Source: a virus
IMG/VR virus record: IMGVR_UViG_3300025133_000045
Location: 35,826-99,825 of that record
Length of the DNA stretch: 64,000 bases
Strand: one strand, 5' to 3'
Both the position numbers and the translations under genes were made by a program. This document shows positions 1-64,000 of this stretch, in pieces (positions within the stretch are counted from its first letter, which is position 1; each line of letters begins with the position of its first letter). The notes below the pieces were generated by a model. That model ran no database searches. It was not told the origin of the DNA and saw nothing but the letters and a program-made list of their open reading frames with translations.

Positions 1-2484
1 CGCATCACTTACAAACTTATCACCAACTCCCAACATGCCCACAGAACTTACAGTAGCATCAATAGACGCTGCCGAAGTGGCTGCTGAAGTCGACAAATCT
101 TTGGATTCGAAAGGGCTTTGAACCGTCACCCCAAGCTGGCCAAGAAAGTTAGCTCTTTCATTATTATTCTCCGTAGATGCAGGGGCTGGCTCCACATTGT
201 TCCCATGCTTCTGTATCTCTCTGGTCAACACTGAAACGCTAAAATCGGAAAACCCTTCCGTATTTGCCAGCATATCTCCCGACTTCCCAGACATAGATAA
301 GGTTAAAGATCCATTTCTGGCGGCTTCTGGAGTTAAGTAAGTCGCTCCATAAGTCTCTAAATCTTTCAATCCAGAGAAGGGATCTGAATCAGCTACTGGC
401 AGAGCAACACCGAGCACCTGTTGAGAAAGCTTGGCTCCTTTGGGAACAAAATATTTACTGTTCTCTTCTACAAGCCTGTTCTTATAATCTCGGATAGTAA
501 ACGTATGCGGACCCGAATATGAATTCCTGTTTCTCAAATTCATAAACTCCAGACCATATTGGTCAGGCACTTCGCTGTCGAACAAATGCGAGAACAACTG
601 GGCGTCTTTTAAAATAAACTTTTCAAAGGATTGCGACGTGCCCGTTTTCGCAACCCTGTTAACGTTGACGGATTTCTTATCTCCCAAGCGCTCGACCAGA
701 ATGGCCTCCAGCTTTTGAATTAAGCCAAGAATACCATATATGCCTGCTGGAGTTCCTGACCTGGGGTTGCACAGCGTGAATAACCGCTTGTACAACCTCG
801 TATTTTCTGCTGTACCCATATCGGTTAAGACGCTTAAGGCTTGACAAAACTGAGCTATCGCATCAACCCACGGCTTTACTGGGGGGCGCTTGTTATCATA
901 GTAGTCCATAAACTCGGGCTTAAACTGACCTGTGCTTTCGTCATAAAAACTAGGAGACGTACTCAGGTTGTAATACAAAGAAAAACCACCGAGGGACTTT
1001 GATAGCTTGCTCAGAATGTCATTCATATATGTGATGGTCCCATCCTCTACTTCTACTTCCACGCTATACTGATAAAGCCCATCTGTTTCCTTGTCTATGG
1101 TATAATCACTCACAGCATAAGTTCTTATATCCCCAGTGTTGCGCAAATAAATTTCTCTAATTGACCCCTCTGTTTCCTTTTTCTCTTTCTTCAGGCTACC
1201 ATTTATATCACCAGATTCCACAACCAAAACCGGAGCTTTGCCAAATGCGTTGTAAGGGTGTATCCTCAAGTTGCCTCCCTTTACGGGAGACCCCACTTTA
1301 TTAAACGTGATCTGCGGATTGGCTCTGTGTCTAAAAATCTTGAGGGTTATGACCCTGGAAAGCTTGAGCATTCTTTTCTTTGCTTCGGCGTTACGTGAAA
1401 AAGTGAAAAGACTTCCAAATTGACTTTGTTGCTTTATAAGTTCCATAAAATCGAATGAAAAAACAAAATTAGAAATGGTCCCGCCCGCTTCTAAGCCCCT
1501 CGTTACAAAGGCATCAGAAAAATAAGCTGATCGATCTTCGACCGTCACTTTGCTGGCTGCGTAGTTCTCGCCAACCCTATCCAAATACGACTCTATTGGC
1601 TTTAAATTAATCTCCTTTGCTAGTGGCGCATCGATGTCTCTAAAATCTTGCACTGTCGTATTAATAACCTTCTCAAGCGTTAAGATAGAATGAGAATGGG
1701 AGCCATGTTTAGCACCCGCCATATAAACGCCGCCCTGCTGATGAACAGCGCCATTCCATATTTCGCCTTCGGGCGTGTAGAATACATACGATTCAGAAAC
1801 AACAGAACCATTGTCTATGACGATCTCTGAAGTTATCTGTTCCGATATAACTCCCTGATTCATATTATAGCCATACATGTTCAAATTATAGTCTTGAGAC
1901 ATTTGAGTTATGTCGAAATAGCAGAACACAAAATAAGCCAGATGATTTGGCTGTGAGTCGTTTAGGCTAAAGGTGGCCTTATATGGTATATCAGCGCCAA
2001 GGTCTCTTCCAGTTTCATCCGTCGAATAGAAGCTCTTGGTGTCCTCTCCCTCTTTCGAGAGTGATATAATTTTTTCTTTATATGTTCCCCTATTGGCCTC
2101 GTCTAAAGCAATAACTTCTCCATTTATAAGCCTGTCTGTTAACGACTTGTCCACACTTTGGATTACTTTGATTTTCATATATTTCAAGAGTTCTGCATCA
2201 TAAAACCAAGAGCTTAACTCAGAACTCTCGATGACATCTTTAACAATCAGATCAACCGTGATTAGCAAAGCTTTGGGAGAGGTTGTTGGTGGTTGAGATT
2301 TTGAATAAGCGACATTCCCATTTTTATCAAGCTTAACAGCATACTCTTGAATGTGGGGATTTTCCACCTCAATAAAAGCCGAGTTATTTTCCAACGTTAT
2401 CTTGTTCACGAACACAGTTGGCATCAGTCTTTTTTCATAAGTGTCGTTACCAAAAACTCCAGCGTTATCAACTCTAGTCACCAT
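1..2484 (-). CDS. Large virion structural protein, C-terminus cut by window edge
   Basis: The frame opens with ATG at 2484 and stays open to the left edge, so 828 residues are visible and the C-terminus is missing. The start overlaps the stop of the upstream gene as TAATG, suggesting translational coupling. The sequence is acidic to neutral with mixed alpha/beta character. It has no signal peptide or membrane segment, and a His/Ser-rich patch (HGSHSHS) near residue 260. I recognise no enzyme motif. Its place at the end of the baseplate and tail block, downstream of giant structural genes, argues for a baseplate or tail protein. Existence of the gene is sure; the role is inferred from context only. 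Confidence 0.75.
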   Translation of the reverse strand, partial: MVTRVDNAGVFGNDTYEKRLMPTVFVNKITLENNSAFIEVENPHIQEYAVKLDKNGNVAYSKSQPPTTSPKALLITVDLIVKDVIESSELSSWFYDAELLKYMKIKVIQSVDKSLTDRLINGEVIALDEANRGTYKEKIISLSKEGEDTKSFYSTDETGRDLGADIPYKATFSLNDSQPNHLAYFVFCYFDITQMSQDYNLNMYGYNMNQGVISEQITSEIVIDNGSVVSESYVFYTPEGEIWNGAVHQQGGVYMAGAKHGSHSHSILTLEKVINTTVQDFRDIDAPLAKEINLKPIESYLDRVGENYAASKVTVEDRSAYFSDAFVTRGLEAGGTISNFVFSFDFMELIKQQSQFGSLFTFSRNAEAKKRMLKLSRVITLKIFRHRANPQITFNKVGSPVKGGNLRIHPYNAFGKAPVLVVESGDINGSLKKEKKETEGSIREIYLRNTGDIRTYAVSDYTIDKETDGLYQYSVEVEVEDGTITYMNDILSKLSKSLGGFSLYYNLSTSPSFYDESTGQFKPEFMDYYDNKRPPVKPWVDAIAQFCQALSVLTDMGTAENTRLYKRLFTLCNPRSGTPAGIYGILGLIQKLEAILVERLGDKKSVNVNRVAKTGTSQSFEKFILKDAQLFSHLFDSEVPDQYGLEFMNLRNRNSYSGPHTFTIRDYKNRLVEENSKYFVPKGAKLSQQVLGVALPVADSDPFSGLKDLETYGATYLTPEAARNGSLTLSMSGKSGDMLANTEGFSDFSVSVLTREIQKHGNNVEPAPASTENNNERANFLGQLGVTVQSPFESKDLSTSAATSAASIDATVSSVGMLGVGDKFVSDA

Positions 2485-3548
2485 TAAGCCACTCCACTGT
2501 CTATCTCACACTTTTCACTTTCAATGTCTTCATCGGGATATATGTTCCCGGCAGTCAAAGAGGTGGCAAGATCAGGACATTTGAATTCTGTTTCGATATA
2601 GACACCTTGTGCTTTCAAATTCGATAAGGAGCTACAAATGGTGGCTTCATCAATTTCACTATCAACGAACACATCAAAAAAATACTCTGTAAAACTGGAG
2701 TCCAACTCCACATTAACATCATCAGTTTCAACTAAAATGTTGTTTACAATCTCTTGCTTTTTCTTTCTGAAGTTCATCGGAATGAGATTTTCTCTGGAAC
2801 CTCCATTAGAGAGCGTTTCGGTTTTAATCTCGTAGATTTCAATATCAAAATTCTCTCTCTCATAACGAGAATTTATTTCCTCTAAGTCTAGCAGAATGTG
2901 GTCTGCTTGAACCGATACAAAAGTCCCGTCTGGAAAAATGCCCTCTTGCAGCGCCGGGTCAGACTCAACCGGCTGGTATGGGTCAGCCACTACAGGAGTT
3001 TCCTCACTACCTTCAGGCGACTCTGGCTTCATGTTGATGCTTTTAATGCGTGTTTTATATTTTATCGTTGCCTCTACTTGAGGGATTTTTTGAAGGGAGT
3101 GGCTCCCCGTATAGACCATCGTAGAGCCCCTTATCTCGTTGTTGTAGAACCTCATCTTCCATGCAGGGGCCTTATCAGCCGAGATATCAGAGTGCCCCAG
3201 AGGAGCATTTAAAGCCGTAAAGTGTTTATCCACCGTGGATGGAAACCTAATCTTTTGATCTTCCCTCAATCTAGGGTTGTCTGCCACAATCAAATTGTAA
3301 GATAAGACCTGTTCGCCTCGACCTTCAAATGAGTGCTGAGTCTTTGAAGAAGGCGTTTCGCTCTGAATCCGAGTTTCATAATCATTTTGAGAGCCCGAAT
3401 ATCCGGCATAACGTGGATCGTACAACACATTGTTGTCAAAAAACGAATAGTAGACCGGCTTAAACTTCCCCAGCGAAAGCAAATATTCCCCATATTTGGT
3501 AAGCTCTATATCGATTACATCTTGTTTCTGGTTAAAAAATGTCGTCAT
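2484..3548 (-). CDS. Virion structural protein, unknown baseplate/tail component
   Basis: This encodes 354 aa. The N-terminus (TFFNQKQDVIDIELTKYGEY) has the look of a small baseplate or neck assembly protein: a short helical arm followed by beta-rich sequence. A proline- and glutamate-rich linker lies near residues 165-200. No catalytic motif, signal peptide or membrane segment is visible. A 48-nt gap separates it from the 3079-aa gene upstream, and its stop overlaps the start of the downstream structural gene. The structural role is inferred from position in the baseplate block; a specific T4 counterpart cannot be assigned by eye. Confidence 0.7.
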   Translation of the reverse strand: MTTFFNQKQDVIDIELTKYGEYLLSLGKFKPVYYSFFDNNVLYDPRYAGYSGSQNDYETRIQSETPSSKTQHSFEGRGEQVLSYNLIVADNPRLREDQKIRFPSTVDKHFTALNAPLGHSDISADKAPAWKMRFYNNEIRGSTMVYTGSHSLQKIPQVEATIKYKTRIKSINMKPESPEGSEETPVVADPYQPVESDPALQEGIFPDGTFVSVQADHILLDLEEINSRYERENFDIEIYEIKTETLSNGGSRENLIPMNFRKKKQEIVNNILVETDDVNVELDSSFTEYFFDVFVDSEIDEATICSSLSNLKAQGVYIETEFKCPDLATSLTAGNIYPDEDIESEKCEIDSGVA

Positions 3549-3596
3549 TGTATTAATTAGCTCTCATATCGAAATATTAATGAGTTTAATCAGGCA

Positions 3597-6500
3597 TCAC
3601 TCTTCTGGCAAAAAGTCTGAATTCAAGACGGGGGGCGTATCTTCGATGTCGACTTGAGCTTCGATATTGGCAAATTCAACCAAAGAGAAGAAGTCATACG
3701 GCCAGTTATATGAATATTTAACATTCGATACCTCTGTATCAGCGCCGCCCATCTTAAAGTTGAAAGAGAAATCTGTATCACCGCCAACACGCGACAACAC
3801 TTTGCTATAGTAATTCCAATTCGCCCTCTGCTTAACCTTAAAGACCATCCATTTCACTTCACTCTGAAGGGCTCTTCCGGTGGCTCTTCCGGTGGCCCCC
3901 ATAAGCTCGTTCGTAAGAAGGGGATGACTTATCGTACTTTCTGAGATTTCTATTTTGGAAGCGGCCTTGGGCGGCAGATTCTGCCACATATAGGTCAAAT
4001 CATCCCGATCAAAGGTATGCTTAAACTCAAATATGTACATGGCTATCGGATCTACGCTGTCAAATTCCATAAAATTAAACTTCGGAGGAATAACATATTT
4101 TTTCATGAGATCCAATTGATTTTTGATTGACTCTCCGACAACAAGTGCCGGGTCTGTGGTTACAGGCAACTCTATCATTGAGGCACGATCAGGATCTTTT
4201 TCATTTAATCGATAAGCCTCTACGGTCACTTTTGGAATCTCAAAAAATGTTCGAACCCCACCATCCTCAATAAACGGAATAGCAACAATAGCTTCGCTCA
4301 CCTCAAATGATTCTGCTATTTGTCCTAACTTGATCCCGGTTTTATTAAACTTCATCTGGTCGGCCAAGCTGAGGTACGATTTCCCCTGAGTAAGAAGCTC
4401 TGTCTGATAGTAATCAGTTGCCAGGCCGCCTGCAAAGGTTGGAACTTTATTTCTGACCCAATCGCTCCCAATGTCTGAGATTTCCATAAAAATTCCCTTA
4501 TCATCAACATCGGGAGGCAACCCAAATTGATGCCACATGCCACGAGGAACAGTTGTCTTGCCATTGGCAGGCATCGTTAAGTTCCCCTGTGCCTCGGTTA
4601 TCGGCCTTAAAGATCCAGACGTAGAGGTAAAATTCAACATTGGTGTTTCAAATTTTGGCTGAATGACCCATACGTTTTGTGTCGAGGCTGGATCATCCAC
4701 CACCATAACCGGGGAACCATCAGGTCTATATTGTACAGAATTGACCTTGGCTTTGCCACTAACATTAATGGAAGCTGTTATTTGCATAGCATATTGATCC
4801 ACATTGCTGCTATTGTAGGGCTTCGTGGCGTCTTGAACGCCATTACCTGCTTTTGTCCACTCAGAACCATCTACCCGCATACTGAGGATCTTTGCATCGC
4901 TCAAGATTTCATCCAAAGTGTGTCTGGGGTATGATGCTTTGAAAAGAATGTCACACCAGGCTTCTCCATCATAATAGGGAGGAGTATAAGCCGGATTATA
5001 CCCTTGCAAGGAATCCATCTTTGGTACAGCAGTTAAAACGGTTGCGAAGTCTCTTCCGGCAAGAGGAGGCCCAAAAGCTGTGGGACGGCTATACATTGTA
5101 AAAGTTTCTCTCAAACCATTTGCTTTTTCTTCCGGCGTAACTTGCGGAATAGGATAAGTTGTTTTTCCTGAAGAAGCCTCATAAGTTCTTTCTTGATTAT
5201 AGCTCTTACGGAGCCTGATCCTCATAGCATAAACCTTGTTTGGCTGGAAGTTTTTAAAATCATTCTCCTTGGCTGAAATTATTGTTGACATTTGTCCATT
5301 GGGCAAAAACATATTGACACTCTCGGCCAAGAAGTTGTTGATCATCATTTCATAAAGCGGATCGCCTGACCCATCCCAGGAAGCGGTCATATTCATAGAG
5401 GCACTAGGATGAGGTTCCATATCCACAAAAGTCATATTTGAAATATAATCTGCTGGGCTAACCAGCGCCTCAAAAGGAACTCGATTATCAAAACCACTGG
5501 CGACTCCACCAGGGCCTCTGCCCCCACCATCAATGGAAGTTGGACGACCAATCATAAATATTTCAGCAGCACCACCACTACCACTATTATTTACAACCTC
5601 ATATGAGCCGCTGTACATTCCATAATCCACAGCTATGCCGGATTTAATTGTGTTATACATGATTCCTGGCGAATAGAACGGCTGTAAGAATGGCCTCAAA
5701 GCCGCTTTCGGGTAAGTGACACCATCGGTTACTGGACTGGCAAAATCTATACCACCCTTCACATTTACAAAGCGCGCATAAGACTGAGAGAACTGCGATG
5801 CCAAGTCCAAAGTCCTCTGTGCCGGATAGAATCCGTCATACGGAAGGAATTTTTTAATTGCCTTGCATCGCAAAGTAATCTTGGCTGGGCTCTTGAACCC
5901 TACGTGATCCGTGTATATCGTCTCAAAGCGCCTCATAAAATCTGAATTGCTGAAGATCTTGTAGAAATCGCTTCCACTACTGTTTTGTGGTAACGTACCG
6001 GAAGCCCCAAAAATCTCAAACATTCTGGGATTGTCGGCAAGCCAATCGCCCACACCATTCTTAAGATATTTGTCGATGTGCTCACTGATTCTAAATTCCG
6101 GTATGATAGAATACTCTTGGCTTTTCAGAATAGCATCTTTCATGTTGCTTTCATAATCAGGATCAATAGGCTCCCTTACACCAGAGACAAAAGAAGTAAC
6201 GGCTGTCGTAATCGTGTTGCCTGCTTCGTCCACTGAATTCTCAATAGTTGTTTTAATTGTGCCCGCTAACCTGTTGGCTTCCCAGAGTGCATCGCCACTA
6301 TAAATCTGAACATCCCCTTGGCGACGACTTGGATCAACTGTATTCGTAACACTGCCCGTTTGTGGGTTATCCAGCGTTATGCAAGTCGTAGACATCGTTG
6401 CAAAAAGCATATGCTTTCGCGCATATAAGGCTGAAGCGGTGATAAACTGTTTTGCCCCATTATGGACCATCAGATAATCATTTTGCAATTCTCCTCCTGC

Positions 6501-9500
6501 ACTTGAAGAAGCATTAGAGGCTGTACAGATGACCCCATCTGAGAAAATCTGAGAAGCATCGAGAGCCCAAGCACTTTGCGTTAACTGGTTGAACCGCCCA
6601 TTGTATGGAGCCCCCATGCTGCTGCTCTTTTCAAAACCAAGAGTTGTTCTTTTAGCTCTCGTAGTGTCCCAAAACTTAACTTTAAAATTCTGCCTCTCTC
6701 GGATCATTTCCATGCCAGCGTTATAAGACGCAGGATAAACTACTTGCCCGTACCTTAGAGATACAAATTCCTTTACAGGCGTAGTTGGGTCGTTAAGAGC
6801 CCCGTTAAGATAAGCCTCTTTGATCCTATCATAAGCTGTATAAATGGTGTTCGGATTGACAGATACCAACTCTTCTAAAGCTCTATTCGAAAACCTTACA
6901 GTTTCGTTTCCATAAGAGGCATCAACAACAACTTGTTTTACCTCCATTCTCGGAGTGCCATCAGTTTCTATACCCACTTGAGACTGGATGCCCAGCACAA
7001 ATTGCAATGGCTTTGATGATTTATCAACAGGTGGCTCGGTAAATGTCTGTAGAGGCCCAAACCGATCCACCACGGGGGGTATCAGTAAACTGCCGAAGGT
7101 CATTAAAGTCCCAGGCACGCTCGCTGCTGTAGGCGCACCCGTGTAATATCGCATTATCCCAGGCGTATGGTTGATCGTGATCGTATTATTTTTCCGATAA
7201 TATCTTACAAGCTGGTGCTCTGCTGTTCTTGTCTGCTTCCAAGATGGATAGCCATAATAGCCATCACGATGGATAAGAACATCATGAAGAACGGAAGCAG
7301 TAACTGGTTGCACACCAACATTGACCTGTTGGATAAAAGAATCAGTGATCGTAGTGGTATCGGGAGCCGTATCGATGTCGCCATAGTTCACATAGTAGCC
7401 GACTGGAGTAGTGCTTCCCGCAGAAGAAGTTACAATTTGATGCCCCAAGATAGCCTCTGAAGCGGTCATGGGTTCCACAATATTTGTATTCAAGTGCCTT
7501 GTCTGGGGAACTGATGAATCTGCTGCTGCTGCCAGATTGATGTAATCTCCACCATAATCTCGGACTCCAGAATCGTTATAACTCACAAAATCCGATGAGG
7601 AAACAAAGTTGATAGAACTTACAATTCCAGCAGAAGTTGACAGTAGGCCGTCTGGGGAACCATGACCATAGCTCAAAGACCCAGTATACGAAGCAGTGAT
7701 CCAAGCGTAGCTTAGCTCCATCTGTGGGATTTCGTGTGTCACATATCCATTGTCGTAAACGCTGGCTGTAAGAGTTACCGCATCACCGGACGGCAATCCA
7801 GCCAATGGTCCCCAGGTCGTCGTTCCACTAAGCTCTGGTCGCTTAAGGGTATTTCTGTTTACTTTCTGGTAACTTCCGGTCCCACTATAATTGGCCGCAT
7901 TTACAGTCGAAGCTCCAGAGCCTCCCCTATCCTGTACATTGCTGAAGAAACCAAACTGGTTAGCATGGTTGACCAACAAGATCCTTTCAAGAGGAGTTCT
8001 AACTGTCAGATTCCGGTACGGCAATGCATTGTAAGGCGAATATTGACCAGATTCAAGATCAAGGCAATAGCCTCCATTTGCATCGCCTGCGGTTTCAGGA
8101 CCACCTGGTGCCGAGAACCTCTCCACGAAAACCCAATCATGCTTGCCTCTATCGGGCCTAGCATAGTCCACAATGCCTGTCACATAAGTTGAAGGGATGG
8201 CTGTCGATGACACGCCCTCGTTGTCAACAAAATAAACATTGTTAATGTCTCGACCAGAAGTTTGCACAATGTCATAGAAATGTTCAAAGTTGCCGATATT
8301 AGAGCGTAACGACCCAGAAATAAATTCTGTCTGTGCTGGTCCGATGTCAGTGGAAGTTCCAGCGGGCAATGTTGTTTTATAAGCCCCCACGTCACTAGCA
8401 GTCATCTGAATATTGCGAATATTTACAGGGCGTTTGGCCACTTCATCACGGAGCAAAGAAGCTTCAGGGCGTCGTGAATTCGCATATGTCGTTGTCATTC
8501 TACGCGACTGAAGTGTTAAAACGCCGCCTGCTGTGATTCCTAAATTCCAAGCTTCTGGCCTTGTTGCAGAGCTTGTCAAGGTCGGGTCAGCAACCAAGCC
8601 AATGTGGCGATACTGATTTCCTCCGACATACTTTTCAGTGAACGGGCCTTGCATCGGGACTTCCATGTCCCCGCCATAGACATCGTGATGATAGTTGTCC
8701 AGGCCCACACTGCCAATGTGCTGCATGGTTCCGGCACCATCTGGAACATCAGCCTGATATCCTGTTGTCACCGACGAACTATAGAGGCTAAACGGAGCAT
8801 AAATTTCCCCTATTCCCTCGGCTGTATAATCGTCGCCCCGCAGCCCAGCATCTCCAGATTGGAAAAGATATTTTGAACTGACCTCTTTCTTATCTATTTC
8901 AGGGGGGACTAGCGCATCATTACAGCTTTTTTCAGACTCAATCGACCCAATCATTGCGAGCGAGTCACTCGCAAACGGAGACAAAGCTCCCCGCGTAAAA
9001 CCAAAACGTTTACGTTGAGTAAAACTAGGTCCGCTCTTTACACTCTTCTCCTCGTCTACATTAAAATTATAAATTTCATCAAACCTTCTCAACGCAAAGG
9101 CTGAGCCTTGATAAGTCGTAGTTGGAAGAGTCCTTGTGGACTTGGCCAATGTAGGGCCAGGCGAACCTGTTCTGTAAGTCTCTATGACTTCTCGGTATTT
9201 CTCCCTATCTGAGTCTATCGCAGAGCCTGCGAAGTCATCAAATTTAATATTTGTTCTCTCGGCCCTGTCTTGCCACCAAAGACAATTCGTATTCTCGTTG
9301 TCGTTAATGGGCGCATGACCATATTTCCAATCGTATTTAAGCTCCGTGATGCCGCGAACAGCGGCTTCTGGATCTGTAACCTTCATTTCGAGTGTCGGGA
9401 ACTTATTCCAATATTTGTTTCTTTCGAGAGCGTGGCTCTCAACCATTGTTCGAATACCGTCCGAGAAATCAGCAGTAGCAGGAACCAGTTGCTGAAGCAT

Positions 9501-12500
9501 CACTGACAGGGAGTTGTCGATCCATTTGTAATATTCGATATATTTGTCAAGATCGGGAGTGTTTCCAACACGCTCAAAGAAAAGCTCTCGGAGTTTCTCC
9601 AACTCTTTGTAATCTTGTCTGTAACGATTCTTGGGATCCCCGATGAGATTGTTGAACTCTACCACCGTCCCAAAGAAATTCATAATTTCTTGAGTGATGG
9701 TCCCATACATGCTCTTCTCAAAGGAGAAATAATAATTTATTGGCCTGGTGTCTCTCGTAAATTCTATGTCATCCTGTCGACTAAGAATGCTAATTGTATC
9801 CTGGCTGCTAAGTGTTTCCGGTGCGTTCTGGCGAAGACTATCGATATATGCCCGATCTACAGCACCAGTGCTTGAAGTCCGCATATTGTATGCTTGACCA
9901 GGATATTGATATCCGATTGTCCGAGCGAACTGAGGATTATTTTCATTATCGTGATAGCGATCGAATCTACCTGTCGAGCCGGAAGAGAAATCGTCAACTA
10001 AAAACTCTCCGCTTGAGTCAGAGCCCGTAACATTATCAAAGTCCCAATGGAGAGCCAGAGTCTCCATTTCTGGCACCCAAGTGCCTGTTAGGGCTGTCTG
10101 CAACAAGAATGTACTTCGATAAGGACGGAGCGAACCAAAATTCCTTGGATCTTTCGCATGGGCTCTAATTGCTTCATTCTCCAAGTAGCTTTCCCAATGT
10201 CGGAGCGAGGAAGCTCTAACATCAGACTGTTCAACAACAGAGCCTGTCCAGTTTGTTCTTGCAGCGCCCACGTAATATCGATGATCTGCCGTCAAATAAG
10301 CACTTGCGGTCAGAGCCGAAGAGGTGAGGAGAAACTCATTCTTCAGGAGGCCAGACTCATAATTCACACCATATAATTCAAGTTTAAGATAAGTGTCGTC
10401 AATGTCATAGTCTGTGGCGCTGCCAGCAGTTGAACCGGAAGCTCCATCAGCTACAGGATATTTTACATTCCTTGTTCGAACAGCGAAATTCCACCTTTGA
10501 TTATCGTAGAGATTTGGATAGGCACTGGTTGTCAGATAAAATTCGGGAGTGGCTCCCTGATTCGATTTAAAGACCAAATAAGCATCTGAGGATTCTAAAT
10601 CTGGCCGAACTGCGTAGAGGCTCCAACTATAGTCATCAGCCGTTGCAGCCTGCACATAACAAGTTTCATCGCCTGCCGTCTTGAGTCTGTGCGTTCCGAA
10701 AATAGAGGAAGACAGAAACGACGTTGAAAACCAGGATAGACTGCCTCGATCTCCCACCTTCTTGGGGAAAATTACATCTATCTCGGCGGTGGTCGGAATA
10801 TAGGGTCCAACCGTTCCAGAAACAAAGGTAACATTGCTTGCGTGCGGATTCGAACTACGAGACTGTTGCGTTACAACGCCCGAAAAACTGTCGGGGTGAT
10901 TGAAGTTGGCATAGTTTTTACGAGAAACCACAGGATCATAATTGTCTCTGACTTTATAAGTTGCGTTGTTGCCGTATAGATTGAGTCTAACAACCTCATC
11001 CCCAACACCAAAGCAACGAATAAGGTTCCTGAAAGACTTTAACGTTCCCTTGGACTTGTAGATGTAGATCAGATTGTTGTAAATATTTTTATAGATCCTG
11101 TTTTTAACCTCGCCTAAGTCGAGATTAAAATTCCTCTTCTCATCTCGACTCATAAACTCGGCTAATATACTGGCGTCGGCAAAAATTTCAGGAGCTTGCA
11201 TTCCATAGTTTGCAACAAGGCGATTAGCAATCGGGATGGTCTTGTTTGAGCTACTTGCATAAGTGGCGTCCTTCAGGCGAGGAAACTCTTCCAACTGAAG
11301 GTGTAGGGAATCCGCATAGCTGCCCACAATTTGCAACATTTGCTTAAGAGTCCCTGGATCTTCATCAACAATCCAAGCCGGTATCCTGTTATAGAGTGTC
11401 GAGTTGTTCGTATAATCAAATACACTTCCTGATTGTATGAAGTCACTTCTCCTCGTTTTGAGCGTTGGATATTCTGGTCGAATAATGGGATCTTCAAACT
11501 CAGCGGCCAAGGCCGAAGCGGACACCATAGCAGAGCCCGTATTTCTCGCCAAAGAGCCTGGATAATTGACCCAGTTACCGTTTGATATCCTTCCACTGTA
11601 ATCGAGCACAATGGAATCTAACGAATCCGTACCCGTAGCCCCTTCATTAAATTTATAATATACGCCCAGACCAGCATTGGATACATCGGAATTAGAGCCT
11701 CCACGAACTTGCCTGAAGAAGTTTAAACCGATGTCCTCTGCGGTTCGATAATCCTTCCAATATCTGAATTCATCGAGTGAAGCAGAAAGCCTTGCGGAGC
11801 CCTCCATGCTTAAGCTATCATAAGCGTTACCAGAAGGAGTCGTCCTCAAGCCACCAATAAAGCTCTGTAAAGACCCCGTTACTTCCCCAAAAGTCATATC
11901 TGAAGAGGCTGTACTCTCTATGTATGCCCCACTATGGAAGAATTTCGCCTTAAGCTCTGCGTCGGCTGAACTGGATTGAAACGAGAATCCAACATGATTC
12001 CAATTACCATCCAAAGAAGAAGTGGTGATGCTCTCGCCAAACTGCATATCCCAGACGCTAGAGCCAGAAGCCATATGAACCCTGAAAGGATATTTACCCT
12101 CATCACCATGGCCACTCGCTGTAAGGTAGACGAGCAGTCTACCATAGCCTGCACTAGAAGATGCTTCACCATTCCAGAGATCAAAAACTGTTTCCTTCTC
12201 CGTGAGTGATGTGTCCCACCCGTTCTTCTTTATCCAGAACTCTACCGAAACGCCAGTCTCTAAATGGAAACGAAGATTGGATGCCCTAGTTCCGTATCTT
12301 AGACCTTGGTATTCCCTGTCTGTATTATAAATATCCGTATCATAGTAGTTGGCACCCGCAAACTGAGTGCCGAGCGAACCAGCCGCCATTCCACCAGAAG
12401 CTGTATGTGGGCCTCCCTTAGTTACGATATATTCTGCACTGCTGGGTGTTCCCCACCCGTTAACTACACTGGCCTGAGTATAGGTGCCGTGACCTAAAGT

Positions 12501-12836
12501 GACATACCCGGTTGTACGAGGATATTGTTTCTCAAAGATATACAGATCAAAATATGAAGAACTATTGAAATATTCGGTTATTTCCGCTTCAGAACCATCA
12601 TACGGAAAAGTGTCTGTAATTCGATCAAAAGCGTCTTCATAATATTTCTCGGCAGACCCAAAACGAACAAAATTGTTGGGATCACTATAGTCTATACGAG
12701 GTATAAACCTCTCTCTTTCTTCGACTTTGGCCCTTACATTTCTGCCAGACTCAACCTTCTCCGTAACTTTTTGAAGATCAGAGCTTTTTAAGATTTTATA
12801 GGGTGTTCCTTTATCGAATAAGTCTCTAGTTCCCAT
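3597..12836 (-). CDS. Giant 3079-aa baseplate/tail-fibre protein with LamG-like domains
   Basis: This is the largest gene in the window. It uses ATG at 12836 with an AGGAT-type ribosome binding site. Residues about 190-375 look like a concanavalin/LamG sandwich (VEFWIKKNGW, later LDEFRYWKDY). A second similar sandwich spans about 700-890. Between them, around 480-620, is a helical region with LKSFRNLIRCFGVGDE, reminiscent of P2 gpI-type tail proteins that join baseplate to fibre. A helical block at about 1035-1120 is followed by a long Ser/Thr/Gly-rich beta region typical of extended fibres. It sits directly after the gp6-like and DNRLRE-like genes. I infer a baseplate-attached, glycan-contacting appendage. 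The exact structural slot is unknown. Confidence 0.7.
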   Translation of the reverse strand: MGTRDLFDKGTPYKILKSSDLQKVTEKVESGRNVRAKVEERERFIPRIDYSDPNNFVRFGSAEKYYEDAFDRITDTFPYDGSEAEITEYFNSSSYFDLYIFEKQYPRTTGYVTLGHGTYTQASVVNGWGTPSSAEYIVTKGGPHTASGGMAAGSLGTQFAGANYYDTDIYNTDREYQGLRYGTRASNLRFHLETGVSVEFWIKKNGWDTSLTEKETVFDLWNGEASSSAGYGRLLVYLTASGHGDEGKYPFRVHMASGSSVWDMQFGESITTSSLDGNWNHVGFSFQSSSADAELKAKFFHSGAYIESTASSDMTFGEVTGSLQSFIGGLRTTPSGNAYDSLSMEGSARLSASLDEFRYWKDYRTAEDIGLNFFRQVRGGSNSDVSNAGLGVYYKFNEGATGTDSLDSIVLDYSGRISNGNWVNYPGSLARNTGSAMVSASALAAEFEDPIIRPEYPTLKTRRSDFIQSGSVFDYTNNSTLYNRIPAWIVDEDPGTLKQMLQIVGSYADSLHLQLEEFPRLKDATYASSSNKTIPIANRLVANYGMQAPEIFADASILAEFMSRDEKRNFNLDLGEVKNRIYKNIYNNLIYIYKSKGTLKSFRNLIRCFGVGDEVVRLNLYGNNATYKVRDNYDPVVSRKNYANFNHPDSFSGVVTQQSRSSNPHASNVTFVSGTVGPYIPTTAEIDVIFPKKVGDRGSLSWFSTSFLSSSIFGTHRLKTAGDETCYVQAATADDYSWSLYAVRPDLESSDAYLVFKSNQGATPEFYLTTSAYPNLYDNQRWNFAVRTRNVKYPVADGASGSTAGSATDYDIDDTYLKLELYGVNYESGLLKNEFLLTSSALTASAYLTADHRYYVGAARTNWTGSVVEQSDVRASSLRHWESYLENEAIRAHAKDPRNFGSLRPYRSTFLLQTALTGTWVPEMETLALHWDFDNVTGSDSSGEFLVDDFSSGSTGRFDRYHDNENNPQFARTIGYQYPGQAYNMRTSSTGAVDRAYIDSLRQNAPETLSSQDTISILSRQDDIEFTRDTRPINYYFSFEKSMYGTITQEIMNFFGTVVEFNNLIGDPKNRYRQDYKELEKLRELFFERVGNTPDLDKYIEYYKWIDNSLSVMLQQLVPATADFSDGIRTMVESHALERNKYWNKFPTLEMKVTDPEAAVRGITELKYDWKYGHAPINDNENTNCLWWQDRAERTNIKFDDFAGSAIDSDREKYREVIETYRTGSPGPTLAKSTRTLPTTTYQGSAFALRRFDEIYNFNVDEEKSVKSGPSFTQRKRFGFTRGALSPFASDSLAMIGSIESEKSCNDALVPPEIDKKEVSSKYLFQSGDAGLRGDDYTAEGIGEIYAPFSLYSSSVTTGYQADVPDGAGTMQHIGSVGLDNYHHDVYGGDMEVPMQGPFTEKYVGGNQYRHIGLVADPTLTSSATRPEAWNLGITAGGVLTLQSRRMTTTYANSRRPEASLLRDEVAKRPVNIRNIQMTASDVGAYKTTLPAGTSTDIGPAQTEFISGSLRSNIGNFEHFYDIVQTSGRDINNVYFVDNEGVSSTAIPSTYVTGIVDYARPDRGKHDWVFVERFSAPGGPETAGDANGGYCLDLESGQYSPYNALPYRNLTVRTPLERILLVNHANQFGFFSNVQDRGGSGASTVNAANYSGTGSYQKVNRNTLKRPELSGTTTWGPLAGLPSGDAVTLTASVYDNGYVTHEIPQMELSYAWITASYTGSLSYGHGSPDGLLSTSAGIVSSINFVSSSDFVSYNDSGVRDYGGDYINLAAAADSSVPQTRHLNTNIVEPMTASEAILGHQIVTSSAGSTTPVGYYVNYGDIDTAPDTTTITDSFIQQVNVGVQPVTASVLHDVLIHRDGYYGYPSWKQTRTAEHQLVRYYRKNNTITINHTPGIMRYYTGAPTAASVPGTLMTFGSLLIPPVVDRFGPLQTFTEPPVDKSSKPLQFVLGIQSQVGIETDGTPRMEVKQVVVDASYGNETVRFSNRALEELVSVNPNTIYTAYDRIKEAYLNGALNDPTTPVKEFVSLRYGQVVYPASYNAGMEMIRERQNFKVKFWDTTRAKRTTLGFEKSSSMGAPYNGRFNQLTQSAWALDASQIFSDGVICTASNASSSAGGELQNDYLMVHNGAKQFITASALYARKHMLFATMSTTCITLDNPQTGSVTNTVDPSRRQGDVQIYSGDALWEANRLAGTIKTTIENSVDEAGNTITTAVTSFVSGVREPIDPDYESNMKDAILKSQEYSIIPEFRISEHIDKYLKNGVGDWLADNPRMFEIFGASGTLPQNSSGSDFYKIFSNSDFMRRFETIYTDHVGFKSPAKITLRCKAIKKFLPYDGFYPAQRTLDLASQFSQSYARFVNVKGGIDFASPVTDGVTYPKAALRPFLQPFYSPGIMYNTIKSGIAVDYGMYSGSYEVVNNSGSGGAAEIFMIGRPTSIDGGGRGPGGVASGFDNRVPFEALVSPADYISNMTFVDMEPHPSASMNMTASWDGSGDPLYEMMINNFLAESVNMFLPNGQMSTIISAKENDFKNFQPNKVYAMRIRLRKSYNQERTYEASSGKTTYPIPQVTPEEKANGLRETFTMYSRPTAFGPPLAGRDFATVLTAVPKMDSLQGYNPAYTPPYYDGEAWCDILFKASYPRHTLDEILSDAKILSMRVDGSEWTKAGNGVQDATKPYNSSNVDQYAMQITASINVSGKAKVNSVQYRPDGSPVMVVDDPASTQNVWVIQPKFETPMLNFTSTSGSLRPITEAQGNLTMPANGKTTVPRGMWHQFGLPPDVDDKGIFMEISDIGSDWVRNKVPTFAGGLATDYYQTELLTQGKSYLSLADQMKFNKTGIKLGQIAESFEVSEAIVAIPFIEDGGVRTFFEIPKVTVEAYRLNEKDPDRASMIELPVTTDPALVVGESIKNQLDLMKKYVIPPKFNFMEFDSVDPIAMYIFEFKHTFDRDDLTYMWQNLPPKAASKIEISESTISHPLLTNELMGATGRATGRALQSEVKWMVFKVKQRANWNYYSKVLSRVGGDTDFSFNFKMGGADTEVSNVKYSYNWPYDFFSLVEFANIEAQVDIEDTPPVLNSDFLPEE

Positions 12837-12847
12837 TATTAATAATC

Positions 12848-14443
12848 CTAAATTTGCTGTTCTTCAACTCTAAACTTGAACATATCTGGCTGTTCGACCC
12901 AAGTCCCAATGGCTCCGTTGTAAAAAGCAAATTTAACCCCATAAGCATAATCACCGTCCAGCATCCCCATATCTAAGTCAAAGTAGCTTCCGCTCACATC
13001 AAAGGAAAGCTGTGTATGTAAGTTGCTTCCTGTCCCATAGGGCACTACCTCCAAATCATCAGCTATTCTATAAACCATGTAAGACGCACTTTGAATAATC
13101 GTACCTTCGATAGCTGTTGTAGCCTTGGTGTAAATAGTTGGATTCCAATCTTTTTTACGAACATACAATCTAAAGCGAGCTTTCTCTTTTCTGCTATAGA
13201 TGGGTTTCAAGTTAGTAATCGCTAGAGCATAATTTGTTGATGGATTGATATTAGACGAGTCCTGCATTTTTGGTTTAATCGAGCCGGTGTGAAACCTCGT
13301 CTTCATGTGATCGCCGTCTACAATCGAACCCGTTGACCACACATCATAAAGGGTAGAAATAGGGGTTGCTGCGGAAGTTATGGCGACAGAACACGTATAA
13401 ACGCCCGTTGAATACCATCCACCTGTCGCAAATGTTTCGGCTGCAATCGTAACACCGCCACCAATACTTAACTCCAACGCCGATGCTGAGGGGGTTGTGT
13501 CAGCCGCTGACCCCGAATAAAGACTGACCATAACGGAGCCGGTCTCGCCTACCTCTGGAATATTTTTAAGTTGCCCTCGGACGTAATTGTATAAAAATAG
13601 GGTATTTAAATTGTCAACTCCAGGTGCCAACGAACTACTGTAAGCGAAATCGCCTCGATTGTCCTTCTTGCTGGAATCCCACCTGGCTTCTATGATTGGC
13701 CTCCGAAAGAAGAATTCAGAACTCCTGCTAAAGAATTTCTTGGTGTAATATGATTTCACTGCTCCTGAAAGATTGGGAACGGCATATGTGGCGTAGCTCT
13801 CATTGTACGCCTCTTGTGTCCCTGTAAGCTTAAGGATCAAGCCATAGTTCAACAAATCTCCATTAACATTACCGTGATCATTGGCCCACATTTCAACTAA
13901 TGGCGTAATGTCCTTTTCAAGGTCTTCCGTACCATTGGGAAAATAGATTTTAAAAACCTTGTTTGGGCTGCTATCATCGTTGACAAAATCTCCACCTTTA
14001 TGTTGCCAAGAGCCTGTTAAGCCTCCTCCGTCCCACGTTGCTCCTTGCTTGCCATATGTAAGATCTGTATACTGCTCCATATCCAGACCAGTCCCTTCCC
14101 CCCAACTGCGCGTAACGGCCTGCGCCATCAGATACATATCTCTCGGCACAGTTTGGCTATGCGGAGCGCTAAACATTCTCAGATAAAAGCTAACACTGCC
14201 ACTTCGTGGAATCACGCTCGAACTACGATCCGTCTGAATCTCACTGACTGGGAACTTGATAAGTGCTCGTGTCAATTCAGACGACAAGCCTGCCACGGAT
14301 CCGCTTGCCTCGCCATAGATGGAAAATATTTCCAATACGTCAGCGCCGCCCATGTTTGCGCCCGTTCCACGAGTGCTTAGATCAGCCTTAAAGGCATTGG
14401 TAATCGTAGTATCGGCATTTGCATAATATCTTTTAATGCCCAT
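12848..14443 (-). CDS. DNRLRE-like beta-sandwich structural protein
   Basis: This encodes 531 aa, and its start overlaps the stop of the gp6-like gene by one base. The first ~170 residues follow the DNRLRE pattern: an opening ADTTITNAF, then RALIKFPVSEI, then AVTRSWGEGTG and a GATW motif. Such domains are beta sandwiches, often carbohydrate-binding, in surface proteins. The rest is Ser/Thr-rich beta sequence without enzyme motifs. Its position between a wedge protein and a 3079-aa fibre-like gene suggests a baseplate-periphery or fibre-linking role, perhaps with glycan contact. The domain call is by eye; the structural role is inferred. Confidence 0.6.
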   Translation of the reverse strand: MGIKRYYANADTTITNAFKADLSTRGTGANMGGADVLEIFSIYGEASGSVAGLSSELTRALIKFPVSEIQTDRSSSVIPRSGSVSFYLRMFSAPHSQTVPRDMYLMAQAVTRSWGEGTGLDMEQYTDLTYGKQGATWDGGGLTGSWQHKGGDFVNDDSSPNKVFKIYFPNGTEDLEKDITPLVEMWANDHGNVNGDLLNYGLILKLTGTQEAYNESYATYAVPNLSGAVKSYYTKKFFSRSSEFFFRRPIIEARWDSSKKDNRGDFAYSSSLAPGVDNLNTLFLYNYVRGQLKNIPEVGETGSVMVSLYSGSAADTTPSASALELSIGGGVTIAAETFATGGWYSTGVYTCSVAITSAATPISTLYDVWSTGSIVDGDHMKTRFHTGSIKPKMQDSSNINPSTNYALAITNLKPIYSRKEKARFRLYVRKKDWNPTIYTKATTAIEGTIIQSASYMVYRIADDLEVVPYGTGSNLHTQLSFDVSGSYFDLDMGMLDGDYAYGVKFAFYNGAIGTWVEQPDMFKFRVEEQQI

Positions 14444-16242
14444 TATTTAACCGCCCCTTGAATATCAGTTGCTGGAAATTTAAGCTCCATGCATACGTTA
14501 TCTGGAACCGTCAAGTACCTACCGTCAGACGACATATTGCTCTTGAATGAATAAGTGGTAGTCGAATAGCTCCCGCCCTCTTTCTGAATAAACTCTGCGT
14601 CATATGTATCGACGACGCCGCGAATCTTATTCAAAATCGAGTAAATATCGGTAATATAGAGCGGCTCACCAAAATAACGTGGCTCGTGATAATAACTCGC
14701 CAAGGCTCTAGTACACGCTTCCAAAACTTGATATTTATTGAATTCTGGATCTGCGATGACCGCAAACTTAATTCCAAAATTAACAAAGAGGCCATCAATA
14801 ATATCAATTGTATCGTGAATCATCTTCACGTTGCCAAGCCATGTTTTTAAATTATCTTTAAGAGGGGCCGTAGCATCTGTCAGTGTCCCATTTCTGTTCT
14901 CGGAAAGCACGTACATGTTCAAGTTTCTTTTAAAAGAGTCGTTGTCTCTTGCAATCTTGCACCTCTTTATCGCTCCAAACTGAGCGGGCATCGCATAAGC
15001 CATTGATTCATAATCTTGCTTGGTGACCGCCCTGTTCTGTGTGGCGAAATGATCGATTGCTCGCCTTCTTATATCTTCCAAGGTCGGCCTCGCAATCCCT
15101 CCAACAATAGGAGCCTCATTGCTGCACTCGATGGAACCAATCACCGAGGCCCCTGACTGAGAATTCACCTTCGTAGCGTCTGGAAATTCTACAATCGGCC
15201 TGTTAACACTCGTAACTGTCCGTGCTGCCGCGTTTGAATTGGACGACGTATTGACGCGGTATGCAATAACAAGATTTGTATTCGAGGGTCCAACACCAAA
15301 CTTGTCGGTATCGAGTAACTTAGAAGGGTCGAAGGAAGTATCTTGAATAAATGCTCTTCCAGACCTTTCTAGAACCAAATTTGATGGCTCAGCAACCGAA
15401 CTCGTCGATATTTCAGAATCTGAACCATATCCAAACTGAATGTACGCTCTTCCATTTTCTTGTGTGAGCACAAACCGACGAGGAACAACAACTGGCTTCA
15501 TGACGGAGGTTACCTGGTCATTGGCTGTGGCCCCTCGATTGGCCATTTCTCGATAAACCACGTTCTGAGACAAATAATCCACCTGAACATACTCGTGACC
15601 TTGATCGTCGAAGACTGACAGAACCTCAGCAACTCGGGAATTCGCAAGCTGAATGCGCTTAAATCTCTCAAACCCGCCTACATTCTTTCTTTCGACGACT
15701 ATTTTGCCAGAAACAACTTTCCCAACTGTTCTGACGGCATAGCTGGTGGGTACGCCCGTATCGCTGTTCACCCTAGCTGCCACAACTGGGTTCGTCGTAT
15801 TGCCAAAGTTAACGTCTTCCATAAGGATGAAGCCTGCTCCACCTGTCGATGATAGCTCTGACCCTCTCTTTAAAATCGGCAAATAATCAGTATTTGGACC
15901 CAAACCAGTAGAATTGGCCGGAACGATAATATAGAAGTCACAAAACCCAATCGAAGAAGGGCTTCCCACATATTTATAGCCCATCTGGCGGGCCTGTCGA
16001 ATTACATTCGCTCTTTCTGTCGCCGTATCAAAGAAAGATTCGTTTGCCTGGTAGTCCAAGTAAAAAGATAGGCTATCTCCCACATAGGAAACCATATCGA
16101 GCATTAGAGCGCCAAAGGACGCCTCATTAAAATCTCGGAAAGTTTCGGGATAATATCTTTTGGCGTATTGAGTTAGCTCATTTTTAATCGAATCAAAGTC
16201 GCGAGCAGTGTAGTTGATAGGCGTAATTCTTTTCATGCGCAA
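14443..16242 (-). CDS. Baseplate wedge protein, T4 gp6-like
   Basis: This encodes 599 aa, close to the ~660 aa of T4 gp6. The N-terminal ~90 residues carry the family signature: PINYTARDFDSIKNEL, then FNEASFGALMLDMVSYVGDSL, then DYQANESFFDTATERANVIRQ. A later section (PTLEDIRRRAIDHFATQNRAVTKQDYE split across about residues 385-415) matches the conserved core shared by gp6 and Mu gp47/P2 gpJ proteins. In T4, gp6 dimers form the inner ring that ties the wedges together and triggers sheath contraction. The start at 16242 has an AGAGGTG ribosome binding site. The gp25-like gene lies 24 nt upstream, the usual partner. Confidence 0.88.
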   Translation of the reverse strand: MRMKRITPINYTARDFDSIKNELTQYAKRYYPETFRDFNEASFGALMLDMVSYVGDSLSFYLDYQANESFFDTATERANVIRQARQMGYKYVGSPSSIGFCDFYIIVPANSTGLGPNTDYLPILKRGSELSSTGGAGFILMEDVNFGNTTNPVVAARVNSDTGVPTSYAVRTVGKVVSGKIVVERKNVGGFERFKRIQLANSRVAEVLSVFDDQGHEYVQVDYLSQNVVYREMANRGATANDQVTSVMKPVVVPRRFVLTQENGRAYIQFGYGSDSEISTSSVAEPSNLVLERSGRAFIQDTSFDPSKLLDTDKFGVGPSNTNLVIAYRVNTSSNSNAAARTVTSVNRPIVEFPDATKVNSQSGASVIGSIECSNEAPIVGGIARPTLEDIRRRAIDHFATQNRAVTKQDYESMAYAMPAQFGAIKRCKIARDNDSFKRNLNMYVLSENRNGTLTDATAPLKDNLKTWLGNVKMIHDTIDIIDGLFVNFGIKFAVIADPEFNKYQVLEACTRALASYYHEPRYFGEPLYITDIYSILNKIRGVVDTYDAEFIQKEGGSYSTTTYSFKSNMSSDGRYLTVPDNVCMELKFPATDIQGAVK

Positions 16243-16266
16243 GCACCTCTGGGAGTAATTAGTATC

Positions 16267-16668
16267 TTAAAGAGAAATAGGTATTGTAAGAACCGCACCA
16301 ATTTCCAGAGGGACAATACTGTATTCGATACGAATTGACAAAAGGCTGTCAGAAAGAATACCTCCAGCAACAACATCCTGCCCATTATTAAAAACAATAT
16401 TGTTTATCTTGATATAAGGTAGATACTTGATCGTTTGCGCCCTTATTCTGCTTTCTATATTTGAGAGGGTCGCGGGCACGTATTGCCAGAATAAATAATT
16501 TCTAATCCCTACACCAAATTTCCCATCCATAATGCGTTCGCCAGGAGAAGTCAAAACAAGCATTTTAAGATTTTGTGCTCCCACTCCTTCAAGTGTTTTC
16601 AAGAGGGCATAAGGCCCATCTTCATTTGTCACATGTAGCGGTAATTCTGGTGCGTATCCTACAGCCAT
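16267..16668 (-). CDS. Baseplate wedge protein, T4 gp25-like
   Basis: This encodes 133 aa, essentially the length of T4 gp25 (132 aa). The conserved core is visible: an N-terminal segment on a start-up loop, LLTSPGERIMD-like sequence (here VLTSPGERIMDGKFGVGIR), then a helix, then paired strands ending in the C-terminus. gp25 anchors the first sheath ring to the wedge and is the most conserved part of contractile tails. It has a strong AAGGAG site (reverse complement of 16670-16680) before the ATG at 16668. Adjacency to the gp6-like gene supports the call. Confidence 0.9.
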   Translation of the reverse strand: MAVGYAPELPLHVTNEDGPYALLKTLEGVGAQNLKMLVLTSPGERIMDGKFGVGIRNYLFWQYVPATLSNIESRIRAQTIKYLPYIKINNIVFNNGQDVVAGGILSDSLLSIRIEYSIVPLEIGAVLTIPISL

Positions 16669-16689
16669 TTTGTTTCTCCTTCGGACATT

Positions 16690-19600
16690 TTAGGGGCAAA
16701 GAACCTCATTCTTATCTGTGGGTTTTGGATATTTTCGACGCCACGCGAACCAACGTAGAAAATTGTTTCTTTGTGATTTTGGCCTCTCTCCCTTCGTGAG
16801 TTTCTTTTTATCAGCTTTTTGCTCATCACTCTCATAAGTAGGATCATTCGAATTATAAAACTGCATGAAAACTCTTTTTGCTGCTTTTTTCGATTTCTCA
16901 AACGTTTTCTGATCCCACGTCCTAAACCCTTTGGCGAAGCTGTACCACTTGCCTCCATTTACAGTCCACCCATCTTCAACCCAGCCAATAGAGGGCAAAA
17001 AGTTATTTATACTGTAAACGGCAAGCCAGGATACCATTTTTTCAAGCGGAACACATATTCCAAAGAGCAGTTTATAGGCGTCTGTATTTGCCAACTCATC
17101 CAAGATACAGCTTCTGTTGGTCTCATCAAACCCCTCTATGTCGTCTAAAAATTGCTGCAAGGTCTGGTCACTGTTGGGGTCAACATCCATTTCGTGGGAG
17201 GCCAACGGAACCATGTATAAAGTACCTCCATCGCATGGGACCACGAACGACTTTTCTTCGATGATTGGCATTCCCGTAACCGCGAGTGCGAGGTTACCAG
17301 GCAATCTTGTAGCTGGGTATGAGCCCCACTCCTCATCATCGGTATCCAAAGCCGTCGTAAAAACAAGTCGGTAACCCAAAGACACATTTTCGAATAACTC
17401 AGAGAGCAACATATCTGCTTTATCTGGCTGATTATTTGCCCAATCTATAAAGCTGTCCAGATTTTCCACATCTTTTGGCCTAGCAGGGAACATGGGGCTG
17501 GGCGTGAGCGTATTCGATAATGGTGTAACCCGCAAATACCTTTCTAATCTAAACGGAACAATTTCACCCTCATCGGTTTCCGCGTAGCCCTTTGCCAAAG
17601 GTTCTGTTTTTTCAGGATCAGCAACAGGATCAACCCCATTCCAGACATCCAAAACGCCCGCTTCCAATGACCCTTGGATAAAAGATGCTGACCCCAAGAA
17701 AAGTGACTGAAGATTTGGCACCGGCATTCCCTCGGGATGCAGATTTTCTTCAAACTGTTTGCTCATGCTCTCCAACTCGATGAGAACAATTCTACTCAAA
17801 AGAGTCAAAATACCGGGCTCATATGTGGCCTTTTCGTGATCCAGGGCTATTTGAACCATCTCGTCTCTTTCTTTATTGTATTTTGATTTGTTGAATAAGC
17901 CCTTTGGAGGAACAAAGGTTAGCTGCAATTCATTCAGATAATCCATCGCCTCTTGTTCGGAAGGTGTAGGCTCAATCATTCCAAGATCTACCTGGCGTCC
18001 ATACATTTGAACAATCTGCTCCATGAAGCGATAATAGTATTTCTTGCTGGGGCCAAAAACTCCCATCTGTTGGACATCCTCGTCAATGGACTTTACAACA
18101 TAGTTCGATATTATTTCCCCGAAACACTTTGATCCAAAGACCGCACACACCGGACCACCCCTCAGAAGAACCTCGATGGCATAAATTCGAGCAATCGCCA
18201 TTATACTCGTATCGATACCTGCTTGGGCACCCCTTGTAAGCGCAATATTAAATGGAATATCCTGAGCGCAATCAGATCCTGGCTTCGCAAACAATCTCTT
18301 GTCGTCTTGATATTTGTTCATGAGTTCCATATAAACATCTTTTAGATCTTCAAACTTACAAATTGGTTCACGAGGAGCAGTGCCATCAATGGGGTCGCAC
18401 GCATCCACTTCAGGAACAAATTTATCCATCATCCCAAGCCAACCCCATCGATCTGGATCTCTCAAATAAAAAGGAGGGTTGTCCGCATTCCCATTAAATC
18501 GATTGTATATTTGTTGGTCAAAGCTTTCATCCGGCTCAGGAGGGAGCTTTCGCCCATTCGCCTTAGCAAATTCTTTATCAACATTTGGACCAGCCATATA
18601 CGCCTGTATTTGTGTTTGGCTCTCGTCATAACCAAACTGGAAAGGGTCCGGTGGAGGCTGGTCGTCTCCAGCAGCATACCCTTCTCCATTCGAAGCCAGC
18701 AAAAGAGCAAACTTTCTCATATATACGTCTTGCAAAAAGGGCAATGCATTCCTTAAATTTGTTTTAACCTCGGCCACCGCAGCAGCATCATAGCCGGGAT
18801 AACTTTCTATTACGCTGGTAATGTAGGAGCTAAACGCTTCTTCATCCAACGGATTGTTAACAAGATCTAAATTTAAAGTTTCCAGTAAAGCCTCGACATC
18901 ATCAGGGGTGTCGTGTGTAATCCTAAATCTTTGAACCTGTGTCCAGTCTGCGGATAGTTCTCCCTCGGCTTCACCATCAACAGATCCGTCTAGATTAAAG
19001 GCTGGCATCCCCGTCTTCTCCCAAAGAATGGTCTCTGTTTTATCAACATCGTTCCACACACCCCCTTCCTTTAAGGCCGTTGCGGCGGTTAGTTTAAAAT
19101 GATATTGATCCATCGGCTTTTCCGAATAATCTTGATATTCTAAATCGAACCCTTTATACTCAACTGTTTCAGTTATTGGCATCAAATTTGTAAAATCAAA
19201 TCCAGTAACGAGAGTGTAACTTCCATCCGATTCCCATTTTGAACCCTTACATGGAGCAACTGGTGGGACTGGCCTCATGGGTCGCGGTTCAAAACCTTCA
19301 GCAATTTTCAAACTATCTTCAAACCCTATTACTGTCTCATTATATTGCGTAAAATACTTCTGCAAAAGAATAGCAACCGTCATTGGATAGCCGCCCTCAG
19401 CAAAGCCACTCTTGTAAGCAACCAACTCTATATCTGTATTTTCTCCCGTGCCCACCGCATCTTCGCGACCAGATATCTCTCCCCATTCATCCTTCGGAAT
19501 AGCTGTGTCCCATCCCTGATCGTCGGCCCAATTATCAGTATAGGAACCGCCCATGCCTAGTTCGCTTGCAAGCTGTGAGCCTCGTCGTCGAACTTTTCGT

Positions 19601-22600
19601 TCATGCACCTTTATACCAAGACCATTGGAGTCGCTCAGCACCATATCAAAGAACCCTCTCCTGCCAACCAGGTCTCTGATGTGGGCCTTATCAATGCTCT
19701 CAAAAGTGTTTTTGGCTGCTTGTTTTGCAATCTCGTTCATGGCTTCCGGTATTTCTGGAAGGATGGAGCCACCTGGTGCAAAGGGGTCGCCACTATCGGG
19801 ACAGATTGGGTCACTTCCAAGGATTGGCGGGAACTCTTGGAATGGCCCACCTTGAAGGACGTTAGCAAGGTCTGCTAGATCTTTCTTGGCCCTGTCCGTC
19901 ATTGCTTCAATCTGCTCTTCACACTCTTCGGGCGTCAGACCCTTGGATTGCATCATTGAACATCGAATATCATTGAACATCGCCAACTGTGAAGGCGAGG
20001 CACAAATTGAATTACAAACAGGTGTATCCAAGCTGTCTATTTTTTGAGCCTGATCGAGAAGATCTGGATTAACGATGGTGCCCAGTGCCTTAAACAGGTT
20101 TTCGATATCAGAGGGCTGCATACACGCCAAACTCGGTATCTGATCTGCTGTAACATCAGAAATCATTTGTTTAACCTGGCTTGTGGCCTCGCCATTCAAA
20201 AGATCGATAACTTCACCATTAGTTAAAACGGCAGCCAGAACTTCTGAAAATGCAGCCGCATCTTCGGGAGTTGGCACCTGACCTGGCGTCGTACAACTTC
20301 CCACCCCCGTGGCCTCCATCATGGTACGGAGAGCCTCATCGATTTGATCGTCTGTTGCATCGGGACACAATGCATCCCCCAACGCATTACGAAAGTCATT
20401 GCCACCTGTAATCAGATTGAGCAACGCACCGCCGATTACGCCCAAAAGAGCGCAGAGAGCATCAAAAATGATCTCAAGCAGCTTCTTGAGGATTAAAATA
20501 ATCAGCTTAATAACGATATATTCGATAAGCTCTTTTGCTATATTAATAATAATCCTAAAGATGTCCATACTGAAAAAGTCTTCATTAAGAACCGGCAAGG
20601 AAATGGCAAAGTGGCCTCGGCAGAAATCCAACTCCAATGTCTTAAAAAAGTCACCAATAGGAGGAGTAAACAAGGGAAAAGGTGGGCAATCCATTTGTTG
20701 AAGAATACGTGCAACAATCGGAGCACCTGGCAATTCGTTTAGCTGCGCCATCAACATATCAAGATCGATCACATTATTGTCAATCATGTTTATAAGAGCT
20801 TGCTTGTAGGCTGTCGATACACTATCCATAATACTATCAGCGGCTGTACCAATAGAGCCAGGGTTTCCATATGCTCTATTGATTGCATGTTCATCAATTG
20901 CCACACCAGTTGTTGACCCCTCAAACGTTGGAACCCCAGGCCCCACAACTTCATCGGATGATTGCCACTCCTGAGCCGTTTCTGGTAGATTTTCCTTATC
21001 CACCGACATGGTACGCCCTTGGCCACTGTAGCTTCCGGCTCTATAGCCCGCATCCCACGGAGGAGGAATATTGCTGACATCCTTTTCAAGATTGTCAAAG
21101 ACCTCACGCTGTACATCTGGCGGCAAACCGATAAATATTCTTTGGAAATTGGCCTCATCCATGGCATTAAAGGCAGCCTTGACCATTTCCTTCATGGCAT
21201 CATCGAAACTAAGACCAGCAAACAAACAAGCAAATGCCGATTCCATTAACGCCAAAAGGCCACAAACGCCAAGCTTGTCCAAGATCTTGGTCCACAACTC
21301 ATCTGGATCTGTTGCTATTTCCTTTAAAAGCTCAGGAAGTTGCTCTAAATTTCTATCTCCAGCAAAAAATTCCTTCAAAGCAGTATCTCGGGCTCTCTCT
21401 GCCAATTCGCCCAGATTATCAAGCTTGACATCGTTCTTTCTTTTGCCCTCCAAAGTTGCACACAAATCATTTGCGAACTTGTCAGCAAACGCATCCTGAA
21501 GAGACACAATCTCATCCATGATGTCTTTACCAAGCTCGGCAAATTCATCTCCAAGGTTACCCATAAATGTAGGGTCATCTTCTACAGAAAGATCTTGTCG
21601 ACAAAAAAGTGCATCTTCTCCATAAACATCCACCAATATCTCAACCGGAGGGAAAGCCACATACTTTGTCAAAAAATCACCAAACTCAAGGGGCTCGGTC
21701 GCAGTTACGTCATTCCAAATTTCCGGCAATTTCGAAACAAAATACATTGTCCTTTGAATGGTCTGCGGATCTGAATTTTTGAACGCACCCATGGTTTTGG
21801 TCATCTTCTCGGGCTTATCACAGCCTATTTCAGTAGCCGTGATGTAGTCCACCCTCATATCAGAATCGAAGCCAATTTCTATTTCATCAATTCGCTTCTT
21901 TCCTCCAAACGACCTTTTAAACTTAAAATCATTTTCACGCAATAAAGCTCGAAAATCTTTTCGGAAAACTCTTATTCTTTCAGCCTCGTCTTTTAAATTT
22001 AAGGTGGGCTCACTTATCCTGCCGCCCTCATTAAAAAACCATATAGCTTGCCTGACTGCCAAAATCTCCATGGACCTAGCCACTTGCTTGGTCATCAACA
22101 GAAAATCGGCTCCTCTTATCTTAACATATGCCGGGTAATCCTCTTTATCCGGCATCTCTTCAGGAGGGCCTAGCTCCTCTATTGAATTAAAAGTTGTCCA
22201 TGGCACAACAATCAGAGCCTTCATTTTTACAAATGATCTTGTCGATACACAAGTCTCTTTAATGGTGCCAGCATCCACACACAGTTGAACAGGATCTACT
22301 TCGGCTCCCTCTGAACCGTCTTCAAGAGTCTGGCTGTAGGGCTCTGTCTTCTTGCCATAAAATTCAAGCAGCTTTATAACGCCCTCGGTCAAATAATCTG
22401 GGTCGTTATAGAGGTTTTCTATCGAGGTTGCTTCGTATTTCGTATTCAGAGTTATAGAATATTCGCATGTCTTGGCATTTAAAAATGGCTCATTCTCTGT
22501 TAGCTTGGTCCAGTTGGGTGTAATGGCATTCGGATCGCCAACACAAGGAGGAGGACACGGTGGTTCTTCTTCAATGACTTCGGGCTCGTCACAGGTGACC

Positions 22601-23502
22601 AGATTGGCAGAAGCCACAGAAGCAGCCGTTCCACCAGGCGCAGAGGCTGCTTCTGCCTCAGCAAAAACCTGCCAATCAACCCCAGCCAAAAGCTGACCAG
22701 CACTTAACCCTGTATAGTCTTCAATGGCTGAAAGGACAGCTTTTTGCTCATCGCTTGCAAGAGTGAACCCTTTCGAAGGTTGTGTCTCCCAAGCCTCAAA
22801 GTAATCAAACGGGTCTTGTTCTGCAACATAAACTGTAGCGCCATATAAATATGTAAGATCTGTACTTTCCTCAATTGGATATCCAAATTCATCAGAGTAG
22901 TCTCCATAAAAAAGACTATACGTGCTGGCAAACCAAGGCAAAGTGAGCGGATTGGGGTGTTCAAAATCAGTTAGGTCATCCCAAGGATTTCTATCTTTGT
23001 AGAAAGTATTTCCTGCAAGATTTACTTTTATAAAAGCAAGAACAGCATCTTGAATAGTTTTAAACTTAGCATCACCCGGTGTGGCAGTGCTAGAGTGTAT
23101 GCACAAAAGCTCAAGGTGAGTCTGCCCTGTATAGTCTTCTACTGTATCCAGAACCGCCTGCCTCGCATCTCGGCAGTCCTGAACTGCTGGACCTTCAACA
23201 AGTTCCCTAGCCTGTAGATAATTTGCGGCTCCATACAAATATGTGAAATCAGTGTCTTCGTCTATGGGATAACCATCTCCAGGGATTCCCTCATAAGTGC
23301 CATCATCATAGTATAGTGTAAACCATGTATCATGTAGCGTGCCACGACAATCAGTAAAATCACCAAGATTTGAAGAGCCATCATATAGTTCATTTTCTTT
23401 GATTATTTTAATAAAATCAGATATAGCATCCTGAACTGCTTCAAGTTGCGCTTCCTTGTGACGCTGGATTTCGCCAGCTTGTCCTTCACCTTCCAGAGCC
23501 AT
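16690..23502 (-). CDS. Giant 2270-aa virion protein with N-terminal tandem duplication and hydrophobic helix block
   Basis: Two copies of a ~115-residue unit occupy residues ~20-135 and ~150-275, each containing GYPI-acidic-x-TD-TYLYGA and ending in (V/I)EDYTG. Further on are long helical stretches. Around residues 980-1035 lies a very hydrophobic block (FRIIINIAKELIEYIVIKLI, then ILILKKLLEIIF) followed by a Gly-rich turn, which could be membrane-active helices. Length, helicity and hydrophobic patches are compatible with a tape-measure or central-baseplate protein. However, the position between the spike-like gene and gp25 fits a baseplate component equally well. No catalytic motif was recognised. 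Confidence 0.65.
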   Translation of the reverse strand: MALEGEGQAGEIQRHKEAQLEAVQDAISDFIKIIKENELYDGSSNLGDFTDCRGTLHDTWFTLYYDDGTYEGIPGDGYPIDEDTDFTYLYGAANYLQARELVEGPAVQDCRDARQAVLDTVEDYTGQTHLELLCIHSSTATPGDAKFKTIQDAVLAFIKVNLAGNTFYKDRNPWDDLTDFEHPNPLTLPWFASTYSLFYGDYSDEFGYPIEESTDLTYLYGATVYVAEQDPFDYFEAWETQPSKGFTLASDEQKAVLSAIEDYTGLSAGQLLAGVDWQVFAEAEAASAPGGTAASVASANLVTCDEPEVIEEEPPCPPPCVGDPNAITPNWTKLTENEPFLNAKTCEYSITLNTKYEATSIENLYNDPDYLTEGVIKLLEFYGKKTEPYSQTLEDGSEGAEVDPVQLCVDAGTIKETCVSTRSFVKMKALIVVPWTTFNSIEELGPPEEMPDKEDYPAYVKIRGADFLLMTKQVARSMEILAVRQAIWFFNEGGRISEPTLNLKDEAERIRVFRKDFRALLRENDFKFKRSFGGKKRIDEIEIGFDSDMRVDYITATEIGCDKPEKMTKTMGAFKNSDPQTIQRTMYFVSKLPEIWNDVTATEPLEFGDFLTKYVAFPPVEILVDVYGEDALFCRQDLSVEDDPTFMGNLGDEFAELGKDIMDEIVSLQDAFADKFANDLCATLEGKRKNDVKLDNLGELAERARDTALKEFFAGDRNLEQLPELLKEIATDPDELWTKILDKLGVCGLLALMESAFACLFAGLSFDDAMKEMVKAAFNAMDEANFQRIFIGLPPDVQREVFDNLEKDVSNIPPPWDAGYRAGSYSGQGRTMSVDKENLPETAQEWQSSDEVVGPGVPTFEGSTTGVAIDEHAINRAYGNPGSIGTAADSIMDSVSTAYKQALINMIDNNVIDLDMLMAQLNELPGAPIVARILQQMDCPPFPLFTPPIGDFFKTLELDFCRGHFAISLPVLNEDFFSMDIFRIIINIAKELIEYIVIKLIILILKKLLEIIFDALCALLGVIGGALLNLITGGNDFRNALGDALCPDATDDQIDEALRTMMEATGVGSCTTPGQVPTPEDAAAFSEVLAAVLTNGEVIDLLNGEATSQVKQMISDVTADQIPSLACMQPSDIENLFKALGTIVNPDLLDQAQKIDSLDTPVCNSICASPSQLAMFNDIRCSMMQSKGLTPEECEEQIEAMTDRAKKDLADLANVLQGGPFQEFPPILGSDPICPDSGDPFAPGGSILPEIPEAMNEIAKQAAKNTFESIDKAHIRDLVGRRGFFDMVLSDSNGLGIKVHERKVRRRGSQLASELGMGGSYTDNWADDQGWDTAIPKDEWGEISGREDAVGTGENTDIELVAYKSGFAEGGYPMTVAILLQKYFTQYNETVIGFEDSLKIAEGFEPRPMRPVPPVAPCKGSKWESDGSYTLVTGFDFTNLMPITETVEYKGFDLEYQDYSEKPMDQYHFKLTAATALKEGGVWNDVDKTETILWEKTGMPAFNLDGSVDGEAEGELSADWTQVQRFRITHDTPDDVEALLETLNLDLVNNPLDEEAFSSYITSVIESYPGYDAAAVAEVKTNLRNALPFLQDVYMRKFALLLASNGEGYAAGDDQPPPDPFQFGYDESQTQIQAYMAGPNVDKEFAKANGRKLPPEPDESFDQQIYNRFNGNADNPPFYLRDPDRWGWLGMMDKFVPEVDACDPIDGTAPREPICKFEDLKDVYMELMNKYQDDKRLFAKPGSDCAQDIPFNIALTRGAQAGIDTSIMAIARIYAIEVLLRGGPVCAVFGSKCFGEIISNYVVKSIDEDVQQMGVFGPSKKYYYRFMEQIVQMYGRQVDLGMIEPTPSEQEAMDYLNELQLTFVPPKGLFNKSKYNKERDEMVQIALDHEKATYEPGILTLLSRIVLIELESMSKQFEENLHPEGMPVPNLQSLFLGSASFIQGSLEAGVLDVWNGVDPVADPEKTEPLAKGYAETDEGEIVPFRLERYLRVTPLSNTLTPSPMFPARPKDVENLDSFIDWANNQPDKADMLLSELFENVSLGYRLVFTTALDTDDEEWGSYPATRLPGNLALAVTGMPIIEEKSFVVPCDGGTLYMVPLASHEMDVDPNSDQTLQQFLDDIEGFDETNRSCILDELANTDAYKLLFGICVPLEKMVSWLAVYSINNFLPSIGWVEDGWTVNGGKWYSFAKGFRTWDQKTFEKSKKAAKRVFMQFYNSNDPTYESDEQKADKKKLTKGERPKSQRNNFLRWFAWRRKYPKPTDKNEVLCP

Positions 23503-23503
23503 A

Positions 23504-24409
23504 TTAATTCACCCTGTTAAATCGGCTATTAATCCAGTTGCCGCCAAATGGAGTATAATTATTTATTTCATCGAGCATAAGCTTGACCTTGTTCCCATAA
23601 GCTGGCATCATACACTGAACGAGCCCTTGCACAGCAAAGTTTGGGGATGGAGTGGTCGGAATACCCAAAAAGGGACTTATATGAATATGACTCATCAAAG
23701 CAATTACAAGCGTAGTATACAGTCCGTTTAGTTCGTCGATCCTGCCGTTCATATCTTTTAAGGCATCGACCAGGCGACCACCCTTTGGGATTGGTTCCAA
23801 ACCCACTGTTTCGTCGTCATTACCAGCTATGAGGTCAATACCATAATTCGTTTTGAGCTTCTCGCCAGCAGAGTTTCTTTCTTTCGGTGTCGTTCCGGTG
23901 ACGAGCTTGATCCCTTCGCGTCCAATAATACGAACAGCGTCTGCCTTAATGCCGATACCAGACCTTGCCACCGAAAGGCCAACATTGCCTTTCGCCAAAC
24001 CAAAGTTCTTATCAATGTCGGTCCTCTGGCTGATATAAATTCGAGCAGCGTCACCTTTGAAGTTGGGGTCCACATAAGTGTTAGGTTTGGGTCCATCTTT
24101 GGTGGCTCCCATCTTACCAACAACCAGATCAATCATTCCTGCCTGGGTTGATCCCATACCCCCATAGCCACTATTTTTCGGGCCAGGCCGGTCTCGACCA
24201 AGAATAATCCAAGCATTATTGTTGTTTTTATAGACTATCTCAGACTTTGCCTGATTATGAAAAGGGATGGGCTCAGGCATGTTTGAGCAGTTTAAGCCCA
24301 TACCGTTAGTGCCTTCAGCTTGTGCAGGATTATTTTCTATAGCCTTTTTAAAAGCATCCGGCAGGCTGTCGAGGTCTTTAATTTTCTTTTTCTTTCCGAA
24401 TAAACCCAT
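23504..24409 (-). CDS. Putative baseplate hub/spike protein
   Basis: This encodes 301 aa. A basic N-terminus (GLFGKKKKIKDL) leads into a Gly-rich region, and residues ~150-175 have a repeating beta pattern, GIGIKADAVRIIGREGIKLV. That alternating turn-and-strand pattern recurs in spike and hub proteins of contractile tails. A short His-containing hydrophobic stretch (LVIALMSHIHISPFLG) follows near residue 245. Its stop lies 1 nt before the start of the 2270-aa gene. Its own start overlaps the end of the peptidase-bearing gene as TAATG. The hub/spike role is inferred from pattern and from its neighbours. Confidence 0.5.
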   Translation of the reverse strand: MGLFGKKKKIKDLDSLPDAFKKAIENNPAQAEGTNGMGLNCSNMPEPIPFHNQAKSEIVYKNNNNAWIILGRDRPGPKNSGYGGMGSTQAGMIDLVVGKMGATKDGPKPNTYVDPNFKGDAARIYISQRTDIDKNFGLAKGNVGLSVARSGIGIKADAVRIIGREGIKLVTGTTPKERNSAGEKLKTNYGIDLIAGNDDETVGLEPIPKGGRLVDALKDMNGRIDELNGLYTTLVIALMSHIHISPFLGIPTTPSPNFAVQGLVQCMMPAYGNKVKLMLDEINNYTPFGGNWINSRFNRVN

Positions 24410-25623
24410 TATACTGTTGCCGCTCCTTCTCCAGTCGTAAAAAAACTATCCCACGTTGAATGATCTCTTGCTACTATCATAAACTGGCTTCCTGCCCCCG
24501 CCTGATATTCCCAGTGCCAACGTTCTGAACTAACGCCCCTAACAAATCCATATTTATGTGCATTTAACATCAGCCATTTATAGGTGGCGGTTATGGAACC
24601 TGGATTTGATACCTGAGATTTTGGCATTCCAGTAACAAGATCAAATGCAATTCCACTTTGATGATTAGATCTGCCAACAGAGGCTGTCGCGGGGTCGCAA
24701 ACTCCTGAGCCGCAATTCTGGTCCCACAAAGTCTGCTGTCCAGATTTTACCCCACCACCACACTCTTCGGGAATAATCGCATCGTCATTCCCACGAAATG
24801 CTGAAACAATTTGTAGAGTGACCCCATCCCTTTCGGCTGCATCTCGCATTGTGAGATAAAACCCAGCAATATCCTTGGATACCGGACAACCATCAATTAT
24901 AGCGGTCTCTACGGTGCCACCTCCAAATTTTGACCCCCTCTCCATAACTGGCCCTTCACACAAGTCGTCTATTTCCGTGTAAGGAGGGGTTACAGTGTCA
25001 TTTCCAGGTGCCATACCCATGAGATTCCCAACGGCACCAGTAGCGCTATCGAAAGAACCAAGAGCACTCCCCGAACTAGATGCAGGGAGTAGGCTTACTC
25101 TTTCGGCCACGCCTTTATAGATTCCTCCCCTCTTGTTCGCTCTATCAACATAATCTATCCATACTATATCTCCTGGCATCGGCAGTGTAGACGCCTCGCC
25201 AGCCCCATCCAATGTTCCATAAAAAAGTGAGGTCTGTTTCAAACATAAAGTTAGTATCCGATCATAGAAGCTCAAGTCGGAACCTGTGCCATCTACAGAC
25301 ACATTTGGCTTGCCTATGAGTGAATCGACAAAATCATCGTAAGCAGTCACAGCTATATATTTAATATTTTCGCCCTTCAAATGTGTAGAGACAGCAGTAG
25401 TGCCATAAAAATTTTCTGCTTCTTCATCAAGCTCCCTAATTTCAATCACTTCCGCTTTTCGAGGATAAAATAATTTTACGACAGGAGCAATAAATTCACT
25501 TATTATCGTTTGAATAACAGTATCTGAATTAAGATTATCTAAACTTAGCCTGAAGCTGTTGAAATCAATAGTATCATCATTTTGTGTCCCTGGGACAGCA
25601 TTTATTCGGACATCCTTACCCAT
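24409..25623 (-). CDS. Baseplate protein fused to M15 (VanY/DD-carboxypeptidase-like) peptidase domain
   Basis: This encodes 404 aa. The N-terminal ~200 residues look structural, including MPGDIVWIDYVDRANKRGG, an OB-like strand pattern. The C-terminal ~170 residues are an M15B/VanY peptidase: SNHQSGIAFDLV supplies one His and the Asp zinc ligand, and SERWHWEY supplies the Glu base and second His ligand. M15 enzymes cut D-Ala-containing stem peptides of peptidoglycan. Its place in the baseplate block, not next to the endolysin at 58 kb, suggests a tail-borne wall hydrolase that opens a path for the tail tube, like T4 gp5 lysozyme. Catalytic motifs look intact. Confidence 0.8.
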   Translation of the reverse strand: MGKDVRINAVPGTQNDDTIDFNSFRLSLDNLNSDTVIQTIISEFIAPVVKLFYPRKAEVIEIRELDEEAENFYGTTAVSTHLKGENIKYIAVTAYDDFVDSLIGKPNVSVDGTGSDLSFYDRILTLCLKQTSLFYGTLDGAGEASTLPMPGDIVWIDYVDRANKRGGIYKGVAERVSLLPASSSGSALGSFDSATGAVGNLMGMAPGNDTVTPPYTEIDDLCEGPVMERGSKFGGGTVETAIIDGCPVSKDIAGFYLTMRDAAERDGVTLQIVSAFRGNDDAIIPEECGGGVKSGQQTLWDQNCGSGVCDPATASVGRSNHQSGIAFDLVTGMPKSQVSNPGSITATYKWLMLNAHKYGFVRGVSSERWHWEYQAGAGSQFMIVARDHSTWDSFFTTGEGAATV

Positions 25624-25912
25624 TTACCTTATCCCCCTTCTTGATCATGTCAAAAAGCTCATCTTTATCTTGATCGGACAACGCAGCGCCACGAGACTCT
25701 TTCTTTTGCAGAATGCCAGTTATTTTTACAAGTTGCTCATTGGATCGCTGCAAGGTCTCGACATATTTGGCTGCTGTAAAACCAACTTCTTTATGACGTT
25801 GCTCATCCTTGCTCAAATACCGGATTACATCATCAAGAAGCTCTTTGGTGATTTCCCTATCTTCTTGAATATTGTCAATTGCCATCTCTAAATAAGAATT
25901 GATATCTTTCAT
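25616..25912 (-). CDS. Small helical protein of unknown function
   Basis: This encodes 98 aa, charged and almost entirely helical, with heptad-like leucine spacing (EITKELLDDVIRYL and VETLQRSNEQLVKITGIL). It has no Cys, signal peptide or membrane segment. It overlaps the M15-bearing gene by 8 nt downstream and the sigma-factor gene by 4 nt upstream, so it is translationally coupled to both. It could be an assembly chaperone for the baseplate or a sigma accessory protein. Neither is shown by the sequence. Confidence 0.6.
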   Translation of the reverse strand: MKDINSYLEMAIDNIQEDREITKELLDDVIRYLSKDEQRHKEVGFTAAKYVETLQRSNEQLVKITGILQKKESRGAALSDQDKDELFDMIKKGDKVNG

Positions 25913-26628
25913 GATTCGTCGCCCTCATCCCATTTAACCTTGAACGCTCGGTACTTTATACGCATTTTGTTCAAATTATTCACAATTTGTTTTGTGTTGA
26001 GACCTGTTATCTCTCTCATGTATAGATAAATAGCTTTCTTGTTAAAAATTTCTATATTATTGCTCTCGCTTAAAAGTATACGGATAGCTTCTAAGACTTT
26101 CCTTTCATTTGGCTTCAGGTTGGGAATGTCCCAAGAATCAATCTCTTCCCAAAGTAGCTTCCAAAATTCTTCCTTCTCTCTAATCTCGTCATAGTCGTTG
26201 TAAGTGGCCATATATTTCAATTGAACTTCATTGGAGAGCAGGCTGCAATCTACCTCTCGTTTCTTTTGTTTTGAAGTCTTCTTGACCTGATGAATGAACC
26301 AATTTTTGGTGATTACACTGAAATATGAAAAAGCTTTGGATCCCTTACTCTGGTCATACTTGTCCAATATTGTCGTCAGCCATATCTTGCACTCCTCACG
26401 GAGTTCATTAATGTTTGGCAAAGTGGTAAACTTATATGTAAACACAATTTTATCAACCATCTCATCAAAGGCTGGCTGAATAAAATTCACATATAGTTCG
26501 GTTCTTTCTTTGGGATTGTTCGAATTATTAAATCTTACAATCGCGTCTTCATGGGCCTGAGTGAAATACTGTCTTCCGCTTTTGCCACGTCTACGTCGAA
26601 TCGGTGTCGTCTTCTTCGTCAAAGTCAT
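25909..26628 (-). CDS. Late-transcription sigma factor, T4 gp55-like
   Basis: This encodes 239 aa from the second of two adjacent ATGs; the GGAGG site abuts the first, so the second is better spaced. The core carries the sigma region-2-like signature of gp55: KGSKAFSYFSVITKNWFIHQ at about residues 100-120, preceded by LTTILDKYDQ. A basic N-terminus (TTPIRRRRGKSGRQYF) and a C-terminal helix-turn-helix-like stretch (YLYMREITGLNTKQIVNNL) follow. gp55 redirects host RNA polymerase to late promoters together with the sliding clamp. I could not find clear late promoters (TATAAATA) on the minus strand in front of the structural genes. Confidence 0.8.
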   Translation of the reverse strand: MTLTKKTTPIRRRRGKSGRQYFTQAHEDAIVRFNNSNNPKERTELYVNFIQPAFDEMVDKIVFTYKFTTLPNINELREECKIWLTTILDKYDQSKGSKAFSYFSVITKNWFIHQVKKTSKQKKREVDCSLLSNEVQLKYMATYNDYDEIREKEEFWKLLWEEIDSWDIPNLKPNERKVLEAIRILLSESNNIEIFNKKAIYLYMREITGLNTKQIVNNLNKMRIKYRAFKVKWDEGDES

Positions 26629-26917
26629 CATCCTCCAAAGGCTCTTTCAAAGAAAACAATATTTCATATCTATCGAATTCTTTTGATAAGGCACGAGCAT
26701 GAGAAAGCAAATTTTCTAAAGTCTGATCGCCATAAAACATTTCCAATTCGTAAACACCTTCAAGGTGTTTCTTAAACGCCTCAACATCTACAAAGAGATC
26801 CTCTAATGTTCCCGAGACGGAGAACAGTTCACGCAAAACTTTTACACAATACCATACCAGAAATATATTTATAAGGGCTGACACCACAAAGGCCGCGCTT
26901 ACAACGTAAGGCCACAT
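26591..26917 (-). CDS. Small single-pass membrane protein
   Basis: This encodes 108 aa. Residues ~4-27 form one membrane helix (VVSAAFVVSALINIFLVWYC), followed by a helical cytoplasmic or periplasmic body and a very acidic tail ending EDDDFDEEDD. It overlaps the sigma gene start by 38 nt, an unusually long overlap, and its own start overlaps the upstream zinc-ribbon gene stop as TAATG. The membrane segment is clear; the role is unknown. Small one-helix proteins near late regulators in T4-like phages are often hypothetical. Confidence 0.65.
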   Translation of the reverse strand: MWPYVVSAAFVVSALINIFLVWYCVKVLRELFSVSGTLEDLFVDVEAFKKHLEGVYELEMFYGDQTLENLLSHARALSKEFDRYEILFSLKEPLEDDDFDEEDDTDST

Positions 26918-27165
26918 TATTGTTTGTCCTTGAGTGCTCTCTTTTGCTGTTTAAGATCTTCTTTTGACTCTTCGATAAACTTCTTCACTTCCTCTCCCGT
27001 TTTTGTTTTTTGTTCTTTCGCAAACCCAGATAGACTAAACCCCACAGACGGAATTCTCTCACAAACAGAGGAATTACATGCTGGGCATCGTGCCTTTTCG
27101 CTGAATCCGTGAAATGCATCAAACTGATACATACAACCCACACATCTGTAAGCGTATCTAGGCAT
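26917..27165 (-). CDS. FmdB-like zinc-ribbon protein
   Basis: This encodes 82 aa from ATG at 27165; a longer frame exists but would overlap the upstream gene fully. The N-terminus, PRYAYRCVGCMYQFDAFHG, then CPAC, is the classic FmdB-type regulatory zinc ribbon with two CxxC pairs. The C-terminal half is Lys/Glu-rich and helical. FmdB ribbons are small putative nucleic-acid or protein adaptors. It overlaps the upstream small gene by 8 nt. Confidence 0.72.
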   Translation of the reverse strand: MPRYAYRCVGCMYQFDAFHGFSEKARCPACNSSVCERIPSVGFSLSGFAKEQKTKTGEEVKKFIEESKEDLKQQKRALKDKQ

Positions 27166-27394
27166 CCATTTCAGGCCCTTCTTCGTTTGCTGCGCTACTA
27201 AGCCATTCACCATCGGCACCAAATTTAACCAACGGAGGATTCTTAACGTATAACTCTTTGTTCTTAAGAATGAAATCAAACCCTTCAAGAACGGGGACGA
27301 TATCACTTTGCTCAAGCAAAGACTTTTGAAGTGCCATCATAAGAGCGCCTAGCGCCTGCTTAGAAAGCCTCATATCACTAACAAGATTACTCAT
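27158..27394 (-). CDS. Small hypothetical protein
   Basis: This encodes 78 aa. I chose ATG at 27394 because AAAGGAGAAAGA precedes it at ideal spacing; the frame extends further upstream without a ribosome binding site. The protein is helical (QALGALMMALQKSLLEQSD) with a short C-terminal strand region. No motif was recognised. It lies in the tightly packed run of small genes between the lipoprotein-like gene and the zinc ribbon. Confidence 0.55.
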   Translation of the reverse strand: MSNLVSDMRLSKQALGALMMALQKSLLEQSDIVPVLEGFDFILKNKELYVKNPPLVKFGADGEWLSSAANEEGPEMDA

Positions 27395-27404
27395 TCTTTC
27401 TCCT

Positions 27405-27611
27405 TTATTTCGATGATGTATCAGTGCCACCAGTATCGGTGCCTGTATCACCTGTTTCTATTCCAGTCTCAACTATTTCGGTCTCAACTATTTCCAAGCC
27501 CGTATCACCACGGACAGGGTCATCACTACAACCGACAAACATAAGCATTCGCGGTACCGCGAATGCGCCGAAAAAAAGGACAATAACGTATATGTCGGTC
27601 TCGCTAAGCAT
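27405..27611 (-). CDS. Small putative lipoprotein with Asp-Thr-Gly-rich tail
   Basis: This encodes 68 aa from ATG at 27611, which has AAGGAG upstream. A hydrophobic helix (IYVIVLFFGAFAVPRMLMFV) runs straight into GC followed by SDD, giving a lipobox-like FVGC. The tail is low-complexity and built of ETG/DTG/DTGG steps. Acidic Thr-Gly tails after a lipid anchor are common linker segments of Gram-negative outer-membrane lipoproteins. It could be an envelope anchor or an outer spanin-like component, but the pairing partner is not evident. The lipobox is imperfect (Phe at -3). Confidence 0.5.
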   Translation of the reverse strand: MLSETDIYVIVLFFGAFAVPRMLMFVGCSDDPVRGDTGLEIVETEIVETGIETGDTGTDTGGTDTSSK

Positions 27612-27625
27612 AAACTTTTTCTCCT

Positions 27626-28609
27626 TCACCATCTAAAAATGGTTTTATAATGTTTCACAATTTTATCAATCTCTTCATCAAATTTCTTGACTGGCTCCCA
27701 GCCTAGTCCACGAAGCTTTGTGTCGTCAACTGAATATCGGACATCTTGACCCTCTCTAACGAAAGATAGATCAAGCCACTCTTCATATCCAATGTATTCC
27801 TTATCGTAATTTCCATTGAAATATGAATTGATTATTTTTAATACCGTATCTTTATTTTTTTGTTCGAACCCCCCTGCAACGTTGAAAATTTCGTTTATTA
27901 CGCCGGATTCAATAATTTTAACCACTGCCTGGGCAGTGTCTTCAGCATGCAGCCAATTCCTAAAAGGTTCCCCCTTGTTGTGCAAACGAATTTTTCTTTC
28001 TCTTTGCAACAATTTGACAGCAAGCGGGATTAACTTCTCTGGATATTGACCAATACCGTAGTTATTAGTTGGGCGTAAAATTAAATAGTCTATTCCATAC
28101 GTTCGTGCCCATGCTTTTATCAACATATCGGCTGCGGCCTTAGATGCGGAGTAGGGATTACTTGGTATAAGAGGGGATTTTTCCGTATGTGAACCCTCCA
28201 CAACGTCTCCATATACCTCATCTGTGCTAAAATGGAAGAAGATTGGCTTGCTCGCAACGTTGTCTGGTTTGCGGCGAATAATATCCAAAAGATTCTTAAC
28301 ACCTGTTATATTACTATGAATGAAATCAGTGCTGTCGATGATACTGTTCCCAACATGAGTCTCGGCGGCAATATTGATCACGTAATCACAATCTGGAAGA
28401 TCCTTTAAATTGCAAATGTCCTCCTTAATATAAACAAAATTGTTCGATCGACCAAATTGTTCGACCGACAAACTAAAAAATTCATTATGAGAATTGGAGG
28501 CATAAGTCTCTTTGTCGATCCCATATACCTTCCAGCCCTTCTGTAGACAGGCAACAGTAACATGGCTACCGATAAAGCCATAACAGCCTGTTATTACTAC
28601 AAGCTTCAT
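27626..28609 (-). CDS. NAD-dependent nucleotide-sugar dehydratase/epimerase (dTDP-glucose 4,6-dehydratase-like)
   Basis: This encodes 327 aa; the ATG at 28609 has AGGAG upstream and directly precedes the Rossmann strand. Family motifs: GxxGxxG as GCYGFIGSH (residues ~8-16), STDEVYG, and the catalytic YSASK. In the RmlB family the enzyme makes dTDP-4-keto-6-deoxyglucose; related SDR enzymes epimerise UDP sugars. The DEVYG triad favours the dehydratase. It closes the downstream end of the glycan cassette and supplies sugar-nucleotide precursor. Length is near the family norm (~340-360). Confidence 0.82.
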   Translation of the reverse strand: MKLVVITGCYGFIGSHVTVACLQKGWKVYGIDKETYASNSHNEFFSLSVEQFGRSNNFVYIKEDICNLKDLPDCDYVINIAAETHVGNSIIDSTDFIHSNITGVKNLLDIIRRKPDNVASKPIFFHFSTDEVYGDVVEGSHTEKSPLIPSNPYSASKAAADMLIKAWARTYGIDYLILRPTNNYGIGQYPEKLIPLAVKLLQRERKIRLHNKGEPFRNWLHAEDTAQAVVKIIESGVINEIFNVAGGFEQKNKDTVLKIINSYFNGNYDKEYIGYEEWLDLSFVREGQDVRYSVDDTKLRGLGWEPVKKFDEEIDKIVKHYKTIFRW

Positions 28610-28672
28610 TCGCTCTCCTGCACGACATAAATGACGATCCATTTTTCAAATCCCCAGCCCTTGGGGACAAAC

Positions 28673-29167
28673 TTAATTGGCAAAATTGCAGCTTTGTTCA
28701 TTTAATAACTTCCCATACTTGTAAACATAATCAGTACATATTCCTCTACAAACTCTTAAATCTAATATATCCTGTTCTGACTGTTCTGGCAACACACAAA
28801 TTGTATTATTTGTAAGTTTTTTTCCTGGGTATGCCCAGATGTACCCGAGGCTTGTCAATGTATAGTCGTCTTCTTGGTGCCAGAAGAAATTCCAATGTTG
28901 CTTACCGTGGCACACAAGATGTTCGAATGCTTCTACGTTCTTTATATGAGTCCATAAAACATTGGTAGATGCCAGCAGATCCAAATATTTTTCACTAATC
29001 CGATACTGCGGCGCATCGTGTCCGAGAAAAAAATTGCCTTCAACACGCCAGAGGTCTACTTCGACCGCATACCCCTGTTGTACCGCTGTGTGAATATAAT
29101 CTGGATGGTTCTCTTTCTTTGGATTAGAACCATCCAGATTACCTCTGTGGGCTATTAAGGTCGTCAT
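28673..29167 (-). CDS. Compact glycerophosphodiester phosphodiesterase-like protein
   Basis: This encodes 164 aa from ATG at 29167, overlapping the upstream stop as ATGA. The GDPD signature is visible: AHRGN near residue 7, EVDLWR near 36, and GHD near 48. GDPD enzymes are TIM barrels of ~240-300 aa, so this is short, lacking much of the C-terminal half. It may be a minimal enzyme acting on glycerol-phosphate or sugar-phosphate diesters in a surface glycan, or a degenerate family member. Context in the glycan cassette favours glycan tailoring. Confidence 0.55.
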   Translation of the reverse strand: MTTLIAHRGNLDGSNPKKENHPDYIHTAVQQGYAVEVDLWRVEGNFFLGHDAPQYRISEKYLDLLASTNVLWTHIKNVEAFEHLVCHGKQHWNFFWHQEDDYTLTSLGYIWAYPGKKLTNNTICVLPEQSEQDILDLRVCRGICTDYVYKYGKLLNEQSCNFAN

Positions 29168-30015
29168 CACTCACCCGACTCGAAGTTGTGTCGCGAGACC
29201 GAGGTGCGCGTGTGATCCACTCCGATTTCAGCCGACCAGTCCAAATATCCGTAACGGTAAAGCCACGTTTCACAATATGTCTCCAAATATCTTATTTGCT
29301 CGGCGGTAAGCACCTGAGAATAGTCTCCTATCTTTCCCCCATTTGTTTGTTGATTGGAGTGCATTTTTGTCATCTTATAAAATTCAGATGTGGTATCGTC
29401 GAGAGTGACGTGGTTCTGAAGGTCTTCTGCTTCTTTGTGAACTTCCAAGATCTGCTCTTGTGTGAGTTCTACTTCCAACACTTGAGCCAGTTCTCCAATG
29501 ACACTGATCGGATCTTTCTTATATGCTTCGTAAATCCAAGCACAATCCGACAACGATTCCCAGCATGTTGAGTTGTAATAATTATTGCGCACATAGTACG
29601 CAAAGTCGTCATCGGTGATATTATTGTTATTCCTGACATAAGAAGCGGCACAGTCCCTAATATCTCGTATTACATTAACGACTTTATATTCTATAAGTGT
29701 GTCGTTTACGCCTTCGAAATTACTACTAAATGTCTTCATAACAGATCCATCTTCTTTGCTAAGACAAAGGGGGCTTCTCAGAGGAGCATCAAACGCTAAA
29801 TCATGCTGCTTCAACATTATTCTAATTGTTTGGTTGGAGTGTTTTGGGGGGGAAACATACGAAAAATTGGGTTGGTCTTGAGTCAATATCATTATGCGGT
29901 GACCCGCTTTCTTGTAGAGCACACGACATATATTAAAACACAAAGTGCTGCCTGCTTGAGTCATCCCGCCGACGAGAACCGCTCTTATTTGGGGGCTAAA
30001 AGTAAATTTTTTCAT
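29167..30015 (-). CDS. Sulfotransferase-family protein
   Basis: This encodes 282 aa. The PAPS 5'-phosphosulfate loop is represented by GGMTQAGSTLCFN near residues 16-28, and the 3'-phosphate loop by VINV-like VVNVIRDIRDCAASY near 112-127. These are the two hallmarks of PAPS-dependent sulfotransferases. The acceptor is probably a sugar in the glycan built by neighbouring enzymes. The GGAGAAGAAGAA stretch is a good ribosome binding site. Phage-encoded sulfotransferases are uncommon. Substrate is inferred from location only. Confidence 0.62.
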   Translation of the reverse strand: MKKFTFSPQIRAVLVGGMTQAGSTLCFNICRVLYKKAGHRIMILTQDQPNFSYVSPPKHSNQTIRIMLKQHDLAFDAPLRSPLCLSKEDGSVMKTFSSNFEGVNDTLIEYKVVNVIRDIRDCAASYVRNNNNITDDDFAYYVRNNYYNSTCWESLSDCAWIYEAYKKDPISVIGELAQVLEVELTQEQILEVHKEAEDLQNHVTLDDTTSEFYKMTKMHSNQQTNGGKIGDYSQVLTAEQIRYLETYCETWLYRYGYLDWSAEIGVDHTRTSVSRHNFESGE

Positions 30016-30030
30016 TTCTTCTTCTCCACT

Positions 30031-30747
30031 TTACCCCCTCTCTTTTAAAAATCTTCTCAAATCTTCCGGCGTCCCAATTCCCCACATTTTATGAACATAA
30101 AAAGGAACAAGAGTTTTCCCATCGGAAATCAGTTCATTGTAAACAGGCGCGATATAGAACTCATTATTAACTCTAATATCTTTCTCAATCATTTGCTTTG
30201 TATATTTCACAAAATCTGACCCTTTGCGATACCAATAAATCCCACAAGTTGCAATGTTTGAAATAGGTCTCTTTTCTGCCACTTCTGTGACAAACCCTCG
30301 TGAATTTGTCTTAACAAAGGACCACTTAGGGTGGACGGCATTAAACGTAAATACAGCAGCATCAACATTGGTTAAATTCTTCAGCATATGAAAGTTTTCT
30401 GGCTCATACTCAATATACTGATCCGAGTTCGCAATGAGCAAATTATCATCATTATCGATATATTGCTCTGCCAAGAGTGCTGTGCAGGCTGCGCCTTCAG
30501 TTAAGCCATCAACCTCGACATATTTAAACTTTCCATTTGTAATCCTATCCAATGTGTCAATAAGCCCGCTGTACTGCTCTACATGTTTTTTTCTGACAAG
30601 GAATATATATTCACAATCAAAATCAAGATTCTCAACGACCTTTTGGATCATTGGTTTGCCTTGCACATCGATCAGGGGCTTGGGAAAGGTATAACCCTCC
30701 TTCGCAAACCGACTACCCTCTCCTGCCATTGGTATTAAAACTTTCAT
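30031..30747 (-). CDS. Sugar-phosphate nucleotidyltransferase
   Basis: This encodes 238 aa. The NTP-binding start, VLIPMAGEGSRFAKEGY, then FPKPLIDVQGKP, is the G-x-G-x-R/K-P-K signature of GT-A-fold nucleotidylyltransferases such as RmlA/RfbF. LLIANSDQYIEY carries the metal-binding Asp. Such enzymes activate sugar phosphates to NDP-sugars, feeding the glycosyltransferases here. It overlaps the HAD phosphatase gene by 4 nt, suggesting that the two work in sequence on one sugar phosphate. Confidence 0.78.
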   Translation of the reverse strand: MKVLIPMAGEGSRFAKEGYTFPKPLIDVQGKPMIQKVVENLDFDCEYIFLVRKKHVEQYSGLIDTLDRITNGKFKYVEVDGLTEGAACTALLAEQYIDNDDNLLIANSDQYIEYEPENFHMLKNLTNVDAAVFTFNAVHPKWSFVKTNSRGFVTEVAEKRPISNIATCGIYWYRKGSDFVKYTKQMIEKDIRVNNEFYIAPVYNELISDGKTLVPFYVHKMWGIGTPEDLRRFLKERG

Positions 30748-31361
30748 TGCTTTGCTCCTATATCAAATAACTCTATGCTTACTTCATTTGGATCTCTTAC
30801 TTGAATAACATTTGCTCCAGAATCATTTGCTGCTTTCAAACCTTTTGGCGAATCTTCAATGATAAAAGTGTTTTCCTTAGAAAACCCAAGATGATTCATC
30901 AAAAAAATATAGCCTTCAGGGTCTGGCTTACATTTCTCAACATCCTGGTTCGTCAGCACATAATCAAACATATCTAAGATACCAGTTTTCTCCAACATAA
31001 GTTTAGTTGTCTGTCTAATACTATTCGTATAACAGGCAATTTTTGCTCCTCGACCCTTAAGAGCTAATATCATTTCCTGCTTTTCTTTTCTCACGAAGGC
31101 GTCTCTTTCTATAATCTCAACAGTCTTAGATTGCTTTAAATTGTAAACCGCATCATGTGAAGCTTCTGGTATTCTACCGAGTTCTGTGAGCTTCTTTAAT
31201 TTAACACGAGTGGGAATACCATTAAAAATGCTTATGTGTTCTTCCATTGAAATCTCACCGTCACAAACTTCTTTTAAAGCCTCGTTCAAGGCTGCTCTGT
31301 GCCATTCACAAGCGTCGACCAAAACACCATCTAAATCAAATATAACTAACTTGCCCTTCAT
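30744..31361 (-). CDS. HAD-superfamily phosphatase (beta-phosphoglucomutase/phosphatase-like)
   Basis: This encodes 205 aa. Motif I is FDLDGVLVDACEWH (nucleophile and acid Asp), motif II is the Thr/Ser in CYTNS, motif III is the Lys in the KCKPDPEGY stretch, and motif IV is IIEDSPKGLKAA. A helical cap follows motif I, as in subfamily-I HADs. It likely dephosphorylates or isomerises a sugar phosphate. ATGA overlaps on both sides place it firmly in the cassette. Confidence 0.78.
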   Translation of the reverse strand: MKGKLVIFDLDGVLVDACEWHRAALNEALKEVCDGEISMEEHISIFNGIPTRVKLKKLTELGRIPEASHDAVYNLKQSKTVEIIERDAFVRKEKQEMILALKGRGAKIACYTNSIRQTTKLMLEKTGILDMFDYVLTNQDVEKCKPDPEGYIFLMNHLGFSKENTFIIEDSPKGLKAANDSGANVIQVRDPNEVSIELFDIGAKQ

Positions 31362-32080
31362 GCGTTAACTCCTCTCATTGTTGGATCAATTGAATATTCA
31401 TCAAATATTAATTCTAGCTGCTTAGCGTAATCTTCGGTGTTCCACTTTCCTTTTACGATTGCTGTCGCAAAGTAAGGGTAGGTCAGGCTCTCCCAATGAA
31501 ACATGCCTATCTTTTCCTCTTCATCTTTACTCGTAAGGCAACAAACAAACCCATTTTTCATACAAGTGATGTTTGAGTTCACCTCAAATTCCCAAATATT
31601 ATTACCAGGAGTCTGCTCATAGATGATCTGGATGTCCCTCACCTTACACATGGTAGGCTGTATAGCAAATAAGAGATCAAAGGGGCAATGATAAATTTCA
31701 TCCTCCAAATGGTACAAGGGCTTTTCAGGAGTATAAGAAGCTTTACCAAGCTTAATAAAATTGATTTTTTCTGAAGAGATTTTCGTATACACGCGGTCTA
31801 GAGCCTCAAAGTCTGGCTCGTTGTATAAAAACATATCCTCGTGATGGAAAACAACAATCTTATCCTTGGGAAGTTGTTTTAAGCAGGATACAATTCGAGA
31901 TTGATATGGCAAACTATCATCATATTCAATAACGCGCCAACCATCTGGTACATCATGGTTACCTGAATTAACAAATAAATATTTCTCAAACGACGCATCA
32001 AAATATTTATCAGTTTGCCCAAACATCGGACCCCATGCATCTGAATAATCGGAGTGCGAATAGAATATTAGTGAGTACAT
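31358..32080 (-). CDS. Putative glycosyltransferase-like protein of unknown family
   Basis: This encodes 240 aa. I do not recognise a named family. The N-terminal strand (YSLIFYSHSDYSDAW) and the central KIVVFHHEDMFLY have the shape of a GT-A fold in which an acidic HED motif replaces DxD after a strand. Later a short hydrophobic DLLFAIQPTM follows. Context between sugar enzymes, with an ATGA overlap to the HAD gene, supports a role in glycan assembly. The call is low confidence; an uncharacterised modification enzyme is equally possible. Confidence 0.4.
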   Translation of the reverse strand: MYSLIFYSHSDYSDAWGPMFGQTDKYFDASFEKYLFVNSGNHDVPDGWRVIEYDDSLPYQSRIVSCLKQLPKDKIVVFHHEDMFLYNEPDFEALDRVYTKISSEKINFIKLGKASYTPEKPLYHLEDEIYHCPFDLLFAIQPTMCKVRDIQIIYEQTPGNNIWEFEVNSNITCMKNGFVCCLTSKDEEEKIGMFHWESLTYPYFATAIVKGKWNTEDYAKQLELIFDEYSIDPTMRGVNA

Positions 32081-32137
32081 TTTTTTACCTCTCCTAGTTT
32101 AATAGTCCCTGTATTAAAACTGTGTAATCTTCCGCGT

Positions 32138-32902
32138 TCATGACAATAATATTTCCGACATCGTAGTTGCTCCGTTATATTTGTTCTCAACATCATCATA
32201 GATAATCCCCATGTGATTCCAGCGTGCCCGATATGATCCCAACATATTGATATCACAGATATCTACTCTGGACTTCATAACCCCCCTAGCATCGCTTATA
32301 ATTTGCTCTTCTGGAACACCCATACATAGCAAACAAACTCTTGCTATCACGGTTTCTATAGCCGTCATAATCAAAAATCTACACTTAGGCTTATCTCTCG
32401 AATTAAGCTGATCAACCATTAGAGAGAAAGATTTCTTTAAAACCGAAGATTTTGCCACAAACAAATGATCAGAAATATGGTAAGGGTGGGCAGAAACACT
32501 CCTAAAAAACATATTTCCGCTCACAAGCCTTTCATCGTCTCTTAAAAAAATATCAATAAGGGGCGCTAAATTACTATAATATTCATCTGTTCTCATCTTT
32601 ATAGCATATTTTGCAGTAACTTGTTCCATGCCTTTGTGCGTAGAATAAAGCTGGTAATAATAGTTGGCGCTCTGATCGGGCATCCACAACGTTGCCAAAT
32701 CAAGAGAAGGAATCGGATTCAAGACACATTTAAACCCATCTCCATATATGTATTGCAGCGATAATATTCGCTGATGCTGTTCTTCTGAAATTTTATCATC
32801 CCAACAAGACAACACCACCTCATCTACATGCTCAAAATATTTAGGAATATACTCTAAACATTCATCAGATAATGGTCCCTGAATGACGGCTGCAAAACTC
32901 AT
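32138..32902 (-). CDS. WavE-like LPS synthesis / glycosyltransferase-like protein
   Basis: This encodes 254 aa. I chose ATG at 32902 because it has AGGAG upstream at good spacing; the longer frame lacks a site. The N-terminus, SFAAVIQGPLSDECLEYIPK, then VVLSCWDD, matches the opening of WavE-type proteins found in LPS core and O-antigen clusters. KYAIKMRTDEYYSNL contains a plausible RTDE acidic motif. It probably transfers or assembles sugar in the cassette glycan. A 90-nt gap upstream separates it from the next gene. Confidence 0.55.
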   Translation of the reverse strand: MSFAAVIQGPLSDECLEYIPKYFEHVDEVVLSCWDDKISEEQHQRILSLQYIYGDGFKCVLNPIPSLDLATLWMPDQSANYYYQLYSTHKGMEQVTAKYAIKMRTDEYYSNLAPLIDIFLRDDERLVSGNMFFRSVSAHPYHISDHLFVAKSSVLKKSFSLMVDQLNSRDKPKCRFLIMTAIETVIARVCLLCMGVPEEQIISDARGVMKSRVDICDINMLGSYRARWNHMGIIYDDVENKYNGATTMSEILLS

Positions 32903-32992
32903 TTCTATTCTCCTATCGCTTTTCTTCATTCTTGTCATGTGTCTGTCACCATCAAAAGATGACTTACACAATATTTTTCTTTTTTACTCATC

Positions 32993-33817
32993 TTAAACCC
33001 ACCTTGTCAAGCCATAAAGACCGTTTTGTAAGCAAAACCACTTGTGATGTAAGTGGCCGTCACTCACTCTCCATCGAGGAAAACGCATCAACACTTTACT
33101 CCGCTGCTCTTCTGGCTTCATAAGTTCATTGGAAAACTGTCTATAATCCTTTACATCGTAGTAAATGAAAAATTGAGAATCTGGCACTCCCCCGCTCAGC
33201 CCAGTCACCATAGCTTCGTAATCTGAGCGAGGTTTTAAATCTTTAAGAGCAAAATCATAAATATTTGAATACTTCTTCATGATTTCGCGCCCCCCATAAA
33301 ACCACATGTCTCCGTATCCTTGGTTCATCTGGTTCCAGTAAGTCGTATACAGATAGCTTTGCTCGCTGTCGGGAGAAAATCTAATTCTGTTAACTTCCGA
33401 CCCACCTCTTTGAGATATGTCAAACCTTGTTGTGATTATCCAATCATATTCGTGCTCAAGCGCCAGCTTTAGAGATTGACACCTTGAATAATAAAAGCTC
33501 AAAATTCTAGATGCTATTGCATTTTTATAGAAAGTCTGATCTCTGGGGAAACCTTCGTCGATATACGCTTGGTCAATTCCGTTTTCTTCGCAGACTTTAT
33601 CGAAATCAATTTGCTTTTCAAAAATTGATTCTTTGGGGTTATATAGCTCTCTTATTTGACCCTCGAACTCAGGTTGCCAACAATGCACATAAACATCAAC
33701 ATCATCGACCTTAGAAAAGATCCTCTCTTTTATATGCTCGTATCCACCCGCAGCCGTAGTGAAGTCGCCCGTACTAAGTGTGCCAAAGTATCCGTGCAGG
33801 CAAAGAGCCACTTTCAC
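32993..33817 (-). CDS. Putative glycosyltransferase-like cassette protein
   Basis: This encodes 274 aa. Features include KVALCLHGYFG at the start, VDVYVHCWQPEF near residue 42, and YDWIITTRFDISQRGG, where RFD may serve as an acidic metal motif. This combination recurs in polysaccharide-locus proteins of unknown mechanism that resemble GT-A glycosyltransferases. The start overlaps the stop of the compact aminotransferase gene by 4 nt. Function is inferred from pattern and place. Confidence 0.45.
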   Translation of the reverse strand: MKVALCLHGYFGTLSTGDFTTAAGGYEHIKERIFSKVDDVDVYVHCWQPEFEGQIRELYNPKESIFEKQIDFDKVCEENGIDQAYIDEGFPRDQTFYKNAIASRILSFYYSRCQSLKLALEHEYDWIITTRFDISQRGGSEVNRIRFSPDSEQSYLYTTYWNQMNQGYGDMWFYGGREIMKKYSNIYDFALKDLKPRSDYEAMVTGLSGGVPDSQFFIYYDVKDYRQFSNELMKPEEQRSKVLMRFPRWRVSDGHLHHKWFCLQNGLYGLTRWV

Positions 33818-34422
33818 GTAGTCCCTCCAAATAAATTAAATTCTGTCAAATCCCGATAGGGGGGATCTTCTGGGATGTCGGGCATGTGTTTGGGATAATT
33901 CTGCATTAACATGAGGCCCCTCACAGCTTGCTCTGGCGTCATATACATGTTCCAGCCCATTGAATCGATATCATCATCTTGATATCTGACTCCTTCGCTC
34001 CTGCCCTCGTAGCGCGCTTCTCGAACCCAGTCCACAAGATCTTTGTCCTTGGTTAAAATCATACCACCCTTACCAATCTTAAGATGTTTCTTAATGTGGA
34101 AAGACAGGCACATATGAGAGCCGGGAATATACATCCCAGAAGTCAGGCGCTTTGCTGCGTCCCAAATTGGATATGGCTTAAGCTGATAAATGCCCTCCCA
34201 CTTAATATCCTCAAATTGAACGGCACCGCCTGCCTGCATGATCGACTGCGGGACAGACAAATAGGTTCGCTTAGGGATCGTTACGTCCTCTACTTCCAGG
34301 TATTTGCAACACAAAAACAAAGCATTAGTGCAACTGTTCACTGAAACAGCGTAAGGCGCACCAGCATAGTACGCCATTTCTTCCTCAAACATTTTTACAA
34401 CTTTGTAAGGATTGTGAAGCAC
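33814..34422 (-). CDS. Compact DegT/DnrJ/EryC1-type sugar aminotransferase
   Basis: This encodes 202 aa, against ~370 for the usual family. The N-terminal part (YAVSVNSCTNALFLCCKYL) fits the PLP-phosphate site. DAAKRL stands where EDAAQA normally lies. SFHIKKHLKIGKGG matches SFHxxKxLxxGEGG, so the PLP lysine is present. The segment that normally carries the VHLYG region and most of the C-terminal dimer domain are missing. It may be a minimised aminotransferase making an amino sugar, or a pyridoxal-binding remnant. One base overlaps the GNAT gene stop (TAATG), so it is coupled. Confidence 0.6.
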   Translation of the reverse strand: MLHNPYKVVKMFEEEMAYYAGAPYAVSVNSCTNALFLCCKYLEVEDVTIPKRTYLSVPQSIMQAGGAVQFEDIKWEGIYQLKPYPIWDAAKRLTSGMYIPGSHMCLSFHIKKHLKIGKGGMILTKDKDLVDWVREARYEGRSEGVRYQDDDIDSMGWNMYMTPEQAVRGLMLMQNYPKHMPDIPEDPPYRDLTEFNLFGGTT

Positions 34423-34805
34423 TATTTCTCCAAAATAAAAAACTTCTTCTTAAAACCACAACTCTCAAATAGCCTCAAGCTTGCCTCGTTCTCCAGTTTA
34501 ACTTTGGCAAACGAATCGGGATGCCCCTTCATCAATTCCTCGACCATAAACTTTGCAACGCCCTTCCCTTGATGGTCGGGATGGGTTGCAACCCGTATAT
34601 CCCTATCTATGACCCCAATGTAACCGATAGGAACATCATTGTCAAGACAAATATAAAAATTCTTTCCCAAAGTCTCCATAAATCGGTAATGATCTTCCTC
34701 CCTTATATACCCTTGTTGGATAAATCCTGGCTTAATTGCCGGATCATTCCGAAGCTCCAAGATAAAGCCCCAATACTGGCTGGTGTTTTTAACAAATTTG
34801 TACAT
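34422..34805 (-). CDS. GNAT-family acetyltransferase
   Basis: This encodes 127 aa. ATG at 34805 follows two in-frame GTGs and overlaps the upstream stop as ATGA. The acetyl-CoA site is visible as VATHPDHQGKGVAKFMVEEL (R/Q-x-x-G-x-G/A), and the late strand KVKLENEASLRLFESCGFKK is the usual GNAT ending. In this cassette it probably N-acetylates the amino sugar produced by the adjacent DegT-like enzyme, a common gene pair in dideoxy-amino-sugar pathways. The pairing is inference from adjacency. Confidence 0.75.
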   Translation of the reverse strand: MYKFVKNTSQYWGFILELRNDPAIKPGFIQQGYIREEDHYRFMETLGKNFYICLDNDVPIGYIGVIDRDIRVATHPDHQGKGVAKFMVEELMKGHPDSFAKVKLENEASLRLFESCGFKKKFFILEK

Positions 34806-35587
34806 CACCACACATCCACTTGTTCACCATAATGACTTCCGCTGTTCAGCCAATAGTGTGTCAAGTAGCCCCTGGTGTGCTTCCAGCCCTCAAGCTCAAG
34901 GTATGGGTTCAAGCAACTGCCGATGTCCAAGAAGGTGTTGTCGGGGTTGTCTTCGAAACAGTCACGAATAATAAAATTGCTCAGGCTTGCTGCGGCGCAT
35001 AAAATGACGTGATCACGGATGTTGTTCTCTCGGATGTATTCTTTCACTTTCTCGACGGTATCGTAGTTGTCGATCATACAGTTGCTGCCCACCTCGAAAG
35101 TCTTCTTCAACTCGAATGGAATCCCTTCTAGGTTTGCCATCTCGTTCACGACGTAAATGACATCTCGCTCTCGCAACACTGGAACCATCTCTTCCACGAA
35201 CCGACGATAATTGCGATTGATGAGAAGATTTGCAAATGTAAGGTCTTTGTCACCTCCGTTAAGCCCTTTCTGCCAGAAGAAGGCATCTTCTCCCACATCG
35301 TTTCTGCAACAGATACCCTTGTAGTATTCTGGCATTTTAAATTTGAAACACTCCATAAGCTTCTCTTGAAAGAACCCATGCTTCTCGGGAATGAATTCTT
35401 TCTGTTCCTCTTTGGGATAAACTCCATGGCCTTTGCGTTCACCTGTTACAAAGTGATCTTCTGCCAGGATTACTGTCTGATTCTTAAGAATGAACAACTC
35501 TCCATCGGAGAACCTGGCAAATGCAAAGTTTTCTTTGTTCTTGAGCTTCTCAAGAAACTTATAAAACTCTTTGTCAAAATACTTCAC
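34805..35587 (-). CDS. GT-D-type glycosyltransferase (DUF1792-like)
   Basis: This encodes 260 aa. The N-terminal ARFSDGELFIL motif is the RxGDGE-like signature of GT-D-fold glycosyltransferases (DUF1792). The central part holds strands of a Rossmann-like fold (DVIYVVNEMANLEG, then HVILCAAASLSNFI). The C-terminus (CLNPYLELEGWKHTRGYL) is typical. It presumably adds one sugar to the cassette glycan. Overlaps of 4 nt (upstream) and 1 nt or more (downstream) show coupling. Confidence 0.62.
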   Translation of the reverse strand: MKYFDKEFYKFLEKLKNKENFAFARFSDGELFILKNQTVILAEDHFVTGERKGHGVYPKEEQKEFIPEKHGFFQEKLMECFKFKMPEYYKGICCRNDVGEDAFFWQKGLNGGDKDLTFANLLINRNYRRFVEEMVPVLRERDVIYVVNEMANLEGIPFELKKTFEVGSNCMIDNYDTVEKVKEYIRENNIRDHVILCAAASLSNFIIRDCFEDNPDNTFLDIGSCLNPYLELEGWKHTRGYLTHYWLNSGSHYGEQVDVW

Positions 35588-36582
35588 GATAACTCCTCCT
35601 CAAGAATGCTGACGATTCTCTGGGCTGACTTGCCATCGCCATAGGGGCATGCCTCTGTTGGGTCTGGCTTTTGCTTCATGACGTAGAAGTGCTCAAACAA
35701 CTCCAAGGGGGTTTCACACAGAACAGAAAAGCTGCCAAGACCTTCTGGTCTCTCGGTTACTTTCCGACACACAATGGAGCGCTTGCCCAGGAATGCTGTT
35801 TCTTCTTGGAGCCCTCCGCTATCTGAAATCACGTAAGAGCAGGAAGCCAGAAGATTTAAAAACTCATCATAGGGAAGAGGATCAATGACCTCGACATATT
35901 TTAAGAGCCCTCGATGCTTTTGCACATTTGGGTTGGGATGAATGGGAAGAATGAATCTGTACTCTCCGTGATATGTTTTGGCCAGGTTATCGAACGCCTC
36001 AAACCATTCAGCGATCTTATCGTGGTTTTCTCGGCGGTGCATTGTGATAATGACCGTGTTTGTCTTGCTTGTCTCCAAGTCGACCAGGTTATCCAAAACA
36101 GTATTCCCAACAACGTATGTGCGGCCCTTGACTAGTTCTCTGGAGAGGTTATGGGCCGAGTCCATAGTAGGGCATAGGTGAATATTGGAGACGCGAGAGA
36201 CGGCCTGACGATTGAATTCTTCAGGGTACGGATTGTGCAAATCATAGGTTCTCAGCCCAGCTTCCAGATGAATGATCTTGAGCTTTCGATGAAAAGCTGC
36301 CAAGGCGATGGCGAACGCTGAAGTTGTGTCCCCTTGAACCAGAACTGCATCAATGCCCTCAAAGATGTGATTCTGATTCATGACGGAAGATACAATGGAG
36401 TCCAGCCTGTTGGGGCCATCTTTAATTTCCAACCTTATGACATCCTGATCCTCGACATTCGAAAGCAGATCTACGTGTTGACCTGTAAAAAGGAGTTTGA
36501 AAGGAAGGCGACCCTCGAATGCCTCGATCAGCGGCTTGATTTTAATGTACTCTGGCCGAGTGCCGAAAGACATAAGAATCAT
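35584..36582 (-). CDS. wecB: UDP-N-acetylglucosamine 2-epimerase, non-hydrolysing type
   Basis: This encodes 332 aa, slightly shorter than the ~375 of WecB/MnaA. Motifs: FGTRPEYIKIKPLIEAF at the N-terminus, VQGDTTSAFAIALAAF, HLEAGLRT, PEEFNRQAVSR, and SDSGGLQEE at the C-terminal nucleotide site. The enzyme interconverts UDP-GlcNAc and UDP-ManNAc. This gives the cassette its own ManNAc-type precursor. The symbol follows family similarity; orthology is not proven. Confidence 0.85.
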   Translation of the reverse strand: MILMSFGTRPEYIKIKPLIEAFEGRLPFKLLFTGQHVDLLSNVEDQDVIRLEIKDGPNRLDSIVSSVMNQNHIFEGIDAVLVQGDTTSAFAIALAAFHRKLKIIHLEAGLRTYDLHNPYPEEFNRQAVSRVSNIHLCPTMDSAHNLSRELVKGRTYVVGNTVLDNLVDLETSKTNTVIITMHRRENHDKIAEWFEAFDNLAKTYHGEYRFILPIHPNPNVQKHRGLLKYVEVIDPLPYDEFLNLLASCSYVISDSGGLQEETAFLGKRSIVCRKVTERPEGLGSFSVLCETPLELFEHFYVMKQKPDPTEACPYGDGKSAQRIVSILEEELS

Positions 36583-38171
36583 AACTTCACCCCTCGAACA
36601 GTTTTCCAGCCTTTCCGCAAGGCTTCCTGCACACAGAAGTCCCTCTCTGTGAAGAATTGTTGATGTGAGGTCTCATTGTTATTTGAGGTTGCCTTCTCGT
36701 CGATCCCCAGTTCGTTGCCCATGACCGAGCCATGCATCTCTGCATCGCTGGTTGGATGCGGAGGACAATAGGTCTTAACACCACCATACTTCTGGGCTGA
36801 ATAGGAGAAGTGCATATCCTCTCCATTGTCCCAGGTTGGCGGCTTTTCACGCCAAAGATATTGCAACCAGTCCCTCTTGAAGAACCAGGCGTGCCCAACC
36901 AGATCCACCTCCCTGGCCTCTTCATTGTGTTTCGGCCAGCCACAGCGCTCATGACGGACATAATATTTGTCGTCGAGGATCACCCCGGCTGAACCGAGGA
37001 TGCCTTCTTTTTCTTCCATTGTGTTGAGGCAGTTCTCAAACCACTTGGATCCAGGGACGGTATCATCATCAAAAATAGCAACATATTCTGTGTCAGCTAA
37101 TAGGGCTCCCGCAAAACGACCATAGAACTTCCAGTTGTGATCGTTGTGGAATATCTTGTCGAGGCCGAGGGTATCAAAAGAAAAGTTTTCATTGTCCTCG
37201 TGCTGATTTACCCAGAGCCAAATCTCCTTTGGCGGCTTTGTCTGGCTGCGGAGTGAATCAATCTGCATTCGCAGGTTGTATGGACGACGATAACAGTTTA
37301 ATATGACTGTAATGTCTTCTGGTTCCGCATTTGTAAAGCTGCTTGACAAAACGTGACATACCTTGTCGACGACTTCCTCTTGTTTAGACTCAACGAAGTC
37401 AATCAAGGCTTCACCCTTATAATGGGGAAACCATTCTTCATGGGTGCAGCCATTCCAATCGTTGGTGATGAGCTTGCAGCCAACCATCCTGGCTTCCATG
37501 ACCACTCGACAAAACGTTTCGAGGGTCTTCGGGAAGAAGACAAGACCTTCAAAGGTTGAAAGGTTCTGAATAAACTTTTCAAACCCGGAGAAGGGGATCT
37601 TCTCATATGCCAAGTCGTTCTGAATGCAGTATCTTTCAGCCTCTGGCGTCCCTTTAATCACGTTCTGTGAGTCTAGGATAGCGTACTTGGACTGTTTCTC
37701 GACATTGCAGTGCTGTCGAAGCACATCTAGCTGCTTTTGGTGCCATAGGCTGCAACCGGTGCTGATCACATTCCTGATTGCAAGGTTTTTCCTGACGACA
37801 TCTGCATGAATCTGTGATTGACAGAAAACCGCCTTGGCAGAACGATAAAACTTCTCATTGATGATTTCATTCCGAGGAGCCTTAAAATCAGGGAAAATGG
37901 ATGGATTTCGGCTTCTCAGGTACTTGTGGTCGTGCTCATAAAGGATATAGGACTTGTCGTATAGGCTTGCTTTGACCTGCTCAGGCATGTTCACAAAGTT
38001 TGAGACGATAAAGAACTCATGCTGGGTCACATCCCTGAACTCGTGGGATCGATAGACTTCTACCTCGTGACCCCTCTTCTCCAGGTGTCGAATCAGACAA
38101 TCATTAACGAGTTCAGCACCACCAATGATGCCGTCCTCAAGAAAAAAGTCTGAAACAAAAGCTATTCTCAT
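36579..38171 (-). CDS. Two-domain glycosyltransferase: GT-B (GT4-like) plus GT-A (GT2-like)
   Basis: This encodes 530 aa. The N-terminal ~270 residues look like a GT4/GT-B enzyme: GIIGGAELVNDCLIRHLEKR, later FFPKTLETFCRVVMEARM, which carries the C-terminal nucleotide-binding glutamates. The C-terminal ~240 residues look like GT2/GT-A: TVILNCYRRPYNLRMQIDSL, then VAIFDDDTVPGSKWF with the DDD metal motif. Such a fusion could add two successive sugars. ATGA overlaps link it to the epimerase and the next GT4 gene. Confidence 0.7.
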   Translation of the reverse strand: MRIAFVSDFFLEDGIIGGAELVNDCLIRHLEKRGHEVEVYRSHEFRDVTQHEFFIVSNFVNMPEQVKASLYDKSYILYEHDHKYLRSRNPSIFPDFKAPRNEIINEKFYRSAKAVFCQSQIHADVVRKNLAIRNVISTGCSLWHQKQLDVLRQHCNVEKQSKYAILDSQNVIKGTPEAERYCIQNDLAYEKIPFSGFEKFIQNLSTFEGLVFFPKTLETFCRVVMEARMVGCKLITNDWNGCTHEEWFPHYKGEALIDFVESKQEEVVDKVCHVLSSSFTNAEPEDITVILNCYRRPYNLRMQIDSLRSQTKPPKEIWLWVNQHEDNENFSFDTLGLDKIFHNDHNWKFYGRFAGALLADTEYVAIFDDDTVPGSKWFENCLNTMEEKEGILGSAGVILDDKYYVRHERCGWPKHNEEAREVDLVGHAWFFKRDWLQYLWREKPPTWDNGEDMHFSYSAQKYGGVKTYCPPHPTSDAEMHGSVMGNELGIDEKATSNNNETSHQQFFTERDFCVQEALRKGWKTVRGVKL

Positions 38172-39412
38172 CCGAAGACCTTGACAACGCTACTTTGAGA
38201 CGAAGAATCAAAAACCTCCCATACAGCGTCAGCAAACTTTTGGTATTGCTTTTCAGCCGCGAACTCTTCAAGAACGTATTCCTGTAAAACCTTTGCGTTC
38301 TTCAGGTGCTTGTCGTATTTGCTGATCATGTTGCGGAGCTTCATCTTAAAATCGCCCTGCTCAGGATAGCACCACATCGATTCAGGGTGCAGAACCCCTT
38401 CCCAATGAGCGAAGTCCTGAATTGGGGCAATCGCATAACTAACCCTGGAAAAAAGAGGCTTCATTTTGGTCTTTTTGCCCACCTTAACCGGGCCATAAAG
38501 GAAATCACATTGGCCACCCCAATCTGGAGCCATAACCGGCAATCCATGACACACGGCCTCGAAAATGGGCAACCCGAAACCTTCTCCATGAGAGAGGCTC
38601 ACCAAGCATTTCACTTTTGGATGCTCATACAAGGCAGCCAATTCACCCTGGTCCATATCCCCATGGATGAGATAAACCTTGCACTCACGATTCTCGTAAG
38701 CATCCAAGACGGCCTTAATTTTCTTTTGTGTCTCAAGCCTGTCCATGAGGCAGTTCTTGCGGATATTCGCTTTCAAAATTAGGCCAACTTTTCTATCGTG
38801 GCACTCTTCCACGAACCATTTAACCGTGTTGATGAGGTTCTTGCGAGGCCCCCATTGTGCTACAGACAGAAAATTAAAGTCATAGTCAAAATCAATATCA
38901 ACCTCCGAAGGTTCCCACTTCCTGACGGCATAATTCACCGTTTCAACCGGCACTTCATTCCTGATTGACATCTTATTGCCATGCTGGTCTTTACCTGTCC
39001 AAACCGTATTGTCAAAACCATGTTTTGCATGGTTTGAAACAACCAGAATTTTGTCCATTATTGTTGCTTTGTCAATCCAAACTGGATCGATCTTGGTGCT
39101 CTCAATCCCAGCAGTCCACCCAATATTGATCGGAGCCAGGGGCTCCCACTCATTAGGGATTGTAATCTGCAAAGAAGCATCAAATGGAACCTTGTTGGAG
39201 ATGGCATGATTTGTCTTGTCGATGATAAAATCAAGCCAGCGACGTTCTTCTGAAGTTTCTGCAAGCCAGCCTGTCTGACCCCACCCTACTGGGATAATGT
39301 GAATATCAAATTTGTCTTCGTGTGCTCTTAGAGCACGAATTGCAAATCTAGACTGCTCTCCATAACCAGATTGTGATAAAACTGGTCCTCTGACAATGAT
39401 TTTCTTTCTCAC
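38168..39412 (-). CDS. GT4-family glycosyltransferase
   Basis: This encodes 414 aa, of GT-B fold. The acceptor half starts GPVLSQSGYGEQSRFAIRAL. The donor half has FLSVAQWGPRKNLINTVKWF and the E-x7-E motif region in SLSHGEGFGLPIFEAVCHGL, followed by PVMAPDWGG. These are standard for retaining GT4 enzymes using NDP-sugars. It overlaps the neighbouring genes by 4 nt on each side. Confidence 0.78.
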   Translation of the reverse strand: MRKKIIVRGPVLSQSGYGEQSRFAIRALRAHEDKFDIHIIPVGWGQTGWLAETSEERRWLDFIIDKTNHAISNKVPFDASLQITIPNEWEPLAPINIGWTAGIESTKIDPVWIDKATIMDKILVVSNHAKHGFDNTVWTGKDQHGNKMSIRNEVPVETVNYAVRKWEPSEVDIDFDYDFNFLSVAQWGPRKNLINTVKWFVEECHDRKVGLILKANIRKNCLMDRLETQKKIKAVLDAYENRECKVYLIHGDMDQGELAALYEHPKVKCLVSLSHGEGFGLPIFEAVCHGLPVMAPDWGGQCDFLYGPVKVGKKTKMKPLFSRVSYAIAPIQDFAHWEGVLHPESMWCYPEQGDFKMKLRNMISKYDKHLKNAKVLQEYVLEEFAAEKQYQKFADAVWEVFDSSSQSSVVKVFG

Positions 39413-40674
39413 GCGATCTCCTTTAGTTCCCAGCGATCATATCCGCGCCTGTTCCCCCACGAACCATGCTTTTCAATGATGTTGTCAGCTACCTCCACCC
39501 AACGTTTGTTGAAGTCTTCAAAGTTATAATTCTTTTCAACGTGTTTTCGACCAGCTTTTCCAAGAGCACTCCTCTCTTCTGGTGTCATTTCATACATTGT
39601 GCGGAGAGCATCCATGAAGCTTTCCTCACTAATCCTATCTTCATGGATGTATGGCACAGTCAATGACCCAATGATAGCCTTTGAAACCGGCTCAATACCA
39701 ATACCATACCACTCTTCACCGTTCGTAACCTGCTCCTGAAGGCCACCTGTCATATTAACAATGATTGGCGTCTCACAGGAAAGCGATTCCAAAGTTGCCA
39801 GCCCAAACCCCTCTGCATCGGCAATGTTAACTGTGCAATCAGCCAAGTTGTACAACATCGAAAGAATCTCAGGAGGAACCTTTTGTGTCGAGAGAATAAT
39901 CCTTCCATCATCTGCCCCCAGATGATGTATGATCTGCTCTAAATCTTGACCGTGATGATCTTTAGGATCGGTGTGCATAATCAGTTGAACCTTTTCTGGT
40001 CCTACTTCTTCTGCAAACTTGTTGAACCACCAAATGACCGAACCAGACTGCTTTCTCCGAGCATTCCGATTATTCCAAAAGAAAATAACCCTATCCGGGT
40101 CGTAGTGTTCCTCAAAGTGCTCTATGGCAAATTCTTCGATGTCGTCTTCATCGAGCTTTTTAAAAATATTCGAGTTTACTGCGTGAGGCAAATAAATATT
40201 TTCTACGTCTGGAGCGACCTCGGAAACAACATCGTGAGTCACCTTGGAAATAGAAACAATCACATCTGTGGAAAGATAAAAAGGTCTGTTATATTCTGGC
40301 GGCGGGTAGTTGTCCCACACATGATAATAAACCATTGGCATATAGGCTCGAATTTCGTTTTCCATATCCCACAGCCAGCCATAAAACCTGGGATCTGTCA
40401 TGAACCATAAAATGTCTGGCTTTACCGTTGTCAATGCTGACCTAATGACGTTGGCATCTCCATAACCCTTTACTGGATGAACAATCCAATCGTCCCCAAA
40501 ACCTTCAACCTTTTGTGGGCTAAAATCAGGATGATCTACTGCCCCGCCCAAGCACACGAACTTATAGCGCCCCGTGGCCAACAGGGCTTCAATAAAATAT
40601 TTTGTCTGTGTACCAACCCCAGAGGGGGCCATTGGATGATCTGAGATTACAAAGATCGTCTTTTTCTCTTCCAT
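39409..40674 (-). CDS. GT4-family glycosyltransferase, cassette entry gene
   Basis: This encodes 421 aa. It begins with FVISDHPMAPSGVGTQTKYF, the Gly-rich acceptor loop, and has VIFFWNNRNARRKQSG and NIADAEGFGLATLESLSCET with the E-x7-E donor motif. It is the promoter-proximal gene of the coupled glycosyltransferase run; 9 nt separate it from the Cas4-like gene, so no separate promoter is evident. It resembles the next gene downstream in architecture and may be an old duplicate. Confidence 0.78.
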   Translation of the reverse strand: MEEKKTIFVISDHPMAPSGVGTQTKYFIEALLATGRYKFVCLGGAVDHPDFSPQKVEGFGDDWIVHPVKGYGDANVIRSALTTVKPDILWFMTDPRFYGWLWDMENEIRAYMPMVYYHVWDNYPPPEYNRPFYLSTDVIVSISKVTHDVVSEVAPDVENIYLPHAVNSNIFKKLDEDDIEEFAIEHFEEHYDPDRVIFFWNNRNARRKQSGSVIWWFNKFAEEVGPEKVQLIMHTDPKDHHGQDLEQIIHHLGADDGRIILSTQKVPPEILSMLYNLADCTVNIADAEGFGLATLESLSCETPIIVNMTGGLQEQVTNGEEWYGIGIEPVSKAIIGSLTVPYIHEDRISEESFMDALRTMYEMTPEERSALGKAGRKHVEKNYNFEDFNKRWVEVADNIIEKHGSWGNRRGYDRWELKEIA

Positions 40675-40683
40675 CTATTCTCC

Positions 40684-41448
40684 TTAAGTACAGTGCTCTG
40701 TCTTATAAAACTGACACCCTTTGCAAGATAAGCGATTCTTAATATATTTGCTTTTCTGGATATTCGAAATCGCCAACATTAACAATTTTGCTGCATTGTT
40801 GGTCTTAACTTCACCAGACGTAACACTCACAAACTCGACATTGTTATTCTTGGCAGTCCTCTTCAGCAAAGCAAAGTGAGTTTCAATATTAGAAGGATCA
40901 ACCCCATGCTTGATGGCATAATATTTCTTATAAAGAGTCAACTGATATGTGACCATTGGATCTGACTTCTTGCGGTAATTCCAACCCCATGAACAGGTCT
41001 TCCAATCAATTATGTGATGTTTTCCGTCCGAGGTCTTCAAAACAAGATCGATAAAGCCTTTAAAATTATAATTCACCCCCTCAATGGGAACCATAAGTTC
41101 TTCTTCGGTGGAAACCACCTCAAAATCACCAAACTTTTTCTTAACCGCTTCATCAATGTACGGCAAAATATTTGCCGCCTGCAAACACATCTTCTCTACA
41201 AGATCGTTGTCTACTTTTATGTCGTCATCGAGACGAGAAATATTCTTTTTGAATTCTCGTAAAAAATACTCATCTGCATCAAACTGTTCATTCAGCATCT
41301 TCCTTTCACAAATAGAGTGAATGGCAGTTCCAAATGAAGTATATTCATTGCCCCTAAAGCCAGCAAGCCTATCGATACGAGTAAGCTTGTGATAATAGGG
41401 ACAAAATTTCCAGTCTTTCAGTTCAGAATATGAAATGTAACGCGGCAA
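40684..41448 (-). CDS. PD-(D/E)XK nuclease, Cas4/RecB-like with Fe-S cysteines
   Basis: This encodes 254 aa. An N-terminal Cys lies in YSELKDWKFCPYYHKL, then SFGTAIHSICE gives the RecB-type helical His. FIDLVLKTSDG and HIIDWKTCSW supply the D and DxK catalytic residues. Three C-terminal cysteines in LSCKGCQFYKTEHC complete a likely 4Fe-4S site. This layout is that of Cas4/AddB-type exonucleases used in phage recombination and DNA processing. There is no CRISPR array or other cas gene nearby, so a phage replication or recombination nuclease is the likely role. Confidence 0.78.
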   Translation of the reverse strand: MPRYISYSELKDWKFCPYYHKLTRIDRLAGFRGNEYTSFGTAIHSICERKMLNEQFDADEYFLREFKKNISRLDDDIKVDNDLVEKMCLQAANILPYIDEAVKKKFGDFEVVSTEEELMVPIEGVNYNFKGFIDLVLKTSDGKHHIIDWKTCSWGWNYRKKSDPMVTYQLTLYKKYYAIKHGVDPSNIETHFALLKRTAKNNNVEFVSVTSGEVKTNNAAKLLMLAISNIQKSKYIKNRLSCKGCQFYKTEHCT

Positions 41449-41775
41449 TCAGCCTCCAAATTTTTTCTTTCTGGTTGTTGCCTTCTTCAATGTAACCGAT
41501 TTTGTGCTTTTGTCAACTTTTTCTACGACTTTTTTCACAACTTTCTTCTTTGGTTGCGGCAATTCATAAACAAATTCATATTCCTTGGGGAAATTTGGCT
41601 TATTGCATACCGTCTGCGAGCTTAGACACTTCCCTCTTACAATACCAAGCTTATCCAAAGCCTCCTCAACTCCTCCTGGTGATAATTTAATGACCCCTTC
41701 CTTTAAGTGTTGGGGCTTTATCTTCAAGAAGAGTTTTTTGGCTTCTTCATCTTTTCTTTCTGTAACCTCAATCAT
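41449..41775 (-). CDS. Lys-rich small protein of unknown function
   Basis: This encodes 108 aa. The N-terminal ~75 residues have a weak fold with two cysteines (GKCLSSQTVCNKPNF). The C-terminal ~35 residues are a Lys/Val/Thr-rich tail (KKKVVKKVVEKVDKSTK), suggesting nucleic-acid contact as in histone-H1-like tails. It sits one codon gap after the metallopeptidase gene and one base before the Cas4-like gene. No family recognised. Confidence 0.5.
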   Translation of the reverse strand: MIEVTERKDEEAKKLFLKIKPQHLKEGVIKLSPGGVEEALDKLGIVRGKCLSSQTVCNKPNFPKEYEFVYELPQPKKKVVKKVVEKVDKSTKSVTLKKATTRKKKFGG

Positions 41776-41776
41776 T

Positions 41777-42454
41777 TTACACTATCTCCTTAATTTTGGT
41801 GTATAAAACTGGACTTATCTTCCTTAAATAGTCTCTGTCACCCAAGAAATAGGCTTCAAACCCTGAAGAAAAATACTCCCTTATAGAGGTGGGCGCATAG
41901 GCGTTTGAAAACAGCCCCATACAAAGCGACTCTAACGTAGGATACCCAATTACTTGGAAAAGATATTCGTCGAACTCTAATTCATATTCCACGTCTTTGA
42001 AATCATAGCCCTGTGTCGGGTAACCTTCCGCTTTTAGAAGTTGTCTTAGCTTTTCTCTTTTTTGCCTAAATTCATTCACCACTTTATTGTCTGAATATAT
42101 CTCATACCCATATATCTCTTCCACTGAGTGGCCTATTTCATGTACAATGTCGTCAACCATATCATCGGGAGTGGATTGCTGATTGGTAATGTAAATCGCT
42201 CCGTCCTTAAAAAGTGCATTAACTTGGCGCTTACGAAGCTCATCAAAGTCGCCCACAAAAACAGTATCAACCTCTCGACGCAAATGAAACGGAATATATT
42301 CTTCCACTGACACCAAAACTTGTTCCAGGTCGATGCCATCGGGCAACGGATCTTTCACAAAAGCATAACCGTTGCCAAAAGAGTATTCCTTTTGGGCTTT
42401 CTTGTTGCGCTCCACAGACTCAAATATGTAATCTATTACGTTATTGTTAGCCAT
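41777..42454 (-). CDS. Zinc metallopeptidase-like protein (HExxH), anthrax-lethal-factor-like
   Basis: This encodes 225 aa. The zinc motif DIVHEIGHSVEEIYG lies near residues 108-122, and a downstream acidic region culminates in YFSSGFEAYFLGDRDYLRKI, where the FxxxFExY pattern supplies the third ligand Glu as in lethal-factor-type (M34/ATLF) peptidases. No signal peptide is present, so it would act inside the cell. It may process phage proteins or cut a host target. The third ligand assignment is inference. Confidence 0.6.
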   Translation of the reverse strand: MANNNVIDYIFESVERNKKAQKEYSFGNGYAFVKDPLPDGIDLEQVLVSVEEYIPFHLRREVDTVFVGDFDELRKRQVNALFKDGAIYITNQQSTPDDMVDDIVHEIGHSVEEIYGYEIYSDNKVVNEFRQKREKLRQLLKAEGYPTQGYDFKDVEYELEFDEYLFQVIGYPTLESLCMGLFSNAYAPTSIREYFSSGFEAYFLGDRDYLRKISPVLYTKIKEIV

Positions 42455-42815
42455 TTTCTTGTTGCTCGTTGTTTTGGTTGATTTCTTGGCTCTTAGTTAC
42501 GGTGGGCGCAACCGCTTCTGTGGCTGTTTCGTGCCCCCCAAGACTGTCATTTTGGCTGGATTCTTGGCTCTTAGCCACATCCGATGCAACCGCTTCCATA
42601 TCCGTGAAAGCCTGAGTATACCCGCGAAGAAAGTTTTCTTCTGCAAGGGCGAAGACAAATTCTGGAAATTCCCTCACCATCGCCTCTACAACCATTTCTA
42701 CGGTAACCTCATCATTGTCTGGCTGCTGTTGGGTGCCAACATAATCGATGATCCATTCCTTTAAGGGATTTTCTTTTTTCAAGACCTTCTTATAAGGCTC
42801 TTCTTCGGGGTTCAT
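42447..42815 (-). CDS. Small acidic protein with C-terminal tandem repeat
   Basis: This encodes 122 aa. The first ~70 residues are helical and acidic. The C-terminus holds two ~25-residue repeats: AVASDVAKSQESSQND and AVAPTVTKSQEINQNN, mirrored at DNA level as two near-identical stretches at about 42480-42600. A consensus promoter lies directly upstream with a leader of only about 12 nt carrying AGGAGG, so it is the first gene of an operon running towards the nuclease and glycan genes. Function unknown. Confidence 0.6.
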   Translation of the reverse strand: MNPEEEPYKKVLKKENPLKEWIIDYVGTQQQPDNDEVTVEMVVEAMVREFPEFVFALAEENFLRGYTQAFTDMEAVASDVAKSQESSQNDSLGGHETATEAVAPTVTKSQEINQNNEQQENG

Positions 42816-42833
42816 ATCCTACCTCCTGCACAC

Positions 42834-42861
42834 ATTATAACATATATTTCAGACTTGTCAA
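42834..42861 (-). promoter_or_regulatory. Sigma70-type promoter, near-consensus
   Basis: On the minus strand TTGACA (42861-42856) is followed after 16 nt by TATAAT (42839-42834), a perfect match in both hexamers. It lies between the PhoH stop and the ATG at 42815. The predicted transcript starts at about 42827 and the leader contains AGGAGG. It should drive the operon from 42815 downwards with host sigma70. Confidence 0.8.
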
Positions 42862-42864
42862 GGA

Positions 42865-44187
42865 TTAAAGTATATTTGCTACAATTGTTGCAACTTTTGA
42901 TCTCTCGCCCTTTGTTAAGGTTATATGTCCTGAAATTTCGAATGGTTTTAGTTTTTCAACCGCATGAACAAGGCCACTAGAGGTTTCATCGACATATACA
43001 TTATCGATCTGCTCAATATCGCCAGTCAAAACTATTTTTGTTCCCTCGCCAACCCTCGTCAAGATCGTCTTAACTTCATGAGAAGTTAGGTTTTGTGCCT
43101 CATCAATAATCATAAAAGCGTTGGCGATTGAACGACCCCTAATATAGGTCAGGGCTTCAACCTCAATTATGCCTTTTTCCATGTACTGTTCGAGCATAAC
43201 CTTATCGTTGCCCATAAGAAATTGAAGGTTGTCCTGTACTGGCATAAGCCAAGGATGCATTTTTTCTTCCATGGAGCCAGGCAAATATCCGATGTCTCTT
43301 CCCATTGGCACAATTGGCCGGGAAATAACGAGTTTCTGATACAGAGGCTCTTTTGACTTCTTTGATTCCATGACCTGCTTCAAGCCAGCGGCTATCGCAC
43401 ACAGTGTTTTGCCAGACCCAGCTTTGCCAACAAGCGATATCACAGACACTGTGGGATCCAACAAAAGATCGAAACTAAAGGCTTGTTCTTTATTCCTGGG
43501 CTTGACCCCCCAAACACCATCTTTTCTCATGTTGACTTTCGTCAAGGGGCTGTCTTTGTTAGCATATTTGGCCAACGCTGTCTTTTTTTCATTCGCACTG
43601 GAAACAAGCAACAAATACTGATTTGGATGAAGGCCGTTGATATTGTCGAGAAACACCTCTTTTCCATCATAAATCTGATCGATAAATTGATCGTCAACCA
43701 ATACGCTCGTAAACCCTGAATAAAGTTCCGATTGGCTCTTGATCACTTTTGCTTTTGTATATTCCTCTGTCAAGACTCCGATGGAGTCGCAAATAACGCG
43801 CATATTAATGTCACGAGACACTAAAATAACTTTCCTGTTTTCGTTTGCTTCCATTTCGGCCAAAGCTGCACTGATGATTAAGTTATCAGGAGCTTCGGGA
43901 TCCAAGTGGGTGCATAATTTACTTGAGTCGTGTCCAACCACACGAAGTATTCCTTTGCCCTTGGCAAGTCTAACGCCAAGCTGAAGGCTTTTCTTTTCTC
44001 TCAGAGTGTCTAAGGATCTGATTATTTTTCTTGCGTTGGTTCCGACACTATCTTGACGCTTCTTATGCTTGTCGATTTCTTCTAATACTTTTAACGGGAG
44101 AACAATGTCGTTGTTGTCGAATTGATAAATACTACCGGCATCTGTTAAACATACACTGGTATCTAACACATAGATTTTTTTTGCCAT
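42865..44187 (-). CDS. phoH: PhoH-like protein: PIN domain plus PhoH ATPase
   Basis: This encodes 440 aa. Residues ~1-140 are a PIN nuclease domain (YVLDTSVCLTD, LIISAALAEME, LVSRDINMRV supply the acidic residues). Residues ~235-440 are the PhoH P-loop ATPase: GKAGSGKT as Walker A and AFMIIDEAQNL as Walker B. PIN-PhoH2 proteins are thought to act as ATP-driven RNA-unwinding nucleases. PhoH is common in marine phages. It begins 43 nt after the terminator of the structured RNA, with AGAGGAAATGA before the ATG. Confidence 0.87.
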   Translation of the reverse strand: MAKKIYVLDTSVCLTDAGSIYQFDNNDIVLPLKVLEEIDKHKKRQDSVGTNARKIIRSLDTLREKKSLQLGVRLAKGKGILRVVGHDSSKLCTHLDPEAPDNLIISAALAEMEANENRKVILVSRDINMRVICDSIGVLTEEYTKAKVIKSQSELYSGFTSVLVDDQFIDQIYDGKEVFLDNINGLHPNQYLLLVSSANEKKTALAKYANKDSPLTKVNMRKDGVWGVKPRNKEQAFSFDLLLDPTVSVISLVGKAGSGKTLCAIAAGLKQVMESKKSKEPLYQKLVISRPIVPMGRDIGYLPGSMEEKMHPWLMPVQDNLQFLMGNDKVMLEQYMEKGIIEVEALTYIRGRSIANAFMIIDEAQNLTSHEVKTILTRVGEGTKIVLTGDIEQIDNVYVDETSSGLVHAVEKLKPFEISGHITLTKGERSKVATIVANIL

Positions 44188-44230
44188 TCATTTCCTCTGG
44201 AGCGTGGTCAATTATTATTAAGTAGTCCCC

Positions 44231-44259
44231 AAACAACAAAAACCGCCGATGAAGGCGGT
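44231..44259 (-). terminator. Intrinsic terminator of the structured RNA
   Basis: On the minus strand, ACCGCC (44259-44254), a six-base loop, then GGCGGT (44247-44242), followed by TTTTGTTGTTT. A perfect 6-bp GC-rich stem with a U-tract is a standard factor-independent terminator. It separates the ncRNA from the PhoH gene that starts at 44187. Confidence 0.85.
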
Positions 44260-44888
44260 AAATGGGGAGGGCTTTAGCACATCTAGTCCCTCTGTCTATG
44301 TCCATCCTTTCGAATGTATGCACACCGGGGTTTCACGCCGTTCATAGACTTCCTCCCTGTTCTTGCTATCTCTAGCACGGAACAGCACGTTGTTCTATCG
44401 GCAGGCGTTCTGCGCTTAATTCAAGAGTTAGCAATTCTCTTTTCAATCACGCCTTGCACTTTGATGATCTGGCATCACCTCCATACAAGCCCTTTCGGGA
44501 CGGCTACAGTCTTGCGACCATAACCAGAGAGGCTTCCACCCCCGATAGTCCGATTCTGTGGTACTACCCACTTGCCAGACAACAGTTATGTCTGTTTGGT
44601 CATTTTCGCCGTTGTCGCGATGAATCAACAAGTCCGCAACTGTTTTTGGCAGCACTCCAGTGGTGGTCACTGGCTCTTGCCTTAAATCACTGGGCAGTAT
44701 TCAGAGCAACCACACTCCTTAATCTGCCCCCCTCCAAGGTTGGGCGACCTCACTTGCTTGAACAAGTGTATCCCAAACCGGGTTTTCTCTACCCTCCGTA
44801 TGGAGGCAATCAGAGCGGCGAAACTCATGAAAGTTTATTGACCCGAGAACGGGGTCATCTAGCGATGTAAAAGAACTCTCTCTTTCTG
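44231..44888 (-). ncRNA. Large structured non-coding RNA (~655 nt), class unknown (GOLLD/ROOL-like candidate)
   Basis: No plausible gene exists between 44188 and 45030. On the minus strand a promoter at 44895-44923 and an intrinsic terminator at 44231-44259 bracket ~655 nt. The sequence folds into many local helices. One hairpin is CACTTG/CAAGTG at 44768-44751. Another is CCAGTG/CACTGG around 44675. AACAGTT/AACTGTT (7 bp) closes a domain of about 60 nt. TGCTA-GAGA-TAGCA is a GNRA hairpin, and CCC-GAAA-GGG and CATTC-GAAA-GGATG are two more. GTCTATG/CATAGAC (7 bp) encloses the last domain before the terminator. Several GNRA loops suggest tertiary packing. Size and phage context recall GOLLD and ROOL RNAs, but I cannot match a consensus by eye. 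Confidence 0.75.
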
Positions 44889-44894
44889 ACATAC

Positions 44895-44923
44895 AATGTA
44901 GCACACTATGTGCTGGCTGTCAA
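44895..44923 (-). promoter_or_regulatory. Sigma70-type promoter for the structured RNA
   Basis: On the minus strand TTGACA (44923-44918), a 17-nt spacer, then TACATT (44900-44895). The spacer contains an AGCACA/TGTGCT inverted repeat, which could bind a regulator. Predicted start is about 44888. It begins only a few bases after the U-tract of the preceding terminator, so the RNA is an independent unit. Confidence 0.72.
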
Positions 44924-44930
44924 GAAAATA

Positions 44931-44996
44931 ATTAAAAAAATGAGGCACCTGTTTAAAAACTCACAATGCTATTAGTTTGTTTTAACCCCGTGCCTC
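44931..44996 (-). terminator. Intrinsic terminator after the cytidylyltransferase-like gene
   Basis: On the minus strand GAGGCAC (44996-44990) pairs with GTGCCTC (44948-44942). An inner TTAAAAC/GTTTTTAA pairing gives an extended hairpin, followed by ATTTTTTTAATT. The outer 7-bp stem is perfect. It ends the transcript coming from 45031 and insulates the ncRNA unit. Confidence 0.75.
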
Positions 44997-45030
44997 CCTG
45001 CGGGTTGGGGGGGGATGGTTGGCAGATTGC

Positions 45031-45492
45031 TTATCCAATCTTCCTATTCAAAAATGTTTCAAATGTATTGCACTTATACCCTGCGTCTGAAACCATATTG
45101 GAGCTACTGCGGACTTTACCGCCTCCAACGTTCCATAGCATTTTAATCTTAAGTTCGTCGCACAATTTCTTTTCTGGAGTGTTATAAGCTACTCTATCTC
45201 CTCCATTTGCAAATATATCACACTTTCCTGAAGTGTGCAACCTTTTTATTGCTTCGCAGACAGTATTATCTGTATCATCGACGGACACGATTTCAGACAC
45301 CACTCCAATGCTGCTAATAATTTCACAGCGATCTTCCCAGGCCATAAAAGTATAGCCCTTTTTGCGATTTAGCCACTCATCGCTGTTTATAACCACAATC
45401 ACCTCGCCTTCCTCAGACGCTTCTAGAATCATTCTTACATGTCCAACATGTAGGGGGTCGAAACCCCCAGAAACAACAACATATTTACTCAT
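45031..45492 (-). CDS. Cytidylyltransferase-like protein (RfaE C-domain / TagD type)
   Basis: This encodes 153 aa. The nucleotidyl-transfer signature is VVSGGFDPLHVGHVRMIL (HxGH as HVGH). A later VGGGKVRSSSNMV stands for the ISSTxxR-type motif. Family members attach CMP or AMP to small phosphate compounds such as glycerol-3-phosphate or heptose-1-phosphate, precursors for cell-surface polymers. It overlaps the small membrane protein gene by 8 nt. It could serve the glycan cassette although it lies 4 kb away. Confidence 0.78.
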   Translation of the reverse strand: MSKYVVVSGGFDPLHVGHVRMILEASEEGEVIVVINSDEWLNRKKGYTFMAWEDRCEIISSIGVVSEIVSVDDTDNTVCEAIKRLHTSGKCDIFANGGDRVAYNTPEKKLCDELKIKMLWNVGGGKVRSSSNMVSDAGYKCNTFETFLNRKIG

Positions 45493-45694
45493 TTATTTCT
45501 TGAACCGCTTCTTCACCTAATTGTTCGCTTATTTTTTCGATCATACACTCATTTATGAGTAGTATATTTGTGGCTTTAAACCCGAGTACGCCATAAATGG
45601 CCGCGCTAACTAATGTTGCGATAATTGCTCCGAATACTGTACCCGTTCCGAATGAGATAGACGCAGTGCCCAGTTTTAAAAATCTTTTTAACAA
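45485..45694 (-). CDS. Small membrane protein with TTG start
   Basis: This encodes 69 aa. No ATG or GTG is near; TTG at 45694 is preceded by GGGGGAT at fitting distance. Residues ~12-40 form one hydrophobic helix with Gly-zipper spacing (FGTGTVFGAIIATLVSAAIY). The C-terminus is acidic. It follows a strong promoter and overlaps the cytidylyltransferase-like gene. Function unknown; small membrane proteins at this kind of site may be toxins, holin-like proteins or exclusion factors. Confidence 0.5.
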   Translation of the reverse strand: MLKRFLKLGTASISFGTGTVFGAIIATLVSAAIYGVLGFKATNILLINECMIEKISEQLGEEAVQEINE

Positions 45695-45767
45695 TTGTTA
45701 TCCCCCTTTTTCTTCGTATAAATAGTCCCTTACCATGAAAGTCTATCCAATTAAAAATTCTAACTTA

Positions 45768-45795
45768 AATATAACTTATTCTCCAGAGATGTCAA
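45768..45795 (-). promoter_or_regulatory. Sigma70-type promoter
   Basis: On the minus strand TTGACA (45795-45790), a 16-nt spacer, then TATATT (45773-45768). It overlaps the end of the basic-protein gene at 45792 and points to the small membrane protein and cytidylyltransferase-like genes, with a leader of about 65 nt. Confidence 0.7.
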
Positions 45796-46031
45796 GCTTT
45801 TTCTAGATCTTTTATTTTTTCTATGCTGATGTACTGCTTTCCGTTAATATTAGACCTGACATAGACGTATTTTTCAAGGACAAGTGGGCCACCAGGGATT
45901 TTACACCTCTCTGATTCTCCTATAGTTGCGGGTCCATTTGATATAACTACGCTGTAGTTGTTAGTCTCTTTGTTCCTAACCCGCTGCCCTCTTCGGAATG
46001 GGAACTTTTTCTTTTTCTTTCGAGTTGCCAA
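45792..46031 (-). CDS. Small basic SH3-like protein, TTG start
   Basis: This encodes 79 aa with a very basic start (ATRKKKKKFPFRRGQRVR) followed by a beta-rich region ending in LEKYVYVRSNINGKQYI, the rhythm of a small SH3/KOW-type barrel. Start is TTG at 46031; AGGA lies close upstream and no other start is available. It overlaps the metallophosphoesterase gene by 85 nt in another frame, which is long for this genome. One of the two frames may have a different end in reality. Confidence 0.48.
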   Translation of the reverse strand: MATRKKKKKFPFRRGQRVRNKETNNYSVVISNGPATIGESERCKIPGGPLVLEKYVYVRSNINGKQYISIEKIKDLEKA

Positions 46032-46681
46032 TTCCTAAGCCTTATTACGTCATCTTCGATCACAATATATGTTTGATGTTCAACCCAGTCTCCTGTGTTG
46101 GCATAAGTTTTAATTGTTTCATCGTCATTAATCCAGATAAGAACCTCTGGTGTGTGAATGTGGCCCATAATAAAAACATCTGCATCATCATTCCACTGTG
46201 TTATGTCCCAAATTCTTCGAAGCTTTCTTTTTTTGATAGCCATGGAATGCCATCGAGTTGCGAGATCTATGTTCAGCCATCTCTCCAAATAATCTTGAAA
46301 AACTGATATGATCTTCATTGCGAATCGATATTTGGCTATGCCAGTATCATATTTATCACCGTGTTCTACTCTATACTTTCTTCTACCATCGACGAATTCA
46401 TATTTATCAACAAACTGTACGCCGAAAGCTGATTTTCCCACCAATCCACGAAACGATGCATCATGGTTACCAACTATATAGACGAGCTTTTGATCAAAAT
46501 GGTTGATTAATTCAAAAATCGCATGGCTTTTTTCTGTGAATGATGGGACTTTCAAAAAATCAATTATATCGCCTGCTAAAATTAGTTCATCACAGTCGAG
46601 AGACGATAAAAAATTAACCAATGCCGCTTCATTGGCATACTTGCTTCCTATATGAAGATCTGATATGATTACTCTCTTCAT
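45947..46681 (-). CDS. Calcineurin-like metallophosphoesterase
   Basis: This encodes 244 aa. All family motifs are visible: ISDLHIGS (D-x-H), AGDIIDFL (GD), VGNHDASF (GNHD), and MGHIHTPEV (GHxH). It resembles UDP-diacylglucosamine hydrolase (LpxH)-like and general phosphoesterases. It begins 23 nt after the 3' end of the tmRNA with no terminator between, so both probably lie on one transcript. A role in RNA or nucleotide metabolism is possible. The last ~28 residues are low-complexity and overlap the next gene. Confidence 0.8.
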   Translation of the reverse strand: MKRVIISDLHIGSKYANEAALVNFLSSLDCDELILAGDIIDFLKVPSFTEKSHAIFELINHFDQKLVYIVGNHDASFRGLVGKSAFGVQFVDKYEFVDGRRKYRVEHGDKYDTGIAKYRFAMKIISVFQDYLERWLNIDLATRWHSMAIKKRKLRRIWDITQWNDDADVFIMGHIHTPEVLIWINDDETIKTYANTGDWVEHQTYIVIEDDVIRLRNWQLERKRKSSHSEEGSGLGTKRLTTTA

Positions 46682-46704
46682 ATTAACTCTCTAATAGTAT
46701 ATAG

Positions 46705-47074
46705 TGGAGGTGGGCGGGATCGAACCGCCGTCCAAAATAAATTCAATTTCAAGTCATTCACAGGTTTATCTGGTTTACTGTCACAAACCAGAAAAGGTAG
46801 TCGGGCTTCCAACCAGCGCTTTCCGACCGAATGCGCTCCACCTGCTACAAGCAGGGTAACCATTTTGATTTTTTATTTTCGCAGGAATCTACCTGTTATC
46901 CCAAATTGGGTGTCAAGGTCTTGGGAAACCCCGTCACTAAGCCGCTAGGCGAACAGAGTTGAAATAATCGTTGTTGTTAGCAATTATTGGTTTTGAACTA
47001 CATTTTAAGTCTTTAGTTCGGACGACTACCTGCACTATTCATCTTATTTACTCTGTCGAATCCAAGTCACCCCC
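46705..47074 (-). ncRNA. ssrA: tmRNA (phage-encoded transfer-messenger RNA)
   Basis: The 5' end GGGGGTG (47074 downwards) pairs over 7 bp with CACCTCC at the 3' end, leaving discriminator A at 46705; CCA is not encoded. GACTTGGATTCGAC follows the 5' strand as in bacterial tmRNA. The T-arm GGCGG-TTCGATC-CCGCC lies near the 3' end. A reading frame from GCT at 46981 to TAG at 46937 encodes the tag ANNNDYFNSVRLAA, ending in the protease-recognised LAA. Several pseudoknot-capable stems follow. tmRNA rescues stalled ribosomes and tags proteins for ClpXP. Confidence 0.93.
46937..46981 (-). other. tmRNA tag-peptide reading frame
   Basis: Inside the tmRNA, 14 sense codons starting with the resume codon GCT and ending with TAG spell ANNNDYFNSVRLAA. 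Compared with the E. coli tag ANDENYALAA it is four residues longer, keeps A-N at the start and L-A-A at the end, and has an Asn-rich front and an Arg before LAA. Confidence 0.9.
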
Positions 47075-47165
47075 TTAAAGAATCAATTAACAATTAGCCA
47101 AAAATAGTTTATGATATTCATTAGTATACTTAATATTACTCTAATTATGTTTTATTTGAAATAAT

Positions 47166-47194
47166 AATATAACTGCTCTCTTTCTGTTTGTCAA
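47166..47194 (-). promoter_or_regulatory. Sigma70-type promoter for tmRNA
   Basis: On the minus strand TTGACA (47194-47189), a 17-nt spacer, then TATATT (47171-47166). The -35 lies at the end of the gene at 47191. Predicted start is about 47159, leaving ~85 nt of 5' leader (A/T-rich, no gene) before the mature tmRNA end, to be removed by RNase P. Confidence 0.78.
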
Positions 47195-47550
47195 GTGGGT
47201 TCCTCAAAATAAGAATCAATATTGAATCTCTTGGAGAGATTGTTAAAATCATTTGGTCTCAGGCCCAAGAATCTCATTGCATCACCTTTGGTTTTGGTTG
47301 CAGAATAAGCGTACTTCAATACTGCATCCTTGATTATATATGGCATAGCATACCAAATAGGAAAGCCGTATAAACGATTGCCAACTGGCTGTGACGACAG
47401 TTCTAATTTTAAACCTATCACCTCCTCAAGTGTCAGATTTGCCAGCATTACTTCGAAGCTTTCGTTTATACGGCAATCCTTTTTTAGCTTTCTAGAGAGG
47501 CTATAATTTCTATTCTTTCCGACGTGTTTTCTTTTTCTCTTCCACGACAT
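47191..47550 (-). CDS. Small basic protein with Fis-like helix-turn-helix
   Basis: This encodes 119 aa. The N-terminal ~30 residues are strongly basic (SWKRKRKHVGKNRNYSLSRK). Residues ~83-115 (AVLKYAYSATKTKGDAMRFL, then GLRPNDFNNLSKRF) follow the Fis-type helix-turn-helix pattern: a helix, an A-x-x-LG turn, and a recognition helix. It is probably a DNA-binding regulator or nucleoid-type protein. One base overlaps the stop of the 250-aa gene. Its target is unknown. Confidence 0.6.
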   Translation of the reverse strand: MSWKRKRKHVGKNRNYSLSRKLKKDCRINESFEVMLANLTLEEVIGLKLELSSQPVGNRLYGFPIWYAMPYIIKDAVLKYAYSATKTKGDAMRFLGLRPNDFNNLSKRFNIDSYFEEPT

Positions 47551-48302
47551 TAAAGCTCCGCTTCTGCATCTTCAAGTTGTTCCTGATCTTGTTCTTGATC
47601 TTGGGGGAGCGGCTGAGTATCAGCAACGGGCAGTTCAGGAGACATTTCATCTAAAAACTTATCCAGGTACTTGTCGACATTTTCTTCTCCATATTTGTCA
47701 AAAACATCCCTGTCACTGGGGTCTCCCAAAAGTTCATATTTATCAAGAATATTCTGCTGAATCTTCTTCATAACATTAAAAGCAACATTCCGACCAGTCT
47801 TATCTAAATCGGCATCTTCTAAGCCCTTGGTAAAATCATCCATGGGATCAACTTCTTTATCCTCGATATCAATAATATTCTCATCATCACCAAAGTCGCC
47901 CTTCCTACCGACATCTATATCGACATCCTCAGCTATTGCAACCATGCCAGCAGATGCATTCATATTTGCAAGATCTATAAGATTTCGCCACGCATTCAAA
48001 ACGTGAGCCCTGAATGACGTTTTTTGGTCAAAGTTCGTGGTAAGAGACTTAAAGCTAGTCTCAAGCTGAGGGATAATCTCCTTTAGGAGATCCTCCAGAA
48101 CATTAATTCCAGTGGAACGATTTGGGATTTCATCAGGAACGGGAGCCCTTTCTGCGAGAATTCCACGGATAACCTTGCGAATCATCTGCTCGGCCATCAA
48201 CTCTTTCTTTTTTTCTTTTGCTTGTCTTTCTTTGACAATTCTGATGATCTTACGGACATTTTCACGTAATAACATCTCTTCAACCAAATCATTCCTTTTC
48301 AT
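47550..48302 (-). CDS. Helical protein with amphipathic N-terminus, possible head/core component
   Basis: This encodes 250 aa. The first ~55 residues are charged amphipathic helices (VRKIIRIVKERQAKEKKKEL, then MIRKVIRGILAERAP). A weakly folded centre follows, then acidic segments and a Gln/Asp/Glu-rich tail (QDQEQDQEQ). ILAE before Arg fits the L-x-E cleavage rule of T4-type prohead proteases. Such composition occurs in prohead core/scaffold proteins, but no named family is recognised. Confidence 0.5.
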   Translation of the reverse strand: MKRNDLVEEMLLRENVRKIIRIVKERQAKEKKKELMAEQMIRKVIRGILAERAPVPDEIPNRSTGINVLEDLLKEIIPQLETSFKSLTTNFDQKTSFRAHVLNAWRNLIDLANMNASAGMVAIAEDVDIDVGRKGDFGDDENIIDIEDKEVDPMDDFTKGLEDADLDKTGRNVAFNVMKKIQQNILDKYELLGDPSDRDVFDKYGEENVDKYLDKFLDEMSPELPVADTQPLPQDQEQDQEQLEDAEAEL

Positions 48303-51300
48303 CGTGTAGAACTCCTCGTTTCATTCAATAAATAGTCCATAACTTCGTTAATCAACTTCTCTTCTTGAACAAGTGAGCCTTTCATATTTAATTTTGAACG
48401 TTTCTTTTCTTCCTCGTTCTCTTCTCCGACATCATCGCCTTCCCAGGGTCCACCTTGTGCCGCTGGGGCTCCTTCCACATTGCCTCCAGCCATGCTGGAA
48501 TTTTCTTCGATGTCAGCAGGCTCGTCTTGCGCTTCTCGGATCTTATCGTAAACTGCTTTATATTTGTGTTTTAAATTGACAGGAAGCCCTTGAGGTGCTA
48601 TATTGTTATACCATTCATCGAAACCTAATGATAAAGCTGATTCCCTAGCCTGTGTCCCACTCATTAAACGAGGTGTTTCAATCATCTTTACCAAAACATC
48701 ACCATTTTCATCCTTATCAATGGGCAAATAATCGTGATCCTCTAAATATTTGCTAGGGCTGAAGGTTCGCAATGCCTTCATATATTTCCCAAACCTATCG
48801 GCTCCAGCGAGCCAACCTACAACTTTATGACCCTTATCGTGAAGATCTTCCATAATATCCACGATAAAGCCGCTCTTTGAAAACTTATCAGCCACTATAA
48901 CTTCAGGATCTCCTTCGTAGATTGAAGAAAGAAGCTCATATTGCTCTTTCTCGCTCAGAGGGTTTGTTGCTTTGTCTTCGCTTGTAGCTGCCCCCTTAAC
49001 AAGCATAATATACACTGCATCAGCCCCTGCATCGGCAAGCGCTTTCTTTCCCTTCTCAACCATTGCATGATGGCCAAGGTGCCAAGGCTGGGCTCGGCCA
49101 CTCCAAATTATCACCCTCTTCCTAAAGTCATCTTTTGGATCCCGACCAACTCCAGCTTCAAAATTAATGATTCGATCAACCCTGAAGCCCAAAACAGCGT
49201 TCAAAAGGTTAATGTAGTAGGCTTTGCCACTTAGATTGGAATTTGTAGCTTTATTCAAGGCTACAATCTTTTTTTCAAGTCGTACAAAGAATTCTTCCGT
49301 CTTCCTCACAGAATCTGCATCGAGATTGGGTGCCGTCTTTTTAAACTTTGCTTTATCGTTTTGAAGCTGGCTTTCAAAGGTTTTTATTGTTTCTTTGGCT
49401 TTTTCCTTGATCCCGCTAATATCTGGTTCGCTCTCGACCAAATAAGGCACCAAAGAGGCTAAAAACTCCATTTTTCGATTAGAACCACTCTGTTTGGGAC
49501 TAAATGTATCTGCGGCTGTTCGTATTGCCCGGTTTAAGGCCGCTGGTTGTGATGTCTTGAGCCCGAGGATTTCTTTGATAAAGTGATTTTCGAGAGCCTT
49601 CTCAAGATTGAGAATATTCACCCTGTCTTCCCAGAAAATGTCTTTTCTCTTATCAAAGAGTTCAGAGGTGCCCTTGACCTCGTAGATATCCCCATTTGGC
49701 TTTTTGATCTTGAGTACGACCCCTTCTATGTAAGAATCTTCGCCCCCAAGCCTAGAAGATGCCTTATTGGCAAATCCGTTTAATGCTCCTTGCAATTCTT
49801 TGCTTACTTTGTCGAGTTCTTTGACAAGTTCCTTTTTTGCTGGAGACCCTTTGCGGGTGGACAAGAGTGTGATCCCCTTTTCGAAATTTGACTTGTCCTT
49901 GAGATAATGTGCCAAAACTTTGCCGATATTAATATGAAATACGCCCTCCATTTTCATATCTTCATCGTTGGTATAAATTCTCCATTCCGCAGCCCATCCA
50001 GCTTGCATAGATTCGTATTTCAGTAGGCTTGTTAGCTCGTTATTCTGATCAGGGGTCACTTTATACCAGTTTAGGCGGTCAGAATTCCAAAGCTGACAGT
50101 TAAAGAGTACAAAAGCACCTGCTTTTCCAAACTTTTCCCTCGAATAAGGGGTGCCAACAAAAATAATATTATCGTTACCTTTTGACCCCTCATGTGTTAA
50201 AACAGGGAACAATTCAGCGTCATAACGGAAAGGGCCGACTCTATCAAAGAGGTTTTTCAATGATTCTTGAAAATTCTTATCATTTTGAAGATATTTGAAC
50301 GATTCCAGAAGATCTACATTGAATCCGAATCTTTTTTCAACGTTTTTAGTATAAACCGGCCCACTATTGCTCGATTCCATGAAAAACTGTTCCCTTTTGT
50401 CCAAACCGAAGTGACAAAACGACGAATCCATCTTTTCAACGAGGTCAATCGACGAGTTATTTCCAAAGTCAATGTCAAAACCGGTTTTCCCTTCGTTGTT
50501 GGACTCATCGACCAGTGTACGAAGAACGTCAAGAGCGGTTTTGCGAGTGAACTTGCTTTTCCCAGCAAATCTGCCGATTCCTGTTCTAGCTTCATTCACC
50601 ATCTCTGGATTTTTGGGCGGTTCCCAAGTCTTTTTCATCAGCTTACCCAGAATTGTCATTCCCAAGTTGTATTCTTCTTTGCCGATGCTCCTTTTAAGGT
50701 TCATCTCCGCACTGTCAATAAACTTCTCCCAAATTATATCGATATCAGAAGTTCTTTTATTCCTTCCTATGAAGTTGGCCAGCTTTGACGCATGATAAAT
50801 GGTTGAACCCGATGCTTCGGGGTGATCCAAGATTGTACGTGCCAAAGCGTCCAAATTTTCAAATCCAATGCGAGATTCAGACTCAACGTCAATGCTTTTC
50901 CGTGACATCTTGGTAGGGTCGCCTCTTTTTGGCTTTCGAAGATCCAATACGAGTTTTAAACCCCTCTCGCCAAGCGAAAACCTAGCACCGACAGGATCCC
51001 AGCCTAATTTTCTCTGCTTTTGAAGCATCTTTGCAAATTCAGTGTCAGGGTTGTTCTCGGCAGAGTCCAAAACAGCCTCAAAGGCGTCTCCTTGCTTCAA
51101 TTCCATAGCTGCTGCAACAGCGCGTAGCAAAATAATGGAGAATGCACCTTTCACCTGAGACGCAAGATCAACAAAGCTGCTTTTTTGAAGAAACTCTTTT
51201 GTTGCCCTCGCATTGGCAACGTCTACAAGATCTATTTGAAAAACACGATTGCCAACACGCACTGCAATGTGAATTTCGTTCTTTCCGCGCCTCGTGGCAT

Positions 51301-51778
51301 ACACCGAGGGGTCAATTTCCTCGATGGCCGCTGCGACCTCTTTAGATGGGGCAGCAAAGACAACATCAATATCCAAATCACCATAACTTGTCTTTTTTTG
51401 CGATGCCATATTAATCACATCATCTGTTTCAAACTGGTCCGTTGCAACAACATCGGACCCATAATGTTTTAGGGCTGCCAACCTAGTAGAGCCTACTTGA
51501 TATCGAGGAGGAACTGATGTATCGAGAAGCTTCTTTTGTCCGAGGAGATATAAAAGTTTTCCGATATACGTTTGATCATCGGCATCTGGAAAAACCCCAT
51601 ATTCCTTGGGCAAGACCATGCTCAAATCTTCATCCGAGATCGTTGAATACGTCATATCCCGTTCAGCATTGTCAGGATGAGAACTTAATTTAGTTTTTAT
51701 GAGAGTGTCTGCTGCATTCCCTCCTTCAGAAAGGAGTTCCCTCACCAGACTGAAAAGAGTCTGCTGCAAGCCGGTCAT
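48299..51778 (-). CDS. 1159-aa multi-nucleotidyltransferase: pol-beta-like, RNA-ligase-like and HIGH-type adenylyltransferase domains
   Basis: Three catalytic modules are visible. Residues ~95-200 resemble a pol-beta-type nucleotidyltransferase (YGDLDIDVVFAAP near 131, FQIDLVDVA later). Residues ~445-720 resemble a covalent nucleotidyltransferase/ligase: EKMDSSFCHFGLD as motif I with Lys nucleophile, YIEGVVLK as motif IV, and a following EVKG as motif V. Residues ~885-1060 are a HIGH-type cytidylyl/NMN-adenylyltransferase (WSGRAQPWHLGHHAM, LAGADRFGKY, RLMSGTQARES). The N-terminus LFSLVRELLSEGG is an amphipathic helix with an L-x-E site. RNA repair or NAD-linked chemistry is inferred; the combination is unusual. 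Confidence 0.72.
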   Translation of the reverse strand: MTGLQQTLFSLVRELLSEGGNAADTLIKTKLSSHPDNAERDMTYSTISDEDLSMVLPKEYGVFPDADDQTYIGKLLYLLGQKKLLDTSVPPRYQVGSTRLAALKHYGSDVVATDQFETDDVINMASQKKTSYGDLDIDVVFAAPSKEVAAAIEEIDPSVYATRRGKNEIHIAVRVGNRVFQIDLVDVANARATKEFLQKSSFVDLASQVKGAFSIILLRAVAAAMELKQGDAFEAVLDSAENNPDTEFAKMLQKQRKLGWDPVGARFSLGERGLKLVLDLRKPKRGDPTKMSRKSIDVESESRIGFENLDALARTILDHPEASGSTIYHASKLANFIGRNKRTSDIDIIWEKFIDSAEMNLKRSIGKEEYNLGMTILGKLMKKTWEPPKNPEMVNEARTGIGRFAGKSKFTRKTALDVLRTLVDESNNEGKTGFDIDFGNNSSIDLVEKMDSSFCHFGLDKREQFFMESSNSGPVYTKNVEKRFGFNVDLLESFKYLQNDKNFQESLKNLFDRVGPFRYDAELFPVLTHEGSKGNDNIIFVGTPYSREKFGKAGAFVLFNCQLWNSDRLNWYKVTPDQNNELTSLLKYESMQAGWAAEWRIYTNDEDMKMEGVFHINIGKVLAHYLKDKSNFEKGITLLSTRKGSPAKKELVKELDKVSKELQGALNGFANKASSRLGGEDSYIEGVVLKIKKPNGDIYEVKGTSELFDKRKDIFWEDRVNILNLEKALENHFIKEILGLKTSQPAALNRAIRTAADTFSPKQSGSNRKMEFLASLVPYLVESEPDISGIKEKAKETIKTFESQLQNDKAKFKKTAPNLDADSVRKTEEFFVRLEKKIVALNKATNSNLSGKAYYINLLNAVLGFRVDRIINFEAGVGRDPKDDFRKRVIIWSGRAQPWHLGHHAMVEKGKKALADAGADAVYIMLVKGAATSEDKATNPLSEKEQYELLSSIYEGDPEVIVADKFSKSGFIVDIMEDLHDKGHKVVGWLAGADRFGKYMKALRTFSPSKYLEDHDYLPIDKDENGDVLVKMIETPRLMSGTQARESALSLGFDEWYNNIAPQGLPVNLKHKYKAVYDKIREAQDEPADIEENSSMAGGNVEGAPAAQGGPWEGDDVGEENEEEKKRSKLNMKGSLVQEEKLINEVMDYLLNETRSSTR

Positions 51779-52032
51779 TTTTTGGTATTCTCTTCTTCTA
51801 AAAGGTTAACATGCTCTTCAAGTAATGTAACTTTTTCTTCAAGTTTGCGAACGTGTCTCTTGATTTCTCGGAGATTTTCTTTTGCTATCTCCATACGCCT
51901 TGAATCAGTTTTAGAGCGCGGCTGAAGTTGGCTTAAGATTTCCGATAAATTCTGGATATAAGAAGCTACACCAACGCCTGCACGCGATTCACCCAGCAAA
52001 AACCTTCTAGTGATCCCGTCCAAATCAGCCAT
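51775..52032 (-). CDS. Small coiled-coil protein
   Basis: This encodes 85 aa; I chose ATG at 52032 rather than the upstream non-ATG extension. The C-terminal half is a clear coiled coil with heptads (LREIKRHVRKLEEKVTLLEE). The N-terminal GITRRFLLGESRAGVG contains an L-x-E site before Ser, like the packaged-protein cleavage rule. Stop overlaps the start of the 1159-aa gene by 4 nt. It may be an assembly or scaffold partner; function unknown. Confidence 0.55.
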   Translation of the reverse strand: MADLDGITRRFLLGESRAGVGVASYIQNLSEILSQLQPRSKTDSRRMEIAKENLREIKRHVRKLEEKVTLLEEHVNLLEEENTKK

Positions 52033-52033
52033 A

Positions 52034-52489
52034 TCATTTTCTCGCCATATATTTCTTAATGGCTTCACGAACCGTTTTACGAATCCGAACTTCTTCCTCT
52101 ATAATCGTGGAAGATTGCCTTTTCGTCACAGTGCGGGATTCCTGATACCTTTCTTTCCTTGTGTCCGGTGAACGGCCCCCTCTCTTCCCCTTCGGGGCCA
52201 TAAAGTTATTCTGAATCTGCCTAGCCTTCCCGCCCGAATAAGTTTTGCCCCATTTATCTTTCCATTTCACGTCTACAGTTCCTATAGAAGTCGGATCATC
52301 ATAGCCTGTACCCGAGATATCAAAAACACGACCTTCATCATCGACGCGAATCTCGCTTGAAAGGCTCTCCTCAAGCTCAAGAGAATCCTCAGCCTCTTCT
52401 TGGGTATTATCTTCTTTAGTTTCGGGAATGCCAAACCTCTCTTTAATCAGAGTTGCAAGCTCTGCATTCTTCCATTCAAATAGTTTCAT
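52034..52489 (-). CDS. Nested in-frame gene product from an internal start
   Basis: ATG at 52489, in the same frame as the metallopeptidase gene, is preceded by AGAGGAG 8 nt upstream, a stronger ribosome binding site than the main start has. The product (151 aa) begins MKLFEWKNAELATLIK, whose DNA (ATGAAACTATTTGAATGG) resembles the shared 5' sequence of the genes at 60-64 kb. It may be an independently packaged protein. The internal start is seen; its use is inferred. Confidence 0.45.
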   Translation of the reverse strand: MKLFEWKNAELATLIKERFGIPETKEDNTQEEAEDSLELEESLSSEIRVDDEGRVFDISGTGYDDPTSIGTVDVKWKDKWGKTYSGGKARQIQNNFMAPKGKRGGRSPDTRKERYQESRTVTKRQSSTIIEEEVRIRKTVREAIKKYMARK

Positions 52490-52945
52490 TTTTTTATCTC
52501 CTCTAGAGTAGTAACTAGACTCTTGTAATTGTTTTTTATGGGTATCTTCCCAATCTCTAAGACACATACTGCCATCTCGATTTGCTTCGACTTCCATTTG
52601 TCTTAGGTGTGGATTAGTTTGTGCATACCCATCACCCGCTTCCCCCATATCGCCAAACTGTCCCTCACAGTTTTGTTTGTGATGAACCAGTTCGTGAGAC
52701 AGGGATCTTAAAATATCTTTTGGATGACGACCGTCAGTGAAAATTGTTACTCCGTAAGATGAAGGATCATAGTGAGCAGTTTTTCCAAGAGGCAATTTAG
52801 CATTTTCAGCGTCAGAGACAAAGAAAAGAGACGGAGGCTTCTTGAATCCAAACCTCTTCACAGCAAAATTCATAAAACTGGACAACAATGGTTTGAATTG
52901 TCCATAATCCAATGAATCTGATTTATTTGTAACCTTACACTTCAT
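52034..52945 (-). CDS. Zinc metallopeptidase-like protein with a second C-terminal module
   Basis: This encodes 303 aa from ATG at 52945. The N-terminal half carries ILRSLSHELVHHKQ, an HExxH zinc motif (near residue 85), with a plausible third ligand in the RQMEVEANRDG stretch (gluzincin-like). The second half begins MKLFEWKNAELATLIKERFG, is acidic then basic, and ends IRKTVREAIKKYMARK. The halves are joined by a low-complexity stretch and there is a ribosome binding site at the junction, so the second half may also be made separately. Substrate unknown. Confidence 0.62.
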   Translation of the reverse strand: MKCKVTNKSDSLDYGQFKPLLSSFMNFAVKRFGFKKPPSLFFVSDAENAKLPLGKTAHYDPSSYGVTIFTDGRHPKDILRSLSHELVHHKQNCEGQFGDMGEAGDGYAQTNPHLRQMEVEANRDGSMCLRDWEDTHKKQLQESSYYSRGDKKMKLFEWKNAELATLIKERFGIPETKEDNTQEEAEDSLELEESLSSEIRVDDEGRVFDISGTGYDDPTSIGTVDVKWKDKWGKTYSGGKARQIQNNFMAPKGKRGGRSPDTRKERYQESRTVTKRQSSTIIEEEVRIRKTVREAIKKYMARK

Positions 52946-53183
52946 TTTTTGGCCCTTCAAACCTTTTTAAATTTACAACTGGTACGGACACCATTGCACT
53001 CCCTCTAAAACGAACAACCTTAGCATAAATTATGTTTCTGCCTCCTTTCCTCTTTTGATAAAAATCAATTATCAATCCTAAATCTCTAACCTCGTCCTCT
53101 CCCAACAATTTCCAACTAACCAAATCTCCTATCTTAATCTTTGCCAACATCCTGTCGCCAAGAGAACCTTCGGAACTCAACAC
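52935..53183 (-). CDS. Small SH3-like beta-barrel protein
   Basis: This encodes 82 aa from a GTG at 53183 with AGAGG upstream; ATG at 53150 is an alternative giving 71 aa. The sequence KIKIGDLVSWKLL, then GLIIDFYQKRKGGRNIIYAK, then VVNLKRFE has the strand rhythm of small barrel proteins common in T4-like phages. It overlaps the metallopeptidase gene by 11 nt. Function unknown. Confidence 0.55.
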   Translation of the reverse strand: MLSSEGSLGDRMLAKIKIGDLVSWKLLGEDEVRDLGLIIDFYQKRKGGRNIIYAKVVRFRGSAMVSVPVVNLKRFEGPKNEV

Positions 53184-53184
53184 T

Positions 53185-53523
53185 CTATACCTCTGGGGTT
53201 GTCATATCTAGTTCTTCTCCTGTCTTATAGTCCATAGCGCTCATGGCATAATTGAGTGCCCGTTGAATACGGGACAACTGAAAATCGGAGATTTTCTCAA
53301 TCTCAATTTGTGATAAATCTCCTCCTTTAAAGCCCTCTCCTACAGATGTGGTAAGATCGTGGATCAGGCCAACAATCCTTTCAGTCTCTTCTTCAAAAGG
53401 GGTTAGAGAATCGTTAGTTCTATCACCACTTATATCAAACATGGGTCGATCCCGATCCCAATGACGAGGCGACATATATTCATTAATCATATCAACGATT
53501 AATTGCTTAGTCAGTTTCTCCAT
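53185..53523 (-). CDS. Small helical hypothetical protein
   Basis: This encodes 112 aa with GAGAGGATTATA before the ATG. The N-terminus (EKLTKQLIVDMINEYMSPRH) is an amphipathic helix; the C-terminal ~50 residues are helical as well. No catalytic motif or membrane segment. Gene order suggests it belongs to the group around the 1159-aa protein. Function unknown. Confidence 0.55.
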   Translation of the reverse strand: MEKLTKQLIVDMINEYMSPRHWDRDRPMFDISGDRTNDSLTPFEEETERIVGLIHDLTTSVGEGFKGGDLSQIEIEKISDFQLSRIQRALNYAMSAMDYKTGEELDMTTPEV

Positions 53524-53603
53524 TATAATCCTCTCCCTTCAATAATTGCCGCCAAAACTGCTTTAGCGTCTGTCAGAGCTTCATAATAATCCAATCCCAA
53601 CAC
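53523..53603 (-). CDS. Possible 26-aa small ORF or gene remnant
   Basis: Between 53523 and 53643 one frame reads GLDYYEALTDAKAVLAAIIE and ends in a TAA overlapping the next ATG. GTG at 53603 could start it but lacks a ribosome binding site. The helix-like composition and exact abutment look gene-like; it could also be the decayed end of a larger gene. Confidence 0.25.
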   Translation of the reverse strand: MLGLDYYEALTDAKAVLAAIIEGRGL

Positions 53604-53642
53604 ATTAAATAGTATGCTGAAAACTTAAAAAATACTTGATTT

Positions 53643-53903
53643 CTAATTAAAACCCAAATCTACAACTTCTTCTTCGGATATTAACAAGAATTTATGGGGA
53701 GCCCTCACTAAAACTCGACCTCTATGATCAATATCGTTTGAAATCTTCACTATTTCTGTGCCCCGTGGTACTTCGACCATGGATCTCCCCACTGGATCAT
53801 AAAACCAATCATATCCTGAGCCACTGATCATTTGGTAACACAATGGTTCTTTAGACTTTTGCTCTTCACTTCCAGTCGACTCCAGCATCCAATTTAACCA
53901 CAT
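53643..53903 (-). CDS. Small hypothetical protein
   Basis: This encodes 86 aa; ATG at 53903 has GGGAGA at proper distance. The protein is a mix of short strands (GRSMVEVPRGTEIVKI) and ends in LLISEEEVVDLGF. No family recognised. It lies at the boundary between the fibre genes and the enzyme group, with 97 nt of A/T-rich sequence upstream in which I see no clear promoter. Confidence 0.5.
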   Translation of the reverse strand: MWLNWMLESTGSEEQKSKEPLCYQMISGSGYDWFYDPVGRSMVEVPRGTEIVKISNDIDHRGRVLVRAPHKFLLISEEEVVDLGFN

Positions 53904-54000
53904 GCTTCTATCTCCCGCAAATAACTAGAAACTGAACCATCAAACATCACCAACTGAATCCTAAAACAAACATAAACTGTGCCTGTTTAGATAGTGTCGA

Positions 54001-55461
54001 TTAAGGATCCCATATCACCCCATCTATCGAACTTATATCCCCGGTGCCCACGCCGCTAACCGAGATAATATCCCCGGCGTATACACCACTAAGTTTAACA
54101 ACGGCTCTTGCAAAATCGTCTATTTGAAAAGCATCTATAGCAAGATCGCCTGTATAGCTTGATCCAGACTTACAAAAAAAGTAAATATAAACTGTTGATT
54201 CCCCTACAGCAGCACTTAAATCAACAGTTGCTTTTCTCCAATAGTTGGCTGGATCTAGAGGATCTAAGTGTCCTTCAGTTTGTTGTTGTCCAATAATCCT
54301 AACACCTGTTGCTGTTGTGCTACCGCCATCATCCATCCAATAAGTTATCGTTGCTCCCCCCGTATAGTCGCTAGTAAAGCCAAGACCAGTTCCAGCTTCG
54401 GATGCATCACTTGCATCATGAGTTGCTGTAGTCGCAGCTATTCCTAGATTTCCCATAGTTGCCCCGTACATATGGAACCAAAATGTCATAGTCACAGGCG
54501 CTGTCACCGAGGAAAGATCAATAGCTTGTGTTCTTATTAGATTATATTTGTTAGGATACCACCCTGAAGTTTCAACATACATATATCTTTTATCTGAACT
54601 TGAAGTCCAGGCTCCATCTGAGCCCGTGGTTTCCGTAGACATACCACCACCTGGACCGGTGCCGGAAGAGGGAGTGGTCCCGTAACCAAAAACCCACCCT
54701 TTAGAATCTTGGCTATAGCCAAGATCGGAATCTGCTTGTCCAGAATAAACAGTCATGTTACCGCCATCGGCTTTTTCCCAACCCGATGGTAGTGTAGCCG
54801 AACTTCCATCACTGGCTCCAGTATCATCGTTGAAATCCTGGAAAAGAATTCGGTCGTCGGCTATAGTATATTCGATGTAAGGATCCGTTCCTGTGCCTGA
54901 ATAGTCTACATAGTACAGGCCGCTCCTCGCCACGCCGGGGCTTACGAATAGGTAGTCGTAATCGTAATCGATGAGTCCAAGCCTAAACTCGTCCAAACTC
55001 TGCATGTCAGCCAGAGCGTCTGCGGAGAGGGTGATGGCGTTATATCCGGTGGTCGACCACGTGGCTATTTCGGAACTATACTCGGTCATCGTCCCATCGC
55101 CCGACGTAGAATCCACCCTTCCTTCGATTAGTGGAAAGTCGGCGCTGACGAAGTTCGTACTCGAATCTCCCGTACACGTGTCGGACAACTTCACACAGAT
55201 CATATCGCTAGTGCCTATGCCGAACCCGTAAATATACAACGTCGCGGAAGTGACGGTGCCCGTTATGCCACTAGTGTCCCACGCAAAATAAGATCGATTA
55301 CAACGGTATAGAGGACCACTTCGAAGTTGGACCCACACCGCACGGTTGTTACGGGTGTTCGTGTTATAGACTGTAGCGGTGGCTGCATCCCTTACGCCCG
55401 TAAAAGTAGACGTGCTCGTTGGCGCAAACCTGGCGTCTCTACCAACGGTAATGGTGGCCAT
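54001..55461 (-). CDS. Tail-fibre/adhesin with DNRLRE-like and MAM-like domains
   Basis: This encodes 486 aa. Residues ~1-205 resemble a DNRLRE/CBM sandwich (RSYFAWDTSGI, then SATLYIYGFG). Residues ~215-445 resemble a MAM-type jelly roll (ILFQDFNDD, then PVTMTFWFHMYGATMGNLGI). A short Gly-rich end follows. Both domains are typical of extracellular binding. DNA for the N-terminal domain (above ~54850) is visibly richer in G/C than DNA for the C-terminal domain, suggesting domain swapping. It precedes no obvious chaperone. Confidence 0.62.
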   Translation of the reverse strand: MATITVGRDARFAPTSTSTFTGVRDAATATVYNTNTRNNRAVWVQLRSGPLYRCNRSYFAWDTSGITGTVTSATLYIYGFGIGTSDMICVKLSDTCTGDSSTNFVSADFPLIEGRVDSTSGDGTMTEYSSEIATWSTTGYNAITLSADALADMQSLDEFRLGLIDYDYDYLFVSPGVARSGLYYVDYSGTGTDPYIEYTIADDRILFQDFNDDTGASDGSSATLPSGWEKADGGNMTVYSGQADSDLGYSQDSKGWVFGYGTTPSSGTGPGGGMSTETTGSDGAWTSSSDKRYMYVETSGWYPNKYNLIRTQAIDLSSVTAPVTMTFWFHMYGATMGNLGIAATTATHDASDASEAGTGLGFTSDYTGGATITYWMDDGGSTTATGVRIIGQQQTEGHLDPLDPANYWRKATVDLSAAVGESTVYIYFFCKSGSSYTGDLAIDAFQIDDFARAVVKLSGVYAGDIISVSGVGTGDISSIDGVIWDP

Positions 55462-55751
55462 TATGAAATGTCCCGTAAGTAAACTAAACCGATCACCGCC
55501 TCGCCTCGCGGATCGGGCTCGGCGACCTCGCCTTCCGCCAGGTAATCAGGTGGTGGATCAAGAGGCCAAAACTCGAAGCCACTGTCGTACATAAGCTCCC
55601 GTAAGGAGCCGGTGATGCCCGTAACCAAGCTACCCGACGCGCTGGTCAGCGCATCCAGATAAAACGACGCGCTCGCATCCGAGACAGGGTATCCCACCTC
55701 TTCTACCTCGACACTATCTGTCCAAGCTACAGTTAAATTTATTTGCTTCAT
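55461..55751 (-). CDS. Small fibre-associated hypothetical protein
   Basis: This encodes 96 aa and overlaps the adhesin gene start by one base. The sequence is beta-like with an acidic, Pro-rich middle (WPLDPPPDYLAEGEVAEPDP). G/C content is as high as in the adjacent domain of the adhesin gene, so the two seem to have moved together. No family recognised. It may be a fibre connector. Confidence 0.5.
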   Translation of the reverse strand: MKQINLTVAWTDSVEVEEVGYPVSDASASFYLDALTSASGSLVTGITGSLRELMYDSGFEFWPLDPPPDYLAEGEVAEPDPRGEAVIGLVYLRDIS

Positions 55752-55759
55752 AACGATCC

Positions 55760-57196
55760 TTAGCTCAAAACAATATAGTCAGTGGATGGGTTAAAATAAA
55801 TAATCGACGAACCCGCTGAATTTGCTGTCTGAATACAATAACCGATGATACGAACAACGTCCCCAGAGCCAGAAGGTGCCGTGAAAGTCATAAGACCAGC
55901 AGTTGTGCTTAAATATATTGGATCTCCGACCTTTGCAGTAGCAGGGCTAGGCAAAGTGGTAGAGTCTATCCTTGCATATCCACGAACCAACATTCCGTGC
56001 TTGGCGTTAGTGGTTGTTGCCAGAAGCAACATAACTGGTCCAGCCGTAGATTCAGCGCCAGCATCAGTTTGTGCAACAGCCGCAGAATCAGTTAAATAAT
56101 AAACATTGCTCAGAGTTGTGCCGGTGTCGGGAAAATATATGATCTCGCCCATTGCTTCGCCATCAGCACTGAAACCATAGGGGTCAGCCAAGCTGTCACC
56201 AAGGTCTTTATAAAAAGAATATCCTTGAGAGACAGCAGACACTTGTCCATTTTGGACGCCGCCTAAGTGTACCATATCTTCACTGCCATCAGTCCATATT
56301 AAATATTGTTCCGAATCGCCTTCAACCCGGAAATCGTAATCGCCACCTGTTATATTGAAGTGACCGGATCCTGTAACTTGAAAGCCTAAACCTCCCCAGT
56401 TCAAGACGTACCCCGAACTGCTCCAAAGCTTACCGGTTGCTGTAGCAGGCCACGCGATTACATCGAGGTAGAGGGGCTTGCTGTAAAAAAGATAGGCATC
56501 ATCCTGGTCGCCACCATTAAAATATATGTTGTTCGAGGTAATGCTGACCGCATTGATTACATCTTCCGTGGCAGTTATGTTAACTGATCCTCCGGTGTTT
56601 GTGATATTTATATCCTGACCAGCAGCACCCACAGCGTCAATGTCGATGCCACCCGCAGACGCCAAAATCCCGATAGCGCTTGGTAAATCGCCCGATCCGG
56701 TGAGCCCCAGACGAGTATCCGATACAATGTCTAACTCGCCGTCTGCTTTTGAGTACGCATAAATTCCAGAATCACGGAAGAACAACTTAGCATCTCCAGT
56801 GCTTGCACCCACTGTGACATCTCCCGTGGAATCGTTAAACGTGAGGTCCGCTGCACCACCGAAAGAGCCGCCATCGTTGTATTGAACCTGCGTATCAGAC
56901 CCGCCTGGTGAGCCCCCTCCCCCGCCCGTATCGGTTAAGTCATATTCGGTGCCACCATCTGTTTGAAAGTATATTTTATTATCCGTGCTCTTCACATACA
57001 GTGAGCCTGTTCCCGCCCCTGGCCTTGAAACCGAAGCACTCGCAACAGGTATAAGGATCGGAGAATGAAATTGAATAATACTTCCAGAATCTGCTGTTAT
57101 GAAGCTGGCACTTAAAAAAGTGACTGAACTACCACTCTGCATCGATAGCTTTTCTTTCTCGATTACCTTTTTAACGTCTAATCTAAAATTTTTCAT
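55760..57196 (-). CDS. Tail-fibre-like protein
   Basis: This encodes 478 aa. After a short helix, a Gly-rich hinge (GGGGSPGGSDTQVQYNDGG) leads into LTFNDSTGDVTVG, a phrase found in many phage fibre proteins. Ser/Thr/Gly-rich beta repeats fill the centre. The C-terminal ~120 residues (KHGMLVRGYARID, then GDPIYLSTTAGLMTF) form a compact domain widespread in phage fibres and appendages. It is the first gene of the fibre group. Confidence 0.68.
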   Translation of the reverse strand: MKNFRLDVKKVIEKEKLSMQSGSSVTFLSASFITADSGSIIQFHSPILIPVASASVSRPGAGTGSLYVKSTDNKIYFQTDGGTEYDLTDTGGGGGSPGGSDTQVQYNDGGSFGGAADLTFNDSTGDVTVGASTGDAKLFFRDSGIYAYSKADGELDIVSDTRLGLTGSGDLPSAIGILASAGGIDIDAVGAAGQDINITNTGGSVNITATEDVINAVSITSNNIYFNGGDQDDAYLFYSKPLYLDVIAWPATATGKLWSSSGYVLNWGGLGFQVTGSGHFNITGGDYDFRVEGDSEQYLIWTDGSEDMVHLGGVQNGQVSAVSQGYSFYKDLGDSLADPYGFSADGEAMGEIIYFPDTGTTLSNVYYLTDSAAVAQTDAGAESTAGPVMLLLATTTNAKHGMLVRGYARIDSTTLPSPATAKVGDPIYLSTTAGLMTFTAPSGSGDVVRIIGYCIQTANSAGSSIIYFNPSTDYIVLS

Positions 57197-57199
57197 TTC

Positions 57200-57640
57200 T
57201 TAATACCACACTGGAGTGTCAAATCTTTTCATTCTTCCATAAAAATCGTTAATCGCTTTCTTATCTTCCTCAACAGACTCCCAGCCAACTTTAGGAGCAA
57301 TAATGATCTTATCGTTTCCAACCTTTTTATGATAATGGGGCTTATATGCCACATGACCCACTGGTATCAGATTTGGGGTGCCTGAATCAGCACTGGGAAC
57401 GATCACAAAATCCCACCCCATACCATCGGCAGGATTTATAAACTCAGGCCACTCACCATAATCAAACTCAAGCTCCATTGGAATATCCTGACCAAACTTC
57501 TTCAGCGACCCCTTCGGAAAGTCAATGTATTTTTTTTGTTCTGGATCGGCCATAATAATGGAGACCATTTCTTCCCTCGTGGGAATAATTGTCTTTTCCT
57601 CGTACAGGAACCTTTTCCAGTTTTTATAATACTTGCTCAT
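57200..57640 (-). CDS. Inorganic-pyrophosphatase-like protein with signal-like N-terminus
   Basis: This encodes 146 aa. The N-terminus SKYYKNWKRFLYEEKTI is a diverged form of the ENW signal seen at 60-64 kb (NW, aromatic, L-x-E). The body fits a soluble pyrophosphatase pattern: MELEFDYGEW, then GMGWDFVIVPSADSG, then IPVGHV, then NDKIIIAP, then AINDFYGRMKRF. PPase-like domains occur in phage-injected polyvalent proteins. Catalytic aspartates are only partly conserved by eye, so activity is uncertain. Confidence 0.5.
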   Translation of the reverse strand: MSKYYKNWKRFLYEEKTIIPTREEMVSIIMADPEQKKYIDFPKGSLKKFGQDIPMELEFDYGEWPEFINPADGMGWDFVIVPSADSGTPNLIPVGHVAYKPHYHKKVGNDKIIIAPKVGWESVEEDKKAINDFYGRMKRFDTPVWY

Positions 57641-57641
57641 T

Positions 57642-58088
57642 TTACACCATCATTATAAGACACGCTGTTAAATTATTGCTCATGTGACATACTATGGATG
57701 CCTTAATGTTGCCAGTCTTGTATTTAAACCATCCCAAAAGGAAGGAAATCGGCAACAAACCCAATATATGAAGAGGGTCCAAGTGAATGAGGGCGAACAA
57801 AAGGCTCACCACAACGTATACCACTTCAACTTTTACGAATTTGGACATCACATTCCAAATCAGCCCTCTAAAAAGCATCTCTTCAATAAGAGGCGACACA
57901 ATAACGATAATAAATAACATGAAACCCAGAAAAAGTCCACTATCGTCATAAGAAAGAATATCTTCCACCGCCTCTACAGTTGTTAGATCCAAGCTTGGAA
58001 AAACCTTCAACAATAGCTTTACGAAAGCAGATGTAAATCCGCTTATAAGCACACCAGCAAATAATGCTTTCCAATATACATACTTCAT
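57642..58088 (-). CDS. CPBP-family intramembrane metalloprotease
   Basis: This encodes 148 aa, compact for the family. At least three membrane helices are present. The CPBP/ABI motifs are EEMLFRGLIW (EExxxR), FALIHLDPLH (FxxxH) and CHMSNNLTACL (HxxxN). These enzymes cleave membrane or prenylated substrates and some act as bacteriocin self-immunity proteins. In a phage it might alter host envelope proteins or block superinfection. It overlaps the endolysin gene by 4 nt. Confidence 0.75.
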   Translation of the reverse strand: MKYVYWKALFAGVLISGFTSAFVKLLLKVFPSLDLTTVEAVEDILSYDDSGLFLGFMLFIIVIVSPLIEEMLFRGLIWNVMSKFVKVEVVYVVVSLLFALIHLDPLHILGLLPISFLLGWFKYKTGNIKASIVCHMSNNLTACLIMMV

Positions 58089-58966
58089 TTAATCTCCTCT
58101 AACATCTCCACCAAATCAAGACCAGCACAATCGATCTTATTTTCAGTCACATTATAGTGATTTAAAAAGCCTTTAAAACGCCCTTTGTAGACCTCGGTAT
58201 TTACCCCAGTGTCTAGCCTACCCCCTGTCATAGGAGCCGCGAGAGGTACCTTACAAGCCTCAGAAATGGACTTCCACAAAGCCTTGAGCGCTTCCAGTTG
58301 AACTGGGTAAAACCCAAGGTGGGTTTCAAGTGTTTTTCCGTGAGCCACAGCATCTGAGATAATAGGTCGAGGCCCGAAACGCTTTTCATACCAATCCTGA
58401 TATTTCAGATAATATGCGTTGCTGATTTCCACACCAACACTCTTTTCGTTTACTGTTCTATTGCTTGCGTGCCACGCATTGTGTTGAATGTCGAGAATCT
58501 GATAAATTGTTCCGTCATTGTCAATACAAAAGTGGACACTTACCTTCCTCGCGTTGAGAACGTCGACACAGGACTTGGAATTTAAACAAACGTCCCAATG
58601 ATTAACAAACATTGAAATGTCTCGTGGTCCTTTCCCAGAATAGTCGGTATAAGTGCCTTGGTTTATTCGAAGACCACCTGGCTCATCCCAAAGAACCACC
58701 CGATCCCAGTCAATGGGGTAGAATTCACCGTTATAGACGATATGTTCGCCTGTCGGCTCATAATCGTCTATATTGGCCTGTCTTTCTGTGAAAATACGAC
58801 GATGTGTCGCGGGTCCAACGAGCCCATCGGCTGATAGGCCCATGCTTTTTTGAAACTCTATGACCTTTTCGATCAATTCTTCGTCGAAGTCGTCTGCTCC
58901 GAACCAATCTGGCTGCCATCCATATTTTTCGGACGAGTCTATATTATACGCTATTTTGCTACCCAT
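58085..58966 (-). CDS. Endolysin: peptidoglycan-binding domain plus N-acetylmuramoyl-L-alanine amidase
   Basis: This encodes 293 aa; ATG at 58966 is five bases from AGAGG. Residues ~25-70 are a peptidoglycan-binding repeat (VIEFQKSMGLSADGLVGPAT). The rest is an Amidase_2-type domain: MFVNHWDVCLNSKS, VSVHFCIDNDGTIYQI, HNAWHASNRTVNEKSVGVEI, and FLNHYNVTENKIDC with a zinc-ligand arrangement of His/His/Cys. It cuts the MurNAc-L-Ala bond to release progeny. No signal peptide, so a holin or other route is needed. Confidence 0.85.
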   Translation of the reverse strand: MGSKIAYNIDSSEKYGWQPDWFGADDFDEELIEKVIEFQKSMGLSADGLVGPATHRRIFTERQANIDDYEPTGEHIVYNGEFYPIDWDRVVLWDEPGGLRINQGTYTDYSGKGPRDISMFVNHWDVCLNSKSCVDVLNARKVSVHFCIDNDGTIYQILDIQHNAWHASNRTVNEKSVGVEISNAYYLKYQDWYEKRFGPRPIISDAVAHGKTLETHLGFYPVQLEALKALWKSISEACKVPLAAPMTGGRLDTGVNTEVYKGRFKGFLNHYNVTENKIDCAGLDLVEMLEEIK

Positions 58967-58991
58967 AAACACCTCTGTTCATAAATAGTTT

Positions 58992-59387
58992 TTATAAATC
59001 TAAACTACAAGGAATGATATCGGATTTATTCGTTAAGATTCCTCGTGATGCTTTTACGGAATAGTTTCCATACTCATCGACATAGACTTCAAAATCAATA
59101 TCATATTTCGTTATATAGTAGCCGCCTGTTATTCTTTGAAAGAGGCTTAAAAGATAAGTATCCCCATCTTCTTCGTGATAAAAGATGCCCCCATCGTTTG
59201 GTGGCTTAACCTCATCGTATTCGGAATCAAAATAATAGCAATATATGTATCCTTTTTCCTCCCAGGGCTGATGTTCAGTCATTTCCCACCAAATATTTTC
59301 AAATTCAACCTTTAATTCTTTTACATTTACGGGTTCCAAATTTGGACCACAAGATGCTAAAAGAAAAAACAACACATATTTTAACAT
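58992..59387 (-). CDS. Small lipoprotein of unknown function
   Basis: This encodes 131 aa. A short hydrophobic signal (LKYVLFFLLASCG) has a good lipobox LASC with cleavage before Cys 13. The body is rich in Tyr, Asp and Glu with a beta-like pattern (YIYCYYFDSEYD). The ribosome binding site is the G10 tract shared with the end of the preceding protease gene. Asn/Gly after the Cys fits outer-membrane sorting. Likely paired with the adjacent lipoprotein protease; role unknown. Confidence 0.62.
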   Translation of the reverse strand: MLKYVLFFLLASCGPNLEPVNVKELKVEFENIWWEMTEHQPWEEKGYIYCYYFDSEYDEVKPPNDGGIFYHEEDGDTYLLSLFQRITGGYYITKYDIDFEVYVDEYGNYSVKASRGILTNKSDIIPCSLDL

Positions 59388-60106
59388 TTACCCCCCCCCC
59401 TCAAATATCTGTTCAAATACCTATCCAAGCTATAAGTTGAAGCAATAAGACCAACATCTTCGATTATTGTCGGATAATCACCAATATCTGTACCCACATC
59501 TACGGCTGATACAACTCCTACTATTCTGCCTTTCTCATCGAGGACAAGAGAGCCGGAAGCCCCTTTCCAAACATAAGTGTGAGCAACAATTGCTCCTTCA
59601 TAAAAGCCAGCAACCTCCCCTTTAATCGTAAGCAATCCCATTGAGTTCGGAAATCCGCTGTAAACCAGCTTATCGCCTACACTAACTTGCTTTGAAACCC
59701 TCCACGGGATAGGATCTCGCGTAAACATTCCAGCTATCGACAATAGAGCAAGATCCGAACTGCTGTTCACATAAGCAACACTGGCAACAATCAACTCGCC
59801 AGATCCTCGAATCAAGACTCTAGAGGAGTCTTCTACCACATGAGCAGCAGTTACAATGTAATGGTCTCCTTTGTGAGTGATATAAGCACCACTTCCACTT
59901 ATTTTGTTCCCATAGACATCTACGGAAGTAACCTTAACAGCGGCCTTCCTGCTCTGTGCTTCAGCGGGACTCTTAAATATCGATATATATTCAATGCCCT
60001 CAAGGTATTCGATGTTCTCGGTTATAAACGACCCGTCAAAATCATAGCCGACAGACGTACAACCACACAACAACGATACCAGAATTAATCTAGTTAAGCC
60101 CCCCAT
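59381..60106 (-). CDS. Lipoprotein trypsin-like serine protease
   Basis: This encodes 241 aa. LTRLILVSLLCGC provides a signal with lipobox LCGC. The catalytic triad is visible: IVTAAHVVED (His, near residue 99), SSSDLALL (Asp) and KGASGSLVLD (Ser). It resembles the protease part of HtrA/Deg enzymes without a PDZ domain. It would be anchored facing the periplasm or exterior. Its C-terminus ends at a G10 tract. A phage-encoded envelope protease is unusual. Confidence 0.75.
   Translation of the reverse strand: MGGLTRLILVSLLCGCTSVGYDFDGSFITENIEYLEGIEYISIFKSPAEAQSRKAAVKVTSVDVYGNKISGSGAYITHKGDHYIVTAAHVVEDSSRVLIRGSGELIVASVAYVNSSSDLALLSIAGMFTRDPIPWRVSKQVSVGDKLVYSGFPNSMGLLTIKGEVAGFYEGAIVAHTYVWKGASGSLVLDEKGRIVGVVSAVDVGTDIGDYPTIIEDVGLIASTYSLDRYLNRYLRGGGKC
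59391..59400 (-). repeat. Homopolymer tract G10 in coding end and ribosome binding site
   Basis: Ten G on the minus strand encode the last glycines of the protease gene and at the same time form the ribosome binding site of the next lipoprotein. Length change would alter both the C-terminus and the translation signal. It could also be a sequencing-error-prone site. Confidence 0.6.
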
Positions 60107-60114
60107 ATTCTTAT

Positions 60115-60134
60115 CCCCCTAAAGTATATAGGGG
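60115..60134 (-). promoter_or_regulatory. Hairpin that may cover the ribosome binding site of the lipoprotein protease
   Basis: In the mRNA CCCCTA (60134-60129) can pair with TAGGGG (60121-60116) across a 7-nt loop, hiding the G-rich ribosome binding site 9 nt before the ATG at 60106. The 87-nt gap around it (60107-60193) contains no gene. Whether it regulates translation is inference. Confidence 0.4.
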
Positions 60135-60193
60135 ATCAAAACTCTTTAGCCGGAAAAAAGCTGTCCGTGTCGATTAGGGGCTACTCGATAGGC

Positions 60194-61201
60194 TTAAATG
60201 TATTCGCCTACATCTTCCTTGAGTTTAATGGCATTTAACTGTGCTTCTTGTGCCTTACCTTTAGAGTCGGGCGCACCAAGAAAATATGCGTTCACATTCT
60301 TTGACAATTTATCCATTTCAGTGTAGATCTCGGTTAAGCTAGACCCCAGGCGATCAGCATACTTCTGTGCAATTACTTCAATGTCGGCACGAGAGCCCAA
60401 ATTAAAAGTTGGTTTACCCGCTTCGGCCCCCTCAATTTTAAATTCTTGGAATTCCGAATCTTTTAGGCCATATTTATAATCTTTTTTTCCTGTATATGTC
60501 CCTACTTGTTCTACATCAAAATTTCCAATCCATTTAGTGTCGCCGGTCTGGGCAGCTAATTCTCTATCACCAACCGTAAATTGATAAAAATTAATGGATA
60601 AAACTACTTCATCTTTATGATCACGAGCTTTAAGCCCTACCAAATATGTTATCGGCCCACCCTCGGCTTCAATTGCTGCTTTAAGATTTTTATAGGATCC
60701 CTTGACATATTTTGTCTGAGATCCTTTAAAAAGAAACTTAATACTCCAACGTTTTCCACCAATCATAACATCCGTTACGTCGTTTTTAACACTCGCATCG
60801 GCAAGTGAAATTTGATATGTATCTTCGCCCCCAAGAAGAGCAGCCACCAACGACTCAAACAAAAACCCTCCAGTCGATGCATTAAAATCATAAATAATAG
60901 AAGAAATAGCATCCAAAAACAATAAATTGGCAAGAATCTCAGGTATATCTTTAGATTCTACACATGTTTTATCACAATCTTTAACAAATCTCTGAATGGA
61001 CGCAATCTTTTCTCTAAAGCTGCTGCCTTGAACTTTAGACAGATAACTTTCAATGAGTTTTTTTTCGTCGTGCCCCTTTTTACCCCAATTCTCAGAAATT
61101 TTAAAAGAAGGTCGGGTCGCAAACGTCTCCTCCTTGTCCCCTCCCTCAAGACCAGTGTTCTCGGCTAAATATTTATTCCAATTCTCAAACAAAAGATTCA
61201 T
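60194..61201 (-). CDS. ENW-signal protein with PD-(D/E)XK-like hints
   Basis: This encodes 335 aa. The start NLLFENWNKYLAEN is the shared signal, with LAE as cleavage-like motif. Residues ~105-160 (ASTGGFLFESLVAALLGG, then DVTDVMIGGKRWSIKFL) have the spacing of a PD-(D/E)XK nuclease core (E, D, then I-K). The remainder is beta followed by helices. If packaged, it might be a nuclease delivered to the host. The signal is seen; the nuclease idea is weak. Confidence 0.5.
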   Translation of the reverse strand: MNLLFENWNKYLAENTGLEGGDKEETFATRPSFKISENWGKKGHDEKKLIESYLSKVQGSSFREKIASIQRFVKDCDKTCVESKDIPEILANLLFLDAISSIIYDFNASTGGFLFESLVAALLGGEDTYQISLADASVKNDVTDVMIGGKRWSIKFLFKGSQTKYVKGSYKNLKAAIEAEGGPITYLVGLKARDHKDEVVLSINFYQFTVGDRELAAQTGDTKWIGNFDVEQVGTYTGKKDYKYGLKDSEFQEFKIEGAEAGKPTFNLGSRADIEVIAQKYADRLGSSLTEIYTEMDKLSKNVNAYFLGAPDSKGKAQEAQLNAIKLKEDVGEYI

Positions 61202-61222
61202 TTCTTAACAAGCTCCTTGTTA

Positions 61223-61250
61223 ATTATATCATAACGATACCAATTTTCAA
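61223..61250 (-). promoter_or_regulatory. Sigma70-type promoter
   Basis: On the minus strand TTGAAA (61250-61245), a 16-nt spacer, then TATAAT (61228-61223). It lies in the 58-nt gap before the gene at 61201; CAAGGAGC follows as ribosome binding site. It should drive the ENW gene at 61201 and what follows. Confidence 0.65.
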
Positions 61251-61259
61251 GTATAAATA

Positions 61260-62456
61260 TCATTTAGTTTTTCCTAATGCCAATTTATATGTTGATACGC
61301 CCTTGCCTTTTAAGATATTTAAATATTTAGCATTTTGATAATTAAGAATTGAAGCTAGGATCTCTCCCATGGATAAATCTTTTGATTCTTTATCATGTAA
61401 AGGGCCTGAAACCCGTTCATGTTGTGACTTTAGGTTATTTAAAATTTCTAAAGCCTTGTATATCACATCTTTTGGATAAAGCATACTATCATTGCCATAA
61501 TAAACTTGATCGTTCAAAACTACCTCAAAAAACTCTTCAAAACTCTGCTCCATATACGGTACTCTTTTGATATCACTTGTTATCCCTTTTAGTCTATATT
61601 TTATTCCCAAGAACTTTGATTTTGTTTTCGTGGAATCAAATTCCGCCCCCAAGAGATCAGCAAGATCCAAAACATATTTATGATACTTGTCTTTTACTGA
61701 ACTGCTGGCCTGGCCCTGATCCCCAGAAATTCTATTTTCATTTGGTGAGTAAGTAACAACAACATGTGGTTTATTATTTTTGTCAAAAAGAGTTATCATT
61801 GTTCTGTCTGGATCTGATGACATAACCCCAGTTGAGCCACAATTACTCATTAACTTGCCCACCAATTGACATCGATCACCAACATCTATCCATTTCCAGC
61901 CATTTTTATATGTTTTGAATGGTGCTGACTGGGAAAATACAGTTTTCTCATCGTATTTGTCTTTTGCAGAGGAAAACTCTAATTCTTTATATGGAGCTAA
62001 GTCGGTTATTTGACCATTTTGAATGGCCATAATAATTTTTGCATAGAAAAAGATGTCTTTTTCAAATTCTTCTTTAATTTCTTTTTTGATTGCTTTTTTG
62101 GACTCGCTAGGATCAAAGAAAAAATCTTTAGGAATATAAAGTTCTAATCCTTTTGCGGTTTCGATATATTTTTCCTTACCCATGTCAGCAGCATCATACA
62201 TATCTATCATATCGATGATACGTTTATTCCAGTTTTTTATACGGAACCAGTCCTTGTCCTTTCTCATTTTTGTCCACCCTACATTGTGATATTCTTTATA
62301 CCACTTGGCCATGAGTGTGGCGGTTTTTTGAGGGAACAGTTCGTAGAACAATGAAGCTATAGTCTCTGGAAAACCCATTGATACGATCTGTTGTTTTGAT
62401 TCGGCCAACAAGTTGTTATTTAGGTACTTTCGCCAATTTTCCATTAAAAGTTTCAT
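61260..62456 (-). CDS. ENW-signal protein with PcfJ-like region
   Basis: This encodes 398 aa from ATG at 62456, overlapping the upstream stop as ATGA. The signal KLLMENWRKYLNNNLLAES ends in LLAE before Ser, the closest match to T4 prohead cleavage. Residues ~205-270 (GKLMSNCGSTGVMSSDPDRT, then FDKNNKPHVVVTYSPNENRI, then GDQGQ) resemble PcfJ-like domains of mobile elements, where a Cys and a Gly-Gln stretch are conserved. Role unknown; likely a delivered effector. Confidence 0.5.
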   Translation of the reverse strand: MKLLMENWRKYLNNNLLAESKQQIVSMGFPETIASLFYELFPQKTATLMAKWYKEYHNVGWTKMRKDKDWFRIKNWNKRIIDMIDMYDAADMGKEKYIETAKGLELYIPKDFFFDPSESKKAIKKEIKEEFEKDIFFYAKIIMAIQNGQITDLAPYKELEFSSAKDKYDEKTVFSQSAPFKTYKNGWKWIDVGDRCQLVGKLMSNCGSTGVMSSDPDRTMITLFDKNNKPHVVVTYSPNENRISGDQGQASSSVKDKYHKYVLDLADLLGAEFDSTKTKSKFLGIKYRLKGITSDIKRVPYMEQSFEEFFEVVLNDQVYYGNDSMLYPKDVIYKALEILNNLKSQHERVSGPLHDKESKDLSMGEILASILNYQNAKYLNILKGKGVSTYKLALGKTK

Positions 62457-63034
62457 CACCCAAAACTCCCGTAGATCCGCTTGGTTACTATAGCCTCAGC
62501 CATAGCCAGCCTCCTCTTATAGTAGCAGTCATCCAAGAACTCGACAAGCTTGCCGCCCAAAAACTGCTCGATCTTTATTTTATCGCAGACATAAGGCATT
62601 TTTGATTCTCGTAAAATCTCTTCAATCTTCATTCCGGCCTCGGCGAAATAGCCACCACCTTTAAGTAGTTCGAGCATTTTCTTAACAACAGATCTCGCTG
62701 CGTCCCTCTTAGCCTTACAGTCCTCTACCTGGCACGTCCCAAGCAGAGCGATCTTATTTCCAAAGTCTGTTTCTTTATACAGGATAAAGGCGTCTGAGAT
62801 ACCGTCTGGGGGAGTGTCAACATCAATAAGGAACACTCCCTTGTATTTCACCAGTCCGCTCGCGTCAGAGACGCTCAAGTCCATTCCCATGTTCAAATAT
62901 GTGTTGGAATACATTGTCCAGACACGCTCCAGCTTCTCGGGTTCAAGGGTTGCCAAGTCTGTCTCAACCCATTCGCCAGGCGGCAGGCCCTCTTCCTTTA
63001 GATATTGACGCCAATTTTCAAGTAGGAGTTTCAT
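62456..63034 (-). CDS. ENW-signal protein, possible GNAT-like fold
   Basis: This encodes 192 aa. The signal is KLLLENWRQYLKEEG. The body has alternating strands and helices (GVFLIDVDTPPDGISDAFIL, then DAARSVVKKMLELLKGGGYF) with the order expected of a divergent acetyltransferase, but no clear acetyl-CoA loop. ATGA overlaps with both neighbours show coupling. The fold call is tentative. Confidence 0.45.
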   Translation of the reverse strand: MKLLLENWRQYLKEEGLPPGEWVETDLATLEPEKLERVWTMYSNTYLNMGMDLSVSDASGLVKYKGVFLIDVDTPPDGISDAFILYKETDFGNKIALLGTCQVEDCKAKRDAARSVVKKMLELLKGGGYFAEAGMKIEEILRESKMPYVCDKIKIEQFLGGKLVEFLDDCYYKRRLAMAEAIVTKRIYGSFG

Positions 63035-63540
63035 GATTCATATTTTCCTTTTATGACCGTTGCAGACGGGGGATCAACCAATATTTCCCCCAAATTAATA
63101 AAGTTTTTGGGATCCCAATAAGCTGCGGCCCAAGATTTCAGACCTTCTTCATTGATTTCTCCTCTCTTGTATCGAGTAATTGCTTCCGTCCAATACTCTG
63201 CATCTGTTTTAAATATCTTATAATCTCCTTGAAGAATCACTTCATATGTCTCGATGGGTTCGCCATAAACATTCTCTTTCTCATCTCGACAAAAACTCTT
63301 CCCAGCCCAGCCACCCAGATTATCACACAGAAATACACAGTTCAAGCGACTGGGGCGATCTGGAAACTTTGTCCTTCGGACCTCTTCAAAAACCCCTTCC
63401 ACCACGGAATCTCGCGGTATTGCTTGAGGAACAGGAACATCCAAGCCGCCTTTCCAAATACCATTGGTTTGCCAATAATATGTTGTTCCCTCCTCTTCTT
63501 CTTTTAGATATTGATGCCAATTTTCAAATAAGAGTTTCAT
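63031..63540 (-). CDS. ENW-signal protein, ADP-ribosyltransferase-like candidate
   Basis: This encodes 169 aa. The signal is KLLFENWHQYLKEEEE. The body shows RPSRLNCVFLCDN, then ETYEVILQGDYKIFKTDAEY, then EILVDPP. This fits an ART-like order: Arg motif, a middle strand, and a final Glu. T4 packages an ART (Alt) in its head and injects it, so such a partner would fit. Catalytic residues cannot be fixed by eye. Confidence 0.45.
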   Translation of the reverse strand: MKLLFENWHQYLKEEEEGTTYYWQTNGIWKGGLDVPVPQAIPRDSVVEGVFEEVRRTKFPDRPSRLNCVFLCDNLGGWAGKSFCRDEKENVYGEPIETYEVILQGDYKIFKTDAEYWTEAITRYKRGEINEEGLKSWAAAYWDPKNFINLGEILVDPPSATVIKGKYES

Positions 63541-63899
63541 TTAGGTGTCCCCAGGTATTCTGTTGGTGTATAAATTTTACTGTTGCCATAGAACTCGCCA
63601 TCGGCATCATACGCTGTGTCAGAAATTCTTTCTTCTATCCCGCCATATTTATCAAACTGTGCGACAGAGGGATCTATTATTTTACCATCATCCATTATAA
63701 TCCAGGTGTGTGCTGTTGGATACTGATCATAACTGCCTTCAATCCAAATGTATCCCTCTATAACTTTAAAATCTTTGATGCCATCAGAAAGAAGTTTTTT
63801 GGTTATCTCTTCGGCGGCAGTGATACATACACCATCTTGTTCGCAATCAACCTCTAAATCACTAAGATACTTCCGCCAATTTTCAAATAGGAGTTTCAT
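63537..63899 (-). CDS. ENW-signal protein, papain/transglutaminase-like candidate
   Basis: This encodes 120 aa. The signal is KLLFENWRKYLSDLE. The body carries a Cys in GVCITAAEEITKKLL, a His in TAHTWIIMDDGK and an Asp in IIDPSVAQF, the Cys-His-Asp order of small papain-like or transglutaminase-like enzymes. Stop overlaps the next start as ATGA. It may be a delivered protease or amidotransferase; substrate unknown. Confidence 0.5.
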   Translation of the reverse strand: MKLLFENWRKYLSDLEVDCEQDGVCITAAEEITKKLLSDGIKDFKVIEGYIWIEGSYDQYPTAHTWIIMDDGKIIDPSVAQFDKYGGIEERISDTAYDADGEFYGNSKIYTPTEYLGTPK

Positions 63900-64000
63900 T
63901 GATAATCCTCATCCTCACCGAATTCTGGATATTCAACTGAACCATACCCAAATTCTTCCAAAGTCTGGGAGAAAATTGACACCTCTTCCCTGTCCGCTTC
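63896..64000 (-). CDS. C-terminal end of a gene cut by the window edge
   Basis: The last 34 residues of a frame are visible, including FSQTLEEFGYGSVEYPEFGE, ending in TGA that overlaps the next start as ATGA. Acidic and aromatic; no family can be assigned. The coupling suggests that it belongs to the ENW gene run. Confidence 0.55.
   Translation of the reverse strand, partial: EADREEVSIFSQTLEEFGYGSVEYPEFGEDEDYQ

Follow-up and report, generated by a model that had tools for sequence, protein, structure and literature searches.

The window, a 64,000-nt stretch, corresponds to bases 35826–99825 of a 99,825-bp IMG/VR virus record (IMGVR_UViG_3300025133_000045), a tailed phage with baseplate-wedge genes. 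A gap is flanked by a nucleotidyltransferase gene (45031–45492) and phoH (42865–44187), both on the minus strand. As originally predicted, no gene lies across 44188–45030, which holds only short or antisense open reading frames; the flanking genes stop at 45031 and start at 44187. Elsewhere on the minus strand, 48299–51778 encodes a 1159-aa protein with a cytidyltransferase domain at its C-terminus and a long N-terminal part, and 41777–42454 encodes a small protein with a HEIGH motif, which matches the ATLF peptidase family slightly below the Pfam cut-off and is likely to be a phage zinc peptidase.

Within the gap a conserved RNA occupies 44267–44876 of the minus strand (~610–640 nt), extending from a boxA element at 44876 to the end of a 3′ hairpin at 44267. 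The original prediction of a free-standing structured RNA of ~655 nt at 44231–44923 holds as to the kind of feature, and the conserved part is narrower (44876–44267). The folding energy of the 660-nt RNA is −231.4 kcal/mol, compared with −202.8 ± 7.6 kcal/mol for shuffled sequences (z −3.8; reached by 0 of 20 shuffles); the comparative evidence for a conserved fold, described below, is much stronger than this z score.

Transcription signals at the locus

A predicted promoter-like site is present on the minus strand at 44895–44923, where the original prediction had placed one: TTGACA (44923–44918) and TACATT (44900–44895) are separated by 17 nt, with a TG before the −10 hexamer and 10 of 12 consensus matches. 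The closest relative (L085) has the same TTGACA-N17-TACATT hexamers and spacing with a different spacer sequence; putative promoter-like sites were also listed for the relatives. The intrinsic terminator claimed to precede phoH was likewise found (44237–44259, minus strand), as a 6-bp stem followed by TTTTTGTTGTTT. The terminator assigned to the upstream gene is present but consists of a 7-bp stem (44996–44990 with 44948–44942) around an ~41-nt loop, and its folding is only marginally better than that of shuffled sequences (z −1.5). An intrinsic terminator lies close to the 3′ end of the RNA in 17 of 25 family members, and in several relatives the conserved 3′ hairpin itself doubles as a terminator.

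Directly following the RNA, in the same orientation, is phoH, for which the RNA could in principle serve as a riboswitch or long cis-acting leader. However, the terminator closes the RNA ahead of phoH, the downstream genes vary among carriers, some being encoded on the other strand, and in the phage carrying L085 phoH is ~140 kb distant, making a leader role very improbable.

Family extent and conserved fold

A phoH-anchored search of IMG/VR identified one neighbour, whose 203-kb contig contains a related RNA (nhmmer 2e-33); patterns derived from this first pair were scanned over IMG/VR and GTDB genome contigs, followed by profile iteration. In total, 26 more distinct versions of the RNA, at 54–96% identity, came from phage contigs whose lengths reach 317 kb. 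The family, with the window’s copy counted, comprises 24 distinct full-length and three partial sequences, with a mean pairwise identity of 68% and a minimum of 54% (21 sequences); the window copy and L085 form a separate branch. Two additional pattern scans aimed at more distant relatives added nothing but chance matches to this set, and the family looks saturated at the searched radius in IMG/VR. Each of the 16 records searched over their full length has a single copy; among them are phage contigs 293, 297 and 317 kb long and two contigs assigned by binning to a MAG of Halobacteriovorax and to one of ‘Methylococcaceae’. In INPHARED phages, a BLAST search with the window RNA yielded a single 26-nt terminator match, ascribed to chance, and with the relatives as queries no BLAST-detectable copy was found in isolate phages and plasmids. 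Two IMG/VR contigs from one sample (60,846 and 235,672 bp), which carry L196 (G001:C1:1–230) and L200 (G005:C1:1–395), respectively, end inside the RNA at nearly adjoining points; these contigs are probably two halves of a single ~297-kb phage genome.

A protein-coding reading was considered and rejected, with insertions and deletions that are mostly non-triplet and each of the six frames cut to no more than 21–33 stop-free codons in some member; a conserved protein frame, which would speak against an RNA gene, was found in none of the six frames across the homologues. In contrast, compensatory changes in the stems, on which the claim of a structured RNA turns, are abundant. The structure, based on an alignment of the 24 full-length homologues (A2), comprises 152 pairs in 31 named helices (29 runs by tool count); 97.5% of the 3645 pair cells are standard, and double-sided compensatory changes occur at 103 of the 152 pairs (613 cells). 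The covariation score is 0.555, versus 0.248 ± 0.006 for shuffles (0 of 500 reach it). Pairing falls to 41–46% when partners are slid by 1–3 columns, a contrast that is overstated, since these sequences also served to derive the structure. This bias does not touch an APC-corrected G-test for covariation, which is blind to base pairing and for which the null was obtained by re-placing the substitutions of each column randomly on the tree. All 12 column pairs at E ≤ 0.5 in this test (24 sequences) lie inside one consistent structure, and the most strongly covarying columns invariably form Watson-Crick or wobble pairs. The window copy retains 142 canonical pairs of the 152, and at 45 pairs both of its nucleotides depart from the consensus of the other members. 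Across the pairs G-U outnumbers A-C by 401 to 20; the minus strand is therefore the RNA, since a plus-strand RNA would show the reverse. Six of the helices are pseudoknots or loop-loop contacts (PK1–PK5 and KL), a network which, together with the 5′ boxA and the tRNA-adjacent homologues described below, goes beyond the original prediction.

Following the RNA from its 5′ end (all coordinates are on the minus strand), the P1 hairpin (44840–44856; GACCC/GGGUC, loop GUUCUC) has compensatory forms GGCCC/GGGCC in L093, GACCG/CGGUC in L085 and GAACCC/GGGUUC in L197. The P1 loop (44849–44845) pairs with 44789–44785 to form PK1 (44785–44849), which is 95.8% paired and has double changes at two positions (UA to CG and CG to GC). 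All six pairs of the P2 hairpin (44807–44833) are doubly changed. Covarying pairs (numbered by nt) are observed in the P3 stem (a, b and c; 44730–44782), at 104:152 (E 0.17) and 121:128 (E 0.09), and in P4 (a and b; 44692–44729), at 158:189 (E 0.02) and 170:177 (E 0.04), while pair 214:224 in P5 (a, b and c; 44642–44687) covaries beyond all null values. The P4 loop GUGGU (44713–44709) and the P5 loop ACCAC (44667–44663) form the kissing loop KL (44663–44713; 96.7% paired), for which compensatory versions occur in L095 (GUGAC/GUCAC) and L129 (GUAGU/ACUAC). The P6 hairpin (44614–44640) is 100% paired, with double changes in four of its seven pairs, as is PK2 (44550–44628; double changes in four of seven), in which the P6 loop (44628–44622) pairs with 44556–44550.

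The P7 hairpin (44558–44571) contains the strongest covariation in the whole alignment (314:325). PK3 (44467–44580) connects 44580–44573 with the P12 loop (44474–44467; 96.9% paired, double changes in four of eight pairs), and the long-range helix P8 (a and b; 44394–44549) closes the central domain by pairing 44549–44537 with 44407–44394 (double changes in eight of 11 pairs). PK4 (44352–44532), between CCUC (44532–44529) and GAGG (44355–44352), is weaker, three of its pairs being invariant and one having eight double changes. In P10 (a and b; 44501–44526) seven of nine pairs are doubly changed and 367:374 covaries beyond all null values; the adjacent GNRA hairpin P11 (44490–44499) is invariant (CCCGAAAGGG), and its pairing, showing no variation, is putative. 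Double changes affect all seven pairs of P12 (44453–44489). P14 (44357–44385; CUGUUC/GAACAG) is the family’s signature core, with six invariant pairs and covariation at 508:519 (E 0.02). It is followed by P15 (44295–44348; pair 536:589, E 0.08), together with P16 (44340–44326) and P17 (44316–44303), and by PK5 (44277–44323; pair 564:604, E 0.02), which joins 44323–44318 to 44282–44277 in the loop of the 3′ terminal hairpin (44267–44292; GAGGG/CCCUC), where RUGCU is conserved. Many nucleotides outside the helices are also invariant.

The apical loop of P13 (a and b; 44412–44452) carries the palindrome UGUACA (A2 column 539) in 21 of 24 members, including L101, L103, L107, L109 and L133. This is the sole widely conserved self-complementary loop of the family and, as a hint only, may be a candidate contact between two RNA copies. 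L085 has AGCUAGCU at this position; the palindrome is not counted as evidence for a dimer site because the window copy lacks UGUACA.

The 5′ boxA and the genomic setting

The conserved sequence of the family opens with GTTCTTTNANA, i.e. the boxA of rRNA leaders. In the window copy this first conserved element is GTTCTTTTACA (44866–44876, minus strand); the core, TCTTTNANA, is perfectly conserved in 23 of the 24 homologues, and the linker between boxA and P1 varies freely in both length and sequence, with an extra hairpin in some members. Five members conform fully to the gamma-proteobacterial consensus GYTCTTTAANA (PMC5725501). The window boxA is one base off this strict consensus. Other members have the form GTTCTTTGAAA, familiar from Gram-positive rrn leaders. 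Across the whole window the pattern TCTTTNAMA occurs 24 times on both strands, versus 11.6 expected (0 of 100 shuffles reach this number), mostly on the plus strand; the excess probably reflects codon composition.

In E. coli the boxA-bound NusB/S10 complex is considered to shield long untranslated rRNA from Rho (PMC4807359; PMC5725501). By sequence, the phage RNA has the arrangement of a boxA-type antitermination target, i.e. a boxA early in an untranslated transcript. It resembles the rRNA operons, in which boxA acts with NusB/S10/NusA/NusG/SuhB, in being long, untranslated and structured and in having GUUCUUUAACA or GUUCUUUGAAA at its 5′ end; it differs in being phage-borne, single and non-ribosomal, with a putative dependence on Nus factors. 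The conservation of boxA predicts NusB/S10 antitermination of the RNA, although it is not proof of NusB/S10 binding.

A near-invariant, rRNA-type boxA at the 5′ end, apart from the folded body, might alternatively be expected of a decoy, i.e. a stable boxA-bearing RNA that titrates host NusB/S10, or another RNA-binding factor, and shuts host rRNA synthesis. Phages often redirect host transcription, which is a point in favor of such a role. However, a fold of ~600 nt, with 31 conserved helices and six tertiary contacts, is more than a decoy would require, and with one boxA per molecule its stoichiometry would be poor unless the RNA were very abundant. We regard the decoy, one of the two main rivals to a particle-forming RNA, as quite unlikely.

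With respect to genomic setting, tRNAs lie within 10 kb of the RNA in most regions, and seven of the 27 have a tRNA on the same strand that stops 8–66 nt before it. In one of these regions the tRNA is only 8 nt upstream, so that the RNA there probably arises by cleavage of a precursor shared with the tRNA. A phage tmRNA is present within 10 kb in five of the 27 regions (the window and four other carriers); that of the window, detected in an Rfam 15 scan, is a separate phage-encoded gene at 46702–47074 (minus strand), which carries the tag ANNNDYFNSVRLAA and is located 1.8 kb upstream of the large RNA. The neighbors in carriers include PhoH, Hsp70, the Gp23 capsid protein, asparagine synthase, Thy1 and FKBP, and no neighbor protein recurs across the carriers, any sharing of neighbors being confined to small local groups of related phages.

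The other main rival is a protein-dependent RNP or a ribozyme, in which the RNA would serve as scaffold or catalyst, bound to a protein of the phage or the host. The large size of the RNA and its many invariant unpaired nucleotides would suit this role, as would the GNRA loop and pseudoknots, features of known ribozymes and of the OLE RNP. Against it, no protein gene recurs next to the RNA in carriers, and 44188–45030 has no match at E ≤ 10 to models of group I/II introns, RNase P, tmRNA or other ribozymes; we consider an RNP or ribozyme unlikely.

Interpretation and comparison with known large RNAs

Searches with the 4227 families of Rfam 15, at gathering and permissive thresholds, gave only noise for the window RNA and 15 homologue loci, assigning neither the window RNA nor these loci to any family. 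ROOL (RF03087; gathering cut-off 99.1 bits) has no match at E ≤ 10 in any of 15 carrier records, while the known pMP118 ROOL, as a positive control, was found at 130.4 bits with the same tool; the profile of the present family in turn has no match to pMP118 ROOL at E < 100. The GOLLD model (RF02032; gathering cut-off 150 bits) gave three matches below 9 bits in the 15 carrier records, none of them at the RNA, and no match in a cmscan of 14 loci. A positive control for GOLLD was sought in three genomes and in 399 genomes of one phylum and was not found, which makes the GOLLD negative a little weaker. A highly diverged GOLLD or ROOL would have the length range, phage location and tRNA neighborhood that are observed here, but neither model finds the RNA in the 15 records, the pMP118 ROOL control being found at 130 bits, the family profile misses pMP118 ROOL, and the end-to-end helix of ROOL is absent; such an origin seems extremely doubtful.

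The Rfam negatives and the covariation together bear out the suggestion, made in the original prediction, that the RNA could be a new class: that it is a previously uncatalogued class of large structured phage RNA is well supported. A description of the RNA was not found in open-licence papers, subscription papers and preprints being mostly outside this coverage. Giant ornate phage RNAs are already known as a kind; the family, the fold and the boxA are new.

We propose that RNA polymerase would start slightly upstream of 44880 from a host-type promoter, and that the host NusB/S10 (Nus) complex would bind the nascent boxA. The Nus-bound polymerase would then stay Rho-resistant across ~600 untranslated nucleotides, and the complex may also assist the folding of the RNA, as in rRNA operons. 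The transcript would fold into a pseudoknotted body locked by the kissing loop and would end at the intrinsic terminator, and the mature molecule would function as RNA; its likeliest form is a stable, abundant and possibly homo-oligomeric particle in infection, similar to GOLLD and ROOL. For this reading as a whole, i.e. a free-standing RNA gene of a new class that undergoes rRNA-like antitermination and acts as an RNA particle, we estimate a probability of about two in three. The more specific proposal of a third giant phage RNA class, unrelated to GOLLD and ROOL, that employs the host rRNA antitermination machinery and forms an RNA-only particle in infection, is tentative, with a chance somewhat short of even. 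If correct, it would mean that a viral RNA body is built through captured rRNA-like biogenesis. Bacteria and their viruses have very few known RNAs of this size and strictness of folding. A further class, separate in its fold, with an alignment and a structure model available and with a tRNA/tmRNA setting, offers an independent case in which to ask what such RNAs do, and the conserved boxA makes it directly testable how a long untranslated phage RNA evades Rho.

Among known large RNAs, the ORF-less gap between gp139 and gp140 of ICP1 yields an ~800-nt noncoding transcript, the most abundant of that phage (PMC7567579). It was rejected as a homologue, with no family-profile match there, and the region (L195:98–1108; HQ641347, 80097–81107) has no Rfam match above cut-off; the ICP1 RNA is possibly another unclassified large phage RNA. 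OLE RNA is similar in being ~600 nt long and highly conserved, and is itself homo-oligomeric; it belongs, however, to Gram-positive extremophiles and has protein partners, and the present RNA has no Rfam match.

GOLLD and ROOL are of a similar size range, lie near tRNA islands and form RNA-only cages of unknown function (PMC12286853). The GOLLD/ROOL-like size and setting originally claimed are thus found for the present RNA, which is phage-borne and mostly has tRNAs within 10 kb, a general setting that is not diagnostic. The resemblance to ROOL extends to the ~550–660-nt length, the phage or prophage location near tRNAs, the multiple pseudoknots and the lack of a known protein partner. In contrast to ROOL, in which a long helix joins the 5′ and 3′ ends, the present RNA has no spanning helix, its P1 being local, and no boxA is seen at the 5′ end of pMP118 ROOL. 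GOLLD is likewise a giant phage RNA near, or containing, tRNAs, and its expression goes up in lysis (PMC12286853; PMC7567579); GOLLD conserves chiefly its 3′ region, whereas the present RNA conserves both its 5′ and 3′ halves. Phage production in L. brevis does not need GOLLD, according to work as cited in PMC7567579, and the likeness to GOLLD therefore predicts a mild phenotype.
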